From positions 1,985,556 to 2,049,555 of the forward strand of contig NZ_BMKQ01000001.1 in NCBI RefSeq assembly GCF_014644415.1: 64,000 bases of DNA. The letters are read 5' to 3'. Shown here in pieces: positions 1-64,000 of the stretch. The notes under the pieces are model-generated. The model searched no databases, was not told the DNA's origin, and saw only the letters and a list, made by a program, of their open reading frames with translations. This DNA is from Marmoricola endophyticus (lineage in GTDB: Bacteria > Actinomycetota > Actinomycetes > Propionibacteriales > Nocardioidaceae). Each line of letters starts with the position of its first letter. The stretch's first letter is position 1. The position numbers were made by a program, and so were the translations under genes.

Positions 1-841
1 ACTGCCGGCGACTCCACCACGGACGAGAACGTCGACCGCACCGCCGACGACGCCGACACCTCCACCGAGACCGACGAGGCCGAGGACGAGGCCGAGGACG
101 AGGCCGAGGACGAGGCCGAGCCGAAGACGGAGGCGGTCGAGCCCGACGCGAGCGCAGCGAGCAAGGACGACGAGACCACCGACACCCAGGCAACCGCCCC
201 AGCCCCCGCCACCACCTCCGGCACCGTCTCCACCCCCGCCACCGAGATCCCCGACGGCGGCTCCCTGTTCGACCTCGAAGCCACCGAGACCGACGCCCCC
301 GCCACGGCAGCACCGGCCGCGCAGGAGACGAGCAACGACGAGGACGAGCCGGAGGACACTGCCGGCGACTCCACCACGGACGAGAACGTCGACCGCACCG
401 CCGACGACGCCGACACCTCCACCGAGACCGACGAGGAGAAGGCACAGGCCGAGACCACGGTGGTCGAGCCTGTCGAGACCAGCGCGACCACGTCGGGCAA
501 GAAGTACTCCGGCGGCGGCTCGATGTTCGACATCGCCCGCTCGGGCTCCCCGGCGACGAAGTCCGAGCCGACGCAGGAGGCGACGTCACAGCCCGAGCCG
601 GAGGTCGCGACCACGGAGACCGAGTCCGGCGCGTCGGACGACGACGAGGGGTCGGGCTCGTCGGCCGGCACCGAGCCGACGTTCCGCTCGCTGCACGACA
701 TCAAGAAGGGCGCGGCCGGCGGGTCGTCCACCGAGGAGCCGGAGAGCAAGGAGCCGGAGGACAAGGCCGGGGACTCGACGACCGACGAGACGGTCGACCG
801 CGAGGTGGACGACGCGGACACCTCGACCAACACCGTCGAGG
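1..841 (+). repeat. Intragenic direct repeats in the acidic protein
   Basis: Bases 1-79 recur identically at 358-436, a 357-base offset that keeps frame. A third, diverged copy starts near 763 and encodes AGDSTTDETVDREVDDADTS. Identity at the nucleotide level between copies 1 and 2, including third positions, points to recent duplication or gene conversion. More copies may lie upstream of the window. Confidence 0.85.
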
Positions 842-993
842 AGAAGGCCGAGTCCACCGACGACACGGACGAGCCGGCAGAGTCGGGCGGGCAGGAGCAG
901 GCGGAGAGGCCGAGGCCCGCGTCGTCCGGAGAGGCGCATACCCCCCGTACCGACGTCGAGATCGGCGAGGAAAGCTCCCTGTTCGACCTCTGA
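1..993 (+). CDS. Acidic, repeat-rich disordered protein (C-terminal part; 5' end outside window)
   Basis: The frame is open from the first base to the TGA at 991-993, so this is the last 330 residues of a longer protein. A GTG at 460 is only an internal Val. Composition is almost entirely Asp, Glu, Thr, Ser, Ala and Pro, with EDEA runs near residues 27-40, no membrane segment and no recognisable fold. A block of about 27 residues beginning TAGDSTTDENVD occurs twice exactly and once in diverged form. A short hydrophobic motif, S-L/M-F/H-D-L/I, punctuates the acidic sequence at 262-276, 520-534, 688-702 and, as the very C-terminus, 976-990. Such hydrophobic islands in an acidic tail often dock partner proteins, but the function here is unknown. 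A hairpin follows the stop. Confidence 0.75.
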   Translation, partial: TAGDSTTDENVDRTADDADTSTETDEAEDEAEDEAEDEAEPKTEAVEPDASAASKDDETTDTQATAPAPATTSGTVSTPATEIPDGGSLFDLEATETDAPATAAPAAQETSNDEDEPEDTAGDSTTDENVDRTADDADTSTETDEEKAQAETTVVEPVETSATTSGKKYSGGGSMFDIARSGSPATKSEPTQEATSQPEPEVATTETESGASDDDEGSGSSAGTEPTFRSLHDIKKGAAGGSSTEEPESKEPEDKAGDSTTDETVDREVDDADTSTNTVEEKAESTDDTDEPAESGGQEQAERPRPASSGEAHTPRTDVEIGEESSLFDL

Positions 994-1007
994 GTCGCAC
1001 CGCTGTC

Positions 1008-1043
1008 GAGGCGTCGGCCGTTCTGCGGAACGGTCGGCGCCTC
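1008..1043. terminator. Hairpin between convergent genes
   Basis: A 16-base arm starting GAGGCGTCGG pairs with its partner ending GGCGCCTC across a TGCG loop, with two non-Watson-Crick positions. It lies between the stop codons of two convergent genes at 993 and 1052. It has no strong T tract, which is usual for high-GC actinobacterial terminators. Confidence 0.6.
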
Positions 1044-1051
1044 GTGCGTTG

Positions 1052-2017
1052 TCAGGCCGGAGCCGCAGAGACCCTGGTCGCGCGGAGCATCGCCGCGCCG
1101 AGAGCGAGGAGCAGCACGAGGTAGACCGCGCTCTGGGCGTACTCCGCCAGCGTTGCGTCTCCCGTCTCGCTCAACGACACGATGCCGATGACGGTGCGCT
1201 CGAGCACGAAGCCCATCACGAGGGCCGCCGAGTGACGCTGGCTCCAGCCGACGGTCCGTACGCCGCGAGCGACGAACGCGGCGAGCACCGCGAGCACCAG
1301 CACCAGCACCCCTAGCCCGAGCCAGCCGGGCGGAGTGAAGTCGGCGACCATCAGCAGCAAGAACGACGTGACACCGACGAGGGTGGCCCACGGCGTACGA
1401 CCGCCGCCGGTCCGAGGGAGAGGTCTCCCCCAGGGAGTGAAGGCCGCGCCGGCGAGGCCCGCGATGACGACGCCGGCCACGACGCGCTGCGTGAGGGTGG
1501 CGGACACGGTTCCCTCGGGGTCACGGTGGAGGAGGACGACGACCACCGCCATCGCGATCAGGAGGGCCGGGCCGGTGATCCAGCCGAGCCAGGGGCCCGA
1601 GCGTCGCGTGACGGTCTCGGCGATGACGGTCGGCGCGGCGATGCTCAGCAGCATGTGTCCGGCCACCCAGGTGACGGCGGGGTAGAGCCCGATCCCGCCC
1701 AGCGACGCCGCGTGCACCAGGTCTCCCCACCCTGCGATGTCTGCGCGGTTGGCGATGAACAGCGACTGGTCGACGTACGTCGGCATCGCCACGCCGAAGG
1801 CTGCCGCCAGCAGCAGCCGCCCCGGCCAACCACGACCGGTACGCACGCAGACCTCGCGGATCAGCAGGGCGGCGCCGCCGTAGAGCGGCGCCAGGAAGAT
1901 CACGAACGAGACCAGCCCGAGCGGGCCACCGAGGTCTCGCAGGTACGCCTGGAGCAGCTCGGCCGTCACCGGCGCGAGCAGCAGCACCACCACGATGCCG
2001 ACCCAGCGCCGATCCAC
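1052..2017 (-). CDS. Multi-pass membrane protein of unknown function
   Basis: About 321 residues with roughly eight to nine hydrophobic stretches, for example WVGIVVVLLLAP at the N-terminus, then FVIFLAPLYGGAALLI, ALLIAMAVVVVLL, FLLLMVADF and a C-terminal LVLLLALGAAML. Start chosen as GTG 2017, giving V-D-R-R-W just before the first membrane segment. The longer open frame upstream merely reads through the preceding HNH gene out of phase. Only 10 bases separate it from that gene's stop, so co-transcription is likely. I do not recognise the family. Polar residues such as the RE in LLIREVCVRTG and the loop MPTYVDQSLF could suit a CPBP-like or transport role, but this is unsupported. Confidence 0.65.
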   Translation of the reverse strand: MDRRWVGIVVVLLLAPVTAELLQAYLRDLGGPLGLVSFVIFLAPLYGGAALLIREVCVRTGRGWPGRLLLAAAFGVAMPTYVDQSLFIANRADIAGWGDLVHAASLGGIGLYPAVTWVAGHMLLSIAAPTVIAETVTRRSGPWLGWITGPALLIAMAVVVVLLHRDPEGTVSATLTQRVVAGVVIAGLAGAAFTPWGRPLPRTGGGRTPWATLVGVTSFLLLMVADFTPPGWLGLGVLVLVLAVLAAFVARGVRTVGWSQRHSAALVMGFVLERTVIGIVSLSETGDATLAEYAQSAVYLVLLLALGAAMLRATRVSAAPA

Positions 2018-2027
2018 CCCGCGCAGA

Positions 2028-3446
2028 CTACGACGAATTGAGGTCGATGGTGCCGCCTCGGGTGTGGAGGTAGCTCTGGCCGTAGCGGTCGGTCCAGAGG
2101 TGTACGCCGGGTTCGATGGTGGTGCAGGTCCAGCCGGCGTGGGTCTTGAGGCGGTGGTGTCGCCGGCACAGGGGCGCGAGGTTGCAGGGGCAGGTGGGTC
2201 CGCCGTCCGCGGGGTGGTCGTGGTCGAACGCCTCGCGGTGGTCGAGATCGCATCGTCGGGCCGGCCGGTCGCACCAGGGGAAGATGCAGACGGGGTCGCG
2301 GGCCCAGACCACGGCTCGGTCATCGCTGCTGGGTGCGTAGCGGTCGAGGTCGACGTGGGTCGCGTGCTGGCCGGGTCGGATCGTGCGGGTGTTGGTGGTG
2401 TCGTGGTCGCAGTCGGCGCATCCGCCGCAGTGGACGATGCCTTGGACGTGGACCTTGAGGTCGGAGCGGCCGACCCAGCGGTGCAGGACGTCGATCAGCC
2501 AGGCCCGCTGCTGGTCGTCGGAGGCGGCGGGGTTCATGTTGAGCAGGTTGGTCTCGGTCAGGTGGGCGATGAGCCCGAAGACACGTGTGCGCTGTGAAGC
2601 GATGCCGGTGGCTTCTGCGTCGGCGAGCATGGCGGCGGCTCGTGCAGGGTCGGCGAGGACCCCGAGGGCTATGGACCGGCGTGCCTCGAAGGTCTCGTAC
2701 CGCCCGTCCTCCCCGGCGCGGCCGAGGAGCCGGGCGATGTCGGAGCAGGTGGCGTCGAACGCGGAGAGGTCGGCCCAGTCGCCACGCACGACGAGCTCGG
2801 CGATGCCGGTGTGGTTGATGCTGGTCTCGTCGAGCTTCACGAACCGTTTGTCGAGGTCCTCGAGCTGGGCGCTCTCGCGTTCCTCGGGATAGAGGTCGAG
2901 CATGGCTGCGTCGATGAGCTTGTCCAGTCCGGCGAGGCCGATCTTCTCCGCGACGGGGGCGGTCTTCTGGTCGAGGTAGGTGCACACGTCACGGGGCGCA
3001 CCGACCGCGGCGGTGGCGACCCGCCGTGCCCGCCACACCGGGACCTGTCCGGCCAGGACGCGGTCCCAGACCAGCGGCAGCCGCAGCGACAGGACCAGCG
3101 CGTCGCGCAGCAGCGTGTCCCCCGCGCCGGTGGACAACCCGAGCGCGGTGGCGAACGAGGCGCCGGCGTGCCAGACGATCTCGGGCAGCCCCAGACGCTC
3201 GAAGGTGTCGATCGCGCTCTCGGACCCCTGCCCTGAGGGCTGCCTCTCCAGGTGCGACACCTGCCGCGGCTCGGGCTCGGCCGGGGCGATCACGTGCCGG
3301 TGCGCCCACTCCAGCGCGAGCTCGATGATCCGCACCTCCTCGGCGTCCCTGGCCGCCCGCGAGGCTCGGACCTGGTCGAGCAGGCCCGTCGCACTCAACG
3401 CCGCTGTGGGCGCTGGAGCGGTGGAAGAGGTGGTCACGGACATCAT
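2028..3446 (-). CDS. DUF222 / 13E12-family protein with C-terminal HNH endonuclease domain
   Basis: About 472 residues. The N-terminal two thirds is the helical DUF222 region typical of the mycobacterial 13E12 repeat family. The C-terminal part carries an HNH nuclease signature: CIFPWCDRPARRCDLDH with the catalytic D-H, then a zinc-type Cys pair and CRRHHRLKTH. A second Cys-rich segment, CGGCADCDHD, precedes it. Start taken as ATG 3446 (or 3443), because the longer frame to 3473 would place a consensus LexA box inside the coding region. It probably cuts or nicks DNA, with unknown substrate. Family members are often multi-copy and SOS-linked. The downstream membrane gene follows at 10 bases. 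Confidence 0.85.
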   Translation of the reverse strand: MMSVTTSSTAPAPTAALSATGLLDQVRASRAARDAEEVRIIELALEWAHRHVIAPAEPEPRQVSHLERQPSGQGSESAIDTFERLGLPEIVWHAGASFATALGLSTGAGDTLLRDALVLSLRLPLVWDRVLAGQVPVWRARRVATAAVGAPRDVCTYLDQKTAPVAEKIGLAGLDKLIDAAMLDLYPEERESAQLEDLDKRFVKLDETSINHTGIAELVVRGDWADLSAFDATCSDIARLLGRAGEDGRYETFEARRSIALGVLADPARAAAMLADAEATGIASQRTRVFGLIAHLTETNLLNMNPAASDDQQRAWLIDVLHRWVGRSDLKVHVQGIVHCGGCADCDHDTTNTRTIRPGQHATHVDLDRYAPSSDDRAVVWARDPVCIFPWCDRPARRCDLDHREAFDHDHPADGGPTCPCNLAPLCRRHHRLKTHAGWTCTTIEPGVHLWTDRYGQSYLHTRGGTIDLNSS

Positions 3447-3450
3447 GGTA

Positions 3451-3466
3451 TCGAACATGTGTTCGA
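3451..3466 (-). promoter_or_regulatory. Consensus SOS (LexA) box
   Basis: TCGAACATGTGTTCGA is a 7-2-7 perfect dyad and fits the actinobacterial LexA consensus TCGAAC-N4-GTTCGA at every defined base. It ends 4 bases before the likely ATG (3446) of the DUF222/HNH gene, so LexA binding would sit over the promoter or transcription start. DNA-damage induction is therefore expected (inference from the motif). Confidence 0.8.
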
Positions 3467-3508
3467 GGAGCAAGAGTCGGCGGTTCGGAGTCCTTTTCCG
3501 GGTGCGGG

Positions 3509-3600
3509 GGTCTCGACGTCCTCCTTCGCTAGGGCTCAGTCAGGCTCGACCACCGGTGGTGGTTGTCGCCGGTTTGGTCTCGACCTCCGCGGCAACCGGC
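3509..3600. repeat. REP-like intergenic element, two related units
   Basis: On the minus strand, unit one runs from GGTGGTCGAGCC through GCCCTAGCGAAGG to GTCGAGACC. A second unit, with GGTCTCGACC at about 3576-3585 and a GGCACCACCGG end, follows at once. The centre 3549-3560 is the perfect palindrome ACCACCGGTGGT. The GGTGGTCGAG...GTCGAGACC frame resembles short elements I associate with Nocardioides intergenic regions. Copy number cannot be judged from this window alone. Confidence 0.5.
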
Positions 3601-3855
3601 ACCACCGGGTGCGGGACGCGGGCTGAGCATGCAGCCCGAGCGGGACGGGAGGGACGAACGGCACCGGTTCGCCGACCCAGGTCCACTTGCTACGAGGCGG
3701 CGCGGTGTCGTCGGCGGCGCGCCCCTCCCACGCCACGTCGTCGGGCGATCGCCACGGTCGCGGTGGCGCGCTAGTCGCGCGCGGCGGTCAGGAGCGCAGG
3801 CTCGGCGCCGCACGACAGCCCTACAACCGGGTCGCCCTCACCCGGCGCCAGCGAC
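3601..3855. other. Intergenic stretch without a supported gene
   Basis: Between the REP-like element and the dcd stop codon I see no convincing gene. Short frames exist on both strands, for instance a 66-codon minus frame ending at 3536, but they run into the repeat and lack a ribosome site. The segment may be the decayed edge of the repeat insertion. Confidence 0.4.
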
Positions 3856-4434
3856 CTACTGGATCCGCGTGCGGTGGAAGTTCGCGAAGGACCGGCTCGC
3901 GGTGGGACCGCGCTGCCCCTGGTAGCGCGAGCCGTACCGCTGGGAGCCGTACGGGTGCTCCGCCGCGGAGGAGAGCCGGAAGAAGCAGAGCTGGCCGATC
4001 TTCATCCCCGGCCACAGCTTGATCGGCAGGTTGGCGACGTTGGCCAGCTCGAGGGTCACGTGCCCGGAGAACCCGGGGTCGATGAAGCCGGCGGTCGAGT
4101 GGGTCAGCAGCCCGAGCCGACCGAGCGAGGACTTGCCCTCGAGGCGGGCGGCGACGTCGTCGGGCAGGGTGACCACCTCGTACGTCGAGCCCAGCACGAA
4201 CTCGCCCGGGTGCAGGATGAACGGCTCCTGCCCCTCGGGTTCGACCTTCCGGGTCAGCTCCTCCTGCTCCTCGGCCGGGTCGATGAAGGCGAAGCGGTGG
4301 TTGTCGAAGACGCGGAAGAACCGGTCCAGGCGTACGTCGACGCTGGAGGGCTGCACCATGCCCGGGTCCCACGGGTCGAGCACGACCCGCCCCGAGTCGG
4401 CCTCGGCCAGGATGTCACGGTCGGAGAGCAGCAC
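3856..4434 (-). CDS. dcd: dCTP deaminase, probably bifunctional (dCTP to dUMP)
   Basis: 192 residues, the usual actinobacterial length, from GTG 4434 ([14 protein letters not shown]). It carries the family blocks [39 protein letters not shown] and [13 protein letters not shown], followed by HVTLELAN, whose Glu matches the deaminase catalytic residue of E. coli Dcd. The [11 protein letters not shown] block and the Mycobacterium tuberculosis-like ending fit the bifunctional type, which both deaminates dCTP and hydrolyses dUTP, supplying dUMP for thymidylate synthesis. This assignment to the bifunctional type is by similarity. It is cytosolic and active as a trimer in known homologues. It faces away from the tRNA gene. 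Confidence 0.95.
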
Positions 4435-4493
4435 GGCGCACAACCTACCCGCGACGTCGGGTACGCTCGCACCCGTTGCCCGCGAGGGCACGC

Positions 4494-4569
4494 GCGGATG
4501 TAGCTCAGCTGGTAGAGCGCGACCTTCCCAAGGTCGATGTCGCGAGTTCGAATCTCGTCATCCGCTCCA
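4494..4569 (+). tRNA. tRNA-Gly (CCC anticodon)
   Basis: A 73-base cloverleaf followed by an encoded CCA at 4567-4569. The acceptor stem GCGGATG pairs with CATCCGC at 4559-4565. The D arm starts TAGCTCAGCTGGTAGAG. The anticodon stem CGACC/GGTCG holds the loop TTCCCAA, giving anticodon CCC, and the T arm is GCGAGTTCGAATCTCG. No integrase or repeated 3' end lies nearby, so nothing suggests use as an attachment site. Confidence 0.97.
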
Positions 4570-4570
4570 C

Positions 4571-6067
4571 TCACACCGTCGCCGGCTCGGGCTCCGCCTC
4601 GTGCTCCTCGGTCGATCGCGAGTCGCTCAGCGTCAGCGCGCCGAAGCCCGCCACGAGGCCGACGACGACAGCCAGCGCGGCGTACGTGATCCGCTCGCCG
4701 GAGAAGAACGACGAGACCAGCGCGTCGCTCCACACGCCGGCGGGCAGGCTGGCGGTCACCAACCCAGCGATCAGCGTGCCGACGACCGCGGTGCCGACGC
4801 TGGTGCCTACCTCCTGCGCCGCGTCGTTGAGCGAGGCGGCGAGCGAGGTGCGGTTCTCCGGCATCGCGTCGACCAGGGCGATCGCACAGGTGGTCATCAC
4901 GGTGCGCAGCCCGATGGTGAAGGTGACCATGAAGACCGCGATCGCGACGTAGCCGTGCTCGACACCCCACGCCATGCCGGCCAGCGACCCGGCCAGGAAG
5001 CCGGCACCGACGAGGCACGCGACGCGGTGACCCCACCGGGTCACCAGGGTCTCCGAGAGCGGGGTCGCCAGGATCATCGTGATGATCAGCGGGAGGTTGG
5101 CCAGGCCGGCGCGGACGGGACTCCAGCCGTAGGCGTACTGGAAGTGCAGGATCAGGCCGAACATCACCCCCGCCATCGCGATCGAGGTGCCGATCTGCGC
5201 GATCGCGGCGCCGCGGACGGTGCTGCCGCGGAAGACGGCGAGGTCGAGCATCGGCTCGGGGGTGCGCCGCTCGTGCCACACGAAGGCAGCGAGTGCGAGG
5301 ACGGCGCCGAGCACCGACCCGACCGTCGCGACCGAGAGCCAGCCGTTCTCGACACCGCTGGTCAGCGTCCAGCAGCCCAGGCCGATGGTGGCGATGGACA
5401 GGGCCGCGCCGGGGAGGTCGAGCCGGTCGGTGGTGAGGTCCTCGGGGCGGTCGGCCGGGACGCCGAGCCGGACCCCGACGTACGCGATCAGGGCGATCGG
5501 TGCGTTGACGAGCAGCAGCCACTCCCAGCGGACGTGCGCGAGTGCGGTACCGCCGAGCAGCGGGCCGAGGATGAAGCCGCTCATCCCGACGATGATCATC
5601 ACCGTCATCGCCTTGCGGCGCAGCTCGGCGCCCTCGAAGAGCCGGAAGACCAGCGAGTTGGTGATCGGCGCCATCGCGGCTGCGGCGACGCCGAGCGCGG
5701 CCCGCAGCGCGATCAGCTCACCGGCCGACTCGACGAGGGCGACGAGCAGGCTGATCAGCCCGAAGGCCGCCAGACCGACCATCAGCACGCGTCGGCGGCC
5801 GAGCCGGTCGGCGGCGGAGCCGGCGGTCAGCAGCAGCCCGCCGAAGGTCAGGGAGTACGCGCCGGTGACCCACTGCAGCGCGGTCGTGCCACTGCCCAGA
5901 TCACGGCCGATCGTCGGCAGCGCGATGGTGAGCAGGGTGTTGTCGACCATCTCGACGAAGAAGGCCAGGCACAGGGCGAGCATCGGGATCCAGGCGGCAC
6001 GCAGCGACGGGTACGTCGTCCGGGGCGAGGCCGATCCGCGGGAAGAAGTCGTGGTGGTGGAGCTCAT
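4571..6067 (-). CDS. MFS multidrug exporter (DHA2/EmrB-QacA type)
   Basis: 498 residues with about 14 hydrophobic segments. The N-terminal repeat shows the hallmark ALCLAFFVEMVDNTLLTIALP helix and the loop DRLGRRRVLMVG between helices 2 and 3. Start ATG 6067 is preceded by AGGAGGTG at ideal spacing, which rules out the much longer frame upstream. It should export a hydrophobic drug or metabolite against proton entry (family knowledge; substrate unknown). It is divergent from a TetR gene, and the shared intergenic region holds three operator-like dyads, so it is presumably repressed until ligand binds. It ends one base from the tRNA-Gly CCA. Confidence 0.9.
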   Translation of the reverse strand: MSSTTTTSSRGSASPRTTYPSLRAAWIPMLALCLAFFVEMVDNTLLTIALPTIGRDLGSGTTALQWVTGAYSLTFGGLLLTAGSAADRLGRRRVLMVGLAAFGLISLLVALVESAGELIALRAALGVAAAAMAPITNSLVFRLFEGAELRRKAMTVMIIVGMSGFILGPLLGGTALAHVRWEWLLLVNAPIALIAYVGVRLGVPADRPEDLTTDRLDLPGAALSIATIGLGCWTLTSGVENGWLSVATVGSVLGAVLALAAFVWHERRTPEPMLDLAVFRGSTVRGAAIAQIGTSIAMAGVMFGLILHFQYAYGWSPVRAGLANLPLIITMILATPLSETLVTRWGHRVACLVGAGFLAGSLAGMAWGVEHGYVAIAVFMVTFTIGLRTVMTTCAIALVDAMPENRTSLAASLNDAAQEVGTSVGTAVVGTLIAGLVTASLPAGVWSDALVSSFFSGERITYAALAVVVGLVAGFGALTLSDSRSTEEHEAEPEPATV

Positions 6068-6088
6068 GGGGAACACCTCCTGAGAATT

Positions 6089-6137
6089 CGAACATCGTTC
6101 GTTTCTCGAACGACGTTCGAAGACTAGAACATTGTTC
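6089..6137. promoter_or_regulatory. Three operator dyads for the TetR/MFS pair
   Basis: Three copies of an 11-base dyad, GAAC-N3-GTTC, centred at about 6095, 6113 and 6132: CGAACATCGTTCG, CGAACGACGTTCG and AGAACATTGTTCG. Centre spacing of 18 and 19 bases is a little under two helical turns. The N3 spacer separates them from LexA boxes, which have N4. They fill the gap between the divergent MFS and TetR starts, so self-repression and pump repression are likely. Confidence 0.75.
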
Positions 6138-6158
6138 GGTGCATGGCAAGATGGCCGC

Positions 6159-6854
6159 GTGCCTCGTTCCTCCGCCGGACCCCGACGCCGCGCCTCCCAC
6201 TCCCTGGAGACCGTGCTCGACGGTGCCGTCGCCCTCCTCGACGAGGCCGGCGAGCAGGCCCTGACCTTCCGCGCGCTGGCCGCGCGGCTGGGCGGTGGCG
6301 TCGGCAGCATCTACTGGTACGTCACCGGGAAGGACGAGCTGCTCGAGCGGGCCGCGGACCACGTGCTCGCACCACTGCTGCACGCCGTCGAGGAGCAGCC
6401 GAGCACCGCGGACCCCCTCGCCGACATCCGGGCCAGCGCGCTGATGCTCTTCGCCACCGTCGAGCAGCGGCAGTGGCTGGCCGGCTACTTCCTGCGCAAC
6501 ACGACCGTCCAGCCCCACGCCCTGCGCCTCTACGAGCTGGTCGGCGAGCACGTCATGCGGCTGGAGCTCACCCCGCGCCAGAGCTTCCACGCCGTCTCCG
6601 CGGTCTTCGGCTTCGTGATCGGCACCGCCGCCGACCTCGGCCAGCGACCCTCGCAGGAGATGCTCGACGGCGCGGTCGACCGGGACAGCTACCTCGAGCG
6701 GACCGCCGAGGCGTGGCGCGCGCTGGACCGGGCGGACTACCCGTTCCTGCACCACGTGTCCGGGGAGTTCGTCGGCCACGACGACGCCGACCAGTTCGAG
6801 GCGGGCCTGGACCTGATCCTCGCCGGCCTGCGCCAGCAGGCGGGACGCTCATGA
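6159..6854 (+). CDS. TetR-family repressor of the divergent MFS pump
   Basis: 231 residues from GTG 6159. The N-terminal helix-turn-helix covers about residues 12-60 (ETVLDGAVALLDEAG, then FRALAARLGGGVGSIYWYVTGKDEL), the usual TetR motif with tryptophan-tyrosine in the recognition helix. The remainder is helical and matches the TetR C-terminal ligand domain in length. It is divergent from the MFS exporter with operator dyads between them, so it most likely controls that pump and itself. The next gene overlaps its stop by 4 bases (ATGA). A start further upstream would lie inside the third dyad. The effector ligand cannot be told from sequence. Confidence 0.9.
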   Translation: MPRSSAGPRRRASHSLETVLDGAVALLDEAGEQALTFRALAARLGGGVGSIYWYVTGKDELLERAADHVLAPLLHAVEEQPSTADPLADIRASALMLFATVEQRQWLAGYFLRNTTVQPHALRLYELVGEHVMRLELTPRQSFHAVSAVFGFVIGTAADLGQRPSQEMLDGAVDRDSYLERTAEAWRALDRADYPFLHHVSGEFVGHDDADQFEAGLDLILAGLRQQAGRS

Positions 6855-7480
6855 GCTTCGAGGGCTTCCCGGTCGCGGCGCTGGACTTCTACGACGACCT
6901 CGAGATCGACAACACCAAGTCGTTCTGGACCGCGCACAAGCAGACGTACGACGAGGCCGTGCGCGCGCCGATGGAGGCGCTGACCGCCGCGCTCGAGAAG
7001 GAGTTCGGCCCGGCGAAGATCTTCCGGCCCTACCGCGACGTGCGCTTCGCGAAGGACAAGACGCCGTACAAGACCCACCAGGGCGCGTTCGTCGCGGCGG
7101 GCCCGGCCACCGGCTGGTACGTCGAGATCGGCGCACCGGGGGTCCGCGTGGCCGGCGGTTTCTACCACGCCGAGGCCGACGCACTGGCCCGGATCCGCGC
7201 TGCGATGGACGACGACCGCACCGGCCCCCAGGTGCTGCGCATCGTCCGCAGGCTCGAGCGCGCCGGCTTCGAGCGGGCCGGCGACCGGCTCAAGACGTCA
7301 CCGCGCGGGTACGCCGCCGACCACCCGCGCATCGACCTGCTGCGCCACCGCTCGCTGAGCCTCTCGCGCAGCTACGGGTTCGAGCCCGTCATCCACACCG
7401 GTGAGCTGCTGGAGCGGGTGCGGGCCGACTGGAAGGCGCTGCGACCGTACGTCGACTGGGTCACCGACCGCACCCGTTGA
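6851..7480 (+). CDS. DUF2461 family protein
   Basis: 209 residues starting MSFEGFPVAALDFYDDLEIDN. It shows the conserved DUF2461 (TIGR02453) features: an N-terminal F-x-DLE..N-K-FW segment, EFGPAKIFRPYRDVRFAKDK and TPYKTHQGAF, then WYVEIGAPGVRVAGGFYH and a C-terminal RADWKALRPYVDWV. Members are widespread, about 210-230 residues, cytosolic and of unknown biochemical role. The start overlaps the tetR stop by 4 bases, so the two are co-transcribed and translationally coupled, but no functional tie to the pump is evident. Confidence 0.88.
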   Translation: MSFEGFPVAALDFYDDLEIDNTKSFWTAHKQTYDEAVRAPMEALTAALEKEFGPAKIFRPYRDVRFAKDKTPYKTHQGAFVAAGPATGWYVEIGAPGVRVAGGFYHAEADALARIRAAMDDDRTGPQVLRIVRRLERAGFERAGDRLKTSPRGYAADHPRIDLLRHRSLSLSRSYGFEPVIHTGELLERVRADWKALRPYVDWVTDRTR

Positions 7481-7544
7481 CGTGACCACAGCCACACCCG
7501 ATCGTTGAGCCCGGCAACAACGTCCCTTCGTGGAAAGTCGGTCC

Positions 7545-8525
7545 ATGCGCCCGTCTCGTGTACTCGCCGGCGCCGTCGCGGCACTGTGCGTCGCTCTCGG
7601 CCTCACCACCGCACCCGCGCAGGCGGCGAGCGGTCCCGCGTACTCCGTCCCGGCCGGTGACCTCGCGGCCTCGCTGCACTGCGTCGGCGACCCGACGAAG
7701 GGGCCGGCCCCCGTGCTGCTGGTCCCGGGGACGACGCAGAGCCCCGAGGCGAACTTCGACTGGAACTACGAGCCCGCGTTCACCGCGCAGGGCCGGGCGT
7801 GGTGCGCCGTACGTCTGCCGGCGTTCGGCATGGGCGACATCGCCGTCGCCGCCGAGTACGTCACCAACGGCATCCGCACCCTGCACGCGAAGGCGGGCCG
7901 GAAGGTCTCCGTCGTGGGCTTCAGCCAGGGCGGGATGGTGCCGCGCTGGTCGCTGAAGTACTTCCCCGACACCCGCGCGATGGTCGACGACATGGTCGGG
8001 ATCGACCCCTCCAACCACGGCACGCTCGACGCGTACGCCGTCTGCGCCGTCGGTGGCTGCGCCCCCGCCTTCTGGCAGCAGCAGACCGGGTCGCGCTTCC
8101 TGAAGGCGCTCAACGCCGAGCAGGAGACCTACGCCGGCATCTCGTACACGCAGATGTACACCGCGACCGACGAGATCGTCGTCCCCAACCTCGGCCCCGC
8201 GCCGAGCAGTGCGCTCACCACCGGAGCGGGGGCCAGGTCGAACACCCTCGTGCAGTCGATCTGCCCGGTCCACGTCGCCGACCACCTCACGATGGGCACC
8301 AGTGACGCCGTCGGCTACGCGCTGGTCCAGGACGCGCTCGGTCACGCCGGGCCCGCCCAGGCCTCGCGGGTGCCGCGCAGCGTGTGCGCGCAGCCGTTCC
8401 TCCCGGGGGTCACCGCGGTGTCGTTCGCGAGGAACTTCCCGCGGGTCGCCGGGCTGGCCGTCGACCAGGTGCTCACCGCGAAGCACGTGCCCGCCGAGCC
8501 GGAGCTGCCGGCGTACGCCCGCTGA
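7545..8525 (+). CDS. Secreted triacylglycerol lipase, CalB-like alpha/beta hydrolase
   Basis: 326 residues. ATG 7545 is preceded by GGAAAG, better than the upstream GTG at 7530. Residues 1-28 form a signal peptide (RVLAGAVAALCVALGLTTAPAQA, cleavage after AQA). The nucleophile elbow VGFSQGG gives Ser127. Candidate acid Asp209 (TATDEIVVPN) and His247 (CPVHVADHL) stand 82 and 38 residues further on, very close to the Ser105-Asp187-His224 spacing of Candida antarctica lipase B. Paired cysteines agree with an extracellular fold. It likely hydrolyses lipids or esters outside the cell. It is convergent with the next gene, 27 bases away. Confidence 0.88.
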   Translation: MRPSRVLAGAVAALCVALGLTTAPAQAASGPAYSVPAGDLAASLHCVGDPTKGPAPVLLVPGTTQSPEANFDWNYEPAFTAQGRAWCAVRLPAFGMGDIAVAAEYVTNGIRTLHAKAGRKVSVVGFSQGGMVPRWSLKYFPDTRAMVDDMVGIDPSNHGTLDAYAVCAVGGCAPAFWQQQTGSRFLKALNAEQETYAGISYTQMYTATDEIVVPNLGPAPSSALTTGAGARSNTLVQSICPVHVADHLTMGTSDAVGYALVQDALGHAGPAQASRVPRSVCAQPFLPGVTAVSFARNFPRVAGLAVDQVLTAKHVPAEPELPAYAR

Positions 8526-8552
8526 GTCGCGCGAGGCGTACGCCGGTCCGGC

Positions 8553-9086
8553 TCACGACTCGCTGGGCTGACGCTGCGTCGGCGGCGTCGGCGCGGGCTT
8601 GCCGTCCTTGCCCGCAGCCGGCGGCGTCGGCGGCGTCGGGGCGGCCTTCGCGTCCTTCCCGGGTGCTGGCGGCTTCGGCGCGTCCTTCCCCGGCGCGGGC
8701 GGCTTCGGAGCCGCCTTGTCGTCCTTGCCCGCTGCGGGCGGCGCCGGCGGCGCCGGCGGCGCCGGCGCGTCCTTGCCGTCCGGGCCGCAGGCCGGCCCGC
8801 CGTTCGCGTTGGACGAGGCGGACTCGTCGTCGTCGCTCGAGGCGACCGGAGCGGGCGTCTCGCCGGACCCTCCCGTACGCGCCTGGCTGCTGACCGCGGC
8901 GGAGTCGCCGCTGCCGCTGGCGAGCGCGGGGACCGCCACGGCGGCCGCTCCGCCGGCCAGCACCCCGGCGGCCAGGCCGCCGATCAGCAGCCGCCGGCCA
9001 CGTCCGGGCCGCGGGGTGGTGGCGAGCTCGGTCGTGTGCCCGTCGCTCTGCTCGACCGGTCGGATCGGTCGGGTGTCGTCGTCCAT
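8553..9086 (-). CDS. Membrane-anchored or secreted Pro/Ala/Lys repeat protein (GKD-x-APxPPAP)
   Basis: 177 residues from ATG 9086. A charged cytosolic start (MDDDTRPIRPVEQSDGH) leads into RRLLIGGLAAGVLAGGAAAVAVPALA, either an uncleaved signal anchor or a signal peptide. The exported part is Ser/Gly-rich, then from about residue 95 consists of units of roughly 9-20 residues on the pattern GKD-A/D-x-A-P-x-PPAP, ending PTQRQPSES. Lys/Pro-rich tails like this often span or bind the cell wall. It is divergent from an OmpR-type two-component system with a large palindrome between them, so it is the obvious candidate target. The function is unknown. Confidence 0.7.
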   Translation of the reverse strand: MDDDTRPIRPVEQSDGHTTELATTPRPGRGRRLLIGGLAAGVLAGGAAAVAVPALASGSGDSAAVSSQARTGGSGETPAPVASSDDDESASSNANGGPACGPDGKDAPAPPAPPAPPAAGKDDKAAPKPPAPGKDAPKPPAPGKDAKAAPTPPTPPAAGKDGKPAPTPPTQRQPSES

Positions 9087-9141
9087 GCTGTGCTCCTCGT
9101 GTGAGTGGGGTGTCCTACGCCCCAGAACCTGACCCGCGTAC

Positions 9142-9196
9142 CTGAAGGCGACCTCAAGAAGCCGCTGTCCACCCCGCTTCTTGAGGGTTCCTTCAG
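9142..9196. promoter_or_regulatory. 55-base nested palindrome, probable response-regulator operator
   Basis: Outer arms CTGAAGG (9142-9148) and CCTTCAG (9190-9196) enclose inner arms CCTCAAGAAGC (9152-9162) and GCTTCTTGAGG (9176-9186), all perfect, around a 13-base centre. Within each arm the half-sites CTGAAG and CTCAAG are about one helical turn apart (11 bases), the direct-repeat layout favoured by OmpR/PhoB regulators. It lies between the repeat-protein start (9086) and the response-regulator start (9220). Confidence 0.7.
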
Positions 9197-9219
9197 CCTC
9201 GCGACGGCAGACTGGGCAG

Positions 9220-9903
9220 GTGCCCACCCCTCCCCGCGTCCTCGTCGTCGAGGACGACGACGTGATCCGCGAGGCCCTGGTGGCGACCCTGACCGGCAGC
9301 GGCCTCTCCGCGAGGGGCCTCGTCGACGGCAGCGACCTCGAGCAGGCCCTCCAGGACGAGCGGCCCGCCCTCGTCGTGCTCGACTGGATGCTGCCGGGCC
9401 GCGACGGGCCCGCGCTCGTCGAGGTGGTCCGCTCGCGCAGCGACGCCGGCATCGTGATGCTCACCGCCCGCGAGGGCATCGAGGACCGGCTGCACGGCTT
9501 CGACCTCGGCGTCGACGACTACGTGGCCAAGCCGTTCGTGATGGAGGAGCTCCTGGCGCGCGTCCGCGCGGTCCTGCGGCGTCTCGGCGCGGTGCCCAGC
9601 GTGCTGCGGATCGGCGACCTCACCCTCGACGAGGGCGCCGCGCGGGTCGAGCGCGACGGCCACCCGATCACCCTCACCGCGACCGAGTTCCGGCTGCTGC
9701 TGTTCCTCGCGTCCCACCGCGACCGGGTGCTCTCGACGGCGCAGATCCTCAGCCAGGTCTGGGGGTACGACGCGTACGCCGACAACCTCGTCCAGGTCCA
9801 CATCAGTGCTCTGCGCCGCAAGACCGAGGCGTACGGCGAGCGACTCATCCACACCGAGCGCGGCCTCGGGTACGTCCTGCGCGCACCCCGGGTGACGCCG
9901 TGA
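9220..9903 (+). CDS. OmpR/PhoB-family response regulator
   Basis: 227 residues from GTG 9220. The receiver domain covers about 1-118, with acidic pocket E11-D12-D13, phosphoacceptor Asp55 in VVLDWMLPG, the switch Thr in MLTARE and Lys104 in DDYVAKPF. A winged-helix DNA-binding domain follows (about 130-227) with TATEFRLLLFLASH, the recognition segment VQVHISALRRK and the wing ERGLGYVLR. The histidine-kinase gene starts at GTG 9900 inside its stop region (GTGA overlap), so the pair is coupled. No clear ribosome site precedes the start and transcription may begin very close to it. It likely binds the palindrome just upstream. Confidence 0.93.
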   Translation: MPTPPRVLVVEDDDVIREALVATLTGSGLSARGLVDGSDLEQALQDERPALVVLDWMLPGRDGPALVEVVRSRSDAGIVMLTAREGIEDRLHGFDLGVDDYVAKPFVMEELLARVRAVLRRLGAVPSVLRIGDLTLDEGAARVERDGHPITLTATEFRLLLFLASHRDRVLSTAQILSQVWGYDAYADNLVQVHISALRRKTEAYGERLIHTERGLGYVLRAPRVTP

Positions 9904-11288
9904 GCGCGCCGCTCCCCTCGCCGTCGCTGCGGCGGCGGGTCACCGTGATGGCGGTGCTGCTGATCGGAGTCCTGCTGCTGGTGCTCGCGGTCGTCACCGA
10001 CGTCGTGCTCGGCGACCGGCTGGAGGGTCAGCTGCGCCAGCGGCTCGCCGACCGGGCCACGGTCGCCTCGGCGCTCGTGGACCAGGTCGACGCCCGCGAC
10101 CTGGCCCGCCGGCTGGAGGGCGACGGGGTCTCGGTGGTCGTCCGCACCTCGGGCGGGCAGACGTACGCCGAGGGCCCGCTCGCCGGCGGGACGACCCGGG
10201 TCGAGCCGCCGACCGACCGCCCTGCCCCGGTTCCCCCGACACCGCTCACCGGGCCCGCCGCCGGCAAGGACGTCGTGCAGACCGGGGACCGGCTGAGCCT
10301 CGTCACCCGGCTGGCCGGCGGCGACACCGTGACGCTGCTGGCCGACGCCGCGGACGTACGACGCACCCAGGACCAGGTGCGCCTCGCCCTGGCGATCGCG
10401 GCCGCCGTGGTGCTGGTCGCCACCGCGGTCGGTGTCCCCCTGGTGGTCCGCCGCGCGCTCCGCCCGCTGGAGCAGATGACCGCGGTCGCCCGGTCGATCA
10501 CCGCCGGGGACCGCGAGCGACGGCTGCTCCCCCGCTCCCCCGACACCGACCTCGGACGCGCGGCGAGCGCCTTCGACGACGCCTTCGACGCCGTGGTCGG
10601 GGCGGAGACACGGGCGGTGGCGTCGGAGGAGCGGCTGCGCGGGTTCGTCTCCGACGCTGCCCACGAGCTCCGCACCCCGCTGGCCGGCATCCAGGTCTCG
10701 GCCGAGCGGGTGCTGCGCGACGAGCCACCGCGGGCGGAGCGGGAGGAGGCGATGCTCGGCCTGGTGCGCGAGACCCGGCGGGCGGGCCGGCTGGTCGAGG
10801 ACCTGCTGACCATGGCGCGGATCGACCAGGGCCTGCCGGTCGACGGCGAGCCGCTGGACCTGCACGAGGTCGCGCGCGACGCCGTGGCCCGCGACGCCGT
10901 CCGCCACCCGGAGGCGGAGGCGACGTTGGGCGACAGCCCGTCGCTGCCGGTCCGGGGTGACGCGGACCGGCTCGCCCAGGTGCTGGGCAACCTGCTGGAC
11001 AACGCCCACCACGCCGGCACCTCGGTCCTCGTCGAGCCGTGGGCGGACGGTGAGCGGGTCGGGGTCGACGTGGTCGACGACGGCCCCGGCGTCCCCCTGG
11101 CCGACGCACACCGGATCTTCGACCGGCTGGTCCGGCTGGACGCCTCCCGGGCGCGGCACGCCGGTGGCGCCGGGCTCGGCCTGCCGATCGCCCGCGGGCT
11201 GGCCCGCGCCCACGGCGGCGACCTGGAGCTGGTCGACCCGGGCGCCGCCGGTGCACGCTTCCGGCTCTCGCTGCCGCGCAGCGACTGA
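9900..11288 (+). CDS. Sensor histidine kinase partner of the OmpR-type regulator
   Basis: 462 residues. Transmembrane helix one is at about 15-36 and helix two at about 162-184, enclosing an extracytoplasmic sensor of about 120 residues rich in Pro and Thr. A HAMP linker follows (RRALRPLEQMTAVARSI). The dimerisation and phosphoacceptor box SDAAHELRTPL places His255. The ATPase domain shows the N box NLLDNAHHAG, G1 DDGPGVP and G2 GAGLGLPIA. It should autophosphorylate and pass phosphate to the regulator encoded just before it. The stimulus is unknown. Given the divergent surface protein, an envelope or metal stress is a reasonable guess only. Confidence 0.93.
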   Translation: MSAPLPSPSLRRRVTVMAVLLIGVLLLVLAVVTDVVLGDRLEGQLRQRLADRATVASALVDQVDARDLARRLEGDGVSVVVRTSGGQTYAEGPLAGGTTRVEPPTDRPAPVPPTPLTGPAAGKDVVQTGDRLSLVTRLAGGDTVTLLADAADVRRTQDQVRLALAIAAAVVLVATAVGVPLVVRRALRPLEQMTAVARSITAGDRERRLLPRSPDTDLGRAASAFDDAFDAVVGAETRAVASEERLRGFVSDAAHELRTPLAGIQVSAERVLRDEPPRAEREEAMLGLVRETRRAGRLVEDLLTMARIDQGLPVDGEPLDLHEVARDAVARDAVRHPEAEATLGDSPSLPVRGDADRLAQVLGNLLDNAHHAGTSVLVEPWADGERVGVDVVDDGPGVPLADAHRIFDRLVRLDASRARHAGGAGLGLPIARGLARAHGGDLELVDPGAAGARFRLSLPRSD

Positions 11289-11303
11289 CGTACCGTCTCC
11301 CGT

Positions 11304-11783
11304 GTGGACCTCCTCCTCGTCGTCGGCGTCGGCCCCGTCTCGGCCGCGCTGCAGCCGATGGCCGAGGTCCTGGGCTGGGAGTGCCGGGTCGTCGACGACC
11401 TCGAGCCGGCTCTCGCCGAGCTCCCCGCCGCGTCCGCCGTCGTCGTCACCAGCCACCACGAGGGTGTCGACGCGCCGGTGCTGGCCGCCGCACTGGGGAC
11501 CGGCTCGGTGACGTACGTCGGCGCGATGGGGTCGCGCCGTACCCAGCAGCGCCGTCGCGACTGGCTCGCCGCCAACGACGTCCCCGAGGCCCTGCAGCAG
11601 CGCATCCACGGCCCGGCCGGGCTGGACATCGGCGCGGACGGCCCGGCCGAGATCGCGCTGTCGATCCTCGCCGAGCTGGTCGCGGTCGCACGTGGTCGCG
11701 ATTCCGCCGGCTCGCTGAAGGACTCCGCCGGCCCGATCCATCCCGAGCTGGGCCCTGGCGAGGCCTTCTGCCCGGCGGGGTGA
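11304..11783 (+). CDS. XdhC-type Rossmann domain protein (C-terminal domain only)
   Basis: 159 residues beginning V-D-L-L-L-V-V-G-V-G-P-V. This matches the NAD-binding XdhC_C domain: glycine-rich start, VVDDLEPAL, VVVTSHHEGVDAPVL, then YVGAMGSRRTQQRRR and HGPAGLDIGADGPAEIALSILAEL, the best conserved part of the family. The N-terminal XdhC_CoxI domain is missing. XdhC proteins bind and sulfurate molybdenum cofactor for xanthine dehydrogenase-type enzymes, but no molybdoenzyme gene is in the window, so the target must be elsewhere or the role differs. It lies 15 bases after the kinase gene. Confidence 0.85.
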   Translation: MDLLLVVGVGPVSAALQPMAEVLGWECRVVDDLEPALAELPAASAVVVTSHHEGVDAPVLAAALGTGSVTYVGAMGSRRTQQRRRDWLAANDVPEALQQRIHGPAGLDIGADGPAEIALSILAELVAVARGRDSAGSLKDSAGPIHPELGPGEAFCPAG

Positions 11784-11790
11784 GCCCGCG

Positions 11791-12285
11791 ATGAGCGCCA
11801 CCGGCACCGACCGCATCTGGATCATCGGCACGACGGCGATCACCCTCACCGGCGTCGACTTCGCCGACCCTGCGCTGGCCGGCGAGCCGGACGTGCGCGA
11901 GCGGGGGGCGCGCCTGGAGGTGCGCCCGCGGACGAGCAGCCGCACCGGCTCGGTCTACGCCTCCGACCCCGTCGCGCTGGGTCCCGCCGTGGTCCGGGTG
12001 GACCTGCTCGAGTCGGCCCCGGGGGCCGCGGACCGGATGCACTGGCACCCGACGATGCACGACGGCGAGCCCGGGGACCGGACCTTCGACGTCACGATGC
12101 CGCAGGACCCGGCCGGCTGGCTCCGGGCCTTCCTCGCAGACCTGGGACGCTGGAGCGCCGACGCCGGGGCGGTGGCCGACCTCGCCGACGAGATCGCCGA
12201 CGCAGCCGGCCGGGTCCTCGAGACCGCGCGTCGTCCCTGGCCCGTGGCGGCCCACGACGAGCGCGGCCTGGCACCGCTGTCCTGA
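11791..12285 (+). CDS. Hypothetical protein, His/Asp-rich centre
   Basis: 164 residues from ATG 11791, 7 bases after the xdhC-like stop, so probably in the same transcript. An N-terminal half rich in short hydrophobic strands (IWIIGTTAITLTGVDF, ALGPAVVRVDLLES) is followed by RMHWHPTMHDGEPGDRTFDV, a cluster of three His and two Asp residues that could bind metal. The C-terminal 60 residues look helical (WLRAFLADLGRWSADAGAVADLADEIADAAGRVL). No signal peptide or membrane segment is present. I do not recognise the family. Confidence 0.65.
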   Translation: MSATGTDRIWIIGTTAITLTGVDFADPALAGEPDVRERGARLEVRPRTSSRTGSVYASDPVALGPAVVRVDLLESAPGAADRMHWHPTMHDGEPGDRTFDVTMPQDPAGWLRAFLADLGRWSADAGAVADLADEIADAAGRVLETARRPWPVAAHDERGLAPLS

Positions 12286-12348
12286 CCCGTCGACCCGCCG
12301 ACACCCGGAGTTCACCGACTCGTCGGCTCGGTGCGGGAACCTGGACGT

Positions 12349-13410
12349 ATGGCACGCCGCAGGATCTTCTGGCACATCGGTCCCGACGACGTCGGTGCCG
12401 CCTGGATCGGGACCGCGCTCGACGCCTCGCGCGCCGCACTGGCCGAGGCCGGCGTCCACGTCGCCGGCACCGCCCCGGAGCGTGAGCGCGTCACCGCCGA
12501 GCTGCGCGGGACCGCGCACGACCTCGGCCTGCGCTGCCGTGACGTCGAGGGCGCCAGCGCCCGCCTCGTGCACGAGCTGTGGAAGCACCGCGGCACCACG
12601 ATCGTGAGCCTCCCCGGTCTCGCCGGCGCCACGCCCGAGCAGGTCGCGATGGCGATGGACGGCACGCGAGGCGCCGAGCACCACGTGGTGCTGGTCGAGC
12701 GTGACCTCACCAGCCAGCTGTATGCCGGCGCCCAGGCCTCGCTCGAGCGTGGCACCAGCACCCGCGCCGACCAGTACGTCGCCCGTGCGCTGGAGGAGGC
12801 GGACGGCGTCGGCGACCTCCCGGGGATCCTCGGCCGCTGGACACGCCTGGTGTTCCCGGAGAACGTCCACGTGGTCGCCGAGGCCTCGCCGGACCTGATC
12901 TGGAAGCGGCTGGTCGGGCTGCTCGGTGCCGACCTGCCGCTGCCCGAGGGCGCCGTGCGCAGCGACCTGGGCCCGAGCCAGCTGACCGTGCTGCGGGAGG
13001 TCGTGATCGGGCTCGAGGGCCGGCTGAGCGAGGCGGAGCGTCGGACGACGCTGCGCGACTGGCTCAGCCGCGCGGTGCTCGCCCGCCAGCCCGGCGGCGG
13101 GTTCGACAGGCTGCCGGGGGCTCTCGACGACTCCCTGCGAGCGCGGGCCGCCGAGTGGACCGACTTCTGTCACCGAGAGGGGTACGACGTGCAAGGCACC
13201 CTGCGCACCGACCGCGAGGACGGCGGCCGCCGCCCGATCAGCAGCCAGGAGTCCGCCTCCGCGGCGCTGGCCGAGGCACTGGTCGAGGTGGCTCGTCTGC
13301 GCGAGCAGAACGCCGATCTCGAGGCGCGCAACGAGCACCTCGACAAGAAGCGCCGCAAGCACAAGACGCGGGCGAAGAAGCTGGCCGAGAGGCTCGACGA
13401 CCACCGCTAG
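12349..13410 (+). CDS. Sulfotransferase-like protein with degenerate P-loop and basic coiled-coil tail
   Basis: 353 residues from ATG 12349. The start, RRRIFWHIGPDDVGAAW followed by LDASRAALAEAGVHVAG, has the layout of sulfotransferase-fold proteins (IFLHVG-PKSGTT...L..NR..L...GV). Here the 5'-phosphosulfate-binding PKSGTT is PDDVGAA, so the Lys and the hydroxyl residues that hold PAPS are gone. The middle (residues about 70-260) is consistent with this fold in length. Residues about 300-353 form a coiled coil ending in DKKRRKHKTRAKKLAERL, strongly basic. It is probably not an active sulfotransferase and may be a binding protein. The family call is tentative. Confidence 0.55.
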   Translation: MARRRIFWHIGPDDVGAAWIGTALDASRAALAEAGVHVAGTAPERERVTAELRGTAHDLGLRCRDVEGASARLVHELWKHRGTTIVSLPGLAGATPEQVAMAMDGTRGAEHHVVLVERDLTSQLYAGAQASLERGTSTRADQYVARALEEADGVGDLPGILGRWTRLVFPENVHVVAEASPDLIWKRLVGLLGADLPLPEGAVRSDLGPSQLTVLREVVIGLEGRLSEAERRTTLRDWLSRAVLARQPGGGFDRLPGALDDSLRARAAEWTDFCHREGYDVQGTLRTDREDGGRRPISSQESASAALAEALVEVARLREQNADLEARNEHLDKKRRKHKTRAKKLAERLDDHR

Positions 13411-13426
13411 GGCGGCCCGCCGCAGG

Positions 13427-13885
13427 TCAGTGCGGCTGCCAGGCGTCCTCGTCCAGCGTGCGCGCCCGGACCGTCTCCGGCAGCGACGACTGCGCCAGGT
13501 CGCCGATCGAGACGCTCTCGAAGACGTCGCGCAGGCTGCTGCGGGCCGCGATCCACACCAGCTGCAGGATCTCCGCGGACCCCGAGTAGTCCACCGACTC
13601 CGGGCGGAGGCCGTAGACGCTGACCAGCGGGCCGTCCACCGCGCGGATGACGTCGGCCACGGACACCTCGGAGGCGGGACGTGCCATCCGCCAGCCCCCC
13701 GACTGCCCGCGCTGGCTGACCACGATGCTCGCCCGGCGCAGGTCGGCGAGGATCGCCTGGAGGAAGCCGTGCGGGATGTCCTGGGTACGCCCGAGCTCCT
13801 CGGCGCTGACCGGCTTCGCCCCGTCCCGCCCGGCGATCTCGATGAGCGCACGCAGTGCGTAGTCGGCCTTGGCAGAGACGCGCAT
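13427..13885 (-). CDS. Rrf2-family transcriptional regulator without Fe-S cysteines
   Basis: 152 residues from ATG 13885, MRVSAKADYALRALIEIA, the family's standard opening. A winged helix covers about 1-80 (SAEELGRTQDIPHGFLQAILADLRRASIV, then SQRGQSGGWRMARPASEVSVADVIRAVDGPL). IscR and NsrR coordinate their cluster with three Cys around residues 90-105; this protein has none there (RPESVDYSGSAEILQLVWIAA), so it belongs to the cluster-free group resembling CymR or RsrR-like sensors. It follows the yibE/F gene by 26 bases and may be the end of the copper-block transcript or have its own promoter. The target is unknown. Confidence 0.88.
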   Translation of the reverse strand: MRVSAKADYALRALIEIAGRDGAKPVSAEELGRTQDIPHGFLQAILADLRRASIVVSQRGQSGGWRMARPASEVSVADVIRAVDGPLVSVYGLRPESVDYSGSAEILQLVWIAARSSLRDVFESVSIGDLAQSSLPETVRARTLDEDAWQPH

Positions 13886-13911
13886 GCACCGAGTCTGTCA
13901 GATCCAGCGGC

Positions 13912-15120
13912 TCACACGTGTTTGCCTCGTACGGCCGGCACCTCGTCGACAGGCTCGCCGACGGTGAGCACGGCGATCGCGGTGGTGATCGGGACCGCGA
14001 GCACCAGGCCGATCGCGGAGGCCAGCGTCCGGGCGACCTCCTCGGCGAACTGCTCCAGCGAGAGCAGGTCGTCGGCCGGCTGACGGTAGATGTAGACCAG
14101 CAGCAGCACCGCGAGCGTCGCGCCCGCGTACGCGAAGACGATGGTGTAGATCGTCGAGGCGATGTGGTCCCGGCCGATCCGCATGCCGCGGGAGAACAGC
14201 TCCCGTCTGGTCAGGTGCGGCGCCACGCCGCGCAGCTCCCAGACCGCGGAGGCCTGGGTGATGGTGACGTCGTTGAGCACGCCGAGCCCGGCGACGATGA
14301 CCGCGCAGAGCAGCAGGCCGCGGAAGTCCAGGTCGGGGACGAAGGTGGTCAGGAAGGCCGCGCCCTCGTCGGCCACTCCGCTGAGCCGGGCCTCGCGGAT
14401 CATCACCAGCCCGATGCCGCCGGTCAACGCCACCCCGACCAGGGTCCCGGCCAGCGCGGCGCTGGTCCGCAGCGACGGCCCGTGGGCGAGGTAGAGCACC
14501 ACGAACATGATCGCGGTCGACCCCACCAGGGCCACCAGCAGACCCGAGGAGCCCTCCAGCAGCGCCGGGATCATGAACCTCACGAGCACGAACGCCCCGA
14601 AGGCGAGGCCGACGATCGCCAGCAGCCCCCGGAGCCGCGCGACCAGCGCCACGACGATCACGAAGATCGCGGCCAGCACCCCGAGCGGCACGTTGCGGTT
14701 GACGCTCTGGAACGAGTACGACGGCGGTGTCCCCGGCGTCTGCAGCACCTGCACCTCGTCACCTTTGGCCAGCCCCGACTCGGCCACCTGGGGCGGGACC
14801 TGCACGGTCGCCGGCGTCCCCTTCTCACTGCCCTCGAGCAGCCGGACGCGGAGCTCGGCACACTCGGGCGCCCCGTCCTGCGTCTGCTGCCCCGCGCAGC
14901 TGTCCTTCACCGACGTGACCTCGGCGTTGACCAGTCTCGCGCCATCGGCGATGTACTTCGCGTCGATGTCCGGGCGTCCCGGCCACATCACCACCATCGC
15001 GACCACGGCGGCCACGCCGACGACCGCGAGGAAGCCCAGCAGCAGTGCCGCGGGCCACGGGCGTGCCCGCACCGGCGCGACCTGCTCGTCGAGATGACCG
15101 TGCCCGTGACCAGCGCCCAC
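13912..15120 (-). CDS. YibE/F family membrane protein
   Basis: 402 residues from GTG 15120 (V-G-A-G-H-G-H-G-H). The His-rich cytosolic start precedes a first membrane helix (WPAALLLGFLAVVGVAAVVAMVVMW). An extracytoplasmic domain with paired cysteines (SCAGQQ, PECAEL) comes next, then seven or so helices holding the family core: ALVGSTAIMFVVLYLAHG, ALAGTLVGVALTGG and VIVAGLGVLNDVTITQASAVWEL. YibE/F proteins are of unknown function, and the multi-helix core has been likened to transporters. It starts 11 bases after copA, so it is likely part of the csoR-copZ-copA transcript, which, with the N-terminal HGHGH, hints at a metal link (inference). Confidence 0.88.
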   Translation of the reverse strand: MGAGHGHGHLDEQVAPVRARPWPAALLLGFLAVVGVAAVVAMVVMWPGRPDIDAKYIADGARLVNAEVTSVKDSCAGQQTQDGAPECAELRVRLLEGSEKGTPATVQVPPQVAESGLAKGDEVQVLQTPGTPPSYSFQSVNRNVPLGVLAAIFVIVVALVARLRGLLAIVGLAFGAFVLVRFMIPALLEGSSGLLVALVGSTAIMFVVLYLAHGPSLRTSAALAGTLVGVALTGGIGLVMIREARLSGVADEGAAFLTTFVPDLDFRGLLLCAVIVAGLGVLNDVTITQASAVWELRGVAPHLTRRELFSRGMRIGRDHIASTIYTIVFAYAGATLAVLLLVYIYRQPADDLLSLEQFAEEVARTLASAIGLVLAVPITTAIAVLTVGEPVDEVPAVRGKHV

Positions 15121-15131
15121 GAGGCCAGACG

Positions 15132-17339
15132 CTACGCGAGTGGCCGGAACCGTCGCAGGCGCAGCGAGTTGAGGACGACCGCGACGCTGCTCAGACCCAT
15201 CGCGAGGCCGGCCAGCATCGGGTTCAGCAGGCCGGCGGCCGCGACCGGCAGTGCGGCGACGTTGTAGCCGAACGCCCAGAGCAGGTTCTCCCGGATGGTC
15301 GCGTGCGTACGACGCGAGAGCCGCAGCGCGTCCACGGCCACCATCAGGTCGCCGCGCACCAGCGTCAGGTCGCCGGCCTCGATGGCGGCATCGGTGCCGG
15401 TGCCCATGGCCAGGCCCAGGTCGGCGGTGGCCAGCGCCGCGGCGTCGTTCACCCCGTCGCCGACGAAGGCCACGCGGCGGCCCTCCGACCGGAGCCGGCG
15501 CACGGTCTCGACCTTGTCCTCGGGAAGCACCCCGGCCACGACGTCGTCGATGCCGAGCTCGACGGCCACCGCGCGGGCCGCCCGCTCGTTGTCGCCGGTC
15601 AGGAGCATCGGTCGCAGGCCCAGGGCGCGGAGCCGGCGCACCGCCTCGGCGGAGGTGGGCTTCAGCTCGTCGCCCACGACGAGCACGCCGCGCGCGGCCC
15701 CGTCCCACCCGACCAGCACGGCGGTGGCGCCGGTGTCCTCGGCACGGGACAGCTCGTCCTCGAGGGCCGGTGGCAGCTCAAGCCCGCGCTCGCGGAGGAG
15801 CCGCGGCCGACCGACGACGGCCTCGCGCGACCCGACCCGGCCGGTCACCCCGAGACCGGCGAGCGCCTGCGGGTCGCCGACCCGCGCGGTGTCCTCGGGC
15901 GCGACGCCAGCCGCCACCGCCCGTGCGATCGGGTGCTCGGAGGCCGACTCCAGCGCGGCGGCCACCCGGTGCACGTCGGCCCGGTCCTCCCCCGGGCCCG
16001 CGACCACGCGGAGCAGGCTCATCACCCCGGTGGTGACCGTCCCCGTCTTGTCGAGGACGACCGTGTCGACCGTCCGCGTCTGCTCGAGCGCCTCGGGGCC
16101 CTTGATCAGGATGCCCAGCTGCGCCCCCCTGCCGGTGCCGACCATGAGCGCGACCGGCGTCGCCAGCCCCAGCGCGCAGGGGCACGCGATGATCAGCACC
16201 GCGACGGCCGCGGTGAACGCCTGGGTCCAGGTGCCCCCGAGCAGCACCCACCCGGCCAGCGTCGCCACCGCGAGCGCGATCACCGCGGGGACGAACCATC
16301 CCGAGACGCGGTCGGCGAGGCGCTGCGCGGCACTCTTCCCGCTCTGCGCCTGCTCGACCAGCCGCGCCATCCGGGAGAGCTGGGTGTCGGCACCGACCCG
16401 CGTGGCCCGGACGACCAACCGACCGCCGGCGTTGACCGTCGCCCCCACGACGGGGTCACCGGGCCCGACCTCGGCCGGCACGGACTCACCGGTCAGCATC
16501 GAGGCGTCCACCGCGGAGGAGCCGTCCTCGACCACGCCGTCGGCGGCCACCGTCTCCCCGGGGCGTACGACGAACGCCTCGCCCACGGCGAGCGCGGACG
16601 CGGGAACCCGCACCTCGCGACCCTCGCGCAGCACCGCGACGTCCTTGGCCCCCAGCGAGAGCAACGTACGCAGGGCTGCCCCGGCGGTGCGCTTCGAGCG
16701 GGCCTCGAGGTACTGCCCGGCGAGGAGGAAGGTCGTGACCCCGGCCGCTGCCTCGAGGTAGATGTTCCCCGCGCCGTCGCCGGCCCTCCCGGTGAGCTCG
16801 AAGCCGTGCCGCATCCCCGGCGCCCCCGCGGTGCCGAGGAACAGCGCCCACAGGGACCAGCCGAAGGCGGCCAGGACGCCGACCGAGACCAGCGTGTCCA
16901 TCGTCGTCGCGCCGTGGCGCAGGTTCGTCCACGCGGCCCGGTGGAAGGGCAGCGCACCCCACACCGCCACCGGCGCGGCCAGCGTCAGCGAGAGCCACTG
17001 CCAGCCGTCGAGCTGCAGCGGCGGCACCATCGCCAGCAGCACCACCGGCAGGGTCAGCACGGCGCTGACGACCAGCCGCTGGCGCAGCAGCCCGAGCCGT
17101 ACGTCCTCGGGGTCCTCACGCTCCTCGTCGGGCTCCGCGGCCGGGACGGCTGCGGTGTAGCCCGCCGCCTCGACCGCGGCGATCAGCTCCTCGACGGGGA
17201 CGTCGGTGCTCACGGTCGCCTTCTCGGTGGCGTAGTTCACCTCCGCGGTCGTCCCGGGCAGCTTGCCCAGCTTGCGCTGGACGCGGTTCGCGCACGACGC
17301 GCAGGTCATCCCGCCGATCTCGAGCTGGAGGTCGCTCAT
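15132..17339 (-). CDS. copA: Copper-exporting P1B-type ATPase
   Basis: 735 residues. An N-terminal metal-binding domain carries GGMTCASC (Cys13, Cys16). The actuator domain has MLTGES, the channel motif [12 protein letters not shown] marks a P1B pump, and the ATPase domain has DKTGTVT (phosphorylated Asp), SEHPIARA and [10 protein letters not shown]. The helix following has GYNVAALP, and the last helix has [17 protein letters not shown], the YN and M-x-x-SS signature of Cu(I)-selective P1B-1 pumps. It expels cytosolic Cu(I) using ATP, with CopZ as donor. It lies 3 bases after copZ and downstream of csoR and a CsoR-type dyad, so copper induction is expected. Confidence 0.95.
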
Positions 17340-17342
17340 GGC

Positions 17343-17546
17343 TCAGTCCAGCGCGTAGCCGGCTTCCTCGACCGCCACGCGCACCTCGGCCTCGGGGAGG
17401 TCGCGGTCGCTGCTGACGGTGAGGGCGCCGGTGCCGAGGTCGACGAGGACGTCGGTCACGCCGGCGATCTCCTCGACCTCCTCGGTGACGGATGCGACAC
17501 AGTGCTCGCAGGTCATGCCGGTGACGGTGTACGACGTGGTGAACAT
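17343..17546 (-). CDS. copZ: CopZ-like copper chaperone
   Basis: 67 residues from ATG 17546, which has GAGGAGGAGAAGGC just upstream. A single heavy-metal-associated domain with TVTGMTCEHCVASV (Cys13 and Cys16) and the usual beta-alpha-beta layout ending AVEEAGYALD. It binds Cu(I) in the cytosol and hands it to the pump encoded 3 bases downstream (family knowledge). It lies 25 bases after csoR in the same orientation, giving the standard csoR-copZ-copA order. The longer open frame to 17639 overlaps csoR and is not needed. Confidence 0.95.
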   Translation of the reverse strand: MFTTSYTVTGMTCEHCVASVTEEVEEIAGVTDVLVDLGTGALTVSSDRDLPEAEVRVAVEEAGYALD

Positions 17547-17571
17547 GCCTTCTCCTCCTCGAGGCTGCAGA

Positions 17572-17886
17572 TCAGGAACGCACCAGGCGACCGACGGCCG
17601 CGGAGACCTCGGCCAGCTTCTCCTCGGCCTCGGGGCCACCCGCCCTGGCGGCGTCGACGACGCAGTGCGCCATGTGCTCGTCGAGCAGGCCGAGCGCGAC
17701 CGCCTGGAGCGCCTTGGTGACGGCGGAGACCTGGGTGAGGACGTCGATGCAGTACTTCTCCTCCTCGACCATCCGGGCGATGCCGCGCACCTGGCCCTCG
17801 ATCCGGCGCATGCGGCGGGCGTAGTCCTCCTTGCGCTCGGAGTAGCCAGGGGTCACGGCGGTGTCGGTCTCCACACCGTCGACCAT
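17572..17886 (-). CDS. csoR: CsoR copper-sensing repressor
   Basis: 104 residues from ATG 17886. An all-helical protein with the Cu(I) triad Cys46 (KYCIDVL), His71 and Cys75 (DEHMAHC). The 25- and 4-residue spacing equals Cys36-His61-Cys65 of M. tuberculosis CsoR. Basic residues in the first helix (RRMRRIEGQVRGIARM) contribute to DNA contact. It should repress its own operon until Cu(I) binds. The start codon itself forms one end of a perfect operator dyad, so the start could instead be GTG 17874; a longer start at 17910 would place the operator inside the gene. The transcript may be leaderless. Confidence 0.93.
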   Translation of the reverse strand: MVDGVETDTAVTPGYSERKEDYARRMRRIEGQVRGIARMVEEEKYCIDVLTQVSAVTKALQAVALGLLDEHMAHCVVDAARAGGPEAEEKLAEVSAAVGRLVRS

Positions 17887-17902
17887 ACCCCCAGGGGGTA
17901 TG
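17884..17902. promoter_or_regulatory. CsoR operator
   Basis: A perfect 19-base dyad, CATACCCCC-A-GGGGGTATG, matches the GC-rich TACCCC...GGGGTA boxes known for CsoR regulators. It overlaps the csoR ATG (17884-17886) and sits 13 bases from the acyl-CoA dehydrogenase stop, the only place for the copper-operon promoter. Confidence 0.88.
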
Positions 17903-17914
17903 CCGCTCAACCGG

Positions 17915-19054
17915 TCAGCGCAGACCCCGCGCGATCACCATCCGCTGGATCTGGTTGGTGCCCTCGAAGATCTGCATCACCTTCGTCTCGCGCATGTAGC
18001 GCTCGACCGGGAAGTCCTTGGTGTAGCCGGCGCCGCCGAGCACCTGGACGGCGTCGGCGGTCACCTTGACCGCGTTGTCGGTCGCCACCAGCTTCGCCAC
18101 CGACGCCTGCTGGCCGAAGGCGAGCCCGGCGTCACGGCGCCGGGCCGCGGCGAGATACGTGGCCCGCGCCGACTGCACCGCCGCCTCCATGTCGGCCAGC
18201 AGGAAGGCCAGTCCCTGGTGCTCGATGATCGGCCGGCCGAAGGTCTCCCGCTCCCGGGCGTACGACACCGCCGCGTCGAGCGCGCCCTGCGCGACGCCGG
18301 TGGCGACGGCGGCGATACCGAGCCGGCCGGCGTCCAGGCCGGCCAGGGCGATCGGCAGGCCCTGCCCCTCCTCGCCGAGCCGGCGCTCGACCGGCACCCG
18401 GACGTCGTCGAAGTTCATCGTCGCCGTGGTCGAGCCGGTCAGGCCCATCTTGTCCTCGGGTGCCGACGCGGACAGCCCCTCGGCGTCGGCCGGCACGAGG
18501 AAGCAGGAGATGCCGCGGCCGCCGTCCTCGGAGGTGCGGGCCATGACCTTGTAGAAGTCGGCCTCGCCGCCGTGGGTGGTCCAGGCCTTGGCTCCGGAGA
18601 GGACGTACTCGTCGCCCTCGAGGACCGCCTTCGCGCGCATCGCGGCGGGGTCGGACCCGGCATGGGCCTCCGAGAGGCAGTACGCGCCGAGCTGCTCGCC
18701 GCCGAGCATGTCGGGCAGCCAGCGCCGCTTCTGCTCCTCCGTGCCCCGGGTGAAGAGTCCGAAGCAGGACAGCGCGTGGACCGAGACGCCCACGCCGACC
18801 GACGCCCACGCGCTCGCGATCTCCTCGAGGACCTGCAGGTAGACCTCGTACGGCTGGCCGGCGCCGCCCACCTCCTCCGGGTAGGGCAGCCCGAGCAGGC
18901 CGGCGCGGCCGAGCGTTTGGAACACCTCGCGGGGGAAGGTGGCCGAACGCTCCGCCGCGTCGACCTTCGGGCGGAGCTCCTTGTCGACCAGCGAGCGGGT
19001 GAGCTCGATCAGGTCGCGGGACTCCTCGGTGGGCATCATCCGGTCGACGGGCAT
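17915..19054 (-). CDS. Acyl-CoA dehydrogenase
   Basis: 379 residues, the normal short-chain or medium-chain length. It shows the FAD/substrate signature AYCLSEAHAGSDPAAM, the middle beta domain with KAWTTHGGEADFY, and the helical C-terminus with QVLGGAGYTKDFPVERYMRE. The ending KVMQIFEGTNQIQRMVIAR carries the catalytic Glu in the standard position. It oxidises acyl-CoA to the trans-2-enoyl-CoA, passing electrons to ETF. The first five residues (MPVDR) may be non-native, since M6-M7 offer another start. It is a single-gene unit ending just before the copper operator. Substrate range cannot be fixed. Confidence 0.93.
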   Translation of the reverse strand: MPVDRMMPTEESRDLIELTRSLVDKELRPKVDAAERSATFPREVFQTLGRAGLLGLPYPEEVGGAGQPYEVYLQVLEEIASAWASVGVGVSVHALSCFGLFTRGTEEQKRRWLPDMLGGEQLGAYCLSEAHAGSDPAAMRAKAVLEGDEYVLSGAKAWTTHGGEADFYKVMARTSEDGGRGISCFLVPADAEGLSASAPEDKMGLTGSTTATMNFDDVRVPVERRLGEEGQGLPIALAGLDAGRLGIAAVATGVAQGALDAAVSYARERETFGRPIIEHQGLAFLLADMEAAVQSARATYLAAARRRDAGLAFGQQASVAKLVATDNAVKVTADAVQVLGGAGYTKDFPVERYMRETKVMQIFEGTNQIQRMVIARGLR

Positions 19055-19088
19055 GCCCTCACCGTACGACCGTCCGCGTGCGCCTACC

Positions 19089-19403
19089 TCACACTGCGGG
19101 TCGGTGCTCCTCGACCACGGTCAGGTCGGGACGGAACCCGTGCTCGATCGCCCACAGCACCGCCTGGGTGCGGCTCTCGACGGCCATCTTGCGGTAGGCC
19201 GAGCGGATGTAGGACTTGATCGAGTTGATGGAGAGGAACAGCCGCTCCGAGATGTCCTGGTTGCACAGACCGTGCGCCACCAGGAGCAGGATGTCGGACT
19301 CACGAACAGTGAGTCCTTCGTGCCGTCCCGGCCAGTCCTGACCGGGAACGGGGTGGTTGCTGCGCAGCGGCAGCGTCGAGAAGGAGTGCACATCAGTGAA
19401 CAT
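19089..19403 (-). CDS. Small stand-alone LuxR/NarL-type HTH regulator
   Basis: 104 residues from ATG 19403. An unstructured start is followed by a complete LuxR helix-turn-helix at about residues 30-92: LTVRESDILLLVAHGLCNQDISERLFLSINSIKSYIRSAYRKM. No receiver, PAS or sensory domain is attached. Similar short proteins act as orphan regulators, and here dimerisation or regulation must come from elsewhere. The gene stands alone between an acyl-CoA dehydrogenase and a GAF-ANTAR gene, all on the minus strand, with a 176-base gap upstream holding a perfect 12-base palindrome. Targets are unknown. Confidence 0.88.
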   Translation of the reverse strand: MFTDVHSFSTLPLRSNHPVPGQDWPGRHEGLTVRESDILLLVAHGLCNQDISERLFLSINSIKSYIRSAYRKMAVESRTQAVLWAIEHGFRPDLTVVEEHRPAV

Positions 19404-19507
19404 GTCGTCACCTCGGGTGCCGGATGATCCGGCGGGTCGTGCCGCGTCGGACGATGTCTACACCCGACGGAGAAGCGCGACGTCGACGTGGTTTCCGCCG
19501 ACACGCG

Positions 19508-19519
19508 GTGACCGGTCAC
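19508..19519. promoter_or_regulatory. Perfect 12-base palindrome upstream of the LuxR-type gene
   Basis: GTGACCGGTCAC lies 105 bases before the LuxR-type start and 61 bases after the GAF-ANTAR stop. It may be an operator, but one short palindrome in GC-rich DNA is weak evidence. The rest of 19404-19579 shows nothing else I can name. Confidence 0.35.
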
Positions 19520-19579
19520 GGGCGACCGATCGACGTCCTTACCATAGCGCGGGCAACCCTCGCAGGGGTGAGATGTGAC

Positions 19580-20296
19580 CTACAGACCAGCGGGGGTCTT
19601 GCCGTTGACCAGGTCGATGGCGAGGTCGTAGACCTTGCGGCCGGTCTCCTGCGACGTCCGTCGCAGGACCTCGAAGCCCTGACGGGCGTCCAGCCCGTAG
19701 CGCTCCATCAGGATGCCGGTCGCCTGACCGATCATCGTGCGGCGGACCAGGCCGAACTGCATCGACTCGTGATGCATCACCGTGCCGAGCGCGACCGCTG
19801 CGTGGGCCGCGATGCCCAGCAGCTCCGCGGCCGCCTCGTCGCCGAAGGCGTGCGGCCGCGTCGAGAAGACCTGGAGCGCACCCAGCTCATGCTCCTCGTG
19901 GGTGAACAGCTGGACGCAGACCAGGCTGCGCAGCCCGAGCTCGTCGGCGACCGCGGGGCTCCACCGGGGCCAGTGGCCGTCGACCGGGAGCTCGTTGGCG
20001 CGGACCAGCGGGTGGTCCCACCCCGTGTCCACGCACGGGCCCTCGCCGTACTCCTGCTGGAGCCGGTCGGCCGCCTCGGCGAGGCCGTTGCCCAGCGAGG
20101 CCCGGGTCTCGACCGCGCCGTCGTCGCGCGCCAGCGAGATCGCCACGTCGTCGCAGCCCTTGACCATCTCCGAGGTCGCCGTGACCACGTGCTGCAGGGT
20201 GCTCAGCGAGGAGCCCTCCGAGCGCAGGGCCCGGGCCAGCTCGCCCATGCGGGCGCCGTACTCAGTCATCAGCTGCGGGCTCTCGGTCGTCACCAT
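19580..20296 (-). CDS. GAF-ANTAR RNA-binding antiterminator
   Basis: 238 residues. A GAF sensory domain covers about 20-165 (LQHVVTATSEMVKGCDDVAISL, YGEGPCVDTGWDHPLVRANEL, RSLVCVQLFTHEEHELGALQVFS). The ANTAR domain at about 175-232 begins FGLVRRTMIGQATGILMERYG and ends LRRTSQETGRKVYDLA, with the conserved alternating hydrophobics and GILM. ANTAR proteins bind paired hexaloop hairpins in mRNA leaders to prevent termination. Actinobacterial GAF-ANTAR proteins of this size are common and mostly uncharacterised. The signal sensed by the GAF is unknown. No dual-hairpin target was identified nearby. Confidence 0.92.
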   Translation of the reverse strand: MVTTESPQLMTEYGARMGELARALRSEGSSLSTLQHVVTATSEMVKGCDDVAISLARDDGAVETRASLGNGLAEAADRLQQEYGEGPCVDTGWDHPLVRANELPVDGHWPRWSPAVADELGLRSLVCVQLFTHEEHELGALQVFSTRPHAFGDEAAAELLGIAAHAAVALGTVMHHESMQFGLVRRTMIGQATGILMERYGLDARQGFEVLRRTSQETGRKVYDLAIDLVNGKTPAGL

Positions 20297-20421
20297 GCCT
20301 ACCTCGGGGGCTGGGGGAGCAGGTCGTCCATGACGCTCGAGCCTACCCGGGCCGGACCGTGCCGCGGGAGCCGAATCGGCGCAGGCACCCGGGCCTGCCG
20401 CAATGCCGCTCGCCTTGCTGG

Positions 20422-20462
20422 GGTTACTCGTCGGTAGGTAGGCTTCCTACCGCTCAGTAACC
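20422..20462. promoter_or_regulatory. 41-base nested palindrome, two TTACT-N4-GGTAG-type sites
   Basis: Outer arms GGTTACT/AGTAACC and inner arms CGGTAGG/CCTACCG are all perfect and share one centre (20442). Read another way, it holds two 14-base imperfect dyads, TTACTCGTCGGTAG (20424-20437) and CTACCGCTCAGTAA (20447-20460), as inverted copies 23 bases apart. It is 28 bases before the GTG of the long acyl-CoA dehydrogenase gene. TetR-type fatty-acid regulators use sites like this; the protein is not encoded nearby. Confidence 0.65.
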
Positions 20463-20489
20463 ACTTCTCCCGCAGAGAGGGCATGTCCC

Positions 20490-22382
20490 GTGACGCACTA
20501 CAAGTCGAACCTCCGCGACATCGAGTTCAACCTCTTCGAGGTGCTCGGCCGCGACGAGGTCCTCGGCCAGGGCCCGTTCGCCGAGATCGACGGTGAGACG
20601 GCCCGCTCGATCCTGGGCGAGGTCGACCGGATGGCTCGCGAGGAGCTCGCCGAGTCGTTCGAGGACGCCGACCGCAACCCTCCTGTCTTCGACCCGGCCA
20701 CCGGCGAGGCACCGCTGCCGGAGTCGTTCAAGAAGAGCTACCGCGCCTGGATGGACGCCGAGTACTGGCGCCTCGGCACGATGGCCGAGCTGGGCGGGAC
20801 ACCCGCCCCCTCCAGCGTGCAGTGGGCGATGGGCGAGCTGGTGCTGGGCGCGAACCCCGCCCTGTGGATGTACGGCGCCGGCCCGATGTTCGCCGGCGTC
20901 ATCGCCCGCAACGGCAACGAGCGCGACAAGCAGATCGCCCAGCACGTCGTCGACCGCGAGTGGAACACCACGATGGTGCTCACCGAGCCGGACGCGGGCT
21001 CCGACGTCGGCGCCGGTCGTACCAAGGCGACCCCCAACGCGGACGGCACCTGGAACATCGAGGGCGTCAAGCGCTTCATCACCTCGGCCGAGTCCGACCT
21101 GTCCGAGAACATCATGCACCTGGTGCTGGCCCGCCCGGTCGGCGTCGAGGGTGCGGGCGGGCCGGGCACCAAGGGCCTGAGCCTGTTCCTCGTCCCCAAG
21201 CACCACTTCGACCTGGAGACCGGCGAGCCGACCGGCGAGCGCAACGGCGCCCACGTCACCAACGTCGAGCACAAGATGGGGATCAAGGTCTCCAACACCT
21301 GCGAGGTCACCTTCGGTGAGAAGGAGCCGGCCGTCGGCTGGCTGCTCGGCGAGGTGCACGACGGCATCGCGCAGATGTTCCAGGTCATCGAGAACGCCCG
21401 GATGATGGTCGGCACCAAGGCCATCGCGACCCTGTCGACCGGCTACCTGAACGCCCTGGAGTTCGCCAAGGAGCGCAAGCAGGGTGCCGACCTGGCGAAG
21501 TCGGCGGACAAGACCGCCCCGCGCGTCACCATCACCCACCACCCGGACGTGCGCCGCTCGCTGATGACGCAGAAGTCGTTCGCCGAGGCGATGCGCGCGC
21601 TGGTGCTATACACCGCCACCTGGCAGGACCGGGTCGCGATGGCCGAGCACGCCGGCGAGACCGACACCGACGAGGCCCGTCTGGCCATGAAGGTCAACGA
21701 CCTGCTGCTGCCGATCGTCAAGGGCTACGGCTCCGAGCGCTCCTGGGTGCTGCTGGGCACCGAGTCGCTGCAGACCTTCGGCGGCTCCGGCTTCCTCGCG
21801 GAGTACCCCATCGAGCAGTACGTGCGCGACGCCAAGATCGACACGCTGTACGAGGGCACCACCGCGATCCAGGGCCAGGACTTCTTCTTCCGCAAGATCG
21901 TCAAGGACCAGGGCGCCGCGCTGGGCCACATCGCCGGTGAGGTCCAGTCGTTCGTAGACAGGGGAGCCTCCGAGGCGGACGGCGCCGTTGATGGCCGGCT
22001 CAAGGTCGAGCGTGAGCTGCTCGCCACCGCGCTCGACGACGGCCAGGCACTGGTCGGCCACCTCATCACCACCCTGATGAGCGCCGACGAGTCCGCCGAG
22101 GGCGGCGACATCCGCAACATCTACAAGGTCGGGCTGAACACCAGCCGCCTGCTGATGGCGCTCGGTGACGTCGTCTGCGCCTGGTTGCTGCTGCGCGGCG
22201 CCGAGGTCGCGCTCGAGAAGCTGTCCGGCGAGGTGTCCGAGAAGGACAAGGCCTTCTACGAGGGCAAGGTGGCCGCGGCCCAGTTCTTCGCCCGCACCAA
22301 CCTCCCCCGGCTCACGGCCGAGCGGCAGATCGCCGAGGCGACCGACCTGTCGCTGATGGATCTCGACGAGGCCTCCTTCTAG
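20490..22382 (+). CDS. Long-type acyl-CoA dehydrogenase (FadE5-like)
   Basis: 630 residues from GTG 20490. Unlike the usual 380-residue enzymes, it has an extra N-terminal helical region and a C-terminal extension of about 150 residues, as in mycobacterial FadE5. The core shows [19 protein letters not shown], the beta-domain [36 protein letters not shown], and [18 protein letters not shown] with the catalytic Glu. It should dehydrogenate acyl-CoAs in beta-oxidation, with broad chain length known for FadE5. It is a single-gene unit with a strong operator-like palindrome upstream and a long hairpin downstream. Confidence 0.93.
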
Positions 22383-22399
22383 GCGCAGGCGTCCGTACG

Positions 22400-22433
22400 A
22401 CGGCCGGTCACCGCAGCTGCGGTGGCCGGCCGT
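22400..22433. terminator. Long bidirectional hairpin
   Basis: Arms of 17 bases starting ACGGCCGGTCACCG and ending GGCCGGCCGT meet with no loop and one mismatch. The hairpin sits between the convergent fadE-like (stop 22382) and SGNH-hydrolase (stop 22446) genes and can serve both. Confidence 0.75.
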
Positions 22434-22445
22434 TCGTCGTACCGG

Positions 22446-23213
22446 CTAGCCGACCGTCTGGAGAGCAGGCCGCTTGGCGGCGTGGCCGGCGGTCGGACCT
22501 CTGCCACGCAGCTGGCGGTAGAGGAACGGCGCGACGAAGGTCGCGACCCACCAGGCGTCGCGCGCGACCGCACGCAGCGGGTCGACGCGGGTGCCGGGCG
22601 GGTCGGCCCACGTGGGGTCGCTCCCGGGGAGCCCGAGCAGGGAGGCCATTCCGTCCGCGATCCGGCGGTGTCCCTCGCTGCTGCCGTGGATCCGGTCGTG
22701 GCTCCAGATCACCGGGTCGCCGCACATGGCCAGCGGGAACAGGTCGAGCACCGGCACGTCGTACGCCCGCGCGACCTCGACCAGACGCGCGTTGAGCCGC
22801 CGCTCGCGGGGGCGCAGCCACGCCATCACCGGAAGCATCCGGCCCACGTCCGGGAAGGTCATCGTCACGACGTCGCACCCGGCCCCACGCAGCGCCGCCA
22901 CCACCGCCTCGACGTCCGCGACGACGGAGTCCTCGTCGTAGTCGTGCCGGAGCACGTCGTTCATGCCGACCACCACGGAGGCGAGGTCGGGTGCGAGGTC
23001 GAGCGCGACCGGGAGCTGCTCGCGGCGCACGTGGGCGGCCCGGCAGCCGTTGACGGCGAGGTTGGCGTACGCCAGTCCCGGACTGCTCGTCCCGTCGAGG
23101 TGCGTGGCCAGCCGGTCGGCCCACCCGACGGCGTTGCCGTCGTCGTCCCAGTCGCCCGTCCCCTCCGTCTGGCTGTCCCCCAGCGCGACGAAGCGGCGGT
23201 AGGACGTGGGCAC
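22446..23213 (-). CDS. SGNH/GDSL-family hydrolase
   Basis: 255 residues from ATG 23213. Block I is RFVALGDSQTEGTGDW with catalytic Ser14, block II has NLAVNG (oxyanion Gly), block III is VVVGMNDVLRHD (Asn), and block V is VIWSHDRIHGSSEGH with the Asp-x-x-His pair. No signal peptide is present, so it is probably cytosolic. It should hydrolyse an ester, with substrate unknown; actinobacterial relatives include lipases and acetyl esterases. A C-terminal extension of about 60 residues with a hydrophobic WWVATFVAPFLYRQL follows the catalytic fold and could bind membrane. Confidence 0.9.
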   Translation of the reverse strand: MPTSYRRFVALGDSQTEGTGDWDDDGNAVGWADRLATHLDGTSSPGLAYANLAVNGCRAAHVRREQLPVALDLAPDLASVVVGMNDVLRHDYDEDSVVADVEAVVAALRGAGCDVVTMTFPDVGRMLPVMAWLRPRERRLNARLVEVARAYDVPVLDLFPLAMCGDPVIWSHDRIHGSSEGHRRIADGMASLLGLPGSDPTWADPPGTRVDPLRAVARDAWWVATFVAPFLYRQLRGRGPTAGHAAKRPALQTVG

Positions 23214-23242
23214 GCTCGGAGACTAGCCCGCCGGCGGAACCC

Positions 23243-23695
23243 TCAGGCCTGGACCACCATCGAGCGGTAGGACTCGATGATCGCCATGAACTCGGCCGTC
23301 TCCGGCTCGGGGACGCCCAGGTAGTGCAGGGTCGCCTCGATCTCGAAGTAGACCGCGTTGAAGCCGTCCTCGTCGATCGAGAGGTGCTCGTGGGCCACCT
23401 GCATGTCGTGCCCGATGTAGCACTTCGGGCCGCCGGCCGCCTCGATCGACCACGCCGAGACCAGGAACTTGTAGCCCGCGGCGTTGGCCGGGTTGCCGTG
23501 GTGCTCGTGCACCTTCTCGTTCGCGTTCACCTTGACGTTGGCGAAGAGCCGGTCGACCAGGACGTCGACGGCCCCGCAGATGCCGTACGCACCGCCCAGG
23601 CGCTCGTACAGCGTCGCGGTGCCGCCGTGGTCGGGGGCGGTGGCCGGGTCGGCCTCGGGAGCAAGTCGGCGGGTGTCGGGCACGGTCTGGGTCAT
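23243..23695 (-). CDS. Group I (N-type) truncated haemoglobin
   Basis: 150 residues from ATG 23695. An extended N-terminus of about 25 residues precedes the globin core: ATLYERLGGAYGICGAVDVLVDRLFANVKVNAN with the early glycine motif, then KFLVSAWSIEAAGGPKCYIGHDMQVAHEHLSI, which holds the proximal His candidates. The later helices read FNAVYFEIEATLHYLGVPEPETAEFMAIIESYRSMV. It binds haem and probably oxygen or nitric oxide, which fits NO or oxygen detoxification. It lies 60 bases downstream of a MarR/OhrR-like gene on the same strand, so redox or peroxide control is plausible. Confidence 0.9.
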   Translation of the reverse strand: MTQTVPDTRRLAPEADPATAPDHGGTATLYERLGGAYGICGAVDVLVDRLFANVKVNANEKVHEHHGNPANAAGYKFLVSAWSIEAAGGPKCYIGHDMQVAHEHLSIDEDGFNAVYFEIEATLHYLGVPEPETAEFMAIIESYRSMVVQA

Positions 23696-23755
23696 CGGTC
23701 GCCTCCACGGCAGTGTGACCCACAACACATCACGCGTGAGTGAACGCGTCAACCC

Positions 23756-24217
23756 CTACTTGACGGCGAGGAGCCCCGGAACGCTCAACCGGTCCGCGAG
23801 TGCGAGCAGCTCCTCGCGCATCCGGGCGCGCTCCTCCGCGTCCAGGTCCGACGCGCAGGCGACCTCGGTCTGGACGGCGACGGCCTCCTGCTCGAGGTCC
23901 CGGCCCTGCTCGGTCAGCGACACCACGACCTGGCGGCGGTCCGACCCACGCACCCGGTCGACGAGCCCTGCGGCGACCAGGCGGCCGACCAGCGGGCTGA
24001 CCGCGTGGGAGTCCAGCTGCAGGCGGGCAGCGATCTCCCCGACCGTCCCCTCGCCGTCCTGCCACAGCGCGAGCATGACGAGGTACTGCGGGTACGTCAG
24101 CCCGAGGTCGGCGAGGAGCGGGCGGTAGACCCGGGTCACGGCGTTCGTCGCCGCGTACAGCGCGAAGCAGAGCTGGTCGTCGAGCCGCACGTGGCCGGGC
24201 TCACTGTGCTGCGTCAA
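23756..24217 (-). CDS. OhrR-like MarR-family regulator
   Basis: 153 residues from TTG 24217; GTG 24190 is an alternative start. Residues near 14 read LDDQLCFALYAATNAVTRVYRPLL, with the reactive Cys placed as in OhrR, which senses organic peroxides by Cys oxidation. The winged helix covers about 45-110 (YPQYLVMLALWQDGEGTVGEIAARL, SPLVGRLVAAGLVDRV, SDRRQVVVSLTEQG). No ohr peroxidase gene is in the window. The gene downstream encodes a truncated haemoglobin, an unusual partner. A perfect inverted repeat abuts its start, suggesting self-control. Confidence 0.85.
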   Translation of the reverse strand: MTQHSEPGHVRLDDQLCFALYAATNAVTRVYRPLLADLGLTYPQYLVMLALWQDGEGTVGEIAARLQLDSHAVSPLVGRLVAAGLVDRVRGSDRRQVVVSLTEQGRDLEQEAVAVQTEVACASDLDAEERARMREELLALADRLSVPGLLAVK

Positions 24218-24246
24218 GGGATCACCGTTCCGTGTGCTGTGATCCC
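24218..24246. promoter_or_regulatory. Inverted repeat at the OhrR-like gene start
   Basis: GGGATCAC and GTGATCCC, perfect 8-base arms 13 bases apart, begin directly next to the TTG start codon of the regulator. Placement and symmetry fit an operator for that MarR protein. Confidence 0.55.
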
Positions 24247-24307
24247 CGACACCTCACATGCGACAGATCACGTCAATGACCCGTCCGAGGGTAGTCGATG
24301 CGCGGCC

Positions 24308-25489
24308 TCAGCGGGCGCCGACGGCGAAAGGCACCGCGGGCTCGCTCTGCCCGGTCTCCGTGTAGCGACCCGCGTCGGGCGCGTTCCACAGGCCGCGCTC
24401 GCCCAGCCGCGGCAGCACCTCCTCCCCGACGCGCAGCGACTCCTCGAGGTGGGGGTAGCCGGACAGGATCAGGTGGGTGATGCCGAGGTCGGCGTACTCC
24501 GCGATCCGGTCGACGACCTCGTCGTGCGAGCCGACCAGCGCCGTGCCCGCGCCACCGCGGACCAGGCCGACGCCTGCCCACAGGTTCGGGGCGACCTCCA
24601 GGCTGCGCACGTCGCGCGTACGCCCCGCGTGCAGCTCGCTCATCCGCCGCTGGCCCTCGGACTGGCTGCGCGCGAGGTTCTGCTGGACGCGGTCCACCTC
24701 GGCGGGGTCGATCCCCCGCAGCAGCCGGTCGGCCTCGGCCCAGGCCTCCTCGGAGGTGTCGCGGGAGATGACGTGCAGGCGGATGCCGAACTCGGGCGTG
24801 CGGTCCTGCCGTCGGGCCAGGCCACGGATCCACTGCAGCTTCTCCGCCACCGCGGGCACCGGCTCGCCCCAGGTCAGGTAGACGTCGGCGTGCCGCGCGG
24901 CCACCGGGCCGGCCTCCGCCGAGGAGCCGCCGAAGTACAGCGGCGGCACCGGGGCCGGCCGCCGCTGCAGGCTCGCGCCACTCACGTGCTCGTGCTCCCC
25001 CGTCACGGTCAGCGGGCCGTCCTCGCGCCACAGCCGGGTGACGATGTCGAGGAACTCGTCGCAGCGGGCGTAGCGCGCGGCCTTGTCCAGGTCGTCGCCG
25101 TACGCCGCCTGCTCGTGCGCCTCGCCGCCGGTGACCACGTTGAGCAGCAGCCGCCCCTGGGACTGCCACTGCAGCGTCGAGGCCATCTGCGCGGCGAGCG
25201 TGGGGCTCATCAGCCCGGGCCGCAGCGCCACGAGGAACTTCAGCGTCGAGGTCGCCTCGGTCAGGAGCGCCGCGGTGACCCAGGCGTCCTCGCACCACAG
25301 CCCCGTGGGGATCAGCATCGACTCGAAGCCGGAGTACTCCGCCGCCTGCGCGAGCTGGCGCAGGTACGGAAGCGTGCCGACGCGGTCGCCCGCCATCCCG
25401 GTGCCGTGACCGCCGGCGATCAGCCCGCGGGAGTCGCCGTACGTCGGGAGGAACCAGTGGGCCGTGATCGTGCCTCGACGCCCGGTCAC
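24308..25489 (-). CDS. ssuD: FMNH2-dependent alkanesulfonate monooxygenase (SsuD-like)
   Basis: 393 residues of the luciferase-like flavin monooxygenase fold. It opens ITAHWFLPTYGDSRGL as in SsuD and carries WCEDAWVTAALLTEATSTLKFLVALRPGLMSP, then GRLLLNVVTGGEAHEQAAYGD, VPPLYFGGSSAEAG and LSGYPHLEESLRVGEEVLPRL. It should cleave the C-S bond of alkanesulfonates, releasing sulfite and an aldehyde, using FMNH2 from the reductase encoded just upstream (4-base overlap). It is last in an operon with sfnG and sfnB, so methanesulfonate or its sulfinate product from dimethyl sulfone is a likely substrate; this is inferred from context, and MsuD would be an equally fair label. Confidence 0.88.
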   Translation of the reverse strand: MTGRRGTITAHWFLPTYGDSRGLIAGGHGTGMAGDRVGTLPYLRQLAQAAEYSGFESMLIPTGLWCEDAWVTAALLTEATSTLKFLVALRPGLMSPTLAAQMASTLQWQSQGRLLLNVVTGGEAHEQAAYGDDLDKAARYARCDEFLDIVTRLWREDGPLTVTGEHEHVSGASLQRRPAPVPPLYFGGSSAEAGPVAARHADVYLTWGEPVPAVAEKLQWIRGLARRQDRTPEFGIRLHVISRDTSEEAWAEADRLLRGIDPAEVDRVQQNLARSQSEGQRRMSELHAGRTRDVRSLEVAPNLWAGVGLVRGGAGTALVGSHDEVVDRIAEYADLGITHLILSGYPHLEESLRVGEEVLPRLGERGLWNAPDAGRYTETGQSEPAVPFAVGAR

Positions 25490-26037
25490 GCCGCGCTCAC
25501 CCGCACCACGTGCAGCGCCTCGAGGAAGGCGTCCACCACCTGGCCGAGCCCGGGGGCCGCGTCGTCGTGGATGGCCGCCGGCCCGGTGGCGGTCGGGGCG
25601 TCGATGTAGCGGTCGAGGACGAGGAAGCCGTTGACCACGTGGCGGGCGTTCATGGAGGTCAGCACCGGGCGCAGCGCGTAGTCCAGCGCCAGCGCGTGGG
25701 CGGCGCTGCCGCCGGTGGCCAGCGGGAGGGCGACCTTGCCCTCCAGCCCGAACTGCGGGGCGAGGTCGAGCCAGGTCTTCAGCAGGCCGGAGTACGCCGC
25801 CTTGTAGACCGGCGTCGCGATGACGACGGCGTCGGCCTGTGCGAGACGGCCCATCGAGGCCGTGACGTCGGGGTGCTCGAAGTCGGCGAGCAGCAGCGCC
25901 TCGGCCGAGAGCTCACGCAGCGAGAGCTGGTCGATGGTGTGGCCCTGGGCCGCGAGCAGCCGGGCGACGTGGTCGAGCAGGATCGTCGACCGGGAGACCT
26001 CCTTGGGGCTGCCGGAGACGGTGAGGATGCGGGACAT
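25486..26037 (-). CDS. NAD(P)H-dependent FMN reductase (SsuE/MsuE-like)
   Basis: 183 residues with a flavodoxin-like fold: ILTVSGSPKEVSRS at the phosphate-binding loop, ADAVVIATPVYKAAYSGLLKTWLDLAP as the conserved flavin motif, and VALPLATGGSAAHALALDYALRPVL. It supplies reduced FMN to the two-component monooxygenases encoded on either side. Its stop overlaps the ssuD start by 4 bases, a tight coupling that fits the shared use of FMNH2. It lies 30 bases after the sfnB-like gene. MsuE is an equally good name given the sfnG neighbour. Confidence 0.9.
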   Translation of the reverse strand: MSRILTVSGSPKEVSRSTILLDHVARLLAAQGHTIDQLSLRELSAEALLLADFEHPDVTASMGRLAQADAVVIATPVYKAAYSGLLKTWLDLAPQFGLEGKVALPLATGGSAAHALALDYALRPVLTSMNARHVVNGFLVLDRYIDAPTATGPAAIHDDAAPGLGQVVDAFLEALHVVRVSAA

Positions 26038-26067
26038 GCGGGCTCCTGGTGGGGCGTCGGGGAAGGG

Positions 26068-27297
26068 TCAGATCGTGCCGTGCGAGGGCGGCAGGGCTCC
26101 GGTGAGCGCGTGCCGGCCGAGGTGCTGGATCTTCCAGCGCACGGGGTCGTGCAGGGTGTGGGTGCGCGCATTGCGCCAGTAGCGGTCCAGCGCCTCCGGG
26201 CCGGCCGCCGACCGGGTGCCGGAGACCTCGAAGAGACCGCTCGAGACCGACAGCGAGCTGCGCTCCCCGACCACCTTCGCCGCGGCGACCGCCAGCGAGG
26301 CGGCGGCGGCGAGGTCGCGCCCGGGTGCGGCGAAGACCGCGTCGACGGCGCGGCCGGCGCGCTCGAGCAGGGCGTCGGCGCCGGCCACGTCGACCGCGAG
26401 CTCACCGAAGCGCTGCACGGTGAACGGGTCGTCGACGGCCTCGTCGACCTCTGCCTCGAACCACGGGCGGCTCTTCGTGCGGACGAACTCCGCCGCCGCC
26501 TCGAGGGCGCCGCGGGCGATGCCGACGTCGATCGCGGTGTGCAGCAGCTGTGCGTACGCGCCGTACCCGCCGGGGTCGTCGAAGGCCTTCGCGCGCGTGA
26601 TCACCTGGTCGGGGTGGACCTGGACGGACTGCAGGGTCACGGTGCCGCTCGCAGTGGTCCGCTGGCCGACGGCGTCCCAGTCGTCGCTGATCGCGAGCCC
26701 CGAGCTGGTGGCGTCGAGCAGCACCACGTGGTCGCCCTCCGGCAGACCGCTCACGCCCCGCGGGTCGTCCAACCGGGTCAGGGTCGGGACGATGTCCGCG
26801 AACAGCGTGCCGGTGCAGTAGTACTTCGTGCCCTCGACCACGAGCGCGCCGTGCCCGTCCGGTGAGAGCGTCGTGCGGATGTCGGTGAGGGTCTTGCCGC
26901 CCCGCTCGGACTGGGCGTTCGCCAGCAGCGCACCGTCGAGCACCCGGCCGAAGAGGCGGCGACACTGCTCCTCCGTGCCGGCGACCCGGACCAGGTTGAG
27001 GTAGACGAAGTGGCTGTGCGGGATCTGCGCGAGGTTCGGGTCGGCGGACGCGAGGACCGCGAAGACCTCCGCCGCGACGCTCGGGGGCAGGCCGGGACCG
27101 CCGTACGCCGTGGGGACGGCGATCGCGAGCAGCCCCGACGCCTTCAGCCGGTCGACCTCGGCGTGCGGGAGACGGCGCTCCTGGTCGCGTCGTACGGCGC
27201 CCTCGGCGAAGACCGCCGCGAGCCGATGCGCGGTCTCGAGCGCCTCCTCGCGGGTACGCAGCACCCGCCCCGCCCGCTCCAGCGCGGGCGCGCTCAT
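26068..27297 (-). CDS. sfnB: SfnB/DszC-like acyl-CoA dehydrogenase-fold monooxygenase
   Basis: 409 residues from ATG 27297, which overlaps the sfnG stop (ATGA). The acyl-CoA dehydrogenase fold is clear, with VPTAYGGPGLPPSVAAEVFAVLASADPNLAQIP and a beta domain VVEGTKYYCTGTLFADI. The catalytic Glu region of true dehydrogenases is replaced by the DszC/SfnB-type ending SGLFEVSGTRSAAGPEALDRYWRNARTHTLHDPVRWK. Such flavin enzymes act on sulfur compounds rather than acyl-CoA. SfnB proteins are part of sulfur-acquisition operons, with a precise reaction not settled. The start chosen avoids a long frame that runs through sfnG. Confidence 0.88.
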   Translation of the reverse strand: MSAPALERAGRVLRTREEALETAHRLAAVFAEGAVRRDQERRLPHAEVDRLKASGLLAIAVPTAYGGPGLPPSVAAEVFAVLASADPNLAQIPHSHFVYLNLVRVAGTEEQCRRLFGRVLDGALLANAQSERGGKTLTDIRTTLSPDGHGALVVEGTKYYCTGTLFADIVPTLTRLDDPRGVSGLPEGDHVVLLDATSSGLAISDDWDAVGQRTTASGTVTLQSVQVHPDQVITRAKAFDDPGGYGAYAQLLHTAIDVGIARGALEAAAEFVRTKSRPWFEAEVDEAVDDPFTVQRFGELAVDVAGADALLERAGRAVDAVFAAPGRDLAAAASLAVAAAKVVGERSSLSVSSGLFEVSGTRSAAGPEALDRYWRNARTHTLHDPVRWKIQHLGRHALTGALPPSHGTI

Positions 27298-28391
27298 GCC
27301 GAGACCTCTGCGGCCGCCTCGGCCGCCTCGAGCTCGCGGACGAGCGGGATGACCCGCTCGCCGAAGTACTCCAGCTCCTCCTGGAAGTGCAGGAAGCCGA
27401 GCAGCAGGGTGGTCACACCGAGCCGCTTGTAGGTCATGATCCGCTCCGCCACCTGCTCGGGCGTCCCGATCAGGCCGGTACGGAAGCCGTCGTTGTACTG
27501 CACCAGGTCCTCGAACGTGGAGTCCTGCCACATGCCCGACCCGTCGGCGGTCGACCTGCCCGCCTGCGTGACCGACGCCCCGAAGCCCTCGACGGCCTCG
27601 TGGTCGGCCTGGTCGATGATGTCGGCGAGCACCCGGCGGGCCTCCTCCTCGGTGTCGCGGACCAGGGCGAAGCCGTTGAGGGCGAAGCCGACCTCTCCGG
27701 CGCGGCCGGCGTCGGCGGCGAGATCGGCGACCCGGTCGATCTGCCCGCCGATCTTCTCCGGGCTGCCGCCGTTCATGAAGTAGACGTCGGACTCCCGGCC
27801 CGCCATCTCCTGCGCGGCGTGGGAGTTGCCGCCCTGGAAGATCGTCGGGTGCGGGTCCTGCAGCGGCTTGGGCTTCAACGAGAAGTCCTTGATCCGGTAG
27901 AAGTCGCCGGCGTACGTCGCGCTCTCCTGCGTCCAGATCTCGCGGACCGCGGCGATGAACTCCTCGCTTCGCCGGTAGCGCTCGTCGTGCTCGAGCCACG
28001 GCTCGCCGAGCGCGGTGAACTCGCCCTTGAACCAGCCCGAGACCACGTTGATCGCCGTCCGCCCTCCGGAGAGGTGGTCGGCGGTGGCGATCCACTTCGC
28101 CAGCACCGCCGGGTGCCACAGGCCGGGGTGGATCGCGGTGATCACCTTCAGCCGCTCGGTCGCGAGGAGCAGCGCGAGCGAGAACGCCGTCGACTCGTGC
28201 TGGTTCTCCGCGCCGTACGAGGCCATGTACCGCACCTGGGTGAGGGCGTACTCGAAGCCGACGCGCTCCGCGGTCTGCGCGAGCCGCTTGTTGTAGTCGT
28301 AGCCCCAGTCGGTGCGCTGCTCGATCTTGCTGACCACGAGGCCCCCGGAGACGTTCGGGACCCAGTAGGCGAAGGACAGAGGAGAGGTCAT
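27294..28391 (-). CDS. sfnG: FMNH2-dependent dimethyl sulfone monooxygenase (SfnG-like)
   Basis: 365 residues, luciferase-like fold. Signature regions are FAYWVPNVSGGLVVSKIEQRT, YNKRLAQTAERVGFEYAL, SGGRTAINVVSGWFKGEF, PHPTIFQGGNSHAAQEMAGR and SDVYFMNGGSPEKI, with closing LLLGFLHFQEELEYFGERVIPLV. By family it converts dimethyl sulfone to methanesulfinate and formaldehyde. First gene of a four-gene unit with sfnB, an FMN reductase and ssuD, which together would free sulfur from dimethyl sulfone and sulfonates. No ribosome site precedes ATG 28391 and a promoter sits directly upstream, so translation is probably leaderless. Sulfur-starvation control is expected. Confidence 0.9.
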   Translation of the reverse strand: MTSPLSFAYWVPNVSGGLVVSKIEQRTDWGYDYNKRLAQTAERVGFEYALTQVRYMASYGAENQHESTAFSLALLLATERLKVITAIHPGLWHPAVLAKWIATADHLSGGRTAINVVSGWFKGEFTALGEPWLEHDERYRRSEEFIAAVREIWTQESATYAGDFYRIKDFSLKPKPLQDPHPTIFQGGNSHAAQEMAGRESDVYFMNGGSPEKIGGQIDRVADLAADAGRAGEVGFALNGFALVRDTEEEARRVLADIIDQADHEAVEGFGASVTQAGRSTADGSGMWQDSTFEDLVQYNDGFRTGLIGTPEQVAERIMTYKRLGVTTLLLGFLHFQEELEYFGERVIPLVRELEAAEAAAEVSA

Positions 28392-28426
28392 GGCGTTTAA
28401 ACTAGCAAGTCACTTTAGTTAAGCAA
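28392..28426 (-). promoter_or_regulatory. Leaderless-type promoter and dyad for the sfnG operon
   Basis: On the minus strand TTGCTT (28421-28426) and TAGTTT (28399-28404) are spaced 16 bases, so transcription would begin at about 28391-28393, on or next to the ATG. Inverted AACTA/TAGTT half-sites overlap the -10 and spacer, and AGCAAGT occurs twice as a direct repeat. The local AT-richness stands out in this genome. Confidence 0.6.
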
Positions 28427-28473
28427 GTTGGGCGTGCAGCGAGTCGCTCCCCGGATCGCCTAGGTTGGCCGGC

Positions 28474-29286
28474 ATGGGCGATCAGCTGAGCGACCTGCTG
28501 GACCTGGGCGAGCAGGCGGTGGGAGACCTCGTGTCGTTCGTCCGCTCCCTCGAGGAGTCGCAGGGCGACCTCCCGACCGACCTCGCCGGGTGGAGCGTTC
28601 GCGACGTCGTGGCCCACACCGCGCACCTCGAGGCGGTCCTCGCCGGGGCGCCCGAGGAGACCGTCGAGGTCCCCGAGGACCTGGAGCACGTCCGCGGGAC
28701 GATGGGCACCTACACCGAGCAGGGCGTGATCGCCCGCCGCGACCGGAGCCTCGCGTCGCTGGCCGACGAGATCGAGGACGCGACCGCTCGCCGGACCTCC
28801 GCGCTGCGCGCCGACCCGCCCGACCTCTCGTCCCCGGCACCCGGCGGCTTCGGTGCACTGGGCTGGACCTGGCAGGTGCTGCTCGGCAACCGGCCGCTGG
28901 ACGTGTGGGTCCACGAGCAGGACCTCCGCCACGCCGTCGGCCGGTCCGTCAACCTCGACTGCGCGGCCTCCCGGCACGTGGTCGCCACCTTCACCGGCTC
29001 CTTCGGCCTCGTCGTCGCGAAGCGGGCGAAGGCCCGACCCGGCCAGGTCGTGGCGCTGGAGATCACCGACGACCCCGAGCGCGTCGTCGTCACCGTGGAC
29101 GAGAACGGCCGGGGGGTCGCCGCCACCGTCGACACCGAGCCGGACGTCACGCTGCGCATGGACACCGAGACGTACGTCCTCCTCAGCGCCGGTCGACGCG
29201 ACCCTGCCGCGCTGGACGTCGAGGTCTCCGGGGACGACTCGGGGCTGGCCGAGCGGATCCTCGGAGCGATGGCGCTGACGCCGTAG
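28474..29286 (+). CDS. Mycothiol-type maleylpyruvate isomerase family protein (DinB-like)
   Basis: 270 residues from ATG 28474. An N-terminal DinB-like four-helix domain (about 10-170) carries WSVRDVVAHTAHLEAVL and RPLDVWVHEQDLRHAVG, with the His and H-x-x-D residues that bind the metal in mycothiol-dependent enzymes. A C-terminal SCP2-like domain (about 180-270) follows. Members, annotated as TIGR03083-type, transfer or isomerise using mycothiol, the actinobacterial thiol; the substrate is unknown. The gene stands alone between two minus-strand units, divergent from the sfnG operon across about 80 bases. Confidence 0.85.
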   Translation: MGDQLSDLLDLGEQAVGDLVSFVRSLEESQGDLPTDLAGWSVRDVVAHTAHLEAVLAGAPEETVEVPEDLEHVRGTMGTYTEQGVIARRDRSLASLADEIEDATARRTSALRADPPDLSSPAPGGFGALGWTWQVLLGNRPLDVWVHEQDLRHAVGRSVNLDCAASRHVVATFTGSFGLVVAKRAKARPGQVVALEITDDPERVVVTVDENGRGVAATVDTEPDVTLRMDTETYVLLSAGRRDPAALDVEVSGDDSGLAERILGAMALTP

Positions 29287-29290
29287 CGGT

Positions 29291-31162
29291 TCACCACTGG
29301 GCGGCGAAGGTGCCCGGGGCGCTCTCCGAGGTGAGGTTGGTGGCCCCCGAGTAGTAGATGACGGTGCGGCCGTCGGCACTGATGAAGGGCCAGTCGGCAT
29401 CGGCGTCGGCCTGGTCGCCGCCGGTGGCCACCGAGAGCACCCGGGTCGTGCCCGCGACGCGGTCGTGCACGACGATGTCGGCCTTGCCGTTGTTGTCGCC
29501 CTGGACCAGCATGCCGCTGGCGCGGTACACGACGTAGCGGCCGTTCGCGCTGATCTGCGGCAGCGTCGAGTCGCCGTGGTAGCCGTAGGTCCTCGGCGCG
29601 CGGACGCTGACCTGCTGGGTCGACCCCGTGGACCGGTCCCACACGAAGACGTCGCGGCTGGCCTCGCTGTCCCCTGCGCCGGGCACCCGGTAGCTCGGCG
29701 CCTCGAACGCGACGACACCGCCGTCGGCGCTCAGCGACCACGTCACGACGGCTCCGGCGAGCTCGAGGTAGGCCGGCACCCGCTGGATCGCCCCGGTCTC
29801 CCGGTCCGCGAGGAAGACGTCGATCGCTTCGTCGTCGTCACCCGGGACGACGTCCGGCGCACCGGAGGCGAAGCTGACGACTCTGCCGTCGGCGCTGATC
29901 ACCGGGCGCACGGTTCGCTGCGAGCCCTCCCAGGAGTCGCGCTCGGTGAAGATCGTGCGGGTACTGCCGGTCGTGCGGTCGGTGACCACGACGGACGAGT
30001 GCGTGGTGTCGCTCGGGTCGAGGTTCGAGGCCCTGGTGGCGTAGGCGACGTAGCGCCCGTCGCCGCTGATCGAGGGGTACGTCGAGGATCCCTCGGCCTG
30101 CGACCCCTCCGCGAGCGGGGACACGCGTTCGACGCGGCCTGTCGCCCGGTCGAGGACGAACACGTCGGTGGCCTTGTTCGTGTCGTCCGCCACCAGGTTG
30201 GTCGCCGTGGACGAGAAGGCGAGGTAGCGGCCGTCCGCACTGAGCGACGGGCTCCCCGACGGCTTGTCGGGCAGCGCCCCGCCCAGGCCGGTGACGGGAT
30301 AGGTGCTCTGCCCGGTCGAGCGGTCGGTGACCCAGACCTGAGTGGTGTGGTTCACACCGGTGGAGGCGAGGACCTGCGCATCGGCACTGATCGAGGAGCC
30401 GTACGGCTGGAGCAGGCCCGGGACCGGGACCTTCGTCGTCCGCACCCCGCCCACCGGCGCGAGGTCGACCACGTCGACGTGGATCCGCGGGGCGGGGGCT
30501 GCGTCGTAGGTGTACCCGTCGCCCGGGATCAGCCGGATGTCGTAGTCCTTGCTGCTGGTCACCTGCATGCGCCTCGAGAGCGTGAACGAGCCGTCGGCCG
30601 AGACGGGCACGGTCGCCTCGACGACGTGCCAGCGGTCGTCCGAGCGGCGCCAGAGCTGGATCCGTGCGCCGGGAGGCGGTGGAGAGACCGTGCCGGTGAT
30701 GGTGAGCACGGTCCCCCGACCGAGCAGGGTCCCGTACGAGTCGAGGGTCACCAGGCACGAGCGGAGCACCGTGAGCGTCTGCGTCATCGACACCGCCGCC
30801 GGTGTCGTCCTGCTCGCAGCGATGCGGGCGCGATAGCTCGTCGGGCCGTAGCCCGGAAGTGGGACACGGACGGCGTACTCGCCCGTGGACGACGTCACCG
30901 CCCTGCCCGCCGACTGCCAGCGACCGGAGCCGACGTACCGCTCGATCAGGACCGGGTACCCCGAGGCACGAGGGAAGACACGTCCGGTGAAGAGCTTCGA
31001 TCCCTGCTTCGGGACGGCGTCCCCGAGCTGGTTGAGCTGGAGGGTGTCGATGCGGCGCGCGGCCGCGGCCGGTGTGGCGAGCAGCCCCGCGCCGGACACG
31101 CAGAGGACGGCCGCCAGCACGACGGCGAGCAGCAGTCGGCCACCCCGAGGAACCGCGATCAT
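29291..31162 (-). CDS. Secreted beta-propeller protein (WD40-like/PD40 repeats) with N-terminal Ig-like region
   Basis: About 623 residues from ATG 31162, 5 bases after GGAGG. A signal peptide (LLLAVVLAAVLCVSGAGLLATPAAAA) leads to two beta-rich domains at about 40-240 resembling bacterial Ig or carbohydrate-binding modules. From about 250, six to seven propeller blades follow, each with S-ADGRYLAFSS or S-GDGRYVAYAT and DVFVxDRxTG, the TolB/PD40 pattern. The protein is extracellular or wall-bound with no membrane anchor. Propellers of this kind bind protein or sugar; no catalytic motif is evident. It is convergent with the preceding gene, leaving 4 bases between. Confidence 0.8.
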   Translation of the reverse strand: MIAVPRGGRLLLAVVLAAVLCVSGAGLLATPAAAARRIDTLQLNQLGDAVPKQGSKLFTGRVFPRASGYPVLIERYVGSGRWQSAGRAVTSSTGEYAVRVPLPGYGPTSYRARIAASRTTPAAVSMTQTLTVLRSCLVTLDSYGTLLGRGTVLTITGTVSPPPPGARIQLWRRSDDRWHVVEATVPVSADGSFTLSRRMQVTSSKDYDIRLIPGDGYTYDAAPAPRIHVDVVDLAPVGGVRTTKVPVPGLLQPYGSSISADAQVLASTGVNHTTQVWVTDRSTGQSTYPVTGLGGALPDKPSGSPSLSADGRYLAFSSTATNLVADDTNKATDVFVLDRATGRVERVSPLAEGSQAEGSSTYPSISGDGRYVAYATRASNLDPSDTTHSSVVVTDRTTGSTRTIFTERDSWEGSQRTVRPVISADGRVVSFASGAPDVVPGDDDEAIDVFLADRETGAIQRVPAYLELAGAVVTWSLSADGGVVAFEAPSYRVPGAGDSEASRDVFVWDRSTGSTQQVSVRAPRTYGYHGDSTLPQISANGRYVVYRASGMLVQGDNNGKADIVVHDRVAGTTRVLSVATGGDQADADADWPFISADGRTVIYYSGATNLTSESAPGTFAAQW

Positions 31163-31211
31163 CATTGCCTCCACGCTCGATCCGCCAGGGGGAGCGTAGG
31201 GGCGAATGCTC

Positions 31212-31778
31212 CTACTGTCCGATCAATCCGGCCATCTCGTCCAGCTCGGCCTTCTGCGTCTCGATGATCTCGCGGGCGAGACGGATCGCCTTCGGGTTCT
31301 CACCGTCGTCGATCTCGGTCTGCGCCATCGGGATCGCGCCCTGGTGGTGACCGACCATCCGGGACAGCCAGAGCCCTTGGAAGGCCGGGTCCCCCGTCTC
31401 GCGCAGCTGGTCGAGCTCGTCGCTCGAGAGCATCCCCTGCATCCGCATCGGGGAGTCCTCCGCGGGGACCTTCTCCCCCCACCCCTTCAGCCAGCCGACC
31501 ATCTGGTCGATCTCGCCGCTCTGGGTGCTGCCGATGGCGTCGACGATCCGCTGCACCTCCGGATCGAGGTCGTGACCCTTCGTCATCTCGACCATCGCCA
31601 CCGCCTGCCGGTGGTGCGGGACCATCTCCTGGGCGAAGGTGGCGTCGGCGGCGTTGTGCGGTCCGGCGTCGACCGCCTTCGCGCTCGAGCCCGAGCCGGC
31701 CTGGCCGTCGCTCGACCCGCAGGCGGCGACCGAAAGCAGCAAGGCGGCCGAGGCCAGGGCGAGGGCGGTACGTCGCAT
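31212..31778 (-). CDS. DUF305 lipoprotein
   Basis: 188 residues from ATG 31778. The lipobox LLLSVAACGSS places the acylated Cys near residue 20. The DUF305 domain carries FAQEMVPHHRQAVAMVEMT and later LWLSRMVGHHQGAIPMAQTEI, two HH motifs with Met and acidic neighbours that in homologues likely bind metal such as copper. Length and layout fit the family, which is common in actinobacteria and often linked with copper stress. Here it has no copper gene beside it. It is on the cell surface through its lipid anchor. Confidence 0.92.
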   Translation of the reverse strand: MRRTALALASAALLLSVAACGSSDGQAGSGSSAKAVDAGPHNAADATFAQEMVPHHRQAVAMVEMTKGHDLDPEVQRIVDAIGSTQSGEIDQMVGWLKGWGEKVPAEDSPMRMQGMLSSDELDQLRETGDPAFQGLWLSRMVGHHQGAIPMAQTEIDDGENPKAIRLAREIIETQKAELDEMAGLIGQ

Positions 31779-31788
31779 GCGCGCCAGC

Positions 31789-32208
31789 CTAGGCTGGCCG
31801 CTCCATCCGGACGTGCGGCCCGATGTCGGGGTCGACCCAGGGCTCGCCCACCGCGACGAACCCGGCACGCTCGTACAGCGAACGGGCGCCGGTCCGGGCG
31901 TGGCACCAGACCGGGCCGCCGCCGCTCGCCGCGACGTGCGCGAGCAGGCCGGCGAGGACCTCCGCGCCCACGCCCCTCCCCCGGTACGCCGGCTCGACGG
32001 CCATCCCGCGCACCCGCCAGGAGCCGTCGGGCAGGGGGCGGACGTTGCCGGAGCCGACCAGGAGCTCGCCGTCGTACGCTCCGAGGTGCAGGCTGTGATC
32101 GGCCGGGTCGTCGCCGAGCGGCGGGTGGTCCTTGCCGCCGCGGAGCACCTCGCGGCGGAGGTCGGCGGTGTCCGCGGCCGTGACCGTGCGGACCGTCCAG
32201 GTCGTCAT
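31789..32208 (-). CDS. GNAT-family N-acetyltransferase
   Basis: 139 residues from ATG 32208, which overlaps the stop of the membrane-protein gene upstream. The acetyl-CoA site is WRVRGMAVEPAYRGRGVGAEVLAGLL, with the R-x-x-G-x-G/A pattern, and the C-terminal GARSLYERAGFVAVGEPW is the usual closing strand-helix. The substrate is unknown. It lies at the end of a run of three overlapping genes (CDP-alcohol transferase, membrane protein, GNAT), and the DUF305 lipoprotein follows by 10 bases. Confidence 0.9.
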   Translation of the reverse strand: MTTWTVRTVTAADTADLRREVLRGGKDHPPLGDDPADHSLHLGAYDGELLVGSGNVRPLPDGSWRVRGMAVEPAYRGRGVGAEVLAGLLAHVAASGGGPVWCHARTGARSLYERAGFVAVGEPWVDPDIGPHVRMERPA

Positions 32209-32678
32209 ACCAGGCCCACCAGCCAGTCCGCCGCCCCGAGGATCACCAGGAACCGCAGCCAGCGGCCCACCAGGCAGGTGCTGACGAACAGCCAGATGTT
32301 GACCCTCAGGTGCCCCGCGAGGACGGCGATCACCAGCAGCGGGGGGAACCCGAGGCCGGAGGAGGCCAGCAGCAGCAGCGCGGTCTGGGTCGGGTGCTCG
32401 GCGATCCGGGTCTGCCAGCGCTCGTACGCGGCCGTCCACTTCGGCCCGGACATCCGCCTGCGCATCCACGGCAGCGCCATGACGCGGTCGGCGGCGTAGT
32501 AGAGCACCACCTTGCCGGCGGTCTGGCCGACCGCGGTGACGAGGGAGACGACCGTGACCGTCACCGCGTCACCACCGAGCTGGGCGACCCCGATGCCGCC
32601 GAGGTAGGCCTCGATGTTGATGAACGGCAGGAGCGCCGACCCGAACCCGACCAGCAGGCTGGTCAGGATGAGCTTCAC
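32205..32678 (-). CDS. Small membrane protein, possibly YqaA/DedA-like
   Basis: 157 residues from GTG 32678, overlapping the upstream stop (GTGA) and ending in the GNAT start (ATGA). Hydrophobic segments occur at about 3-20 (LILTSLLVGFGSALLPFINIEAYL), 33-57, 95-118 (ALLLLASSGLGFPPLLVIAVLAGHL) and 130-155. The re-entrant proline-rich first segment (LPFINIEAYLGG) and GFPPL resemble the small SNARE-associated/YqaA group. Role unknown. Co-encoding with a CDP-alcohol phosphatidyltransferase suggests a lipid-membrane task, such as lipid flipping, which DedA proteins perform; that is inference. Confidence 0.65.
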   Translation of the reverse strand: MKLILTSLLVGFGSALLPFINIEAYLGGIGVAQLGGDAVTVTVVSLVTAVGQTAGKVVLYYAADRVMALPWMRRRMSGPKWTAAYERWQTRIAEHPTQTALLLLASSGLGFPPLLVIAVLAGHLRVNIWLFVSTCLVGRWLRFLVILGAADWLVGLV

Positions 32679-33352
32679 CGGTTCGAGCCCGCGGTCTCGG
32701 CGGCCCCGTCGTCGGCCGGGTCGGCGTTCGGCAGGTCCGCGGTCGGCATCGGCAGACCGAGCCGCATCAGCTGCGCGGTAGCCAGGCACTTGTACGCCAG
32801 CAGCGCCACCGCGATCGCGCCACCGAGCCAGACGCCCCACCACAGTTCACGGGTCAGCAGCAGGAGGACCCCGAACAGCGCCGAGTTGACCGCCTTCGCG
32901 GGCTTGGACCAGTTGAAGCGCCAGATGGTGCGGTCGACGACGTAGAAGTAGTTGGGGCTCGTGATCGGCCAGAAGAGGAAGGCCAGCGAGATGAAGCAGT
33001 CGACGACGAGGAACTCGGCGAGGTAGATCAGCACCGCCGGCATCAGGTCCGGCTGCAGCCAGGCGAGCCCGATGTAGAACGCGGCCAGGTCGAAGCGATC
33101 CGAGAGGATGTCGAGGGTCGCGCCGGTGCGGGTCTCGCAGTCGCGCACCCGGGCCCACCAGCCGTCGATGGAGTCCCCGACCCAGTGCACGACCAGTGCC
33201 GCGACCAGGAGCCACAGCTCGTGGGAGTACGCAGCCGCCCCGGCCAGGGCGACGCACAGGATCGTACGGACGACCGTGACCACGGTGGCCTCGGTCCAGA
33301 TCCGCTCCCGCGCCGGGTCCGCGTGGATCCGGCGGGACAGGGTCAGCGCCAT
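32675..33352 (-). CDS. CDP-alcohol phosphatidyltransferase family protein
   Basis: 225 residues with about six membrane helices. The diagnostic motif is complete: GDSIDGWWARVRDCETRTGATLDILSD, that is D-x2-D-G-x2-A-R-x8-G-x3-D-x3-D, which binds metal and the CDP group. The enzyme should join a CDP-activated lipid to an alcohol such as inositol phosphate or glycerol phosphate. The acceptor is not evident. The start ATG 33352 lies 10 bases from the DUF819 stop. The next gene overlaps by 4 bases, so phospholipid synthesis and that small membrane protein are linked. Confidence 0.9.
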   Translation of the reverse strand: MALTLSRRIHADPARERIWTEATVVTVVRTILCVALAGAAAYSHELWLLVAALVVHWVGDSIDGWWARVRDCETRTGATLDILSDRFDLAAFYIGLAWLQPDLMPAVLIYLAEFLVVDCFISLAFLFWPITSPNYFYVVDRTIWRFNWSKPAKAVNSALFGVLLLLTRELWWGVWLGGAIAVALLAYKCLATAQLMRLGLPMPTADLPNADPADDGAAETAGSNR

Positions 33353-33361
33353 ACCTGCACG

Positions 33362-34525
33362 CTAGATCACGGACAACAGCTGCACGGTCCCGAGGCCGAT
33401 GAAGGTGCCGAGGAACGAGCCGATCAGCGCGAACAGCACGCCGACCGGCACCATCCGCTTGTCGTACGCCCCGGCGACGACCGGGGCGGAGGCGACACCG
33501 CCGATGTTGGCGGTGCTGGCCACGGCGAGGCTGAACAGCTCGGTCCGGGTGAGCTTGGCGTACGCCACCACGACCACGGCGTGCACGACCAGCACGATGG
33601 CGCCGAACACGAGGTAGAGCGGCGCCTGGGCGATCGAGGAGAAGTCCGAGCCCGAGGCGATGATCGCGATGATGACGTAGAGCATCACCTGGCCGACGTC
33701 CTCGGAGCCGGGGACCTTCCCGACCGGGGTCGTCGCGGCGACCAGGCCGAGCACGCTGACGATCAGGATCGTCCACGTGGTCTGGTCGACGACGTCACCG
33801 AAGGTCGGCAGCAGGCCGCCGACCTGCGAGGCCATCGCGGAGACGAACAGGCTGAAGCCCACCAGGGTCATCAGCTGCACCAAACCGGTGCGCCTGCCCC
33901 CGTCGTCCACGCCGATGCCCTCGGCCTCGAGGTCGCGGTCGAGGTACGACGTGTCCGCGCGCGTCCAGCGGTTGAACCGGTCGGAGATCCCGACCGAGCC
34001 GAACATCACCAGCAGCCAGACCGAGTACATGATCGTGTCGGTGATCAGCGCGTACCCGAAGAGCGTCTGCGGCGCCTCGACGACATCCTGGACGGCGACC
34101 ATGTTGGCCGACCCGCCGGTCCACGAGCCGGTCAGCGCGCCGAGCGCCTTGTAGGCGCCGGGATCGAGCGCCGCCTGCAGGACGAGGTACGCTACGACGA
34201 ACCCGACGACGATGGAGAGCGTCGCGACCACGTAGGTGAGCAGCAGCTTGGGACCGAGCCTGACGATCTGGCGCAGGTCGCAGCGCAGGAGGAACAGCAG
34301 GATCATCGCCGGCAGCAGCGCCCCGCGCACCTCGGAGCCGATGGTCGTGACGGCGTCGGAGTCGCCGAAGAGACCGACCGTGTTCAGCAGCGCCGCGAGG
34401 ATGTAGAGCAGCACGAAGCCGGGGACGTAGGCCAGTGCCTTCCACTGCACGCGCTGCTTGAACAGCACGATCGCGGCGGCGAGCCCGAGCAGGACGCCGA
34501 GGTAGGTGAATCCGTCGTCGATCAT
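33362..34525 (-). CDS. DUF819 family membrane protein (putative transporter)
   Basis: 387 residues with about ten to eleven hydrophobic segments. Conserved family blocks include ALTGSWTGGSANMVAVQDVV, where a polar Gly-Asn turn is embedded, and a matching later ASTANIGGVASAPVVAGAYDKRMVPVGVLFALIGS. The two GG/SAN turns suggest an inverted-repeat fold like sodium-coupled anion carriers. Members are annotated as YjcL-like, without a known substrate. It lies between the NlpC/P60 gene (8 bases upstream) and the phospholipid gene, so it could move a product of murein peptide recycling, but no direct evidence exists. Confidence 0.88.
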   Translation of the reverse strand: MIDDGFTYLGVLLGLAAAIVLFKQRVQWKALAYVPGFVLLYILAALLNTVGLFGDSDAVTTIGSEVRGALLPAMILLFLLRCDLRQIVRLGPKLLLTYVVATLSIVVGFVVAYLVLQAALDPGAYKALGALTGSWTGGSANMVAVQDVVEAPQTLFGYALITDTIMYSVWLLVMFGSVGISDRFNRWTRADTSYLDRDLEAEGIGVDDGGRRTGLVQLMTLVGFSLFVSAMASQVGGLLPTFGDVVDQTTWTILIVSVLGLVAATTPVGKVPGSEDVGQVMLYVIIAIIASGSDFSSIAQAPLYLVFGAIVLVVHAVVVVAYAKLTRTELFSLAVASTANIGGVASAPVVAGAYDKRMVPVGVLFALIGSFLGTFIGLGTVQLLSVI

Positions 34526-34533
34526 CGCGGCAC

Positions 34534-35562
34534 TCAGAGGTAGCGCTTGGCGCCGGCGTAGTCGCCGCCGAGTCGCACGGCGGTCTCGCGCACCGGCTCC
34601 TCGGAGCTGTAGGCCTCGATCATCCGGCCGTCGCCGGCGTACATCGCGACGTGGTGGATGTGACCCGGCGTGCCGTAGAAGAGCAGGTCGCCGGGCTTCA
34701 GGTCGGAGTCCGCGACGGTACGCCCCAGCGGGGAGTCCATCTGGGCGCCGGAGTCGCGCGGGAGCGTGATGCCGTGGGTCTGGTAGATCGTGCCGGTGAA
34801 GCCCGAGCAGTCGAAGCCGAAGCCGGAGCGGCCCGCCCAGACGTACGGCCGGCCGAGGAACTGTTTGCCCCAGCGCACCAGCTCCGCGCCGGTGGCCTTG
34901 GGGATCTGCGCGTCGCTCCGGTAGACGCCGACGGCGCTCGCCGCGAGCCAGGCCGGGCCGTCGCCCGGCGTCGCGACCAGGACCCGGCCGTGCGCCTGCG
35001 CGAGCACCGGGAGCCGGGTGTTGGTGCTGACCCGCAGCAGCCGGTGGCGCAGCGCCGGGTCGCGGAACAGCGTCGTGTTGCCCTCGTCGACCAAGGCGAA
35101 GGGACGCCGGTCGGCGACCGCCTCGTACGCCCGGTCGGTGGTGAGCTGGGTCGTCGGGATCCAGCCGGGGTAGCCGAGGTCGTTCTTCGGCGTCGGCTGC
35201 CCGGGCACCGCCACCTCGGTCCAGTCACCCTGCCGCTGCAGGACGTGGACCTCGGTGCCGTACAGCGCCTGGGTCTGGGTCACGTTGCTCTCCGACAGGT
35301 CGAGCTTCTGCGCGAGCGTCATCGCGTTCGCCCACCGGGTGGGGTGCGCCGGGTCGCCGAGCGCGGGCGCGTCGACCGGGCGCGGGCTGTCCGGCGAGGT
35401 CCACACGGTGGCCACCGACACGTCGACGACGGCGGTGTCGTCACTGTGCCCGTCGCCGGGCCGGCCACCACCGGGCCCGTCGGCCTGGGCGGGGGTGGCG
35501 AGCACGCTGGCGCCGAAGGCGGCCGTGATGACGGCCGCGGCGAGTCGGGCAGGGGTTCTCAT
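34534..35562 (-). CDS. Secreted NlpC/P60 cell-wall endopeptidase
   Basis: 342 residues. A signal peptide (RLAAAVITAAFGASVLATPAQA) is followed by two SH3-like regions at about 90-210 (TEVHVLQRQGDWTEVAVPG, LVATPGDGPAWLAAS). The NlpC/P60 domain covers about 225-342 and has LGRPYVWAGRSGFGFDCSGFTG with the catalytic Cys, GDLLFYGTPGHIHHVAMYAGDGRMIEA with the catalytic His, and a downstream Glu or Asp. This layout matches bacterial gamma-D-glutamyl-L-diamino acid endopeptidases such as YkfC. It lies 12 bases after a dipeptide-epimerase gene, so the pair likely serves murein peptide breakdown or recycling. Confidence 0.92.
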   Translation of the reverse strand: MRTPARLAAAVITAAFGASVLATPAQADGPGGGRPGDGHSDDTAVVDVSVATVWTSPDSPRPVDAPALGDPAHPTRWANAMTLAQKLDLSESNVTQTQALYGTEVHVLQRQGDWTEVAVPGQPTPKNDLGYPGWIPTTQLTTDRAYEAVADRRPFALVDEGNTTLFRDPALRHRLLRVSTNTRLPVLAQAHGRVLVATPGDGPAWLAASAVGVYRSDAQIPKATGAELVRWGKQFLGRPYVWAGRSGFGFDCSGFTGTIYQTHGITLPRDSGAQMDSPLGRTVADSDLKPGDLLFYGTPGHIHHVAMYAGDGRMIEAYSSEEPVRETAVRLGGDYAGAKRYL

Positions 35563-35574
35563 CGGTGTTCCTCC

Positions 35575-36669
35575 TCAGTGGGGTCCGCGAGCACGGCGGA
35601 CGCCGAGCCCGGGCTGGTCGGGGAGCTCCACGGACGCGCCGACGTACCGGGCGCCTGCGTCGAGGGGCGAGTGCGTGAGCCACCACGCGGAGTCGAGGTC
35701 GGTGACCGGCAGGACGGCGGGCGAGGCGGCGACCAGGGCGGCGGCAGCACCGATGGCCAGGTGGGTCTCCATCATCGCGCCGACGACGACGCCGAGACCG
35801 GCGGCGTCGGCGACGGCGAGGAAGTCGCGGGCGGGGCCCAGGCCGCCGCACTTGGTGAGCTTGAGGTTGACGAGGTCGGCCGCGCCACGGCGGGCCACCT
35901 CCAGCACGTCGGCGGCGGTGCGGACCGACTCGTCGGCCATGACCGGTGTGGCGACGGCCGCCGTCACGCGGGCCAGACCGTCGAGGTCCTGGGCGGCGAC
36001 CGGCTGCTCGACGAGCGCGACCCCGAGACCGGCGTCCTCGATCGCGCGGATCGTGCGCACCGCCTGCTTGGGCGTCCAGGCCTGGTTCGCATCGAGGCGT
36101 ACGTCGACATCCGCGCCGACCGCCTCGCGCACCGCGCGGACGCGGGCCAGGTCGTCGCCTCCTCCTCCGACCTTGAGCTTCAGCGCCGGGAATCCTTCGG
36201 CCACCCGCTTCACCGCGGCGTCGGCCATCGCGTCCGGGGTGTCGACGGAGAGGGTGACGTCGGTGGCGACCGAGCGGGAGGTCCCACCCAGCAGCCGGGT
36301 CAGCGGCACGCCCAGGCGGCGAGCGGCGAGGTCGTGAAGGGCGACGTCGACGGCCGACTTGGCGGCGGTGTTTCCGACGACCGCGGCGGCGACCTCGCGG
36401 CGCAGGGTGGTCAGGTCGTCCGGGTCGCGGCCGAGGACGACGGCGCTCAGCGGACCCGTCACGGCGGCGGTGATGCCGACCAGGCTGTCCCCGGTCACCC
36501 GCCACGACTCGGTGCCCTCGCCCCAGCCGGAGACGCCATCGGCGTCGACCACCTCGACGAGCACCGCCTCGACCTCGGTGGCCCGACGGACCGCGGTGAC
36601 GAACGGCTCGCGCAGCGGCACCCGGACAGGGTGGGTCCGCACGTCGACGATGCGTGTGCTGCGGGTCAC
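35575..36669 (-). CDS. Dipeptide epimerase (L-Ala-D/L-Glu type), enolase superfamily
   Basis: 364 residues. The N-terminal capping domain ends with GWGEGTESWRVTGDS. The barrel has LKLKVGGGGDDLA with K-x-K, metal ligands Asp in VRLDANQAW, Glu in VEQPV and Asp in MADESV, and the second base Lys in LTKCGGLGPARD, the signature set of the dipeptide epimerase branch. It should interconvert L-Ala-D-Glu and L-Ala-L-Glu from murein. The D-x-D ending near the C-terminus (TDLDSAWW) is also typical. The NlpC/P60 gene follows at 12 bases, a pairing known from ykfBC of Bacillus. A GntR gene is divergent. Confidence 0.9.
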   Translation of the reverse strand: MTRSTRIVDVRTHPVRVPLREPFVTAVRRATEVEAVLVEVVDADGVSGWGEGTESWRVTGDSLVGITAAVTGPLSAVVLGRDPDDLTTLRREVAAAVVGNTAAKSAVDVALHDLAARRLGVPLTRLLGGTSRSVATDVTLSVDTPDAMADAAVKRVAEGFPALKLKVGGGGDDLARVRAVREAVGADVDVRLDANQAWTPKQAVRTIRAIEDAGLGVALVEQPVAAQDLDGLARVTAAVATPVMADESVRTAADVLEVARRGAADLVNLKLTKCGGLGPARDFLAVADAAGLGVVVGAMMETHLAIGAAAALVAASPAVLPVTDLDSAWWLTHSPLDAGARYVGASVELPDQPGLGVRRARGPH

Positions 36670-36681
36670 CCCTGCACTGTG

Positions 36682-36706
36682 GTCCAGAAATGGTCAGATG
36701 TCCAGA
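36682..36706. promoter_or_regulatory. Direct repeats GTCCAGA in the epimerase-GntR intergenic region
   Basis: GTCCAGA occurs at 36682-36688 and 36700-36706, with TGGTCAGA between. The 18-base offset and TGGTC..GACC symmetry resemble FadR/GntR sites loosely. It lies in the only promoter region for both divergent genes. Confidence 0.4.
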
Positions 36707-36746
36707 CCCTTTACGTGATCGTGATGCCGCCTGAGAGCATGGCGCC

Positions 36747-37454
36747 ATGCCGCCCGAGATCGCTCCGGTCACCGTCCGGACCGCAGTCGACGAGGTGGTC
36801 GACCGGCTGCTCACCACGATCGCGTCGGGAGAGGTGTCCGTGGGCGAGCGGCTGCCGGCCGAGCGCGAGCTGGCGCGGATGCTCGGGGTCAGCCGGCCGA
36901 CGGTCCGCTCGGCGGTCGCGCACCTGCGAGGGATCGGTGCACTCGAGGTGGTGCGCGGGCGCAACGGCGGGCACGTCGTGCAGGCCAGCTGGGCCGAGGG
37001 GTCCGAGGAGGCGGTGCGCCGCACGCTCGCCTCCCGCTGGGACGAGGTCGAGGACCTGCTCGACACCCGCTGCCTGGTGGAGTCGCTCGTGGCGCGGACC
37101 GCGGCGGAGCGTCGTACCGACGACGACGTCGCGGCCCTGCGCGAGGCGCTGGCCGCGAACGAGGCGGCCGAGGAGCCGGCCGACGTACGCCGCGCCTCCG
37201 CGGCCCTGCACGCCGCCGTCGACACGGCGGCGCGCGCGGGACGACTGGCGACGTACAGCCGCCAGCTGCTGGCGCAGGCCAACCAGGGCCTGCCGGTCGA
37301 GCCCTACCTCGGCCGGCTCACCGACCGCTCCCGCGGCGAGCACCGCGACCTGGTCGAGGCCGTCGTCGCCGGCGACGCCGACCGTGCGGCCGAGGTGGCG
37401 CGCACCCACTTCGCGATCACCGCCGAGAACCTGCGCGCACTGGCGGGGCGGTAG
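36747..37454 (+). CDS. FadR-subfamily GntR regulator
   Basis: 235 residues. The winged helix is at about 12-80: VVDRLLTTIASGEVSVGERLPAERELARMLGVSRPTVRSAVAHLRGIGALEVVRGRNGGHVV. An FCD effector domain covers about 95-230 (EDLLDTRCLVESLVARTAAE, ALHAAVDTAARAGRLATYSRQLL, then DRSRGEHRDLVEAVVAGDADRAAEVARTHF) with the His and Asp residues used to bind metal and carboxylate ligands. It is divergent from the dipeptide epimerase and likely controls the epimerase-NlpC-DUF819 run, perhaps in response to a murein peptide. That assignment is by position only. Confidence 0.92.
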   Translation: MPPEIAPVTVRTAVDEVVDRLLTTIASGEVSVGERLPAERELARMLGVSRPTVRSAVAHLRGIGALEVVRGRNGGHVVQASWAEGSEEAVRRTLASRWDEVEDLLDTRCLVESLVARTAAERRTDDDVAALREALAANEAAEEPADVRRASAALHAAVDTAARAGRLATYSRQLLAQANQGLPVEPYLGRLTDRSRGEHRDLVEAVVAGDADRAAEVARTHFAITAENLRALAGR

Positions 37455-37466
37455 CCGCGGGCCCCG

Positions 37467-38879
37467 TCAGAACAGCAGCGCGGTCCCCGGGTCGCTCATC
37501 ACCCCGGCGACGTCGGCGAGGAAGCGCGAGCCCTTCTCCCCGTCGATGTGACGGTGGTCGAAGGACAGCGAGAGCGTGCACACGTCGCGGATCTCCAGGC
37601 TCTCCGCGCCGTCCGGGCCGGTGACCACCCACGGCTGCCGCTTCGCGGCGCCGAAGCAGAGGATCGCGGACTCGCCCGGGTTGATGATCGGGGTGCCGCC
37701 GTCGACGCCGAACGGGCCGACGTTGGTGATCGTGAAGGTGCCGCCCGACATCTCGGCGGGCTGGGTCTTGCCCGCCCGGGCGGTGTCGGTGAGCTCGTTG
37801 AGCGCGCGGGCCAGGTCGGGCAGGTCGAGGGAGTCTGCGTCCTTGACGTTGGGTACGACGAGGCCGCGCGGGGTCGCCGCGGCGATGCCGAGGTTGACGT
37901 AGTGCTTGAGCACGACCTCCTGGGCCGCCTCGTCCCACCACGAGTTGATCTCGGGCGTACGACGCACCGCCAGGCACACCGCGCGGGCCAGCACCAGCAG
38001 CGGGGAGAGCCGCAGGTCGCGCATCCGCGGGTGCTTGCGGAAGCGGTCGACCAGCTCCATCGTCGGCGTCACGTCGACGCTCACCCACTCGGTGACGTGG
38101 GGGGCTGTGAAGGCGGACTCCACCATCGAGGCGCCCATCATCTTGCGGACGCCCTTGATCGGCTCGCGCGTCTCGCGCTCGCCACGCGCGACCGGCGCGG
38201 GAGCACTCACCGGCTCGGCGCCCGACGCCGCGCCCTCGACGTCCTCGCGCGACACCGATCCGTTCGGGCCGGTCGCGGTGACGCTCGCCAGGTCGACACC
38301 GAGGTCGCGGGCCAGCTTGCGCACCGGCGGCTTGGCGAGGACCCGAACGTCGGAGGGCGCCGACACAGACGCCGGCGCAGCGGGCACCGGCGCCTCCTCG
38401 ACAGAGGGGGCGACCTCGCCCGACTGGGCACCACCAGGCGAGAACGCCCCCTGGACCTGGAGCTGGGTCGCCTCGCCCGCCGGGCTGGCGGGAGACGCGG
38501 ACCCGTGGCGGGCCCGGCGTACCGGACCCCGGTCGGCCTTGTTGCGGCCGACGAGGCTCTCGCCCTCGCCGCCGCCGCTGGCGGCCGGGTTGGAGAGGTC
38601 GATGGTCTCGGCAGGCTCGACCGGCTCGGACGCCGCCTCGGCACCGGCCTCCCCGACCCGGATGATCGGGGTGCCGACCTCGACGGTCTCCCCCTCGGCG
38701 ACGAGGATCGCGCCGACGACGCCCGCGAACGGGCTGGGGAGCTCGACGACCGACTTCGCGGTCTCGATGTCGACGATCACGTCGTTGACGGCGATCGTGT
38801 CGCCCTCCTTGACGTGCCAGGCGACGATCTCGGCCTCGGTGAGGCCCTCACCGACGTCGGGGAGCTTGAACTCAGGCAT
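37467..38879 (-). CDS. bkdC: Dihydrolipoamide acyltransferase E2 of a 2-oxoacid dehydrogenase complex
   Basis: 470 residues from ATG 38879. One lipoyl domain (about 1-80) has the lipoylated Lys in VDIETAKSVVELPS. An Ala/Pro-rich linker leads to the peripheral subunit-binding domain (about 165-205: AKPPVRKLARDLGVDLASVTATGPNG) and then the acyltransferase core with LSFDHRHIDGEKG, containing catalytic H-x-x-x-D-G. It transfers the acyl group from E1 to CoA. It is last of three genes with E1alpha and E1beta, 10 bases after E1beta. Branched-chain specificity is inferred from the split E1 and the lack of a nearby pyruvate set. No E3 gene is present here. Confidence 0.9.
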   Translation of the reverse strand: MPEFKLPDVGEGLTEAEIVAWHVKEGDTIAVNDVIVDIETAKSVVELPSPFAGVVGAILVAEGETVEVGTPIIRVGEAGAEAASEPVEPAETIDLSNPAASGGGEGESLVGRNKADRGPVRRARHGSASPASPAGEATQLQVQGAFSPGGAQSGEVAPSVEEAPVPAAPASVSAPSDVRVLAKPPVRKLARDLGVDLASVTATGPNGSVSREDVEGAASGAEPVSAPAPVARGERETREPIKGVRKMMGASMVESAFTAPHVTEWVSVDVTPTMELVDRFRKHPRMRDLRLSPLLVLARAVCLAVRRTPEINSWWDEAAQEVVLKHYVNLGIAAATPRGLVVPNVKDADSLDLPDLARALNELTDTARAGKTQPAEMSGGTFTITNVGPFGVDGGTPIINPGESAILCFGAAKRQPWVVTGPDGAESLEIRDVCTLSLSFDHRHIDGEKGSRFLADVAGVMSDPGTALLF

Positions 38880-38889
38880 CCGGGGTTCC

Positions 38890-39867
38890 TCAGAAGTCGA
38901 AGGTGCGGTCGACGGCGTCGAGGACGCGGTCCAGGTCGGGCAGCCACTCCTCCTCGATCCGGCTGGCCGGGTACGGCGTGTCGAAGCCGCCCACACGCAG
39001 CACCGGCGCCTCGAGGGAGTAGAAGCACTGCTCGGTGATCCGGGCGGCCAGCTCGGCGCCCATGCCGAGGTTGACCTGCGCCTCGTGGGTGACGACGGCG
39101 CGGCCGGTGCGGCGTACGGACTCGACGACCGGGCCCATGTCCAGCGGCGAGAGCGTGCGCAGGTCGATCACCTCGACCGACCGCTCCCCCTCGACCGCCT
39201 CGGCGGCCGACAGGCAGGTGCGGACCATCGGCCCGTACGCCAGCAGCGTGACGTCGCTGCCCGCACGCACCACGCGCGAGGTGTGCAGAGGCTCCGGCGT
39301 CGCGGAGGTGTCGACCTCGGACTTGGCGCCGTGGTACTGCCGCTTGGGCTCGAGGAAGATCACCGGGTCGTCGGAGGCGATGGCCTGCTGGATCATCCAG
39401 TAGCCGTCGACCGGGTTGGAGCAGGCGACCACCTTCAGCCCCGGGGTGTGCGCGAACTGCGCCTCGGGCGACTCCGAGTGGTGCTCGACGGCTCCGATGC
39501 CGCCGCCGAACGGGATCCGGATGACGATCGGCATCGCGACGCGGCCCTGCGTGCGGAACCGGATCTTGGCCACCTGGCTGACGATCTGGTCGTAGGCCGG
39601 GTAGACGAAGCCGTCGAACTGGATCTCCACCACCGGGCGGTAGCCGCGCATCGCCAGCCCGACCGCGGTGCCGACGATCCCGGACTCGGCCAGCGGGGAG
39701 TCGATGACCCGGTCCTCACCGAAGTCCTTCTGCAGCCCGTCGGTGATCCGGAAGACACCGCCGAGCTTGCCGACGTCCTCGCCCATCAGCAGGACCTTCG
39801 GGTCGTCCTCCATGGCCTGGCGCAGCCCGGCGTTGAGCGCCTTCGCGAGAGTCATCTTCTCGGTCAT
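38890..39867 (-). CDS. bkdB: 2-oxoacid dehydrogenase E1 beta subunit (branched-chain type)
   Basis: 325 residues. Opening TLAKALNAGLRQAMEDDPKVLLMGEDVGKLGGVFRIT is typical, followed by RVIDSPLAESGIVGTAVGLAMRGYRPVVEIQF, QGRVAMPIVIRIPFGGGIGAVEHHSESPEAQFAHTPGL and the transketolase C domain VEVIDLRTLSPLD. It forms the thiamine-diphosphate site with E1alpha. Its ATG overlaps the E1alpha stop by one base (TGATG), so equimolar translation is likely. The HHSESPEA segment fits the branched-chain class (BCKDH E1beta) in the usual position. Confidence 0.92.
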   Translation of the reverse strand: MTEKMTLAKALNAGLRQAMEDDPKVLLMGEDVGKLGGVFRITDGLQKDFGEDRVIDSPLAESGIVGTAVGLAMRGYRPVVEIQFDGFVYPAYDQIVSQVAKIRFRTQGRVAMPIVIRIPFGGGIGAVEHHSESPEAQFAHTPGLKVVACSNPVDGYWMIQQAIASDDPVIFLEPKRQYHGAKSEVDTSATPEPLHTSRVVRAGSDVTLLAYGPMVRTCLSAAEAVEGERSVEVIDLRTLSPLDMGPVVESVRRTGRAVVTHEAQVNLGMGAELAARITEQCFYSLEAPVLRVGGFDTPYPASRIEEEWLPDLDRVLDAVDRTFDF

Positions 39868-41027
39868 CAGTGGGCCCCCTCGAAGGACGCGAGGTACTCG
39901 GCGTAGCCGTCGCGCTGCTCGGCGAGCTCGGGCGGCAGCTCGGCGTACACGTGGTCGAAGACCGACAGCGGCGACGGGTCGGCCAGCTCCTTGACCCCGG
40001 CCCGCAGCCGCTCGCCGAGCTGGTCGGCCTCGACGGTGAGCGCATCGGTGAACTGCTCGTCGATCAGCCCGTTGCGACGCAGGTAGGCCTCGACGCGCGC
40101 GATCGGGTCCTTGAGCTTCCAGTTCTCGACGTCGTCGGAGAGCCGGTAGCGGGTCGGGTCGTCGGTGGTGGTGTGGGCGCCCATGCGGTAGGTGTACGCC
40201 TCGATCAGCGTCGGCCCGGAGCCCTCGCGGGCGCGCTGCAGGGCGGCCTGGGTGACGGCGTACGTCGCCATCACGTCGTTGCCGTCGACGCGGACGCCGG
40301 GGAAGCCGAAGCCCAGTGCGCGCTGGTAGAGCGGGATCCGGCTCTGCCGCTCGAAGGGCTCCGAGATCGCCCACTGGTTGTTCTGGCAGAAGAACACCAC
40401 GGGCGCGTTGTAGGACGCCGCGAAGATGAACGCCTCGTTGACGTCACCCTGGCTGGAGGCGCCGTCACCGAAGTAGCCGATGGTCGCCGCGTCGCGCTCG
40501 GGGTCGCCGGTGCCGACGGCACCGTCGCGCTGGATGCCCATCGCGTAGCCGGTCGCGTGCAGCGCCTGGGCGCCGATGATGATCGTGTACGGCGCGAAGT
40601 TGGTCTCCGCGGGGTCCCAGCTGCTCTGGTCGACGCCGCGGAACAGCCCCAGCAGCTTCAGCGGGTCCAGCCCGCGGCACCAGGCGACGCCGTGCTCGCG
40701 GTAGGTCGGGAAGGCGAAGTCCTGCGGCCGGAGCGCGCGCCCGGAGCCGATCTGCGCGGCCTCCTGGCCGAGCAGCTGGGCCCAGATCCCGAGCTCGCCG
40801 TGGCGCTGCAGCGCCGTCGACTCGGTGTCGATGCGCCGGGTGAGCACCATGTCGCGGTAGAAGCCGCGCAGCTGCTCGGCCGAGAAGTCCATGTCGAACT
40901 CGGCGTGGTGGGTCCGCTCGCCCTCCGGCGTCAGCAGCTGGACCAGCTCGGGGCCGCCGTCGCTCTGCTGGGGGCCGAAGACCTCGGCCAGGTCGGGGCC
41001 GAACTCCCCGTCGGGTACGTGCGTCAC
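39867..41027 (-). CDS. bkdA: 2-oxoacid dehydrogenase E1 alpha subunit (branched-chain type)
   Basis: 386 residues. The thiamine-diphosphate motif is GYFGDGASSQGDVNEAFIFAASYNAPVVFFCQNN (GDG to NN), with RMGAHTTTDDPTRYR, a conserved substrate and phosphorylation-loop-like segment, and EFDMDFSAEQLRGFYRDMVLTRRIDTE near the start. It decarboxylates branched-chain 2-oxoacids from Val, Leu and Ile, feeding branched fatty-acid primers. First gene of the operon, starting 103 bases from a large hairpin-forming dyad. There is no Lrp-type regulator next to it, as is common in other species. Confidence 0.92.
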   Translation of the reverse strand: MTHVPDGEFGPDLAEVFGPQQSDGGPELVQLLTPEGERTHHAEFDMDFSAEQLRGFYRDMVLTRRIDTESTALQRHGELGIWAQLLGQEAAQIGSGRALRPQDFAFPTYREHGVAWCRGLDPLKLLGLFRGVDQSSWDPAETNFAPYTIIIGAQALHATGYAMGIQRDGAVGTGDPERDAATIGYFGDGASSQGDVNEAFIFAASYNAPVVFFCQNNQWAISEPFERQSRIPLYQRALGFGFPGVRVDGNDVMATYAVTQAALQRAREGSGPTLIEAYTYRMGAHTTTDDPTRYRLSDDVENWKLKDPIARVEAYLRRNGLIDEQFTDALTVEADQLGERLRAGVKELADPSPLSVFDHVYAELPPELAEQRDGYAEYLASFEGAH

Positions 41028-41129
41028 CGTACGGCTCCTTCGCTCTTCGGGCCGTGGAGGTCGTCGCGGGCCCGGAGGTGGTGGGTCGCGGGCTCCTCGG
41101 ACCGCAGGGGTGGCGCGGTGACGAGGGAG

Positions 41130-41172
41130 CCCCGAGCGCTCCTGTGATCGGGGCCACAGGCGACGCTCGGGG
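41130..41172. promoter_or_regulatory. Long inverted repeat with CRP-like core upstream of the bkd operon
   Basis: Outer arms CCCCGAGCG and CGCTCGGGG (perfect, 9 bases) surround inner arms CCTGTG and CACAGG (perfect, 6). The core TGTGATCGGGGCCACA differs from the CRP consensus TGTGA-N6-TCACA at one base. It lies in the 313-base gene-free gap 41028-41340 between the divergent bkd operon and a membrane gene. The remainder of the gap shows no gene. Confidence 0.5.
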
Positions 41173-41340
41173 TGAACCTACCCCTCGCCGTCGGCGGGGG
41201 CCAATCAGCTGGCCCGGGTCCTGCCGGGAGGGACCCACGGCAGGGTGCGATCGAGGCGAGGAGGACCGCGACCTCCGGTTCGGGGCTGCCGTCGGGGTCG
41301 GTGTCGACATGTGTGCCCCGACCACCGGAGGATGTGGCGC

Positions 41341-42342
41341 GTGACGGTGATGCCTCGACCCCTGCGACTCGAGCCCCTGCGGACATCGAGCGGCGTCCTC
41401 GACCGCCTCCGGGCACTCGGGGGCAGCCCGCTGATGACCTTCAGCGCGGTCCTCCTCGTGCTGATGGTGGTGGCGTTCGCCGGGGTCCTGGCCTTCGTGG
41501 TGGCCGGCGGCCACGCAGACGAGAGCGTCACCTTCTGGCTGATGCCGGCGTTCTTCGTCGTGGTCGGGTGCTGGGGCCTGACCTCGATCTGGCGCACGGT
41601 GGGAGAGGCGGGCTCCCTCACGCGGTTCGCGCGCGAGAACCACCTGCTGACCGTGGCCGGCACCCTCGCGCCGGACTACGCCGGCAGTCTCTTCGCGACC
41701 CGCGTGGCCGCGGTGGACCGCAGCGTGCGCACGCGCGGCCGCGACTTCGTCGAGGTCGGTGACCGGTTCCCCGTCGCCGGACGCCTCCGCCTCGACGCAC
41801 TGACCACCGCTCCGGGCGCGCTGGCCGAGCGCGAGCTGTTCCTGCGGGCTCGCCTGGCCGGCGGCGCCGCAGGGGATCGCGCACTCGGCGCCCGGGTACC
41901 GGCCGATCTCGCCCAGCGGCTCCGACGGTTCGCAGGCGAGCGCTACCGGGTCGAGCTCGCCGCCGACGAGCTCACCGTGTTCGGCAGCGAGCCCTTGGGG
42001 ATCGATCACCCCGTCCGGATGCGCGAAGCCTTCGACCTCATCGACGCACTGGCTGCCGCCAACTCCGCAGAACAGGCGTCCACGCTGGACACCACGCCCA
42101 CCTCGACCCCCCGAGGGCGCGGCCCGCTGCGGGTGGTGCTCGGTGTCGTCGCGATGCTCGTCGTGGTCCCGATCGGCTTCGCCGTCGTCATGTCCGCCGC
42201 CGATGCGCTCCTCGGTCACGGCAGCCTCGCCGGCGCGCTGGTCCTCGCACTGGTAGCGGTCATCGCCATCGTGGTCGGGCTGGTCGTCCGGCACCTCCTG
42301 ACGCCCACGGTGCCGCCCGCCGAGGAGACACCGCGCCCCTGA
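41341..42342 (+). CDS. Hypothetical membrane protein, N- and C-terminal membrane pairs
   Basis: About 333 residues from GTG 41341, nine bases after GGAGG; the upstream ATG at 41332 would abut that site. Two N-terminal helices (PLMTFSAVLLVLMVVAFAGVLAFVVA, VTFWLMPAFFVVVGCWGLTSIW) precede a soluble region of about 170 residues with beta-type sequences (LLTVAGTLAPDYAGSLFATRVAAVD, ELFLRARLAGG, FAGERYRVELAADELTVFG), and two further helices end the protein (VVLGVVAMLVVVPIGFAVVM, GALVLALVAVIAIVVGLVV). No known domain is recognised. It stands alone, divergent from the bkd operon, and converges on a DMT permease. Confidence 0.65.
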   Translation: MTVMPRPLRLEPLRTSSGVLDRLRALGGSPLMTFSAVLLVLMVVAFAGVLAFVVAGGHADESVTFWLMPAFFVVVGCWGLTSIWRTVGEAGSLTRFARENHLLTVAGTLAPDYAGSLFATRVAAVDRSVRTRGRDFVEVGDRFPVAGRLRLDALTTAPGALAERELFLRARLAGGAAGDRALGARVPADLAQRLRRFAGERYRVELAADELTVFGSEPLGIDHPVRMREAFDLIDALAAANSAEQASTLDTTPTSTPRGRGPLRVVLGVVAMLVVVPIGFAVVMSAADALLGHGSLAGALVLALVAVIAIVVGLVVRHLLTPTVPPAEETPRP

Positions 42343-42361
42343 GCCGGCGACGCCGGCAGCA

Positions 42362-42392
42362 CCTCCGGCAGCCCGTCCAGGGCTACCGGAGG
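42362..42392. terminator. Hairpin at the convergent membrane-protein/DMT junction
   Basis: CCTCCGGCAGCC pairs with GGCTACCGGAGG across CGTCCAG with one mismatch. It spans the last codons of the DMT gene (stop at 42383) and lies 20 bases past the stop at 42342, placing it where both transcripts end. Confidence 0.6.
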
Positions 42393-43306
42393 GCGTCGAG
42401 CTCTTCGCTCGTCACCCCACGCCCTCCACGGCGTGTGCGCGTCGCTGCCGCGACGCCCACGACGGTGACGACCAGCCCGGCCAGCTCGCGGGCGTTCAGG
42501 GTCTCGTGGAGGACCAGCCACGAGAGCAGCGCCGTGACCGGCGGCATCAGGAAGAACACGCTCGCCGCGGCGCCGGCCCCGCGGGCGCGGACGAGGACGC
42601 CGAGCAGGAACAGCCCGACGATGGAGTTCACCACCGCGATGTAGACCAGCGAGATCCCGGCCGCCGCCGGGTCGCTGACGATGTCGTGGGTCCCCTCGAC
42701 GAGGAGGGCGAGCACGAGCACGGGCGGGCCGGACACCGCGAACTGCAGGGCCGCCGACCAGAGCGGGTCCGGGCTCGTACCGATCCAGCGCTGCCCCAGC
42801 GTGCCGGTGCTCAGGCCGAGCACGCTGAGGACCATCAGCGCGACGGCTGCCAGCCCACCCACGGCCCCCACGTCGGGGCCGAGCACGAGCACCACGCCCG
42901 CGACCCCGATGAGGAACCCGACGACCTGCAGCGCGGAGAGCCGCTCGCCGAAGACCACCGCGGCCAGCAGGGCCGTCAGCACGGGACTCAGCGAGTGCGC
43001 CAGGGAGGCCAGCGTCCCGGTGAGCCCGGAGTCGAAGGCGAGGTAGATCGCGCCGAACTGCACCGCGTTGAGCATGAAGCCCGACGCCGCCACCCGCAGC
43101 GCCGTGCGGCGGTCCATCGTCCGCGGCCGCTTGAGCACCAGCGCCAGGCCCGCCGCGAGCACCGCGGCGAGCAGGAACCGGCAGGCCACCAGCCACAGCG
43201 GGGCCATCGCGGAGACGCCGTACGGTCCGGCGATGTAGCCCGCCGACCACACCAGGACGAACCCCGCCGCCGGAAGCAGCGGCAGCCCCCGAGACGTCTG
43301 CGCCAC
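42383..43306 (-). CDS. EamA/DMT-family permease (ten-helix)
   Basis: 307 residues from GTG 43306 with ten hydrophobic segments as two repeats of five (FVLVWSAGYIAGPYGVSAMAPLWLVACRFLLAAVLAAGLALVL in repeat one; ISLVYIAVVNSIVGLFLLGVL, ASVFFLMPPVTALLSWLVLHETL and ELAGLVVTVVGVAAATR in repeat two). The GxxLIxxGV-like segment LQVVGFLIGVAGVVLVLGP is typical of the family. It probably exports an amino acid or metabolite; the substrate is unknown. It is convergent with the preceding gene, and its neighbours on the same strand are unrelated. Confidence 0.9.
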   Translation of the reverse strand: MAQTSRGLPLLPAAGFVLVWSAGYIAGPYGVSAMAPLWLVACRFLLAAVLAAGLALVLKRPRTMDRRTALRVAASGFMLNAVQFGAIYLAFDSGLTGTLASLAHSLSPVLTALLAAVVFGERLSALQVVGFLIGVAGVVLVLGPDVGAVGGLAAVALMVLSVLGLSTGTLGQRWIGTSPDPLWSAALQFAVSGPPVLVLALLVEGTHDIVSDPAAAGISLVYIAVVNSIVGLFLLGVLVRARGAGAAASVFFLMPPVTALLSWLVLHETLNARELAGLVVTVVGVAAATRTRRGGRGVTSEELDALR

Positions 43307-43330
43307 CCGGGCGACGCTAGTGCCTGGACC

Positions 43331-43714
43331 TCACACCTGGTCGGCGGTGCTCGCCTCGTGGTCCGAGAGACGGGCCTGCATCAGCGACTCGAGGAGGTCC
43401 GTCGGGAGCTCACGGTCGTACGGGAGCTTGACGAAGCCGGCGCCGGAGTCGAAGCCGGCGGCCTCCACCGCGGCCTTCTGCGTGGCGAAGAAGTCCGGCG
43501 AGAACCGCAGCGAGCAGTGCTTGGTGAAGTTCTGCAGCATCCACAGGTTGGTGTTCTTGTCGACGACGTACACCGGGAGGTTCCACTTCAGCTCCTCGCG
43601 CGCCCCTGGGGCCGCCACGAGGCTCATCCGCCGGAGATCCTCCAGGTGCGGGCGCTGGACGTCCTCGAGCTGCGCGAAGTAGTCATCGACGCTGGCGCGC
43701 TTCGGCATCGGCAT
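43331..43714 (-). CDS. DUF1801 family protein
   Basis: 127 residues starting MPMPKRASVDDYFAQLEDVQRPHLEDLRRM, with the DUF1801 core EELKWNLPVYVVDKNTNLWMLQNFTKHCSLRFSPDFF, AAGFDSGAGFVKLPYD and LPTDLLESLMQARL. The family is small, cytosolic and widespread, resembling the YdhG/YjhX fold (iron-chaperone-like in one structural comparison), without an established role. A second start at 43708 (third Met) is possible. It lies between the DMT gene and the tandem MarR gene, all on the same strand, but with separate gaps. Confidence 0.88.
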   Translation of the reverse strand: MPMPKRASVDDYFAQLEDVQRPHLEDLRRMSLVAAPGAREELKWNLPVYVVDKNTNLWMLQNFTKHCSLRFSPDFFATQKAAVEAAGFDSGAGFVKLPYDRELPTDLLESLMQARLSDHEASTADQV

Positions 43715-43739
43715 CTCGCCATGCTAGATCCACGCCGGC

Positions 43740-44624
43740 TCAGACGGCGGTGATCAGCTGCACCAGGAGGGCGATGAGCTCGTCCCGCTCGTCGTCGGTG
43801 AGCACCTGCAGGCAGGGAGCACCACCGCCGACGGCGAGGTGGCGCGCCTTCGCTAGCGCGGCGCGCGCCCGGCGGGTGAGGTGGAGGACGTACGTGCGCC
43901 GGTCCCCGTCCAGCGAGCGGCGCTCGACCAGGCCGCGGGACTCCATCAGGTCCACGATCGGCACCATGGACGCGCCGGTCATCCCGAGCACGCGAGCGAG
44001 CTCGGCCTGCGAGGCCGGCCCGAGCGCGGTCAGGGCGATCAGCGAGCCGAGGAACCGCGGCTCGAGACCGACCGGCTCGAGCATCTCGCCGAACTCGCGG
44101 TGGGCGCGCTGGTGGACCCGGGTGATGAGGAAGCCGGTGCTCGTGCGCAGTGGCTCAGGAGTGTCGGGCGCGAGGTCGGGCTCGGCGATGCGCAGGAGCA
44201 GTGACCGAAGACGGTCACGGCGGGTCGCGGTGAACGACGGCGTCAGCGCGGCCTCGGTCCGCTCGACGTGGGCTCGCCACTCCTCGGCGGCGCGCACCCC
44301 CGCCTCAGTCCGGGAGAGCGCGTAGGAGCGACGGTCGCCCGGGTTGCGCACCCTGGTCACGAGGCCCTCGGCGGCGAGGTCGCCGGCGACCCTGGTCATC
44401 GTCGTACGACTGACGCTCGTGGTCTCCGCGAGCGACTGCTGGGATCGCGGCGCCCCGTCGGAGAGCGCGAGCAGCACGGAATAGCCGTGGAGGTCGACCC
44501 CCTCGGGCAGGGTGTCCGACACCGACTGACCGACCTTGGCCGCGCAGCGCCACAGCAGGTGGCCCAGCGAGCGCGCCAGGTCAGGCAGCAGCTCGGTCGA
44601 GTCGGTGACCTTCCCCACGTTCAT
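43740..44624 (-). CDS. Tandem MarR-MarR fusion regulator
   Basis: 294 residues from ATG 44624, about twice a normal MarR. The first winged helix covers about 45-105 (LHGYSVLLALSDGAPRSQQSLAETTSVSRTTMTRVAGDLAAEGLVTRV, wing NPGDRRSYALSRTEAG). The second covers about 190-250 (FLGSLIALTALGPASQAELARVLGMTGASMVPIVDLMESRGLVERR, wing DGDRRTYVLHLTRRA). The D-x-R wing is intact in both. A fused dimer of this type would bind DNA as one chain, or as a four-headed dimer. It is divergent from the DHA2 pump, with 85 bases between them, and should control it. A frame reaching 45335 is just antisense of the pump. Confidence 0.9.
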   Translation of the reverse strand: MNVGKVTDSTELLPDLARSLGHLLWRCAAKVGQSVSDTLPEGVDLHGYSVLLALSDGAPRSQQSLAETTSVSRTTMTRVAGDLAAEGLVTRVRNPGDRRSYALSRTEAGVRAAEEWRAHVERTEAALTPSFTATRRDRLRSLLLRIAEPDLAPDTPEPLRTSTGFLITRVHQRAHREFGEMLEPVGLEPRFLGSLIALTALGPASQAELARVLGMTGASMVPIVDLMESRGLVERRSLDGDRRTYVLHLTRRARAALAKARHLAVGGGAPCLQVLTDDERDELIALLVQLITAV

Positions 44625-44631
44625 CCCCTGG

Positions 44632-44687
44632 TTGATCGTCAGTCGCTTGACGGTTGCCCGATCAAGAGTAACGTACCTGATCGTTAG
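44632..44687. promoter_or_regulatory. Operator candidates and promoter in the MarR-MFS intergenic region
   Basis: TTGATCG (44632-44638) and CGATCAA (44659-44665) are perfect inverted arms 20 bases apart, and a further TGATCGT follows at about 44678-44684. On the plus strand TTGACG (44647-44652) and TAACGT (44669-44674), 16 bases apart, form a plausible promoter for the MFS gene. Repeats overlap the promoter, as expected for repression. Confidence 0.55.
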
Positions 44688-44709
44688 CCACGTGACGATA
44701 GGACCCGCC

Positions 44710-46440
44710 ATGACAGAGGCACCCCCGCAGACCACCGGCCGCGACCCGAAGTGGTGGACTCTCGCAGCGGTCCTCCTCGGCGTCTTCATGCTGCTGCTCG
44801 ACGTGACGATCGTGAACGTCGCCCTGCCCGACATCCAGACCGAGCTGGACGCCTCCCTCTCGGACCTGCAGTGGGTGATCGACGCGTACGCCCTCAGCCT
44901 CGCCGCCCTGCTGCTCACCGCCGGCTCGCTCGCGGACCTGTACGGCCGGCGGCGGGTCTTCGCCATCGGGCTGGTGCTGTTCACGCTCGGCTCGATCGCC
45001 TGCGGCGCCGCCCAGGACATCCTCGTGCTCAGCATCTCGCGCGCCTTCCAGGGCATCGGCGGTGCGGCGATGTTCGCCACCGCGCTCGCGCTGCTGGCGA
45101 GCGCCTTCCACGGCCGCGACCGCGGCATCGCCTTCGGGGCCTTCGGTGCCGTCACCGGCGTCGCCGTCGCCGTCGGGCCGGTGCTCGGCGGGATCCTCAC
45201 CACCGGCCTGTCCTGGAGGTGGATCTTCTTCGTCAACATCCCGGTCGCCCTCGTTGCCGTCGTCGTGGCCCAGACCAAGGTCCGCGAGTCCCACGACCCG
45301 CGCGCCGGTCGCCCGGACTGGATCGGGTTCGTCACCTTCAGTGCGGCCCTCGGCGCACTCGTCTACGGCCTGATCGAGGCCGGTCAGCGCAGCTGGGGCG
45401 ACGACCGCGTCGTCTGGTCGCTGGTCGCCTCGGGCGTCCTGCTGGTCGTCTTCGTGGTCAGCCAGCTCGCGCAGAAGGACCCGATGTTCGACCTGTCGCT
45501 GCTGAGGAAGCCGACCTTCACCGGCGGCCTCGTCGCGGCGTTCGCGGTCTCCGCCTCGATCTTCGCCCTGCTGACCTACCTGGTGATCTACGTCCAGAAC
45601 GTCCTCGGCTACAACGCGATCCAGACCGGCCTGCGGTTCCTGTTCCTCTCCGGCGCCTCGTTCGTCGTGGCGGCGGTGGCCGGCCGGCTCACGGAGCACA
45701 TCCCGGTCAGGTGGCTGATCGGTCCCGGCTTCCTGATCCTCGGCGTCGGCCTGCTGCTGCTCCTCGGCATCGAGGACGACTCGTCGTGGACCCACCTCAT
45801 CCCCGGCCTGACCGTCGCCGGCGTGGGCATCGGGCTGATCAACCCACCGCTGGCCTCGACCGCGGTCGGTGTCGTCGAGGTGGCCCGCTCCGGCATGGCC
45901 AGCGGCGTGAACTCGACGTTCCGGCAGGTCGGCATCGCCACCGGCATCGCGGCGCTCGGCTCGATCTTCAGCCACGAGATCCTCGACTCGGTCCGTCCGG
46001 CACTGTCCGGCAAGGTCCCGGCGCAGGCTCTCGAGCCGCTCGGCGCGGCCCTGTCCGGCGGGCAGGTGCGGATCGCGGCCGGCGCGGCCCGGCAGGCCGC
46101 CGACCAGAGCGGCGGCGACGGCGCCTCGGCGTACGCGCTGGTGCAGCGGGTGGGCACCTCCGGCGTCGTCGACGCGCTGAACCACATCATCCTCATCGCC
46201 GCGATCGGCGCGTTCGTCGCCGCGGTGATCTGCCTGGCGCTGATCCGGCAGAAGGACTTCGTCGCCGCCGGACCGCCGGTCGCCGCGGCCGACGGCGAGA
46301 CGCTCGGCAAGCACGCGGCGACCCCCGAGCCGGAGCCGGAGGCCGCCGTGGCCGTCGGTGGGGCCCACGCCGCCGGCGCGCACGCGGGTACTCCTCACGA
46401 GGCGGACGTGCCACCCTCGGAGGATGCCGACCGTCGCTGA
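44710..46440 (+). CDS. DHA2-family MFS drug exporter (14 helices)
   Basis: 576 residues from ATG 44710. The start helix VLLGVFMLLLDVTIVNVALPDIQ holds the DHA2 D-x-T-I-V-N-V-A-L-P signature, followed by LQWVIDAYALSLAALLLTAGSLADLYGRRRVF with motif A, and AFQGIGGAAMFATALALL. Fourteen segments are present, with a C-terminal hydrophilic tail of about 60 residues rich in Ala, Glu and Pro. It expels drugs or metabolites using the proton gradient. Its expression is likely held by the divergent tandem MarR protein. The following PPOX gene starts 17 bases inside its end. Confidence 0.93.
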   Translation: MTEAPPQTTGRDPKWWTLAAVLLGVFMLLLDVTIVNVALPDIQTELDASLSDLQWVIDAYALSLAALLLTAGSLADLYGRRRVFAIGLVLFTLGSIACGAAQDILVLSISRAFQGIGGAAMFATALALLASAFHGRDRGIAFGAFGAVTGVAVAVGPVLGGILTTGLSWRWIFFVNIPVALVAVVVAQTKVRESHDPRAGRPDWIGFVTFSAALGALVYGLIEAGQRSWGDDRVVWSLVASGVLLVVFVVSQLAQKDPMFDLSLLRKPTFTGGLVAAFAVSASIFALLTYLVIYVQNVLGYNAIQTGLRFLFLSGASFVVAAVAGRLTEHIPVRWLIGPGFLILGVGLLLLLGIEDDSSWTHLIPGLTVAGVGIGLINPPLASTAVGVVEVARSGMASGVNSTFRQVGIATGIAALGSIFSHEILDSVRPALSGKVPAQALEPLGAALSGGQVRIAAGAARQAADQSGGDGASAYALVQRVGTSGVVDALNHIILIAAIGAFVAAVICLALIRQKDFVAAGPPVAAADGETLGKHAATPEPEPEAAVAVGGAHAAGAHAGTPHEADVPPSEDADRR

Positions 46441-46810
46441 CCTGGCCGAGGAGCCCTTCGTCTCGCTGACCACGTACCGGCAGTCCGGGGCGCCGGTGGC
46501 GACCCCCGTGTGGGTCGCCGCCGACGGCGACGGGCTGGCGATCACCACGATGGACGGCAGCGGCAAGGTCCGGCGGGTGCGTCGGGACCCGCACGTCACG
46601 CTGCGCCCGTGCGACCGGCGCGGCCGGGTCGAGGACGGCGCCCCCACGGTCGAGGCGCGCGCCGAGGTGGTCGAGTCCCCCTCCGGGGTCGAGGCGCTCA
46701 CGGCGCGCGTCAAGGCGAAGTACGGCCTGCAGTTCCGGTTCGTGATGGGCATCGGCGCGGTCCTGGGCGGGCGCCACGACCGGGTCGCGCTGCGGGTCGT
46801 CGACGCCTGA
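46424..46810 (+). CDS. PPOX-class F420/FMN-binding split-barrel protein
   Basis: 128 residues from ATG 46424, MPTVADLAEEPFVSLTTYRQSGAPVATPVWVAADGDGLAITTMDGSGKVRRVRRDPHVTLRPCD, which is the N-terminal half of the Rv1155-type flavin or F420 split barrel. KYGLQFRFVMGIGAVLGGRHDRVALRVV closes it. It probably uses F420 (or FMN) to reduce a small molecule, with no substrate assigned. The gene overlaps the end of the MFS gene by 17 bases in another frame, with GGAGG directly at the start codon, so it is likely translated from the pump mRNA. Resistance or metabolite processing alongside export is possible. Confidence 0.85.
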   Translation: MPTVADLAEEPFVSLTTYRQSGAPVATPVWVAADGDGLAITTMDGSGKVRRVRRDPHVTLRPCDRRGRVEDGAPTVEARAEVVESPSGVEALTARVKAKYGLQFRFVMGIGAVLGGRHDRVALRVVDA

Positions 46811-46860
46811 ATGATGAGCCCGGGCGATGAGTCCGCGCCGCGCAGGCGGTCGTACCGGAC

Positions 46861-47196
46861 ATGAGCACCACCGGAGTCCTCGCCCAGTCCACCGTCACCG
46901 ACCTCGACGCCGCGCAGAAGTGGTACGCCGCGCTGCTCGGCCGCGGCCCCGACGCGACCCCGATGCCCGGGCTGCTCGAGTGGCACCTCGGGGAGGGCTT
47001 CGGCATCCAGGTCTGGTCCGAGCCCGACCGCGCCGGACGGTGCTCGACGGTGCTCTCCGAGTCCGACCTGGACGCGGCCGCCGAGCGCCTCGCCGCCGCG
47101 GGAGTCGCCCATGACGGACCGGAGCAGGCGAGCTCGTCGCGGATCCTCCGCCTGAGTGATCCCGACGGCAACCGGGTGGTGCTGGTCGGCGTCTGA
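46861..47196 (+). CDS. VOC-family (glyoxalase-like) protein
   Basis: 111 residues beginning MSTTGVLAQSTVTDLDAAQKWYAALLGRGPDATPMPGLLEWHLGEGFGIQVW and ending SRILRLSDPDGNRVVLVGV, the standard betaalphabetabetabeta repeat of the vicinal oxygen chelate fold in a single module of two halves. It could bind metal with residues such as the His in LEWHLG and Asp/Asn in DPDGN. Activity is unknown: glyoxalase, dioxygenase or antibiotic binding. It lies 50 bases after the PPOX gene on the same strand, so a transcript with the MFS pump is possible. Confidence 0.88.
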   Translation: MSTTGVLAQSTVTDLDAAQKWYAALLGRGPDATPMPGLLEWHLGEGFGIQVWSEPDRAGRCSTVLSESDLDAAAERLAAAGVAHDGPEQASSSRILRLSDPDGNRVVLVGV

Positions 47197-47199
47197 GCC

Positions 47200-48105
47200 T
47201 CAGCCGTCGAGCTGCCGGGCCAGCGCCGACGGCACCTGCACGCCGCGCCGCACGAGCCGCTCGGTGAATGCGCCGGCCAGCACGTCAGCGGTGCCCGGGC
47301 GCAGCACGACGAGGTCGCGCGACAGCGGCGGGGCGAGGCGGCGCACGGCGCCCCCGACGCCGGGTGACAGGGCGCTGGTCGGCACCAGCGTGGCGCCGAG
47401 CCCGGCGACGGCCAGCGCAGCCGCGGACCCCGGCTGCCCGGTGCGTACGACGACCTCGGCCGCGGCGCCGCGTGCGGCCAGCGCGGCCTCGATCCATCCG
47501 GCCAGCCCGTGCTCGGGGTGCAGGCCGACCACCGGGTGCCCCGCCAGGTCGTCGGCGCAGACGACGTCCAGCTCGGCCAACGGGTCCTTCGCGCCGGCGA
47601 CCACCACGACCTCCTCGCGTCCGACGACGTCGACCCGCCCGGACCACTGGCTCGGCCGGGGGCACAGCGCCAGGTCGAGCGCACCGTCGGCGACCCGCTC
47701 GGCCAGGGCGTCGGCGCTGCGCTGCTCGTCCAGCAGCACCTCGACGTCGGGGTAGCGGCGCCGCCACGCCCGCAGCACCGGCGCCAGCACGGCGCCGGTC
47801 AGCGTCTCGGCGCACCCGATCCGCAGCCGCCCGGCCGTACCCCGCGCCACCGCGCGCACCGCGGCGGACGCCTCCTCGGCCGCTGCGAGCGCCGCCCGTG
47901 CGGGCGGCAGCGCCGCGCGGCCGGCGGCGGTCAGTCGTACGCCACGGGGCAGCCGCTCCACCAGCGGCGCCCCCAGCTCGCGCTCGAGCCCGGCGAGCTG
48001 GTGGGAGACCGCCGGTTGCGAGGCGCGCAGCCGCGCCGCGGCCTCGGTGACCGAGCCGGTGTCGGCCAGGGCGACCAGGCACTCCAGGGCCCGCAGCGTC
48101 GGCAT
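47200..48105 (-). CDS. LysR-family regulator
   Basis: 301 residues. The N-terminal winged helix (about 1-60) is classical: MPTLRALECLVALADTGSVTEAAARLRASQPAVSHQLAGLERELGAPLVERLPRGVRLTAAG. The effector domain covers about 90-295 with LRIGCAETLTGAVLAPVL, ALDLALCPRPSQ and HPVVGLHPEHGLAGWIEAAL. It is divergent from an SDR gene that starts 107 bases away, so it likely controls that gene in response to a co-inducer, in typical LysR fashion. Convergent with the VOC gene by 3 bases. The intergenic ATGGCAAAGCACGAAAGCC has loose T-N11-A symmetry. Confidence 0.92.
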   Translation of the reverse strand: MPTLRALECLVALADTGSVTEAAARLRASQPAVSHQLAGLERELGAPLVERLPRGVRLTAAGRAALPPARAALAAAEEASAAVRAVARGTAGRLRIGCAETLTGAVLAPVLRAWRRRYPDVEVLLDEQRSADALAERVADGALDLALCPRPSQWSGRVDVVGREEVVVVAGAKDPLAELDVVCADDLAGHPVVGLHPEHGLAGWIEAALAARGAAAEVVVRTGQPGSAAALAVAGLGATLVPTSALSPGVGGAVRRLAPPLSRDLVVLRPGTADVLAGAFTERLVRRGVQVPSALARQLDG

Positions 48106-48212
48106 GAGCTGAATCTATGGCAAAGCACGAAAGCCTTCATTGCAGGACGGGATAGATGTGTCCGTCCCCGTCGCTGTGCCGGGTGTCCGACCCACTCGAC
48201 CAGGAGGTCACC

Positions 48213-48920
48213 ATGAACGCGACACCACTCTCCGGCTCCACCGTCCTCGTCGTCGGGGGCGGCTCGGGCATCGGGCGGCAGGTCGCCACCGATGCGATCG
48301 CCGCCGGCGCCGACGTCGTCCTCGCCGGGCGCCACCTCGACACGCTGCAGGACACCGCCGACGCCCTCGGCGCCCGTGCCGTACGCCTCGACCTCGCCGA
48401 CGAGACCAGCATCGCCGCCGCGGCAGCCGCGCTCGGCGCGGTCGACCACGTGGTCGCGCTGGCCGCCGACCACGCGAACGGGCCGCTCGCCGACCTGGAG
48501 CGCGAGGCGATCGCGGGCGCCTTCGACGCCAAGGTCGTCGGGCCGCTGCTGCTGGCCAAGCACTTCGCACCGATCACCAGCGGCTCGTTCGTGCTGTTCT
48601 CCGGGGTCGCGGCGTGGAAGCCGGCACCGGGGCTGTCGGTGATGGCCACGACCAACGGAGCGGTCGCGTTCCTCGCCGAGGCGCTCGCGGTCGAGCTGGC
48701 GCCGCTGCGGGTCAACGCGGTCTCCCCCGGCATCGTCGACTCCGGCGCCTGGGACGCGATGGACGACAAGGCCGGCTTCCTCGAGCAGACCGCCGCGAGC
48801 AACCCGGCACGGCGGGTCGGAACCCCCGAGGACGTCTCGAGCGTCGTCCTGCTCGCGCTGGTCAACCCGTTCGTCACCGGGACCACGCTGCACGTCGACG
48901 GCGGCGGGCGGCTGGCATGA
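48213..48920 (+). CDS. SDR-family protein lacking the catalytic Tyr and Lys
   Basis: 235 residues from ATG 48213, which has AGGAGGTCACC upstream. The Rossmann start VLVVGGGSGIGRQVATDAIAAG (about 11-32) is intact and NAD(P)-binding. Ser130 (VLFSGVAAWKPAPG) is the usual catalytic Ser, and Met144 and Asn148 (LSVMATTNGA) stand where Tyr and Lys of Y-x3-K belong. The later SPGIVDSG and VTGTTLHVDGGGRL are standard. It thus looks like a pseudoenzyme or an atypical enzyme. Its regulator is the divergent LysR gene, and the following lipoprotein gene overlaps by 4 bases. Confidence 0.88.
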   Translation: MNATPLSGSTVLVVGGGSGIGRQVATDAIAAGADVVLAGRHLDTLQDTADALGARAVRLDLADETSIAAAAAALGAVDHVVALAADHANGPLADLEREAIAGAFDAKVVGPLLLAKHFAPITSGSFVLFSGVAAWKPAPGLSVMATTNGAVAFLAEALAVELAPLRVNAVSPGIVDSGAWDAMDDKAGFLEQTAASNPARRVGTPEDVSSVVLLALVNPFVTGTTLHVDGGGRLA

Positions 48921-49468
48921 GGGTCGTCGTACTCGTGGTCGCCGCGCTGCTGCTCGCCGGCTGCGGGAGCACTCGACCCGAGGCGCTGGTCGATCACACG
49001 CAGGGACTGGTTCGTCCCGGCAGCATCCACGTCGAGAGCAGTGCCGACCACGACCGGGCCGAGCGGGTCGTGCACACCGCGCAGGAGCTCTACACGTTCT
49101 GGGACACCGGCCGAACCCGCTGACTCGACCATGCGGTCGACGCCTCGTTCCGCGACCGGACGCTGCCCGTCGGCCGCCCCCAGGGTCCGGCCGGACCGGT
49201 CGCGGCGTCGAAGACGTTCCGCGCCGCCGTACCGGACCTGCACTGCCAGCTCGCCGACCTCTACGTCGCCGGCGACACCTTCACCGCACGGCTGGTGTTC
49301 ACCGGCCACTTCACCGGCACCTACCAGGGAACGCAGGGCAAGGGCCAGGACATCCGGTTCGACGCCATCGACATCCAGCACGTCGGCAACGGCCGCACCA
49401 TCACCGAGGACTGGCACCTGGAGGACAACCTGACCTTCCTCCAGCAGGCCGGGATCGTGAAGAGCTGA
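48917..49468 (+). pseudogene. SnoaL/NTF2-like lipoprotein split by an in-frame TGA
   Basis: The frame opens at ATG 48917 (overlapping the SDR stop), with lipobox AALLLAGCGS (Cys16). TGA at codon 69 (49121-49123) ends the short version. The same frame continues without any other stop to TGA 49466-49468, encoding DHAVDASFRDRTLPVGRPQGP, RAAVPDLHCQLADLYVAGD, ARLVFTGHFTGTYQG, FDAIDIQHV and ITEDWHLEDNLTFLQQAG, a full SnoaL-like domain. The split falls in the first helix region, inside WDTG...LDHAV. A single point change (for example TGG or CGA to TGA) would explain it. Read-through cannot be excluded. The total would be 183 residues. Confidence 0.8.
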
Positions 49469-49476
49469 CCCAGCAC

Positions 49477-50454
49477 CTACCCGAGCGAGGCCCGGTCGTG
49501 CGGCTCCAGCCACACAGCCGGGTCCGGGCCCTTGGGCACGATGCCGGTCGGGTTCACGTCCTTGTGCACGACGTAGTAGTGCTGCTTGATCTGCTCGAAG
49601 TCGGTGTTCTCGCCGAACTCCGGGATCGAGTAGAGGTCGCGCGCGTAGCCCCACAGCGCCGGCAGCTCGGTCAGCTTCTGCCGGTTGCACTTGAAGTGGC
49701 CGTGGTAGACCGCGTCGAAGCGCGCCAGCGTCGTGAACAGGCGTACGTCGGCCTCGGTGATCGCGTCGCCCATCAGGTAGCGGCGGTCGCTCAGCCGCTC
49801 CTCGAGCCAGTCCATCGCCGTCCACAGCCGGTCGTAGGCGTCCTCGTACGCCTCCTGGGTGCCGGCGAAGCCGCAGCGGTAGACGCCGTTGTTGACCTCG
49901 GTGAAGACCCGCTTCATCACGGTCTCCATCTCCTCGCGGACCTCGGCCGGCCACAGGTCGGGCGCGCCCTCCTTGTGGTGCTCGGTCCACTCGAAGAAGA
50001 GGTCGTGGGTGATCCACGGGAAGTCGTTGGTCACGACCGCCTTGGACGGCACGTCGACCATCGCCGGCACGGTGATGCCGCGGGGGTAGTCGGGGATCCG
50101 CTCGAAGTACGCCTGCTGCAGCCGCTCGTAGCCCAGCACCGGGTCCACCCCACCGGGGTCGAGGTCGAACGTCCAGCTCCGCTCGTCGTGGGTCGGACCC
50201 GGCATCCCGAGCGAGATGACGTCCTGGAGCCCGAGCAGCGCGCGCACGATGATCGCCCGGTTGGCCCACGGGCACGCCTTCGCCGCGACCAGCCGGTAGC
50301 GGCCCGGCTCGACCGGCCAGGTGGTGTGCTCCACGTCGGGTCCGGCGACGCCCTGGTGAGCCAGCGTGTCGCGCGACTTCCCGGGCTCGGCGGTGATCCG
50401 GTCGGGGATGTAGTTCATGTCGCGCTCGAACGAGCTCTTCTCGACGTAGGCCAT
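49477..50454 (-). CDS. Xi-class glutathione S-transferase-like reductase (YqjG/ECM4 family)
   Basis: 325 residues. The thioredoxin-like N-terminal half has VAAKACPWANRAIIVRALLGL, whose Cys is the catalytic residue in glutathionyl-hydroquinone reductases, then ITVPAMVDVPSKAVVTNDFPWITHDLFFEWTEHHKEGAPDLWP. The helical half has NNGVYRCGFAGTQEAYEDAYDRLWTAMDWLEERLSDRRYLMGDAITEADVRLF and YHGHFKCNRQKLTELPALWGYARDLY, both family hallmarks. It reduces S-thiolated hydroquinones. Since actinobacteria use mycothiol, that thiol is the probable cofactor. It is convergent with the SnoaL gene and divergent from the GH3 gene. Confidence 0.92.
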   Translation of the reverse strand: MAYVEKSSFERDMNYIPDRITAEPGKSRDTLAHQGVAGPDVEHTTWPVEPGRYRLVAAKACPWANRAIIVRALLGLQDVISLGMPGPTHDERSWTFDLDPGGVDPVLGYERLQQAYFERIPDYPRGITVPAMVDVPSKAVVTNDFPWITHDLFFEWTEHHKEGAPDLWPAEVREEMETVMKRVFTEVNNGVYRCGFAGTQEAYEDAYDRLWTAMDWLEERLSDRRYLMGDAITEADVRLFTTLARFDAVYHGHFKCNRQKLTELPALWGYARDLYSIPEFGENTDFEQIKQHYYVVHKDVNPTGIVPKGPDPAVWLEPHDRASLG

Positions 50455-50491
50455 GGGCCGAGCCTAGGCGGCCGCCTGGCACGCTGGCGGG

Positions 50492-51637
50492 GTGCGACGT
50501 CCTCTGCTCCTGGTGCCGCTGCTGCTGCTCTCCGCCTGCGCAGGCGAGACCGCACCGACCGGCTCGTCACCCTCGTCCTCGGCCCCGTCGGCTCAGTCGC
50601 AGGCACCGTCCGCAGCGGAGGCGGCGTACGACCGCATGACGCCGCAGCAGCGCGTCGGCCAGCTCTTCGTCCTGGGCGTGATGTCCACCGGCGCGACCGA
50701 GGAGCAGCTGCGCCAGCTGCAGCAGGACTCGGCGGGCAACGCGTTCCTGCGCGGTCCGACCGACCTGAGCGTCGAGGACACCCGTGCGGTGAGCGACGCG
50801 ATCGCCGAGGTGACGACGTACGCCGGTGTGCGGCCCTTCGTCTCCGCCGACCAGGAGAGCGCCAACGCGCAGAGCCTCGACGGCGACGGCTTCTCCGCCA
50901 TGCCCGACGGGTTGGAGCAGGGCGAGCTGCGCCCGGCCCGGCTGCGCCGCGAGGCGAAGACCTGGGGCGAGGAGCTGAAGGCCGCCGGCGTCACGCTCGA
51001 CCTCGCGCCGGTCGCGGACGTCGTGCCCACCGACGTGGGCACCGACAACGACCCGATCGGCTACTTCGAGCGGCAGCTCGGCAGCGAGCCGACCCCCGTC
51101 GGCCGGCACGCCGCCGCGTTCGTGCGCGGCATGGCCGACGCCGGTGTCGCCACCTCCGTCAAGCACTTCCCCGGCATCGGCCGGGCCTCGGGGAACACCG
51201 ACTCCGACCCTCAGGTGAGCGACCCGACCACGCGGAACGACCCGCTGCTCGGGTCCTTCGAGGGTGCGCTCGCCGGCGACCCGGCGATGGTGATGGTCTC
51301 CTCGGGCTTCTACCCGAAGATCAGCGACGGCCCCCGCGCCTGCTTCAACCCCACGATCATCAAGGGGATGCTCCGCGGCGACCTCGGCTACGACGGCGTG
51401 ATCGTCTCCGACTCCTTCGGGTCCGCGAGCGTGGCCGGCGACCCGCCGGGCAAGCGCGCGCTGAGGTTCTTCCGTGCCGGCGGGACGCTGCTGCTGGACA
51501 CCAACTCCGACGACCTGCGACCGATGGCCCGCGCGGTGCTGCGCGAGACGCAGGACGACCCCGCGTTCGCGAAGACCACGAAGGCCAACGTCCTGCGGGT
51601 CCTCGAGGCCAAGGAGCGGTTCGGGCTGATCGGTTGA
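50492..51637 (+). CDS. GH3-family lipoprotein (NagZ/LpqI-like), atypical catalytic loop
   Basis: 381 residues from GTG 50492. Lipobox LLLLSACAGE (Cys16) anchors it outside. The GH3 barrel shows RMTPQQRVGQLFVLGVM, SADQESANAQSL, DLAPVADVV, ATSVKHFPGIGR and YDGVIVSDSFGSASV, whose Asp is the nucleophile. In beta-hexosaminidases of the NagZ type the loop after KHFPG-H-G has a D-S-H catalytic pair; here NTDSDP has Asp in place of His. The protein could use another acid/base or be non-catalytic. Mycobacterial LpqI is the closest type I know. Likely role: amino-sugar removal from cell-wall fragments. Confidence 0.85.
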   Translation: MRRPLLLVPLLLLSACAGETAPTGSSPSSSAPSAQSQAPSAAEAAYDRMTPQQRVGQLFVLGVMSTGATEEQLRQLQQDSAGNAFLRGPTDLSVEDTRAVSDAIAEVTTYAGVRPFVSADQESANAQSLDGDGFSAMPDGLEQGELRPARLRREAKTWGEELKAAGVTLDLAPVADVVPTDVGTDNDPIGYFERQLGSEPTPVGRHAAAFVRGMADAGVATSVKHFPGIGRASGNTDSDPQVSDPTTRNDPLLGSFEGALAGDPAMVMVSSGFYPKISDGPRACFNPTIIKGMLRGDLGYDGVIVSDSFGSASVAGDPPGKRALRFFRAGGTLLLDTNSDDLRPMARAVLRETQDDPAFAKTTKANVLRVLEAKERFGLIG

Positions 51638-51639
51638 GC

Positions 51640-52566
51640 TCAGCCGCCCCCGGCGGCCTCGATCAGCTCGGCCAGGTCGCCGGACAGCTCGACCGAGACC
51701 TCGCCGACGTCGTTGCGGCGCGAGAGCTGCTCGATGCCTGAGGGGCGCCACCAGTACAGCTCGGGAGAGACCGGGCCGGCGCCGTCGGAGAAGCCGAGCT
51801 CGGCCCAGCGCAGCAGACCGGAGAAGACCGTGGCCCAGGCGTCGTCGCCTCGCCACGGGTGGAACGCGACCTGGTTGCGGCAGGCGACCACGAAGAACGC
51901 TCCGCGCTCGGGGTCGATCGGGTCCCCGACGGCGTCGGCGATCGATCCCAGCTGCAGCGCGGTGGTCGCCGTGAACACCGAGTCCCCGAACACGCAGTGG
52001 AACGACGAGTCCTGGGCCGGCACCACCTCCGCCTCGTCGAACGTGATCTCGCGCAGGTTCTGTCGCGCCGCGTCGTAGAGCGGCCCGGCCGGCCCCAGCC
52101 GCGGGAAGACCTTGTCCGTCAGGTAGGCGACCGTGTCCGGCTGGTCGAGGCACAGCACCTCGACCAGGTCGTCGGCGACCTCGCGTGCGTAGGAGAACAG
52201 ACGCGGGTCGGCCCGGTCGCGTCCGACGAGGCGCGGGTAGACACGGCGGCGCAGCTCCTCGGGGACGATCGTGTCGAGCTCGCTGGGCTGACTCATGCGC
52301 GCGACGATCCGACGGACGTGGTCGGCGACGAGCCCGGGCCAGCGCCCGGCCTCCTCCTGGTGGCAGGTGGCCGCGAGGTTGGCGAGGCCGTACTGCGTGC
52401 CGGCGTCGTCCTCCACGTAGTCCGGGTGGAGGGACACCTCGATGCCGCGCTCCGCGAAGGTGGTCAGGACCAGACCGCGCAGGTGCGAGGCCTCCTCGGT
52501 GCTCAGGAAGGGGAAGGCGTCGTCGGGGCGACTGTCCGGCCGGGGCCGGCGGGAGAAGAGACCCAC
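51640..52566 (-). CDS. Conserved hypothetical protein at the end of the ATP-grasp/transglutaminase run
   Basis: About 308 residues from GTG 52566 (V-G-L-F-S-R-R). No membrane segment or signal. The N-terminal half has LHPDYVEDDAGTQYGLANLAATCHQEEAGRWPGLVADHVRRIVARM, faintly like the DUF1444/YtpQ group. The second half is mixed alpha-beta with YLTDKVFPRLGPAGPLYDAARQNLREITFDEAEVV, FHCVFGDSVFTATTALQL and CRNQVAFHPW. A C-terminal acidic segment follows. It starts 17 bases after the metallopeptidase stop, so it is in the same transcript. It may be a partner or substrate of that system. I do not recognise it with confidence. Confidence 0.65.
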   Translation of the reverse strand: MGLFSRRPRPDSRPDDAFPFLSTEEASHLRGLVLTTFAERGIEVSLHPDYVEDDAGTQYGLANLAATCHQEEAGRWPGLVADHVRRIVARMSQPSELDTIVPEELRRRVYPRLVGRDRADPRLFSYAREVADDLVEVLCLDQPDTVAYLTDKVFPRLGPAGPLYDAARQNLREITFDEAEVVPAQDSSFHCVFGDSVFTATTALQLGSIADAVGDPIDPERGAFFVVACRNQVAFHPWRGDDAWATVFSGLLRWAELGFSDGAGPVSPELYWWRPSGIEQLSRRNDVGEVSVELSGDLAELIEAAGGG

Positions 52567-52583
52567 CCCGACATCAGACCACG

Positions 52584-53600
52584 TCAGACCGCGTCTCGGG
52601 CGATCCGCGCTCTCGTCACCAGGGTCGAGACGAAGTCCAGCTTCGTCAGCACCGGCGCGGGGATGACGAACGGGTAGAGGTCGTCGTTGCCCATCGAGCG
52701 GTTGATCTGGTTCAGCGCCGTCGAGGTCGGCAGCCACACCCCGGAGACGAGGTCGCGGAAGCTGCGGAAGGCGGTCGGGTTCACCGCGGTCAGGCCGAAC
52801 TCGGCCGCGGTCTCGACAGTGTCGGAGATGTGCAGGAAGTGCGCCCAGGTCTCGGCGAAGTCCTCCCAGGGGTGCATGGTGGCGTACTCCGAGATGTACG
52901 ACTTCTTCCAGTCCGCGGGCGGGCCCTCGGAGTAGTGCCGCTTGATCTCGGCCTGGTAGTCGGCGGTCTCGTCGCCGAACAGCTCGCGCGCCTGCGCCAC
53001 GGTCTCGTCGTCGGTCACCAGCTGCCACTCGACGTAGTGCCCGACCTCGTGGCGGAAGTGGCCGAGCATCGTGCGGTACGGCTCGGCGAGCTTGGCGCGC
53101 ACCCGCTCGCGGTAGGCCGCGTCGGTCTCGGCCAGGTCGATCGTGATCACCCCGTCGGCGTGCCCGATCACCACGTTGTCGGTGGCCTCGGACATGCTGG
53201 AGATCAGGTCGAAGCACAACCCGTTCTCCGGGTCCTGCTTCTTGCTGCGCAGGTCCAGGCCGTGACCGTCGAGCTCGAAGACCAGGTGGCGCTTGGCCTC
53301 CTCGGCGCGGTGGTACTGCTCCAGCGCCATCGCGTCCTCGTCGTTGGGCCGCGTCCGGGTCAGCTCGCAGGAGAAGCAGTAGCCCGTCTCCGCCCGGGTC
53401 AGCCAGGTGCAGCCGGACAGCGTGAGGTTCCGGCAGACCCGCCACTCGCCCCCGTCGGCGTCGACGTAGCGACCCTCGTCGTCGACCGGGACGATCGCCC
53501 GCTCCTCGCGGGAGAACCCCAGCCGGGTGCCGCAGTGGATGCAGCGGGAGTTCTCGAAGTACAGCGCCGAGTCGCAGACCCGGCAGCGGAAGGCCTTCAT
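52584..53600 (-). CDS. Zinc-ribbon metallopeptidase (Peptidase_Mx-like)
   Basis: 338 residues. The N-terminal zinc ribbon has CRVCDSALYFENSRCIHCG, and two further Cys pairs follow (CRNLTLSGCTW, CFSCELTR). The peptidase domain carries GHFRHEVGHYVEWQLV, the zinc H-E-x-x-H, followed by RELFGDETADYQAEIKRHYSEGPPADWKKSYISEYATMHPWEDFAETWAHFLHISD; the E-D-F-A-E region supplies the third ligand. It is cytosolic (no signal). This family (PF15887) is often called putative zinc-binding metallopeptidase. Its position after the transglutaminase and ATP-grasp genes suggests it trims or removes the peptide tag made by them. 57 bases separate it from the transglutaminase. Confidence 0.88.
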   Translation of the reverse strand: MKAFRCRVCDSALYFENSRCIHCGTRLGFSREERAIVPVDDEGRYVDADGGEWRVCRNLTLSGCTWLTRAETGYCFSCELTRTRPNDEDAMALEQYHRAEEAKRHLVFELDGHGLDLRSKKQDPENGLCFDLISSMSEATDNVVIGHADGVITIDLAETDAAYRERVRAKLAEPYRTMLGHFRHEVGHYVEWQLVTDDETVAQARELFGDETADYQAEIKRHYSEGPPADWKKSYISEYATMHPWEDFAETWAHFLHISDTVETAAEFGLTAVNPTAFRSFRDLVSGVWLPTSTALNQINRSMGNDDLYPFVIPAPVLTKLDFVSTLVTRARIARDAV

Positions 53601-53657
53601 GCCGCGACCCTCTCACCCGACCCCTCCGGGTGAGCCAGTCGGCCTTGGCCCGGAGCC

Positions 53658-54542
53658 TCAGCCCGGGGCGACGTCGACCTCGACCTTCAGGCTCGAGGAC
53701 CTGGCCTCGGTGAAGATGATCCCGCGCACCGGCGGCACGTCGCCGTAGTCGCGGCCACAGGCGACCGTCACGTAGCGCTCGCCGGCGGGCTGGTCGTTCG
53801 TCGGGTCCAGCGCGAGCCAGTCGCCGCCGCCCTCCGAGCCGGGCAGCCAGACCTCCACCCACGCGTGGGACGCGTCGGCGCCGACGACGCGCTCCTTGCC
53901 CGGGGGTGGGGTGGTGGCGAGGTAGCCGGAGACGTACCTCGCCGCGAGGCCGTGCGCGCGCCAGCCGGCCAGGAACAGGTGCGCGAAGTCCTGGCAGACG
54001 CCGGCGCGCTCGGCCAGCACGTCGTCGAGCGTGCTGGTCACGGTCGTCGCGGTCTTGTCGTACGCGAAGTCCTCGTGGATGCGGTGCATCAGGTCGTACG
54101 ACGCCTCGCCGAGCGGTCGCCCGGGAGCGAGGGACGCGGCGGCGTACGACGCCGCACCCGCGTGGCGGGAGACGCGCGGCGACGGCAGCGCCAGCTCGAT
54201 CGCGCGCCAGGCGTCGGGCAGGTCGCGCCGCTCGGCCGGTCGGGCCCGCTCCCAGGGCACGGCGAGCACGGCGTCGTCGTGGACGCGGTCCTCGACCTCG
54301 ACGGTGCTGTCCGCACGGACGACGAGCTCGGTGTGCGGGGTGCGCACCTGGAAGAACGTCGTCTCGTTGCCGAAGTGGTCGACGTCGGGTGCCGCGTCGC
54401 CCGGCACCGGCGTGAGCGACAGCTCGTGGTCGAGCACCCGCTGGTACGGCAGCGACCGCGGCCTCAGGTGCAGGACACCGAGGCTGTCGGTCACCTCGTC
54501 GTCGTAGGTGTACGTCGTCCGGTGCCACAGGGCCCACCTCAT
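53658..54542 (-). CDS. Transglutaminase-like protein linked to ATP-grasp/alpha-E
   Basis: 294 residues from ATG 54542, overlapping the stop of the ATP-grasp gene (ATGA). The N-terminal beta domain (about 1-110: WALWHRTTYTYDDEVTDSLGVLHLRPR, VLDHELSLTPVPG, FFQVRTPHTELVV) is that of bacterial transglutaminase N domain. The core at about 155-250 has ERAGVCQDFAHLFLAGWRAHGLAARYVSGYL (catalytic Cys), ASHAWVEVWLPGS (His) and LALDPTND (Asp), a complete Cys-His-Asp triad. It is cytosolic. Members cleave or form amide bonds. The genetic link with the ATP-grasp/alpha-E protein is widespread. Confidence 0.93.
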   Translation of the reverse strand: MRWALWHRTTYTYDDEVTDSLGVLHLRPRSLPYQRVLDHELSLTPVPGDAAPDVDHFGNETTFFQVRTPHTELVVRADSTVEVEDRVHDDAVLAVPWERARPAERRDLPDAWRAIELALPSPRVSRHAGAASYAAASLAPGRPLGEASYDLMHRIHEDFAYDKTATTVTSTLDDVLAERAGVCQDFAHLFLAGWRAHGLAARYVSGYLATTPPPGKERVVGADASHAWVEVWLPGSEGGGDWLALDPTNDQPAGERYVTVACGRDYGDVPPVRGIIFTEARSSSLKVEVDVAPG

Positions 54543-57001
54543 GGTCCGGCCACCACGAGGTGCGGGAACGGTCGCGGCGCGGGCCCGGTGGAGAAGTGCA
54601 GCTCGGCGATCGCGTCGGCCGTCCGGGACAGCTGGGCGAGGACCTCGTCGAGCAGGTCGGCCAGGTGGGGTCGGTCGACGCCGCCGATGGCCACCAGGGT
54701 CGCGGTGTCGGTCTCCTCGACGCGGGTGAGCAGGTCGGCCACGAGCCGCTCGGGGCGGGTCGACCCCGTGGACCCGGCCAGCCCGGAGAGGTGGTCGGCC
54801 AGCGCGACCAGGGCGAACCGCAGCGACCGGGGGTTGGCACGGTCGAGGAGCAGCAGGTCGACGACGCTCGCCGGACGGACGTGGCCCCGGAAGCGACGCC
54901 GGTGCGTCACCGACGACTCGGTCGCGACCAGCACCGCGTCGAGGACCCGCCGGTCGACGTCGAGACCACGTCGTACGCACGTGGTGGCGCGCAGCAGGTG
55001 GGCCAGCTGCAGGGCCCGCTCCAGGCACCGTCCGGCCTCGATCACGTGCCACGTCTGGTCGCGCATCATGCTGGCGACGACGCCGTCGACCGACAGCACG
55101 CCGGTGAGCATCCGGCCGGCGCCCTCACCGAGCTGGTGCCGGTACGGCGAGTCCGTGACCAGCTCCGCAGCTCGGTCGAGCACCCCGAAGGCGCGCCAGA
55201 CGTCCGCCGAGAGCTGGTCGCGCACCGACTGTGCCGCCTCCCGCATCCCGGCGACGGCATGGGCGGCGGTGCCGACCCGGCGTCCGTCGAGCAGGACCGA
55301 GCGCAGGTCGGTCTCGGGTGAGGACCCTGGCCCGGGACCGGCCAGCCGGTGCACGGCTCCCCTCACGACGGCGAGCGCCTGGTCGCCCGCCGTGGCGGGG
55401 CGCGCCTCCTCGGCCAGCGTGGTCGCGGCGAGGGTCAGGCGCAGCGCCGCCTCGGCCCGGTCGACGTACCTCCCGAGCCAGAACATGTCCTCCAGCACGC
55501 GCGGCACGGTGACCTCCGGCGCCCGCAGCGTGGAGAGCGGGAGCACCTCCGCGAGGCCCTGGTCGGGGTCCTCCGGCGAGGCCTTGAGCACCCAGACGTC
55601 CTTGCTGGAGATCACGCTGCGGTCGTCGCCGAGCACCGAGGCCAGCCCACCGACCATCGGCCGGTAGGCCCCGCCGTGCTGGAGCGCGAAGGTCCGCAGG
55701 CTCACCGGGCGCGAGTGCACCGCGCCGCTCGGCCCGACCTGCGGGGACCAGGAGAGGTCGGCGGGCTCCTGGCCGACGTACCTGCCCGGGTCCGCGAGCA
55801 CCCGGTCGCGCAGGTCCTCGGCGGGCAGCCGCAGCGGCGCCGGGTCGTCGACGGTGCGCACCACGAGGTCGCTGCGGTCCAGCAGGGCGGCCCGCCCCTC
55901 CTCGGACCCGCCCCACCAGGTCGGCACCGACGCGAGCCTCAGGTCCTCGTCGAGCAGGTGCCGGCAGGCGGCCGGGAGGTACGGAAGCAGCGCCGGGCTC
56001 TCCAGCACCCCCGAGCCGAGCCCGTTGACGACCCGTACGCGACCACGGCGCACGACCTCCGTCAGCCCGGCGACGCCGAGGCGGGAGTCGCCACGCAGCT
56101 CCAAGGGGTCGGTCCACTCCGCGTCGACGCGGCGCAGGATGACGTCGACCCGCTCGAGGCTGCCGGCCGTGCGCAGGTGGACGTACCCGTCGCGGACCAC
56201 GAGGTCGGCGCCCTCGACCAGCGGGAAGCCCAGCGTCGAGGCCACGAACGCCTGGTCGTACGCCGTCTCCGAGCCGGCGCCCGTCGACAGGACCACCACG
56301 CGGGCGTCGGCGGTCTCGCCGCCCCCGGACTGCATCAGCACGGACCGCATCGCCGAGAAGAACGGCCCCAGCCGGTGCAGCCGCGCCTCACGGTAGAGCT
56401 CGGGCAGCACCCGCGAGACCACCCGACGGTTCTCCATCGCGAAGCCGATCCCGCTGGGCGCCTGGGTGCGGTCGCCGAGCGCGAGCCAGGCGCCGTCCGG
56501 CCCACGTCCGAGGTCGGTGCCGGTCACCAGCAGCGGGTGCGGGTCGACGTACGACCTCCGCGCGAGCGCACGGACGAAGCCGGGGTGGGTGTGCACCACC
56601 TCCGGGGGTACGACGCCCTCGGCCAGCAGCGTCTGCTCGCCGTAGAGGTCGACGAGGACCGCGTCGAGCAGCTCGGCGCGCTGGGCCAGCCCGACCTCCA
56701 GCGACGCCCAGTCGGCCGCGTCCAGGACCAGCGGCACGGGGTCCAGGCGCCAGGGCACCTCGCCCCGCCCGTGCGGCCGGACGTAGGTGACGCCGTCGTC
56801 GGCGAGGAACCGTGTGACGTCCCGGCCGACCCGGGCCAGGTCGTGCTCGGTGAGGCCGACGGCGACGGAGGCCAGCGCCTTCCAGGGCGCGCGGAGCCCC
56901 CCGTCCGGGCCGACCATCTCGTCCCACCGGGTCGGGGAGCCCGAGGGGTCGGACAGCTCGGGTTGGTTCACCCGATCGGCGTAGTCGCGCAGCGCGGTCA
57001 T
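54539..57001 (-). CDS. Circularly permuted ATP-grasp fused to alpha-E domain
   Basis: 820 residues. Residues about 1-480 match the circularly permuted ATP-grasp group: GFVRALARRSYVDPHPLLVTGTDLGRGPDG, GIGFAMENRRVVSRVLPELYREARL, VVVLSTGAGSETAYDQAFVASTLGFPLVEGADLVVRDG and VVNGLGSGVLESPALLPYLPAA, with many Arg and Asp residues for ATP. Residues about 497-820 are an alpha-E domain, starting PRVLEDMFWLGRYVDRAEAALRLTL, all helical. The family is predicted to ligate amino acids or peptides, with no experimental substrate known to me. Elsewhere the two halves are often separate genes. It overlaps the aminotransferase gene before it and the transglutaminase gene after it by 4 bases each, so the three act together. 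Confidence 0.92.
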   Translation of the reverse strand: MTALRDYADRVNQPELSDPSGSPTRWDEMVGPDGGLRAPWKALASVAVGLTEHDLARVGRDVTRFLADDGVTYVRPHGRGEVPWRLDPVPLVLDAADWASLEVGLAQRAELLDAVLVDLYGEQTLLAEGVVPPEVVHTHPGFVRALARRSYVDPHPLLVTGTDLGRGPDGAWLALGDRTQAPSGIGFAMENRRVVSRVLPELYREARLHRLGPFFSAMRSVLMQSGGGETADARVVVLSTGAGSETAYDQAFVASTLGFPLVEGADLVVRDGYVHLRTAGSLERVDVILRRVDAEWTDPLELRGDSRLGVAGLTEVVRRGRVRVVNGLGSGVLESPALLPYLPAACRHLLDEDLRLASVPTWWGGSEEGRAALLDRSDLVVRTVDDPAPLRLPAEDLRDRVLADPGRYVGQEPADLSWSPQVGPSGAVHSRPVSLRTFALQHGGAYRPMVGGLASVLGDDRSVISSKDVWVLKASPEDPDQGLAEVLPLSTLRAPEVTVPRVLEDMFWLGRYVDRAEAALRLTLAATTLAEEARPATAGDQALAVVRGAVHRLAGPGPGSSPETDLRSVLLDGRRVGTAAHAVAGMREAAQSVRDQLSADVWRAFGVLDRAAELVTDSPYRHQLGEGAGRMLTGVLSVDGVVASMMRDQTWHVIEAGRCLERALQLAHLLRATTCVRRGLDVDRRVLDAVLVATESSVTHRRRFRGHVRPASVVDLLLLDRANPRSLRFALVALADHLSGLAGSTGSTRPERLVADLLTRVEETDTATLVAIGGVDRPHLADLLDEVLAQLSRTADAIAELHFSTGPAPRPFPHLVVAGP

Positions 57002-58080
57002 GGCACGAACTTCGCGGCGACCTCCACCAGCCGGTCGTTGGCCTCGCGCTCGCCGATGCTGGCCCGTACCCCTTCACCGGCGAACGGGCGCAGCACGATG
57101 CCGGCCTCCTCGGCGGCGGTGACCAGGTCTGCGGTGCGCTCGCCGGTGGCCAGCCACACGAAGTTCGCGTGCGTCTCGGGCAGGTCCCAGCCCTGCGCGG
57201 TCAGCGCCTCGACCACCCGCTCCCGCTCGGTGACGATCGCCTCGACCCGCTCCATCAGCTCGGCCTCGTGCTCGAGCGCGGCCACGGCCGCGGCCTGCGC
57301 CGGCGCCGAGACCCCGAACGGCAGCGCGCACGCCCGGATCGCGGCGGCCACGTCCGGGTGCGCGACGGCGTAGCCGACCCGCAGGCCGGCCAGCCCGTAC
57401 GCCTTGGCGAAGGTCCGCATCACCACGACGTTCGGGTGCTCGGCCAGCAGCGCGACCCCGTCGACGGCGCCCTCGAGCCGGACGAACTCGCGGTACGCCT
57501 CGTCCACGACGACCAGCACCTCGCCCGGCACCCGCGCGAGGAAGTCCTCGACCTCCCCGTGGGTCAGCGCCGGGCCGGTCGGGTTGTTCGGCGTGCAGAG
57601 CACGACGACCTTCGTGCGCGGCTCGGCGGCCGCGGCCGCCATCGCGTCGAGGTCGTGCCTCCCGTCCGCGGTGAGCGGCACCTGGACGGGCTCGGCCGCA
57701 TTGATGCCGATCGCGATCGGGTACGCCTCGAAGCTGCGCCAGGCAGTGACCACCCGGTCCCCGGGGTCGCAGAAGGCCTGCAGCAGGTGGTAGAGCACCG
57801 CCACGCTGCCGGTCCCCGCCGCGAGCTGCTCGGTGGCGACGCCGAGCCGGGCGGCGAGCGCGGCGTACAGCGCGGTGCTGCCGGCGTCGGGGTAGCGGTT
57901 CATCCGCGCGGCCGCCCGCGCCACGGCCTCCTCGATGCCGGGCAGCGGCGGGAAGGGGTTCTCGTTGGAGGACAGCTTGTACGTCGTCATCCCCGGCCGG
58001 GGCGTCGGCGGCTTGCCCGCGGCGTACGCCGGGAGTGCACCGAGGGTGGCGCGCGGTCGTGGAGCCGGTGCGTCAGTCAC
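56998..58080 (-). CDS. Aminotransferase of the HisC2/Pat type
   Basis: 360 residues. The fold-type I aminotransferase motifs are LSSNENPFPPLPGIEEAV, AAGTGSVAVLYHLLQAFCDPGDRV, TAWRSFEAYPI, VVLCTPNNPTGPAL, VVDEAYREFV and RTFAKAYGLAGLRVGYAVA, whose Lys carries PLP. It closely follows M. tuberculosis Rv3772 (Pat/HisC2) over its whole length, which acts on aromatic 2-oxoacids such as phenylpyruvate. It overlaps the ATP-grasp gene by 4 bases and is the first gene of the run. It might supply an aromatic or other amino acid for the ligase (inference); a simple housekeeping role is equally possible. Confidence 0.92.
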   Translation of the reverse strand: MTDAPAPRPRATLGALPAYAAGKPPTPRPGMTTYKLSSNENPFPPLPGIEEAVARAAARMNRYPDAGSTALYAALAARLGVATEQLAAGTGSVAVLYHLLQAFCDPGDRVVTAWRSFEAYPIAIGINAAEPVQVPLTADGRHDLDAMAAAAAEPRTKVVVLCTPNNPTGPALTHGEVEDFLARVPGEVLVVVDEAYREFVRLEGAVDGVALLAEHPNVVVMRTFAKAYGLAGLRVGYAVAHPDVAAAIRACALPFGVSAPAQAAAVAALEHEAELMERVEAIVTERERVVEALTAQGWDLPETHANFVWLATGERTADLVTAAEEAGIVLRPFAGEGVRASIGEREANDRLVEVAAKFVP

Positions 58081-58114
58081 GCCCGCGAGCGTAGGGGGTC
58101 TCTACGGTGGGCGC

Positions 58115-59056
58115 GTGCAGACCCGAGGAGTGCCGCTGGTGGTCCTCAGCGCGCTGTGCCTGGTGGTCAACGCCGGGGTCTCGCGGGTCGTGCTTCGCGC
58201 CGGCGTCGATGCGGGCCTGCTGACCACCGCGCGCGTCACCGGCACCGTCGTGCTGCTCCTCGCGGCCGCCGCCGTCTGCCGGCGCTCAGCGCTCGTCCCC
58301 CCGGGCGGACGACTGCTGGTGCTGCTGGTCGTGCACGGCGCGATCGGGGTGGCCGCGCTGCAGTGGACGTACTTCGTCGCCGTCGACCGGCTGCCCGTGA
58401 GCCTGGCGCTGCTGCTGGAGTACCAGGCGCCGGTGCTGGTCGCGCTCTGGGCACGGCTCGTGCAGCGCGAGTCGGTCCGCCCCCGGCTGTGGTGGGGGCT
58501 CGCTCTCGCGGTGCTCGGGCTGGCCGCCGCGACCGAGGTCTGGCAGGGCGCGCGCTTCGACCTCGTCGGCGTGCTGGCCGGGGTCGGCGCGGCGCTCACG
58601 TTCTCCGCGTACTTCCTGCTCGGCGAGGCCGGCGTCGGCGCCGTGGACCCCGTACGCGTGATGCTCTGGTCGTTCCTCGTCGCCGCCGTCGCGATGAACC
58701 TGCTGGCGCCGCTGGGCGCACTCGACCCCGGGCTGCTCGGGCGGACCGCGCCGATGCTGGGCGCTCTGGACGGGCTCTCGGTGCCGGTGTGGGCCGGGCT
58801 GGCCTGGATCGTGGTCGTCGGCACGCTCGTGCCGTTCGGGCTGATCCTCGTCGCGCTGACCAGCACCCCCGCCACCACCGTCACGATGGTGGCGATGCTC
58901 GAGCCGGTCGGTGTCGCCGTGCTCGGCTGGGCGTGGTTCGGCGAGAGCCTGAGCCCCGTGGCGATCGGCGGGATCCTCGCCGTGGTCGTCGGCATCCTGC
59001 TGGCACAGTCCGCCCGCCGACCGCACCTGCAGACCGAGCCGCCGTCCCTGGTCTGA
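58115..59056 (+). CDS. EamA/DMT-family permease
   Basis: 313 residues from GTG 58115, divergent from the aminotransferase gene by 34 bases. Ten hydrophobic segments: VPLVVLSALCLVVNAGVSRVVL, ARVTGTVVLLLAAAAVC, LLVLLVVHGAIGVAALQWTYFVAV, LPVSLALLLEYQAPVLVALWARLV and LVGVLAGVGAALTFSAYFLLGEAGVG form repeat one and its start, and ending MLEPVGVAVLGWAWFGESLSPVAIGGILAVVVGILLAQSAR is the classical EamA close. It is related to RhtA-like exporters. Since it is divergent from the peptide-ligase run, it might export a product, but this is only position-based. Confidence 0.92.
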   Translation: MQTRGVPLVVLSALCLVVNAGVSRVVLRAGVDAGLLTTARVTGTVVLLLAAAAVCRRSALVPPGGRLLVLLVVHGAIGVAALQWTYFVAVDRLPVSLALLLEYQAPVLVALWARLVQRESVRPRLWWGLALAVLGLAAATEVWQGARFDLVGVLAGVGAALTFSAYFLLGEAGVGAVDPVRVMLWSFLVAAVAMNLLAPLGALDPGLLGRTAPMLGALDGLSVPVWAGLAWIVVVGTLVPFGLILVALTSTPATTVTMVAMLEPVGVAVLGWAWFGESLSPVAIGGILAVVVGILLAQSARRPHLQTEPPSLV

Positions 59057-59070
59057 GGCCGGTGGCCGGG

Positions 59071-59340
59071 TCAGCGGGAGACGGGCCGCTTGCCGGTCAG
59101 GCTCTCGGCCGTGCCGACGAGGAGGACAGCGACGACGATGGCGACGATCGCGCCGAGGATGTTCAGCTCGCCGATGCTGCCGGTGCCGATGAGGCTGGCG
59201 ACGATGCCGCCGACCAGCGAGCCGACGATGCCGAGCCCGAGGGTGGCGAGGATCGAGAGGTTCTGCCTGCCGGGCTTGATCAGCCGCGCGACGACGCCGA
59301 CCACGAGGCCGAAGACCAGGAATCCGATGATGCCGAACAT
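59071..59340 (-). CDS. GlsB/YeaQ/YmgE family small membrane protein
   Basis: 89 residues from ATG 59340 with GGAGGGA upstream. Three hydrophobic segments hold the family layout: MFGIIGFLVFGLVVGVVARLIKPGRQ, then ILATLGLGIVGSLVGGIVASLIG, and LGAIVAIVVAVLLVGTAESLTG. Small transglycosylase-associated or GlsB proteins of this size are general-stress-linked in many Gram-positives. Function is poorly known; it lies in the membrane and might affect envelope integrity. It converges on the DMT gene and stands apart from others. Confidence 0.92.
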   Translation of the reverse strand: MFGIIGFLVFGLVVGVVARLIKPGRQNLSILATLGLGIVGSLVGGIVASLIGTGSIGELNILGAIVAIVVAVLLVGTAESLTGKRPVSR

Positions 59341-59494
59341 GGCTGAGCGTCCCTCCGCTCCTCGACCACGCGACGACGCGTGACCTGGGATCTCCAATCT
59401 CCCCCGCGGAGGTCCGCGAGGCAAGCGGCGCCGCGCTAGACCACCGTGCCCGGTTGCGTGGATCGGCGCACACGCCCCTCGTCGTCCGATGAGA

Positions 59495-59510
59495 GTGCAC
59501 ACGTGTGCAC
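59495..59510. promoter_or_regulatory. Perfect 16-base palindrome upstream of the secreted protein
   Basis: GTGCACACGTGTGCAC is symmetrical with no mismatch, with a CACGTG core, 36 bases before the ATG 59547 and 155 bases from the divergent GlsB-like start. It has the form of a dimeric regulator site. The gap 59341-59546 shows no gene. Confidence 0.6.
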
Positions 59511-59546
59511 GGCACCCCCGCCCCGCGCACCGACCCGAGGAGCGCC

Positions 59547-60347
59547 ATGACCACATCCCGTCTCACCCGTACGGCGACCGCCACGGCCGCCACCACCGTC
59601 CTCCTCGGGCTGGGAGCCGGAGCGGCGCACGCCGCCCGCTCGCCCCAGCCCGCCACCGGGACCACCACCTTGCAGTTCGGCGGCCCCGCGCTGAAGCCGC
59701 TGACCAGCAACGGCTGCGGCGGCCTCACCGCCACCGCGTCCGGCGACGCGACCGTACGGACGACCGGCGCCGGCAAGTTCCAGGCCAACCTGGGCGTGAC
59801 CAGAATCGTCTACACCGACGCGGGCAACAGCCGCATCGAGCACGCCGGCAGCTCGATCACGCTGAGCAACTCCTGCTACGAGGTCACCTTCGCGGGCTTC
59901 TTCGTCGGCAACCTCGGCAACCACAACAGCGTCGTGCTCGACGTGACGGCCAAGACCCGGTCGAGCGACGAGTCCGGGAGGCGGCTGGAGATCTTCCGCC
60001 TCGACGCCTCCGGCGCGACGACCTCCGTCCTCACCCGACGCGGCACCACCCAGACCCGGACGACCTCGATGAACCTGCTGCTCGGCACCGAGGGTGCCCG
60101 CGAGCTCAACCAGCTCGTCACCGGCAGCGAGGACACCGGACCGTTCGTGACCGGCCAGCAGCTCGGCAAGGGACGGACGACCGTGAAGGTCCCGGCGACC
60201 GCGATGGTCAGCACCGTCGACACGACCCCGCCGCCGGCCCAGCCCGCCCCGGGGACGACGCCGGCCGACCCGCCCGCCACGGGTGACCCGACCCCGTCCG
60301 ACCCGCCCCCTGCCGACAGCGGTGCCACACCGCCGACGGAGGGCTGA
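59547..60347 (+). CDS. Secreted protein, Pro-rich tail, unknown function
   Basis: 266 residues from ATG 59547, with GAGGAG upstream. The signal peptide is RLTRTATATAATTVLLGLGAGAAHA. The mature part (about 35-225) is a Thr/Ser-rich beta protein with two Cys (SNGCGGLTA, SNSCYEVTF) likely forming a disulfide, and GFFVGNLGNHNSVVLDVTA and FVTGQQLGKGRTTVKVPA. The last 40 residues are Pro/Thr/Ala, a typical wall-spanning tail. It has no sorting motif or membrane anchor. I do not recognise the family. Confidence 0.72.
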   Translation: MTTSRLTRTATATAATTVLLGLGAGAAHAARSPQPATGTTTLQFGGPALKPLTSNGCGGLTATASGDATVRTTGAGKFQANLGVTRIVYTDAGNSRIEHAGSSITLSNSCYEVTFAGFFVGNLGNHNSVVLDVTAKTRSSDESGRRLEIFRLDASGATTSVLTRRGTTQTRTTSMNLLLGTEGARELNQLVTGSEDTGPFVTGQQLGKGRTTVKVPATAMVSTVDTTPPPAQPAPGTTPADPPATGDPTPSDPPPADSGATPPTEG

Positions 60348-60398
60348 GCCCGCTCCGTGCCGCCGGACCTGCCGGGCTCGCCCGGTAGGTTCGACCGC

Positions 60399-60779
60399 GT
60401 GCGCATCCTCAGCTGGCTCGTGGTCAACGTCGTGGCCCTCGCCGCCGCGGTGTGGCTGGTCGGCGGGATCACGGTCACCGGCGCCACCCAGAGCGACCGG
60501 GTGCTCACCGTCGTCCTCGTCGGCGTGATCCTCGGCGTCATCACCTCCTTCGTGAAGCCGGTCGTCACGTTCTTCGCCTTCCCACTGATCCTGGTGACGC
60601 TCGGGATCTTCCTGCTCGTGATCAACGCGCTGCTCCTGATGCTCACCGGCGCCGTCGCGGGGTCGGTGGACCTGGCGTTCGACGTCGACGGGTTCGGCTC
60701 CGCACTGCTCGGGTCGATCGTCATCTCGGTCGTCTCCTGGCTGGTCGGAGCGGTCCTCCCGGAGACGGCGCGACGGTGA
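60399..60779 (+). CDS. Small four-helix membrane protein (PF04020/phage-holin-4-like)
   Basis: 126 residues from GTG 60399. Four hydrophobic segments: LSWLVVNVVALAAAVWLVGGITV, VLTVVLVGVILGVITSFVKPVVTFFAFPLILVTLGIFLLVINALLLMLTGAVAG and ALLGSIVISVVSWLVGAVL. The central SFVKPVV..FPLILVTLGIFLLVINALLL is the signature of the YvlD/PF04020 group. Despite the database name, the family is widespread and not phage-limited. It overlaps the phosphatase gene after it by 4 bases (GTGA), linking the two. Confidence 0.9.
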   Translation: MRILSWLVVNVVALAAAVWLVGGITVTGATQSDRVLTVVLVGVILGVITSFVKPVVTFFAFPLILVTLGIFLLVINALLLMLTGAVAGSVDLAFDVDGFGSALLGSIVISVVSWLVGAVLPETARR

Positions 60780-61276
60780 CCGCGAGCCTCCCCACGGCCC
60801 GGGAGCCGGGCACGGCGTACCGGATCGGCACGGTCTGCCTGGGCAACATCTGCCGCTCCCCGATGGCCGCCACCGTGCTCGGCGAGCTGGTCGACCGTGC
60901 CGGTCTGGCCGACCGGGTCGAGGTCTCCTCCTGCGGCACGGGCGGCTGGCACGTCGGCCAACCGATGGACGAGCGGGCCGCCAGCACGCTGCGGGCGGCC
61001 GACTACGACGGCAGCGACCACCGGGCGCAGCAGCTCGGCCCGGGCTGGCTCGCGTACGACCTCCTGCTGGCGATGGACGAGGACAACCTGGCGGGCGTCC
61101 ACGCGCTCGCCGGCGAGGTCGACCCGGCGCGGGTCCGCCTGTTCCGCGACTTCGACCCGGTGGGTCCGGGCGAGGTGCCCGACCCGTACTACGGCGGCCC
61201 GCAGGGGTTCGCCGACGTCCTCGCCATGGTCGAGCGGACCGGCGTCGCGATCGTCGCCGCGCTGGAGCGGATGTAA
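60776..61276 (+). CDS. Low-molecular-weight protein-tyrosine phosphatase
   Basis: 166 residues from GTG 60776. The P-loop VCLGNICRSP (C-x5-R) is near residue 20, with family conserved SSCGTGGWHVGQPMDERAASTLRAADY and the general-acid Asp in EVPDPYYGGPQGFADVLAM. It removes phosphate from protein tyrosine, as in Mycobacterium PtpA. An N-terminal extension of about 15 residues (TASLPTAREPGTA) is not usual. Its start overlaps the small membrane-protein gene. The partner tyrosine kinase is not in this window. Confidence 0.93.
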   Translation: MTASLPTAREPGTAYRIGTVCLGNICRSPMAATVLGELVDRAGLADRVEVSSCGTGGWHVGQPMDERAASTLRAADYDGSDHRAQQLGPGWLAYDLLLAMDEDNLAGVHALAGEVDPARVRLFRDFDPVGPGEVPDPYYGGPQGFADVLAMVERTGVAIVAALERM

Positions 61277-61372
61277 GACGCTGCGATGAGTTCGCGGAGC
61301 GGACCCGGTCAGCACCTTCACAGTCCCTCTCCCGGCCCCTAGGGTCGAGAACCCTTGCACGAGGAGCCGACC

Positions 61373-62383
61373 ATGACCGCTCAGCAGGTCCCGCCCGCAC
61401 CCAGCACGGACTTCGACGCGCTCATCGGGCAGTACCGCCGCGAGCTGGTCGCCCACTGCTACCGGATGACCGGCTCGGTGTACGACGCGGAGGACCTCGT
61501 GCAGGAGACCTACCTGCGGGCCTGGCGGGCGTACGACAGCTTCGAGGGCCGCTCGTCGGTGCGGACCTGGCTGCACCGGATCGCCACCAACGTGTGCCTG
61601 ACGAACCTCGAGGGCAAGGAGCGCAGGCCGCTCCCGACCGGTCTCGGGACCGCGGACTCACGAGCGACCGACGAGCTGGTGGAGGCCCGCGAGGTGCCCT
61701 GGCTGCAGCCGATCCCCGACACGTCGGTGGACCTCGACGCCGGCACCGACCCCGGGCAGGTGGTCGCCGCCCGGGACAGCATCCGGCTCGCCTTCGTCGC
61801 CGCGCTGCAGCACCTGCCCGCCCGCCAGCGCGCCGTCCTCGTCCTCCGCGACGTGCTGCGGTGGCCGGCCAAGGACGTCGCAGAGGTGCTGGACACCACG
61901 ACGGCGGCGGTCAACAGCGCGCTGCAGCGTGCGCACGCCCAGATCGCGGAGGCCGGGCTCACCCACGAGAACGTCCGTGAGGACGGCCTCGACGCGGGAC
62001 GCCAGCAGCTGCTCGACCGCTACGTGCAGGCCTTCTGGGACAAGGACGTCGCCACCATCGTCTCGCTGCTCAAGGCGGACGCGGTGTGGGAGATGCCTCC
62101 GTTCACCGGCTGGTACTCCGGCGCCACGACCATCGGCGAGCTGATCGCTGCGCAGTGCCCCGGCGGCGAGCACGACATGCCGATGATCGCGACGCGCGCG
62201 AACGGGCAGCCGGCCTTCGGGCTCTACATGCGGCAGGCGGACGGCAGCTTCACGCCGTTCCAGCTCCAGGTGCTGACCGTCGAGGACGGCGAGGTCGCCC
62301 ACGTGAGCGCGTTCTTCGTCGAGGGGCTGTTCGAGACGTTCGGACTGCCCGCCCGGCTGCCGGCCGACCATCACCTGGAGTGA
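61373..62383 (+). CDS. ECF sigma factor with C-terminal SnoaL-like domain (SigG/SigJ type)
   Basis: 336 residues from ATG 61373. Region 2 (about 15-85) has YRRELVAHCYRMTGSVYDAEDLVQETYLRAWRAYDSFEGRSSVRTWLHRIATNVCL. Region 4 (about 140-195) has AALQHLPARQRAVLVLRDVLRWPAKDVAEVLDTTTAAVNSALQRAHAQI. Residues about 210-330 are a SnoaL/NTF2-like domain (LDRYVQAFWDKDVATIVSLLKADAVWEMPPFTGWYSG). In such sigma factors the tail modulates promoter binding, in place of an anti-sigma gene. The following gene overlaps its stop by 4 bases and could be tied to its control. Confidence 0.93.
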   Translation: MTAQQVPPAPSTDFDALIGQYRRELVAHCYRMTGSVYDAEDLVQETYLRAWRAYDSFEGRSSVRTWLHRIATNVCLTNLEGKERRPLPTGLGTADSRATDELVEAREVPWLQPIPDTSVDLDAGTDPGQVVAARDSIRLAFVAALQHLPARQRAVLVLRDVLRWPAKDVAEVLDTTTAAVNSALQRAHAQIAEAGLTHENVREDGLDAGRQQLLDRYVQAFWDKDVATIVSLLKADAVWEMPPFTGWYSGATTIGELIAAQCPGGEHDMPMIATRANGQPAFGLYMRQADGSFTPFQLQVLTVEDGEVAHVSAFFVEGLFETFGLPARLPADHHLE

Positions 62384-62949
62384 GTGCCGTGCTCGTGCCC
62401 ACCGACGTCGCGGTGGGTCTGCTCGAGCGCGCCGTGGCGCACACCCGTGGCTGCCTCGCACTCGTCGACGACCCGCTGCTCGACCGTCCCACACCGTGCA
62501 CGGCGTGGGACCTGCGCGCGCTGCTGACGCACATGGACGACAGCCTCGCCGCGATCGCCGAGGCCGCGGCGGGCGCGGTCTCACCGCGGCCGGCGGTGCC
62601 ACCGGGGGTGACGCTGCCTGCCGACCTGCTCGTGGACCGCCTGCGGGTGCGGGCGTGCGACCTGCTCGCGGCCTGGGCCCGGCCGCCGGCGTCCTCGGCC
62701 GTGGCCGGGGCACCGGTCGACGCCCGGGTGCTCGCGGGGGCCGGCGCCCTGGAGATCGCCGTCCACGGCTGGGACGTCGCTGCGGCGTGCGGTGCCGTCG
62801 TACCCCTGCCGGACGGGCTGGCCGCCGACCTGCTCCCCCTCGTCCCGGCGCTGGTCGCCGACGTCGACCGGCCCGTACGGTTCGGGCCGCCGCGCACCGC
62901 CTCCGACGACTCGGCGTCGTCGCGGCTGCTGGCGCTGCTCGGCCGCTGA
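62380..62949 (+). CDS. TIGR03086-type DinB-like protein
   Basis: 189 residues from GTG 62380, overlapping the sigma-factor stop (GTGA). The sequence LERAVAHTRGCLALVDDPLLDRPTPCTAWDLRALLTHMDDSL is the usual first part of the mycothiol-type maleylpyruvate isomerase N domain, with metal-ligand His in THMDD, and later ALEIAVHGWDVAAACG with the H-x-x-D pair. The C-terminal SCP2 domain found in longer members is absent. These proteins are common next to ECF sigma genes of this kind in actinobacteria, as far as I recall, with no role proved. Confidence 0.85.
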   Translation: MSAVLVPTDVAVGLLERAVAHTRGCLALVDDPLLDRPTPCTAWDLRALLTHMDDSLAAIAEAAAGAVSPRPAVPPGVTLPADLLVDRLRVRACDLLAAWARPPASSAVAGAPVDARVLAGAGALEIAVHGWDVAAACGAVVPLPDGLAADLLPLVPALVADVDRPVRFGPPRTASDDSASSRLLALLGR

Positions 62950-63024
62950 GCTCCGGACCACGAGGGGCAGGCGTCACACCCGAAGGGTTGGTGCGGACCG
63001 CTCGCGCGCGGAAGACTGGCCCTC

Positions 63025-63885
63025 GTGCCGACCAAGCCGATCATCGCCCAGCGCGCCGAGACGCTGCTGGGCGCCCCGGTCGTGTCCACGACCGCGGTGG
63101 CGGGCGGCGACATCTGCACGGCGACCAGGATGCGTCTCTCCGACGGCCGCACCGTGCTCGCCAAGACCCGACCGCACCCGCCGGCCGGCTTCTTCGAGGC
63201 CGAGGCCCGCGGGCTGGGACGTCTCGCCGCCACCGGTGCCGTCGCGGTGCCCGACGTGCTCGCCGTCGACACCGACTGCGTGATCCTGTCCTGGGTCGAG
63301 CCCGGTCGTCCCGACGTCGAGTCCGCCAGCACGCTCGGCCGGTCGCTGTCGACCCTGCACGCGGCCCCCGCCTCCTTCGGTGCCGACGCGCCCGGCTTCG
63401 TCGGCCTGCTGCCCCTGCGCAACGACCCCGCGACCAGCTGGCCGGAGCTGTACGCCACCCGCCGCGTCCTGCCGTACCTCAAGCTCGCCGTCGACCGCGG
63501 CCAGATCGAGGACCGCGACGCGAAGGCCGTGGACGCCCTCATGCACCGGATCACCGAGGTCGCCGGCCCCGCCGAGCCGGCAGCCCTGCTGCACGGCGAC
63601 CTGTGGAGCGGCAACGTGGTCTGGGCGAAGGACGGCCCGCCGCACCTCATCGACGCCGCCGCCGTCCACGGCGGCCACCGCGAGAGCGACCTCGCCATGC
63701 TCGCGCTGTTCGGGCTGCCCCAGCTGCAGCGGGTGCTCGAGGCGTACCAGGAGGCCACCCCGCTGGCCGAGGGCTGGGAGGACCGGGTCCCCCTGCACCA
63801 GCTGCACCCTCTGCTGGTGCACACCGCGATGTTCGGGGCGTCGTACGGTGCCCGCGCCGGCGACGCCGCACGCCGGATGCTCTGA
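63025..63885 (+). CDS. Fructosamine kinase family protein
   Basis: 286 residues from GTG 63025. The kinase-like fold shows VAGGDICTATRMRLSDGRTVLAKTRPHPPAGFFEAEARGLGRLAATGAVAVPDVLAVD (nucleotide-binding lobe with ATP-site Lys), then VILSWVEPGRPD, catalytic LLHGDLWSGNVVWAKDG, and LIDAAAVHGGHRESDLAMLALFG for the metal-binding Asp and substrate region. It should phosphorylate protein-bound or free ketosamines, allowing deglycation. Cytosolic. The stop precedes a gene-free region that runs to the window end. Confidence 0.93.
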   Translation: MPTKPIIAQRAETLLGAPVVSTTAVAGGDICTATRMRLSDGRTVLAKTRPHPPAGFFEAEARGLGRLAATGAVAVPDVLAVDTDCVILSWVEPGRPDVESASTLGRSLSTLHAAPASFGADAPGFVGLLPLRNDPATSWPELYATRRVLPYLKLAVDRGQIEDRDAKAVDALMHRITEVAGPAEPAALLHGDLWSGNVVWAKDGPPHLIDAAAVHGGHRESDLAMLALFGLPQLQRVLEAYQEATPLAEGWEDRVPLHQLHPLLVHTAMFGASYGARAGDAARRML

Positions 63886-64000
63886 GGGCTGCCGATCATC
63901 CTGCTGACCGAGAATCGGCCGCACGACGCTGGAGCGTTGTGCGCACTGCACATGGGCGTGTCCGCGTTCTGGTGAGAAATCAGCTCCTGGGCGAGCACGC
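63886..64000. other. Window end, no gene seen
   Basis: The last 115 bases hold no open frame that I can support, and no clear terminator or promoter. GACGCTGGAGCG and TTGTGCGCACTGCACA are only weakly symmetrical. The next gene probably starts beyond the window. Confidence 0.4.

What the first reader, a model, noticed from the sequence alone, without database searches (positions are those of the whole stretch)
51640..58080. Five-gene run built around an ATP-grasp/alpha-E fusion, transglutaminase and metallopeptidase
The sequence shows a Pat/HisC2-type aminotransferase, a circularly permuted ATP-grasp fused to an alpha-E domain, and a transglutaminase-like protein joined by ATGA overlaps, then a zinc-ribbon HExxH peptidase and an unknown 308-residue protein on the same strand. 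From family knowledge, ATP-grasp/alpha-E/transglutaminase sets are predicted to make or break peptide or isopeptide bonds and have no experimentally fixed substrate that I know of. The aminotransferase at the head, and a peptidase plus an unknown protein at the tail, suggest a complete cycle: supply an amino acid, ligate, then remove. The unknown protein is a candidate substrate or partner.
Basis: partly seen in the sequence, partly recalled or inferred. Interest (0 to 1): 0.75.

Follow-up and report, generated by a model that had tools for sequence, protein, structure and literature searches.

The report
Disabled ligase-like gene set, not five-gene cycle
Three of the five genes are a real, widely conserved bacterial gene set of unknown substrate, but its ligase-like protein seems to have lost the parts needed to use ATP, an intact version lies elsewhere in the genome, and the two outer genes look like mere neighbours.

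Summary
The five genes are present as described. The five-part cycle is not supported. Only the fusion, the transglutaminase and the HExxH peptidase form a conserved set: in 32 loci of relatives (about 20 kb each) the transglutaminase follows the fusion in 32 and the peptidase is present in 28, but the aminotransferase in 4 and the 308-residue protein in 0. The aminotransferase has its own conserved neighbourhood, and the set lies inserted in it. Two further points. First, the fused ATP-grasp domain is probably dead: the E and N of the E-x-N motif and the glycine loop are gone in 94 of 94 fused proteins, while 27 of 27 unfused paralogues keep them. Second, every sampled genome with the fusion (29 of 29) or the peptidase (38 of 38) also has the intact unfused ATP-grasp; here it lies about 2.0 Mb away on the same contig, with its own alpha-E and transglutaminase. 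Many relatives carry a transglutaminase-DUF2126 'putative amidoligase' just upstream of the fusion; this genome has none. The set is known in kind; I found no report of the pseudo-ligase reading, but the key 2009 paper was not available.

The parts
54539..57001 (-). Fusion of a circularly permuted ATP-grasp domain (residues about 90-456, predicted inactive) to Alpha-E (residues 500-803)
   Evidence: Pfam; G176 and R178 stand for the E and N of E-x-N, R382 for the lysine, glycine loop deleted
53658..54542 (-). Transglutaminase-like protein with intact C183-H226-D246
   Evidence: triad kept in 86 of 86 aligned sequences (this one, 75 from named loci, 10 from relatives); next to the fusion in 32 of 32 loci
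52584..53600 (-). Zinc-ribbon HExxH peptidase (Peptidase_Mx, PF15887)
   Evidence: HE-x-GH in 28 of 28 aligned; near the fusion in 28 of 32 loci
56998..58080 (-). Pat/HisC2-type aminotransferase: resident neighbour, not part of the set
51640..52566 (-). 308-aa protein of unknown family: neighbour, not conserved with the set
56998..57001 (-). ATGA junction AT/fusion: in G011 a transglutaminase-DUF2126 gene (ORF of 1107 codons) lies between the two genes
49477..50454 (-). Glutathione S-transferase-like gene that stands next to AT in several relatives without the set

Best explanation
The core at 52584-57001 is the accessory half of a two-locus amide-bond-forming system. The working ATP-dependent ligase would be the unfused canonical ATP-grasp of the locus at G000:C1:20117-23434 (ATP-grasp, alpha-E, transglutaminase). 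The fusion is a pseudo-ATP-grasp: its domain keeps part of the conserved site but not the E-x-N, lysine and glycine-loop residues, so it more likely binds the substrate or product, or the canonical enzyme, and presents it to its own alpha-E domain and to the transglutaminase, whose start overlaps its stop. The transglutaminase (intact Cys-His-Asp) makes or cuts an isopeptide or amide bond, and the zinc peptidase trims or removes the product. Shown: gene content, residue loss, co-occurrence, synteny. Inferred: physical partnership, direction of each reaction, substrate. AT and the 308-aa protein are neighbours: the set sits between AT and the GST-like gene that adjoins AT in several relatives, and the AT-fusion ATGA junction most simply arose because the transglutaminase-DUF2126 gene that stands there in a relative is missing.
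For: Residues: E of E-x-N 0 of 94 fused, N 0 of 94, loop motif [SA]GGxG 0 of 94, N-S-S 0 of 94 (94 rows are 93 distinct contigs, L096 being G012), against E, N, lysine, loop glycines and N-S-S in 27 of 27 canonical. Lysine kept in 47 of 94 fused, arginine in 42. 14 canonical ATP-grasps form one clan, FastTree support 1.0, apart from 93 fused. Co-occurrence: fusion implies canonical in 14 of 14 of the relatives and 18 of 18 of the class sample (29 distinct genomes); peptidase implies canonical in 18 of 18 and 23 of 23 (38 distinct), 12 of them without the fusion. Canonical and fused genes lie in one locus of at most 22.6 kb in 10 of 80 named loci. Window genome's canonical locus. Insertion: of 10 loci with AT but no set beside it, AT and the GST-like gene are 66-254 bases apart in 5 and 2.3-4.5 kb apart in 2; the set lies between AT and GST in the window, G011 and L093 and in L198, L200, L202. 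DUF2126 absent from this genome. An ATP-grasp of the Y. bercovieri Anbu operon is reported to release phosphate from ATP (PMC6376114, abstract and passages); that it is of the canonical, unfused type follows from its four-gene operon, not from a test here.
Against: No structure or biochemistry of any fused protein; that E-x-N, lysine and glycine loop bind metal and ATP is recalled from the ATP-grasp superfamily, not tested. A basic residue (K or R) stays at the lysine position in 89 of 94 fused proteins, which could mean some anion or nucleotide binding. Three of 14 relatives with the fusion lack the peptidase (G040, G049, G057). Co-occurrence counts are not corrected for kinship, and fused, canonical and other matches were sorted by hand from score and coverage. 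In Y. bercovieri pull-downs with Anbu as bait showed no specific interaction with the other operon proteins (PMC6376114).
Confidence: 0.6

Rival explanations
1. Five-part cycle of the first reader: AT supplies an amino acid, the fusion ligates it, transglutaminase and peptidase process, the 308-aa protein is the substrate.
For: Same strand, tight spacing and ATGA coupling in this one genome. AT lies in the same region in 4 of 32 loci of relatives and in L093 and L094.
Against: AT abuts the fusion only here (1 of 35 loci with about 1.5 kb upstream). The 308-aa protein is near the fusion in 0 of 32 wide loci and 0 of 80 named loci; its homologues lie elsewhere, e.g. 1.6 Mb away in G041. AT belongs to another conserved block.
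Confidence: 0.04
2. The fused ATP-grasp is still an active ligase that uses a rearranged ATP site.
For: Much of the domain is conserved with the canonical one (R290, R291, D293, D298, N326, K467, D468, W470 and others); K or R at the lysine position in 89 of 94; the CP_ATPgrasp_2 model covers it whole.
Against: E and N of E-x-N, glycine loop and N-S-S lost in 94 of 94.
Confidence: 0.2
3. The ligase partner of the set is the DUF2126 protein, not the canonical ATP-grasp; this genome has a decaying remnant.
For: Among 78 relatives DUF2126 is found in 9 genomes, all 9 with the fusion, and it lies upstream in 57 of 70 named loci with room.
Against: 14 of 32 loci of relatives lack it, yet all 14 keep fusion and transglutaminase and 11 of 14 the peptidase, with the transglutaminase triad intact wherever aligned; the canonical ATP-grasp is present in all 29 sampled fusion genomes.
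Confidence: 0.2

Closest known systems
ATP-grasp/alpha-E/transglutaminase amidoligase systems of Iyer et al. 2009 (10.1039/b917682a; not held; known here only from papers that cite it: PMC5666114, PMC6376114, PMC3597751; COG numbers recalled)
   Same: Same three domain families; predicted peptide synthesis or tagging; no proven substrate
   Different: Here ATP-grasp and alpha-E are fused and the ATP-grasp looks inactive; a zinc peptidase is added; no DUF2126; the intact canonical genes are elsewhere in the genome. Whether the 2009 paper already treats fused or inactive forms I could not check
Anbu operon (Y. bercovieri, Hyphomicrobium, Pseudomonas)
   Same: ATP-grasp, alpha-E, transglutaminase plus a peptidase-like partner
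   Different: No proteasome-family match lies beside either locus: the two PF00227 matches of the genome lie together at C1:483249-484562, as one would expect of a 20S pair; the partner here is a HExxH zincin
Mycobacterial sets with the same genes, e.g. L101, L109, L117 (and, recalled, Rv2566-Rv2569c)
   Same: DUF2126 protein, fusion, transglutaminase and Peptidase_Mx together
   Different: In some the transglutaminase and peptidase are on the opposite strand; DUF2126 gene kept. PMC11081392 (passages) reports Rv2569c as a cell-wall serine protease; that it is the transglutaminase-like member is recalled

Membership tests
ATP-grasp/alpha-E/transglutaminase amidoligase set | All three domain families in one gene run | tested here: met
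   fusion followed by transglutaminase in 32 of 32 loci
ATP-grasp/alpha-E/transglutaminase amidoligase set | ATP-grasp with E-x-N, lysine and glycine loop | tested here: not met
   Met by the second locus of the genome (L001 row)
ATP-grasp/alpha-E/transglutaminase amidoligase set | Transglutaminase Cys-His-Asp | tested here: met
   C183, H226, D246; 86 of 86
ATP-grasp/alpha-E/transglutaminase amidoligase set | Peptide or amide product | not testable with these tools
   Needs biochemistry
DUF2126 (putative amidoligase) variant of the set | Transglutaminase-DUF2126 gene upstream of the fusion | tested here: not met
   No PF09899 match in the genome
Anbu operon | Anbu gene in the operon | tested here: inconclusive
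   The only PF00227 matches lie about 460 kb from the canonical locus; that PF00227 detects Anbu was not checked
Peptidase_Mx (PF15887) | Zinc ribbon plus HExxH domain over the curated cut-off | tested here: met
   (321.5 bits, cut-off 27)
HisC/Pat aminotransferase | NF002878 (PRK03321) over cut-off | tested here: met
   477.1 bits, cut-off 374

The most novel reading that the evidence does not exclude
Across many phyla, one ancient loss of the ATP site made a pseudo-ATP-grasp/alpha-E fusion that exists only in cells with the active paralogue, as a dedicated substrate- or product-handling partner; in Actinomycetes the two halves were split to distant loci and a zinc peptidase was recruited to the pathway.
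Probability: 0.5. Interest if true: 0.62.

Novelty: new variant of a known kind. Interest (0 to 1): 0.45.

Why it matters
These gene sets are widespread in bacteria, including mycobacteria, and I found no proven product. If the fused protein cannot use ATP, tests of it as a ligase will fail, and the ligase to assay is the unfused paralogue. The finding that fusion and peptidase occur only with the canonical ATP-grasp gives a short list of genes to delete together. Nitrogen limitation is a condition to try: in P. putida the genes annotated 'bacterial proteasome, beta subunit' and 'circularly permuted ATP-grasp type 2' rise by log2 4.44 and 3.99 on nitrate against ammonium (PMC8050072, passages), and these domains co-vary with urea-metabolism domains in marine metagenomes (PMC3597751, passages).

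Tried and rejected
Pfam on nine members of the 308-aa family gave nothing convincing (best E 0.1); its family stays unknown. PDB search with the peptidase gave no relative; with the fusion and canonical proteins the only sound match was 3n6x. The profile search did not reach glutathionylspermidine synthetases of known mechanism, so the E-x-N assignment rests on recall. Neighbours of the solo peptidase genes in relatives gave no functional lead. Paper searches: 'inactive ATP-grasp' 0 papers; COG2308/COG2307/COG4307/DUF2126, Rv2567-Rv2569c, Rv2409c-Rv2411c, circularly permuted ATP-grasp, ATP-grasp with alpha-E, transglutaminase and amidoligase, alpha-E domain with nitrogen (15 of 257 listed), Anbu (15 of 43 listed): in the listings and the passages read I saw no statement that the fused domain is inactive, but Iyer 2009, the most likely place, is not held. 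The rlo operon of P. aeruginosa (PMC12239564, passages) pairs an inactive transglutaminase with an ATP-grasp; set aside, since the paper likens that ATP-grasp to RimK and its peptidase to RimB.

Full report
Observation. Domain assignments are right. The window's organism is probably a Nocardioidaceae member: its genus-mate G012 has a contig of the same length as L096, a Propionibacteriales MAG, and the best named matches of the fusion are from Aeromicrobium and Nocardioides.

Which genes belong together. I searched 78 relatives with each of the five proteins, then read the loci. In 13 relatives with the fusion, the transglutaminase follows it in 13, the peptidase in 9 (one more contig ends too early), AT is near in 1 (G011) and the 308-aa protein in 0. 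A wider set of 32 loci of about 20 kb (20 of the 63 other family genomes with the fusion found, plus 12 of the 13 above): transglutaminase 32, peptidase 28, DUF2126 18, GST-like gene 7, AT 4, 308-aa protein 0. In 35 shorter loci (of the 64 genomes, this one included) the gene directly upstream of the fusion is the DUF2126 protein in 26, AT in 1 (this genome), neither in 8.

AT is a resident. In 10 loci where AT has no such set beside it, AT and the GST-like gene are 66-254 bases apart in 5, 2.3-4.5 kb apart in 2, and GST is not seen in 3 (in one AT lies at a contig end); a holin-like gene stands on the other side in 9 of 10 and a low-molecular-weight phosphatase-like gene in 8 of 10 (these two names are my labels, GST is). 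In the window the set, the 308-aa gene and a glycosyl hydrolase 3 gene lie between AT and GST. In G011 the order is AT, transglutaminase-DUF2126, fusion, transglutaminase, peptidase, GST. So the window most simply shows that arrangement minus the DUF2126 gene, and the ATGA coupling of AT to the fusion is a by-product. This order of events is inferred.

The ATP-grasp domain. Against 3n6x and the canonical paralogue of the same genome, P0002 lacks the E and N of the E-D-N motif (now G176 and R178), the lysine (R382), the glycine loop (deleted) and the N-S-S motif before S-K-D-x-W. In 94 fused proteins (80 named loci and 14 from this genome and its relatives, one contig counted twice) E is kept in 0 (one D), N in 0, the loop [SA]GGxG in 0, N-S-S in 0, lysine in 47 with arginine in 42. 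In 27 canonical proteins E, N, lysine, the loop glycines and N-S-S are kept in 27. By title the fused proteins come from Actinomycetes, Gammaproteobacteria, Acidobacteria, Planctomycetes, Bacteroidetes and others. The 14 canonical sequences then in hand form one clan with FastTree support 1.0. That these residues bind Mg-ATP is recalled from the ATP-grasp superfamily. Kept in at least 95% of the fused as in all canonical: R290, R291, D293, D298, N326, K467, D468, W470 and others.

Two loci, one system. The genome has a second locus, C1:20117-23434, with an intact canonical ATP-grasp, a separate alpha-E and a transglutaminase, about 2.0 Mb from the window's set along contig C1. Among 78 relatives 33 have a canonical ATP-grasp, 18 the peptidase, 14 the fusion; all 18 and all 14 fall within the 33. 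Among 98 genomes of the class 37, 23 and 18; all 23 within the 37, all 18 within the 23. Three genomes are in both samples. In the relatives 3 fusion genomes lack the peptidase, so the inner nesting is not strict. Fisher p for peptidase with canonical is 4.9e-9 and 4.2e-13, without correction for kinship; for the 308-aa protein 0.61 and for AT 1. In 10 of 80 named loci canonical ATP-grasp and alpha-E lie in the same locus as the fusion.

DUF2126. PF09899 ('Putative amidoligase enzyme') occurs in 9 of 78 relatives, each with the fusion, and not in this genome. 14 of 32 loci lack it; all 14 keep fusion and transglutaminase, 11 the peptidase. Its absence is thus not peculiar to this genome.

Mechanism. 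I take the canonical ATP-grasp as the ligase, the fusion as an inactive partner, transglutaminase and peptidase as intact processing enzymes. From print: the Y. bercovieri Anbu-operon ATP-grasp releases phosphate from ATP, and no specific interaction with Anbu was found by pull-down (PMC6376114, abstract and passages); Anbu operons and their proposed peptide-synthesis role (PMC5666114, passages); nitrogen response (PMC8050072 and PMC3597751, passages). Substrate and product remain unknown.

Verdict. The five-part cycle falls. What remains is a known kind of gene set in a DUF2126-less form, with a widespread pseudo-ATP-grasp that occurs only beside an intact paralogue in the genomes sampled. 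I did not find this reported in the searches listed, with the key 2009 paper unread.

Noticed in passing
G000:C1:2663929-2664804: A diverged paralogue (27% identical) of the 308-aa protein in the same genome; matches are scattered over 21 of 78 relatives and nine members scanned have no sound Pfam match.
   Followed up: partly
Class sample, e.g. G115:C14:280623-282017: A third group of CP ATP-grasp matches (12 of 98 genomes, E about 1e-89 to 1e-105) in open frames of roughly 860-980 aa that match only the ATP-grasp part.
   Followed up: no
L101, L109, L112, L115, L117, L124: In several mycobacteria the transglutaminase and peptidase of the set are on the opposite strand to the fusion.
   Followed up: no
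L067-L072: In relatives without the fusion the peptidase gene stands apart from the canonical locus, in a region shared among them beside glycosyltransferase- and deacetylase-like genes (labels mine).
   Followed up: partly
53601-53657: The 57-base gap between transglutaminase and peptidase holds the inverted repeat CTCCGGG/CCCGGAG without a T run (seen by eye).
   Followed up: no
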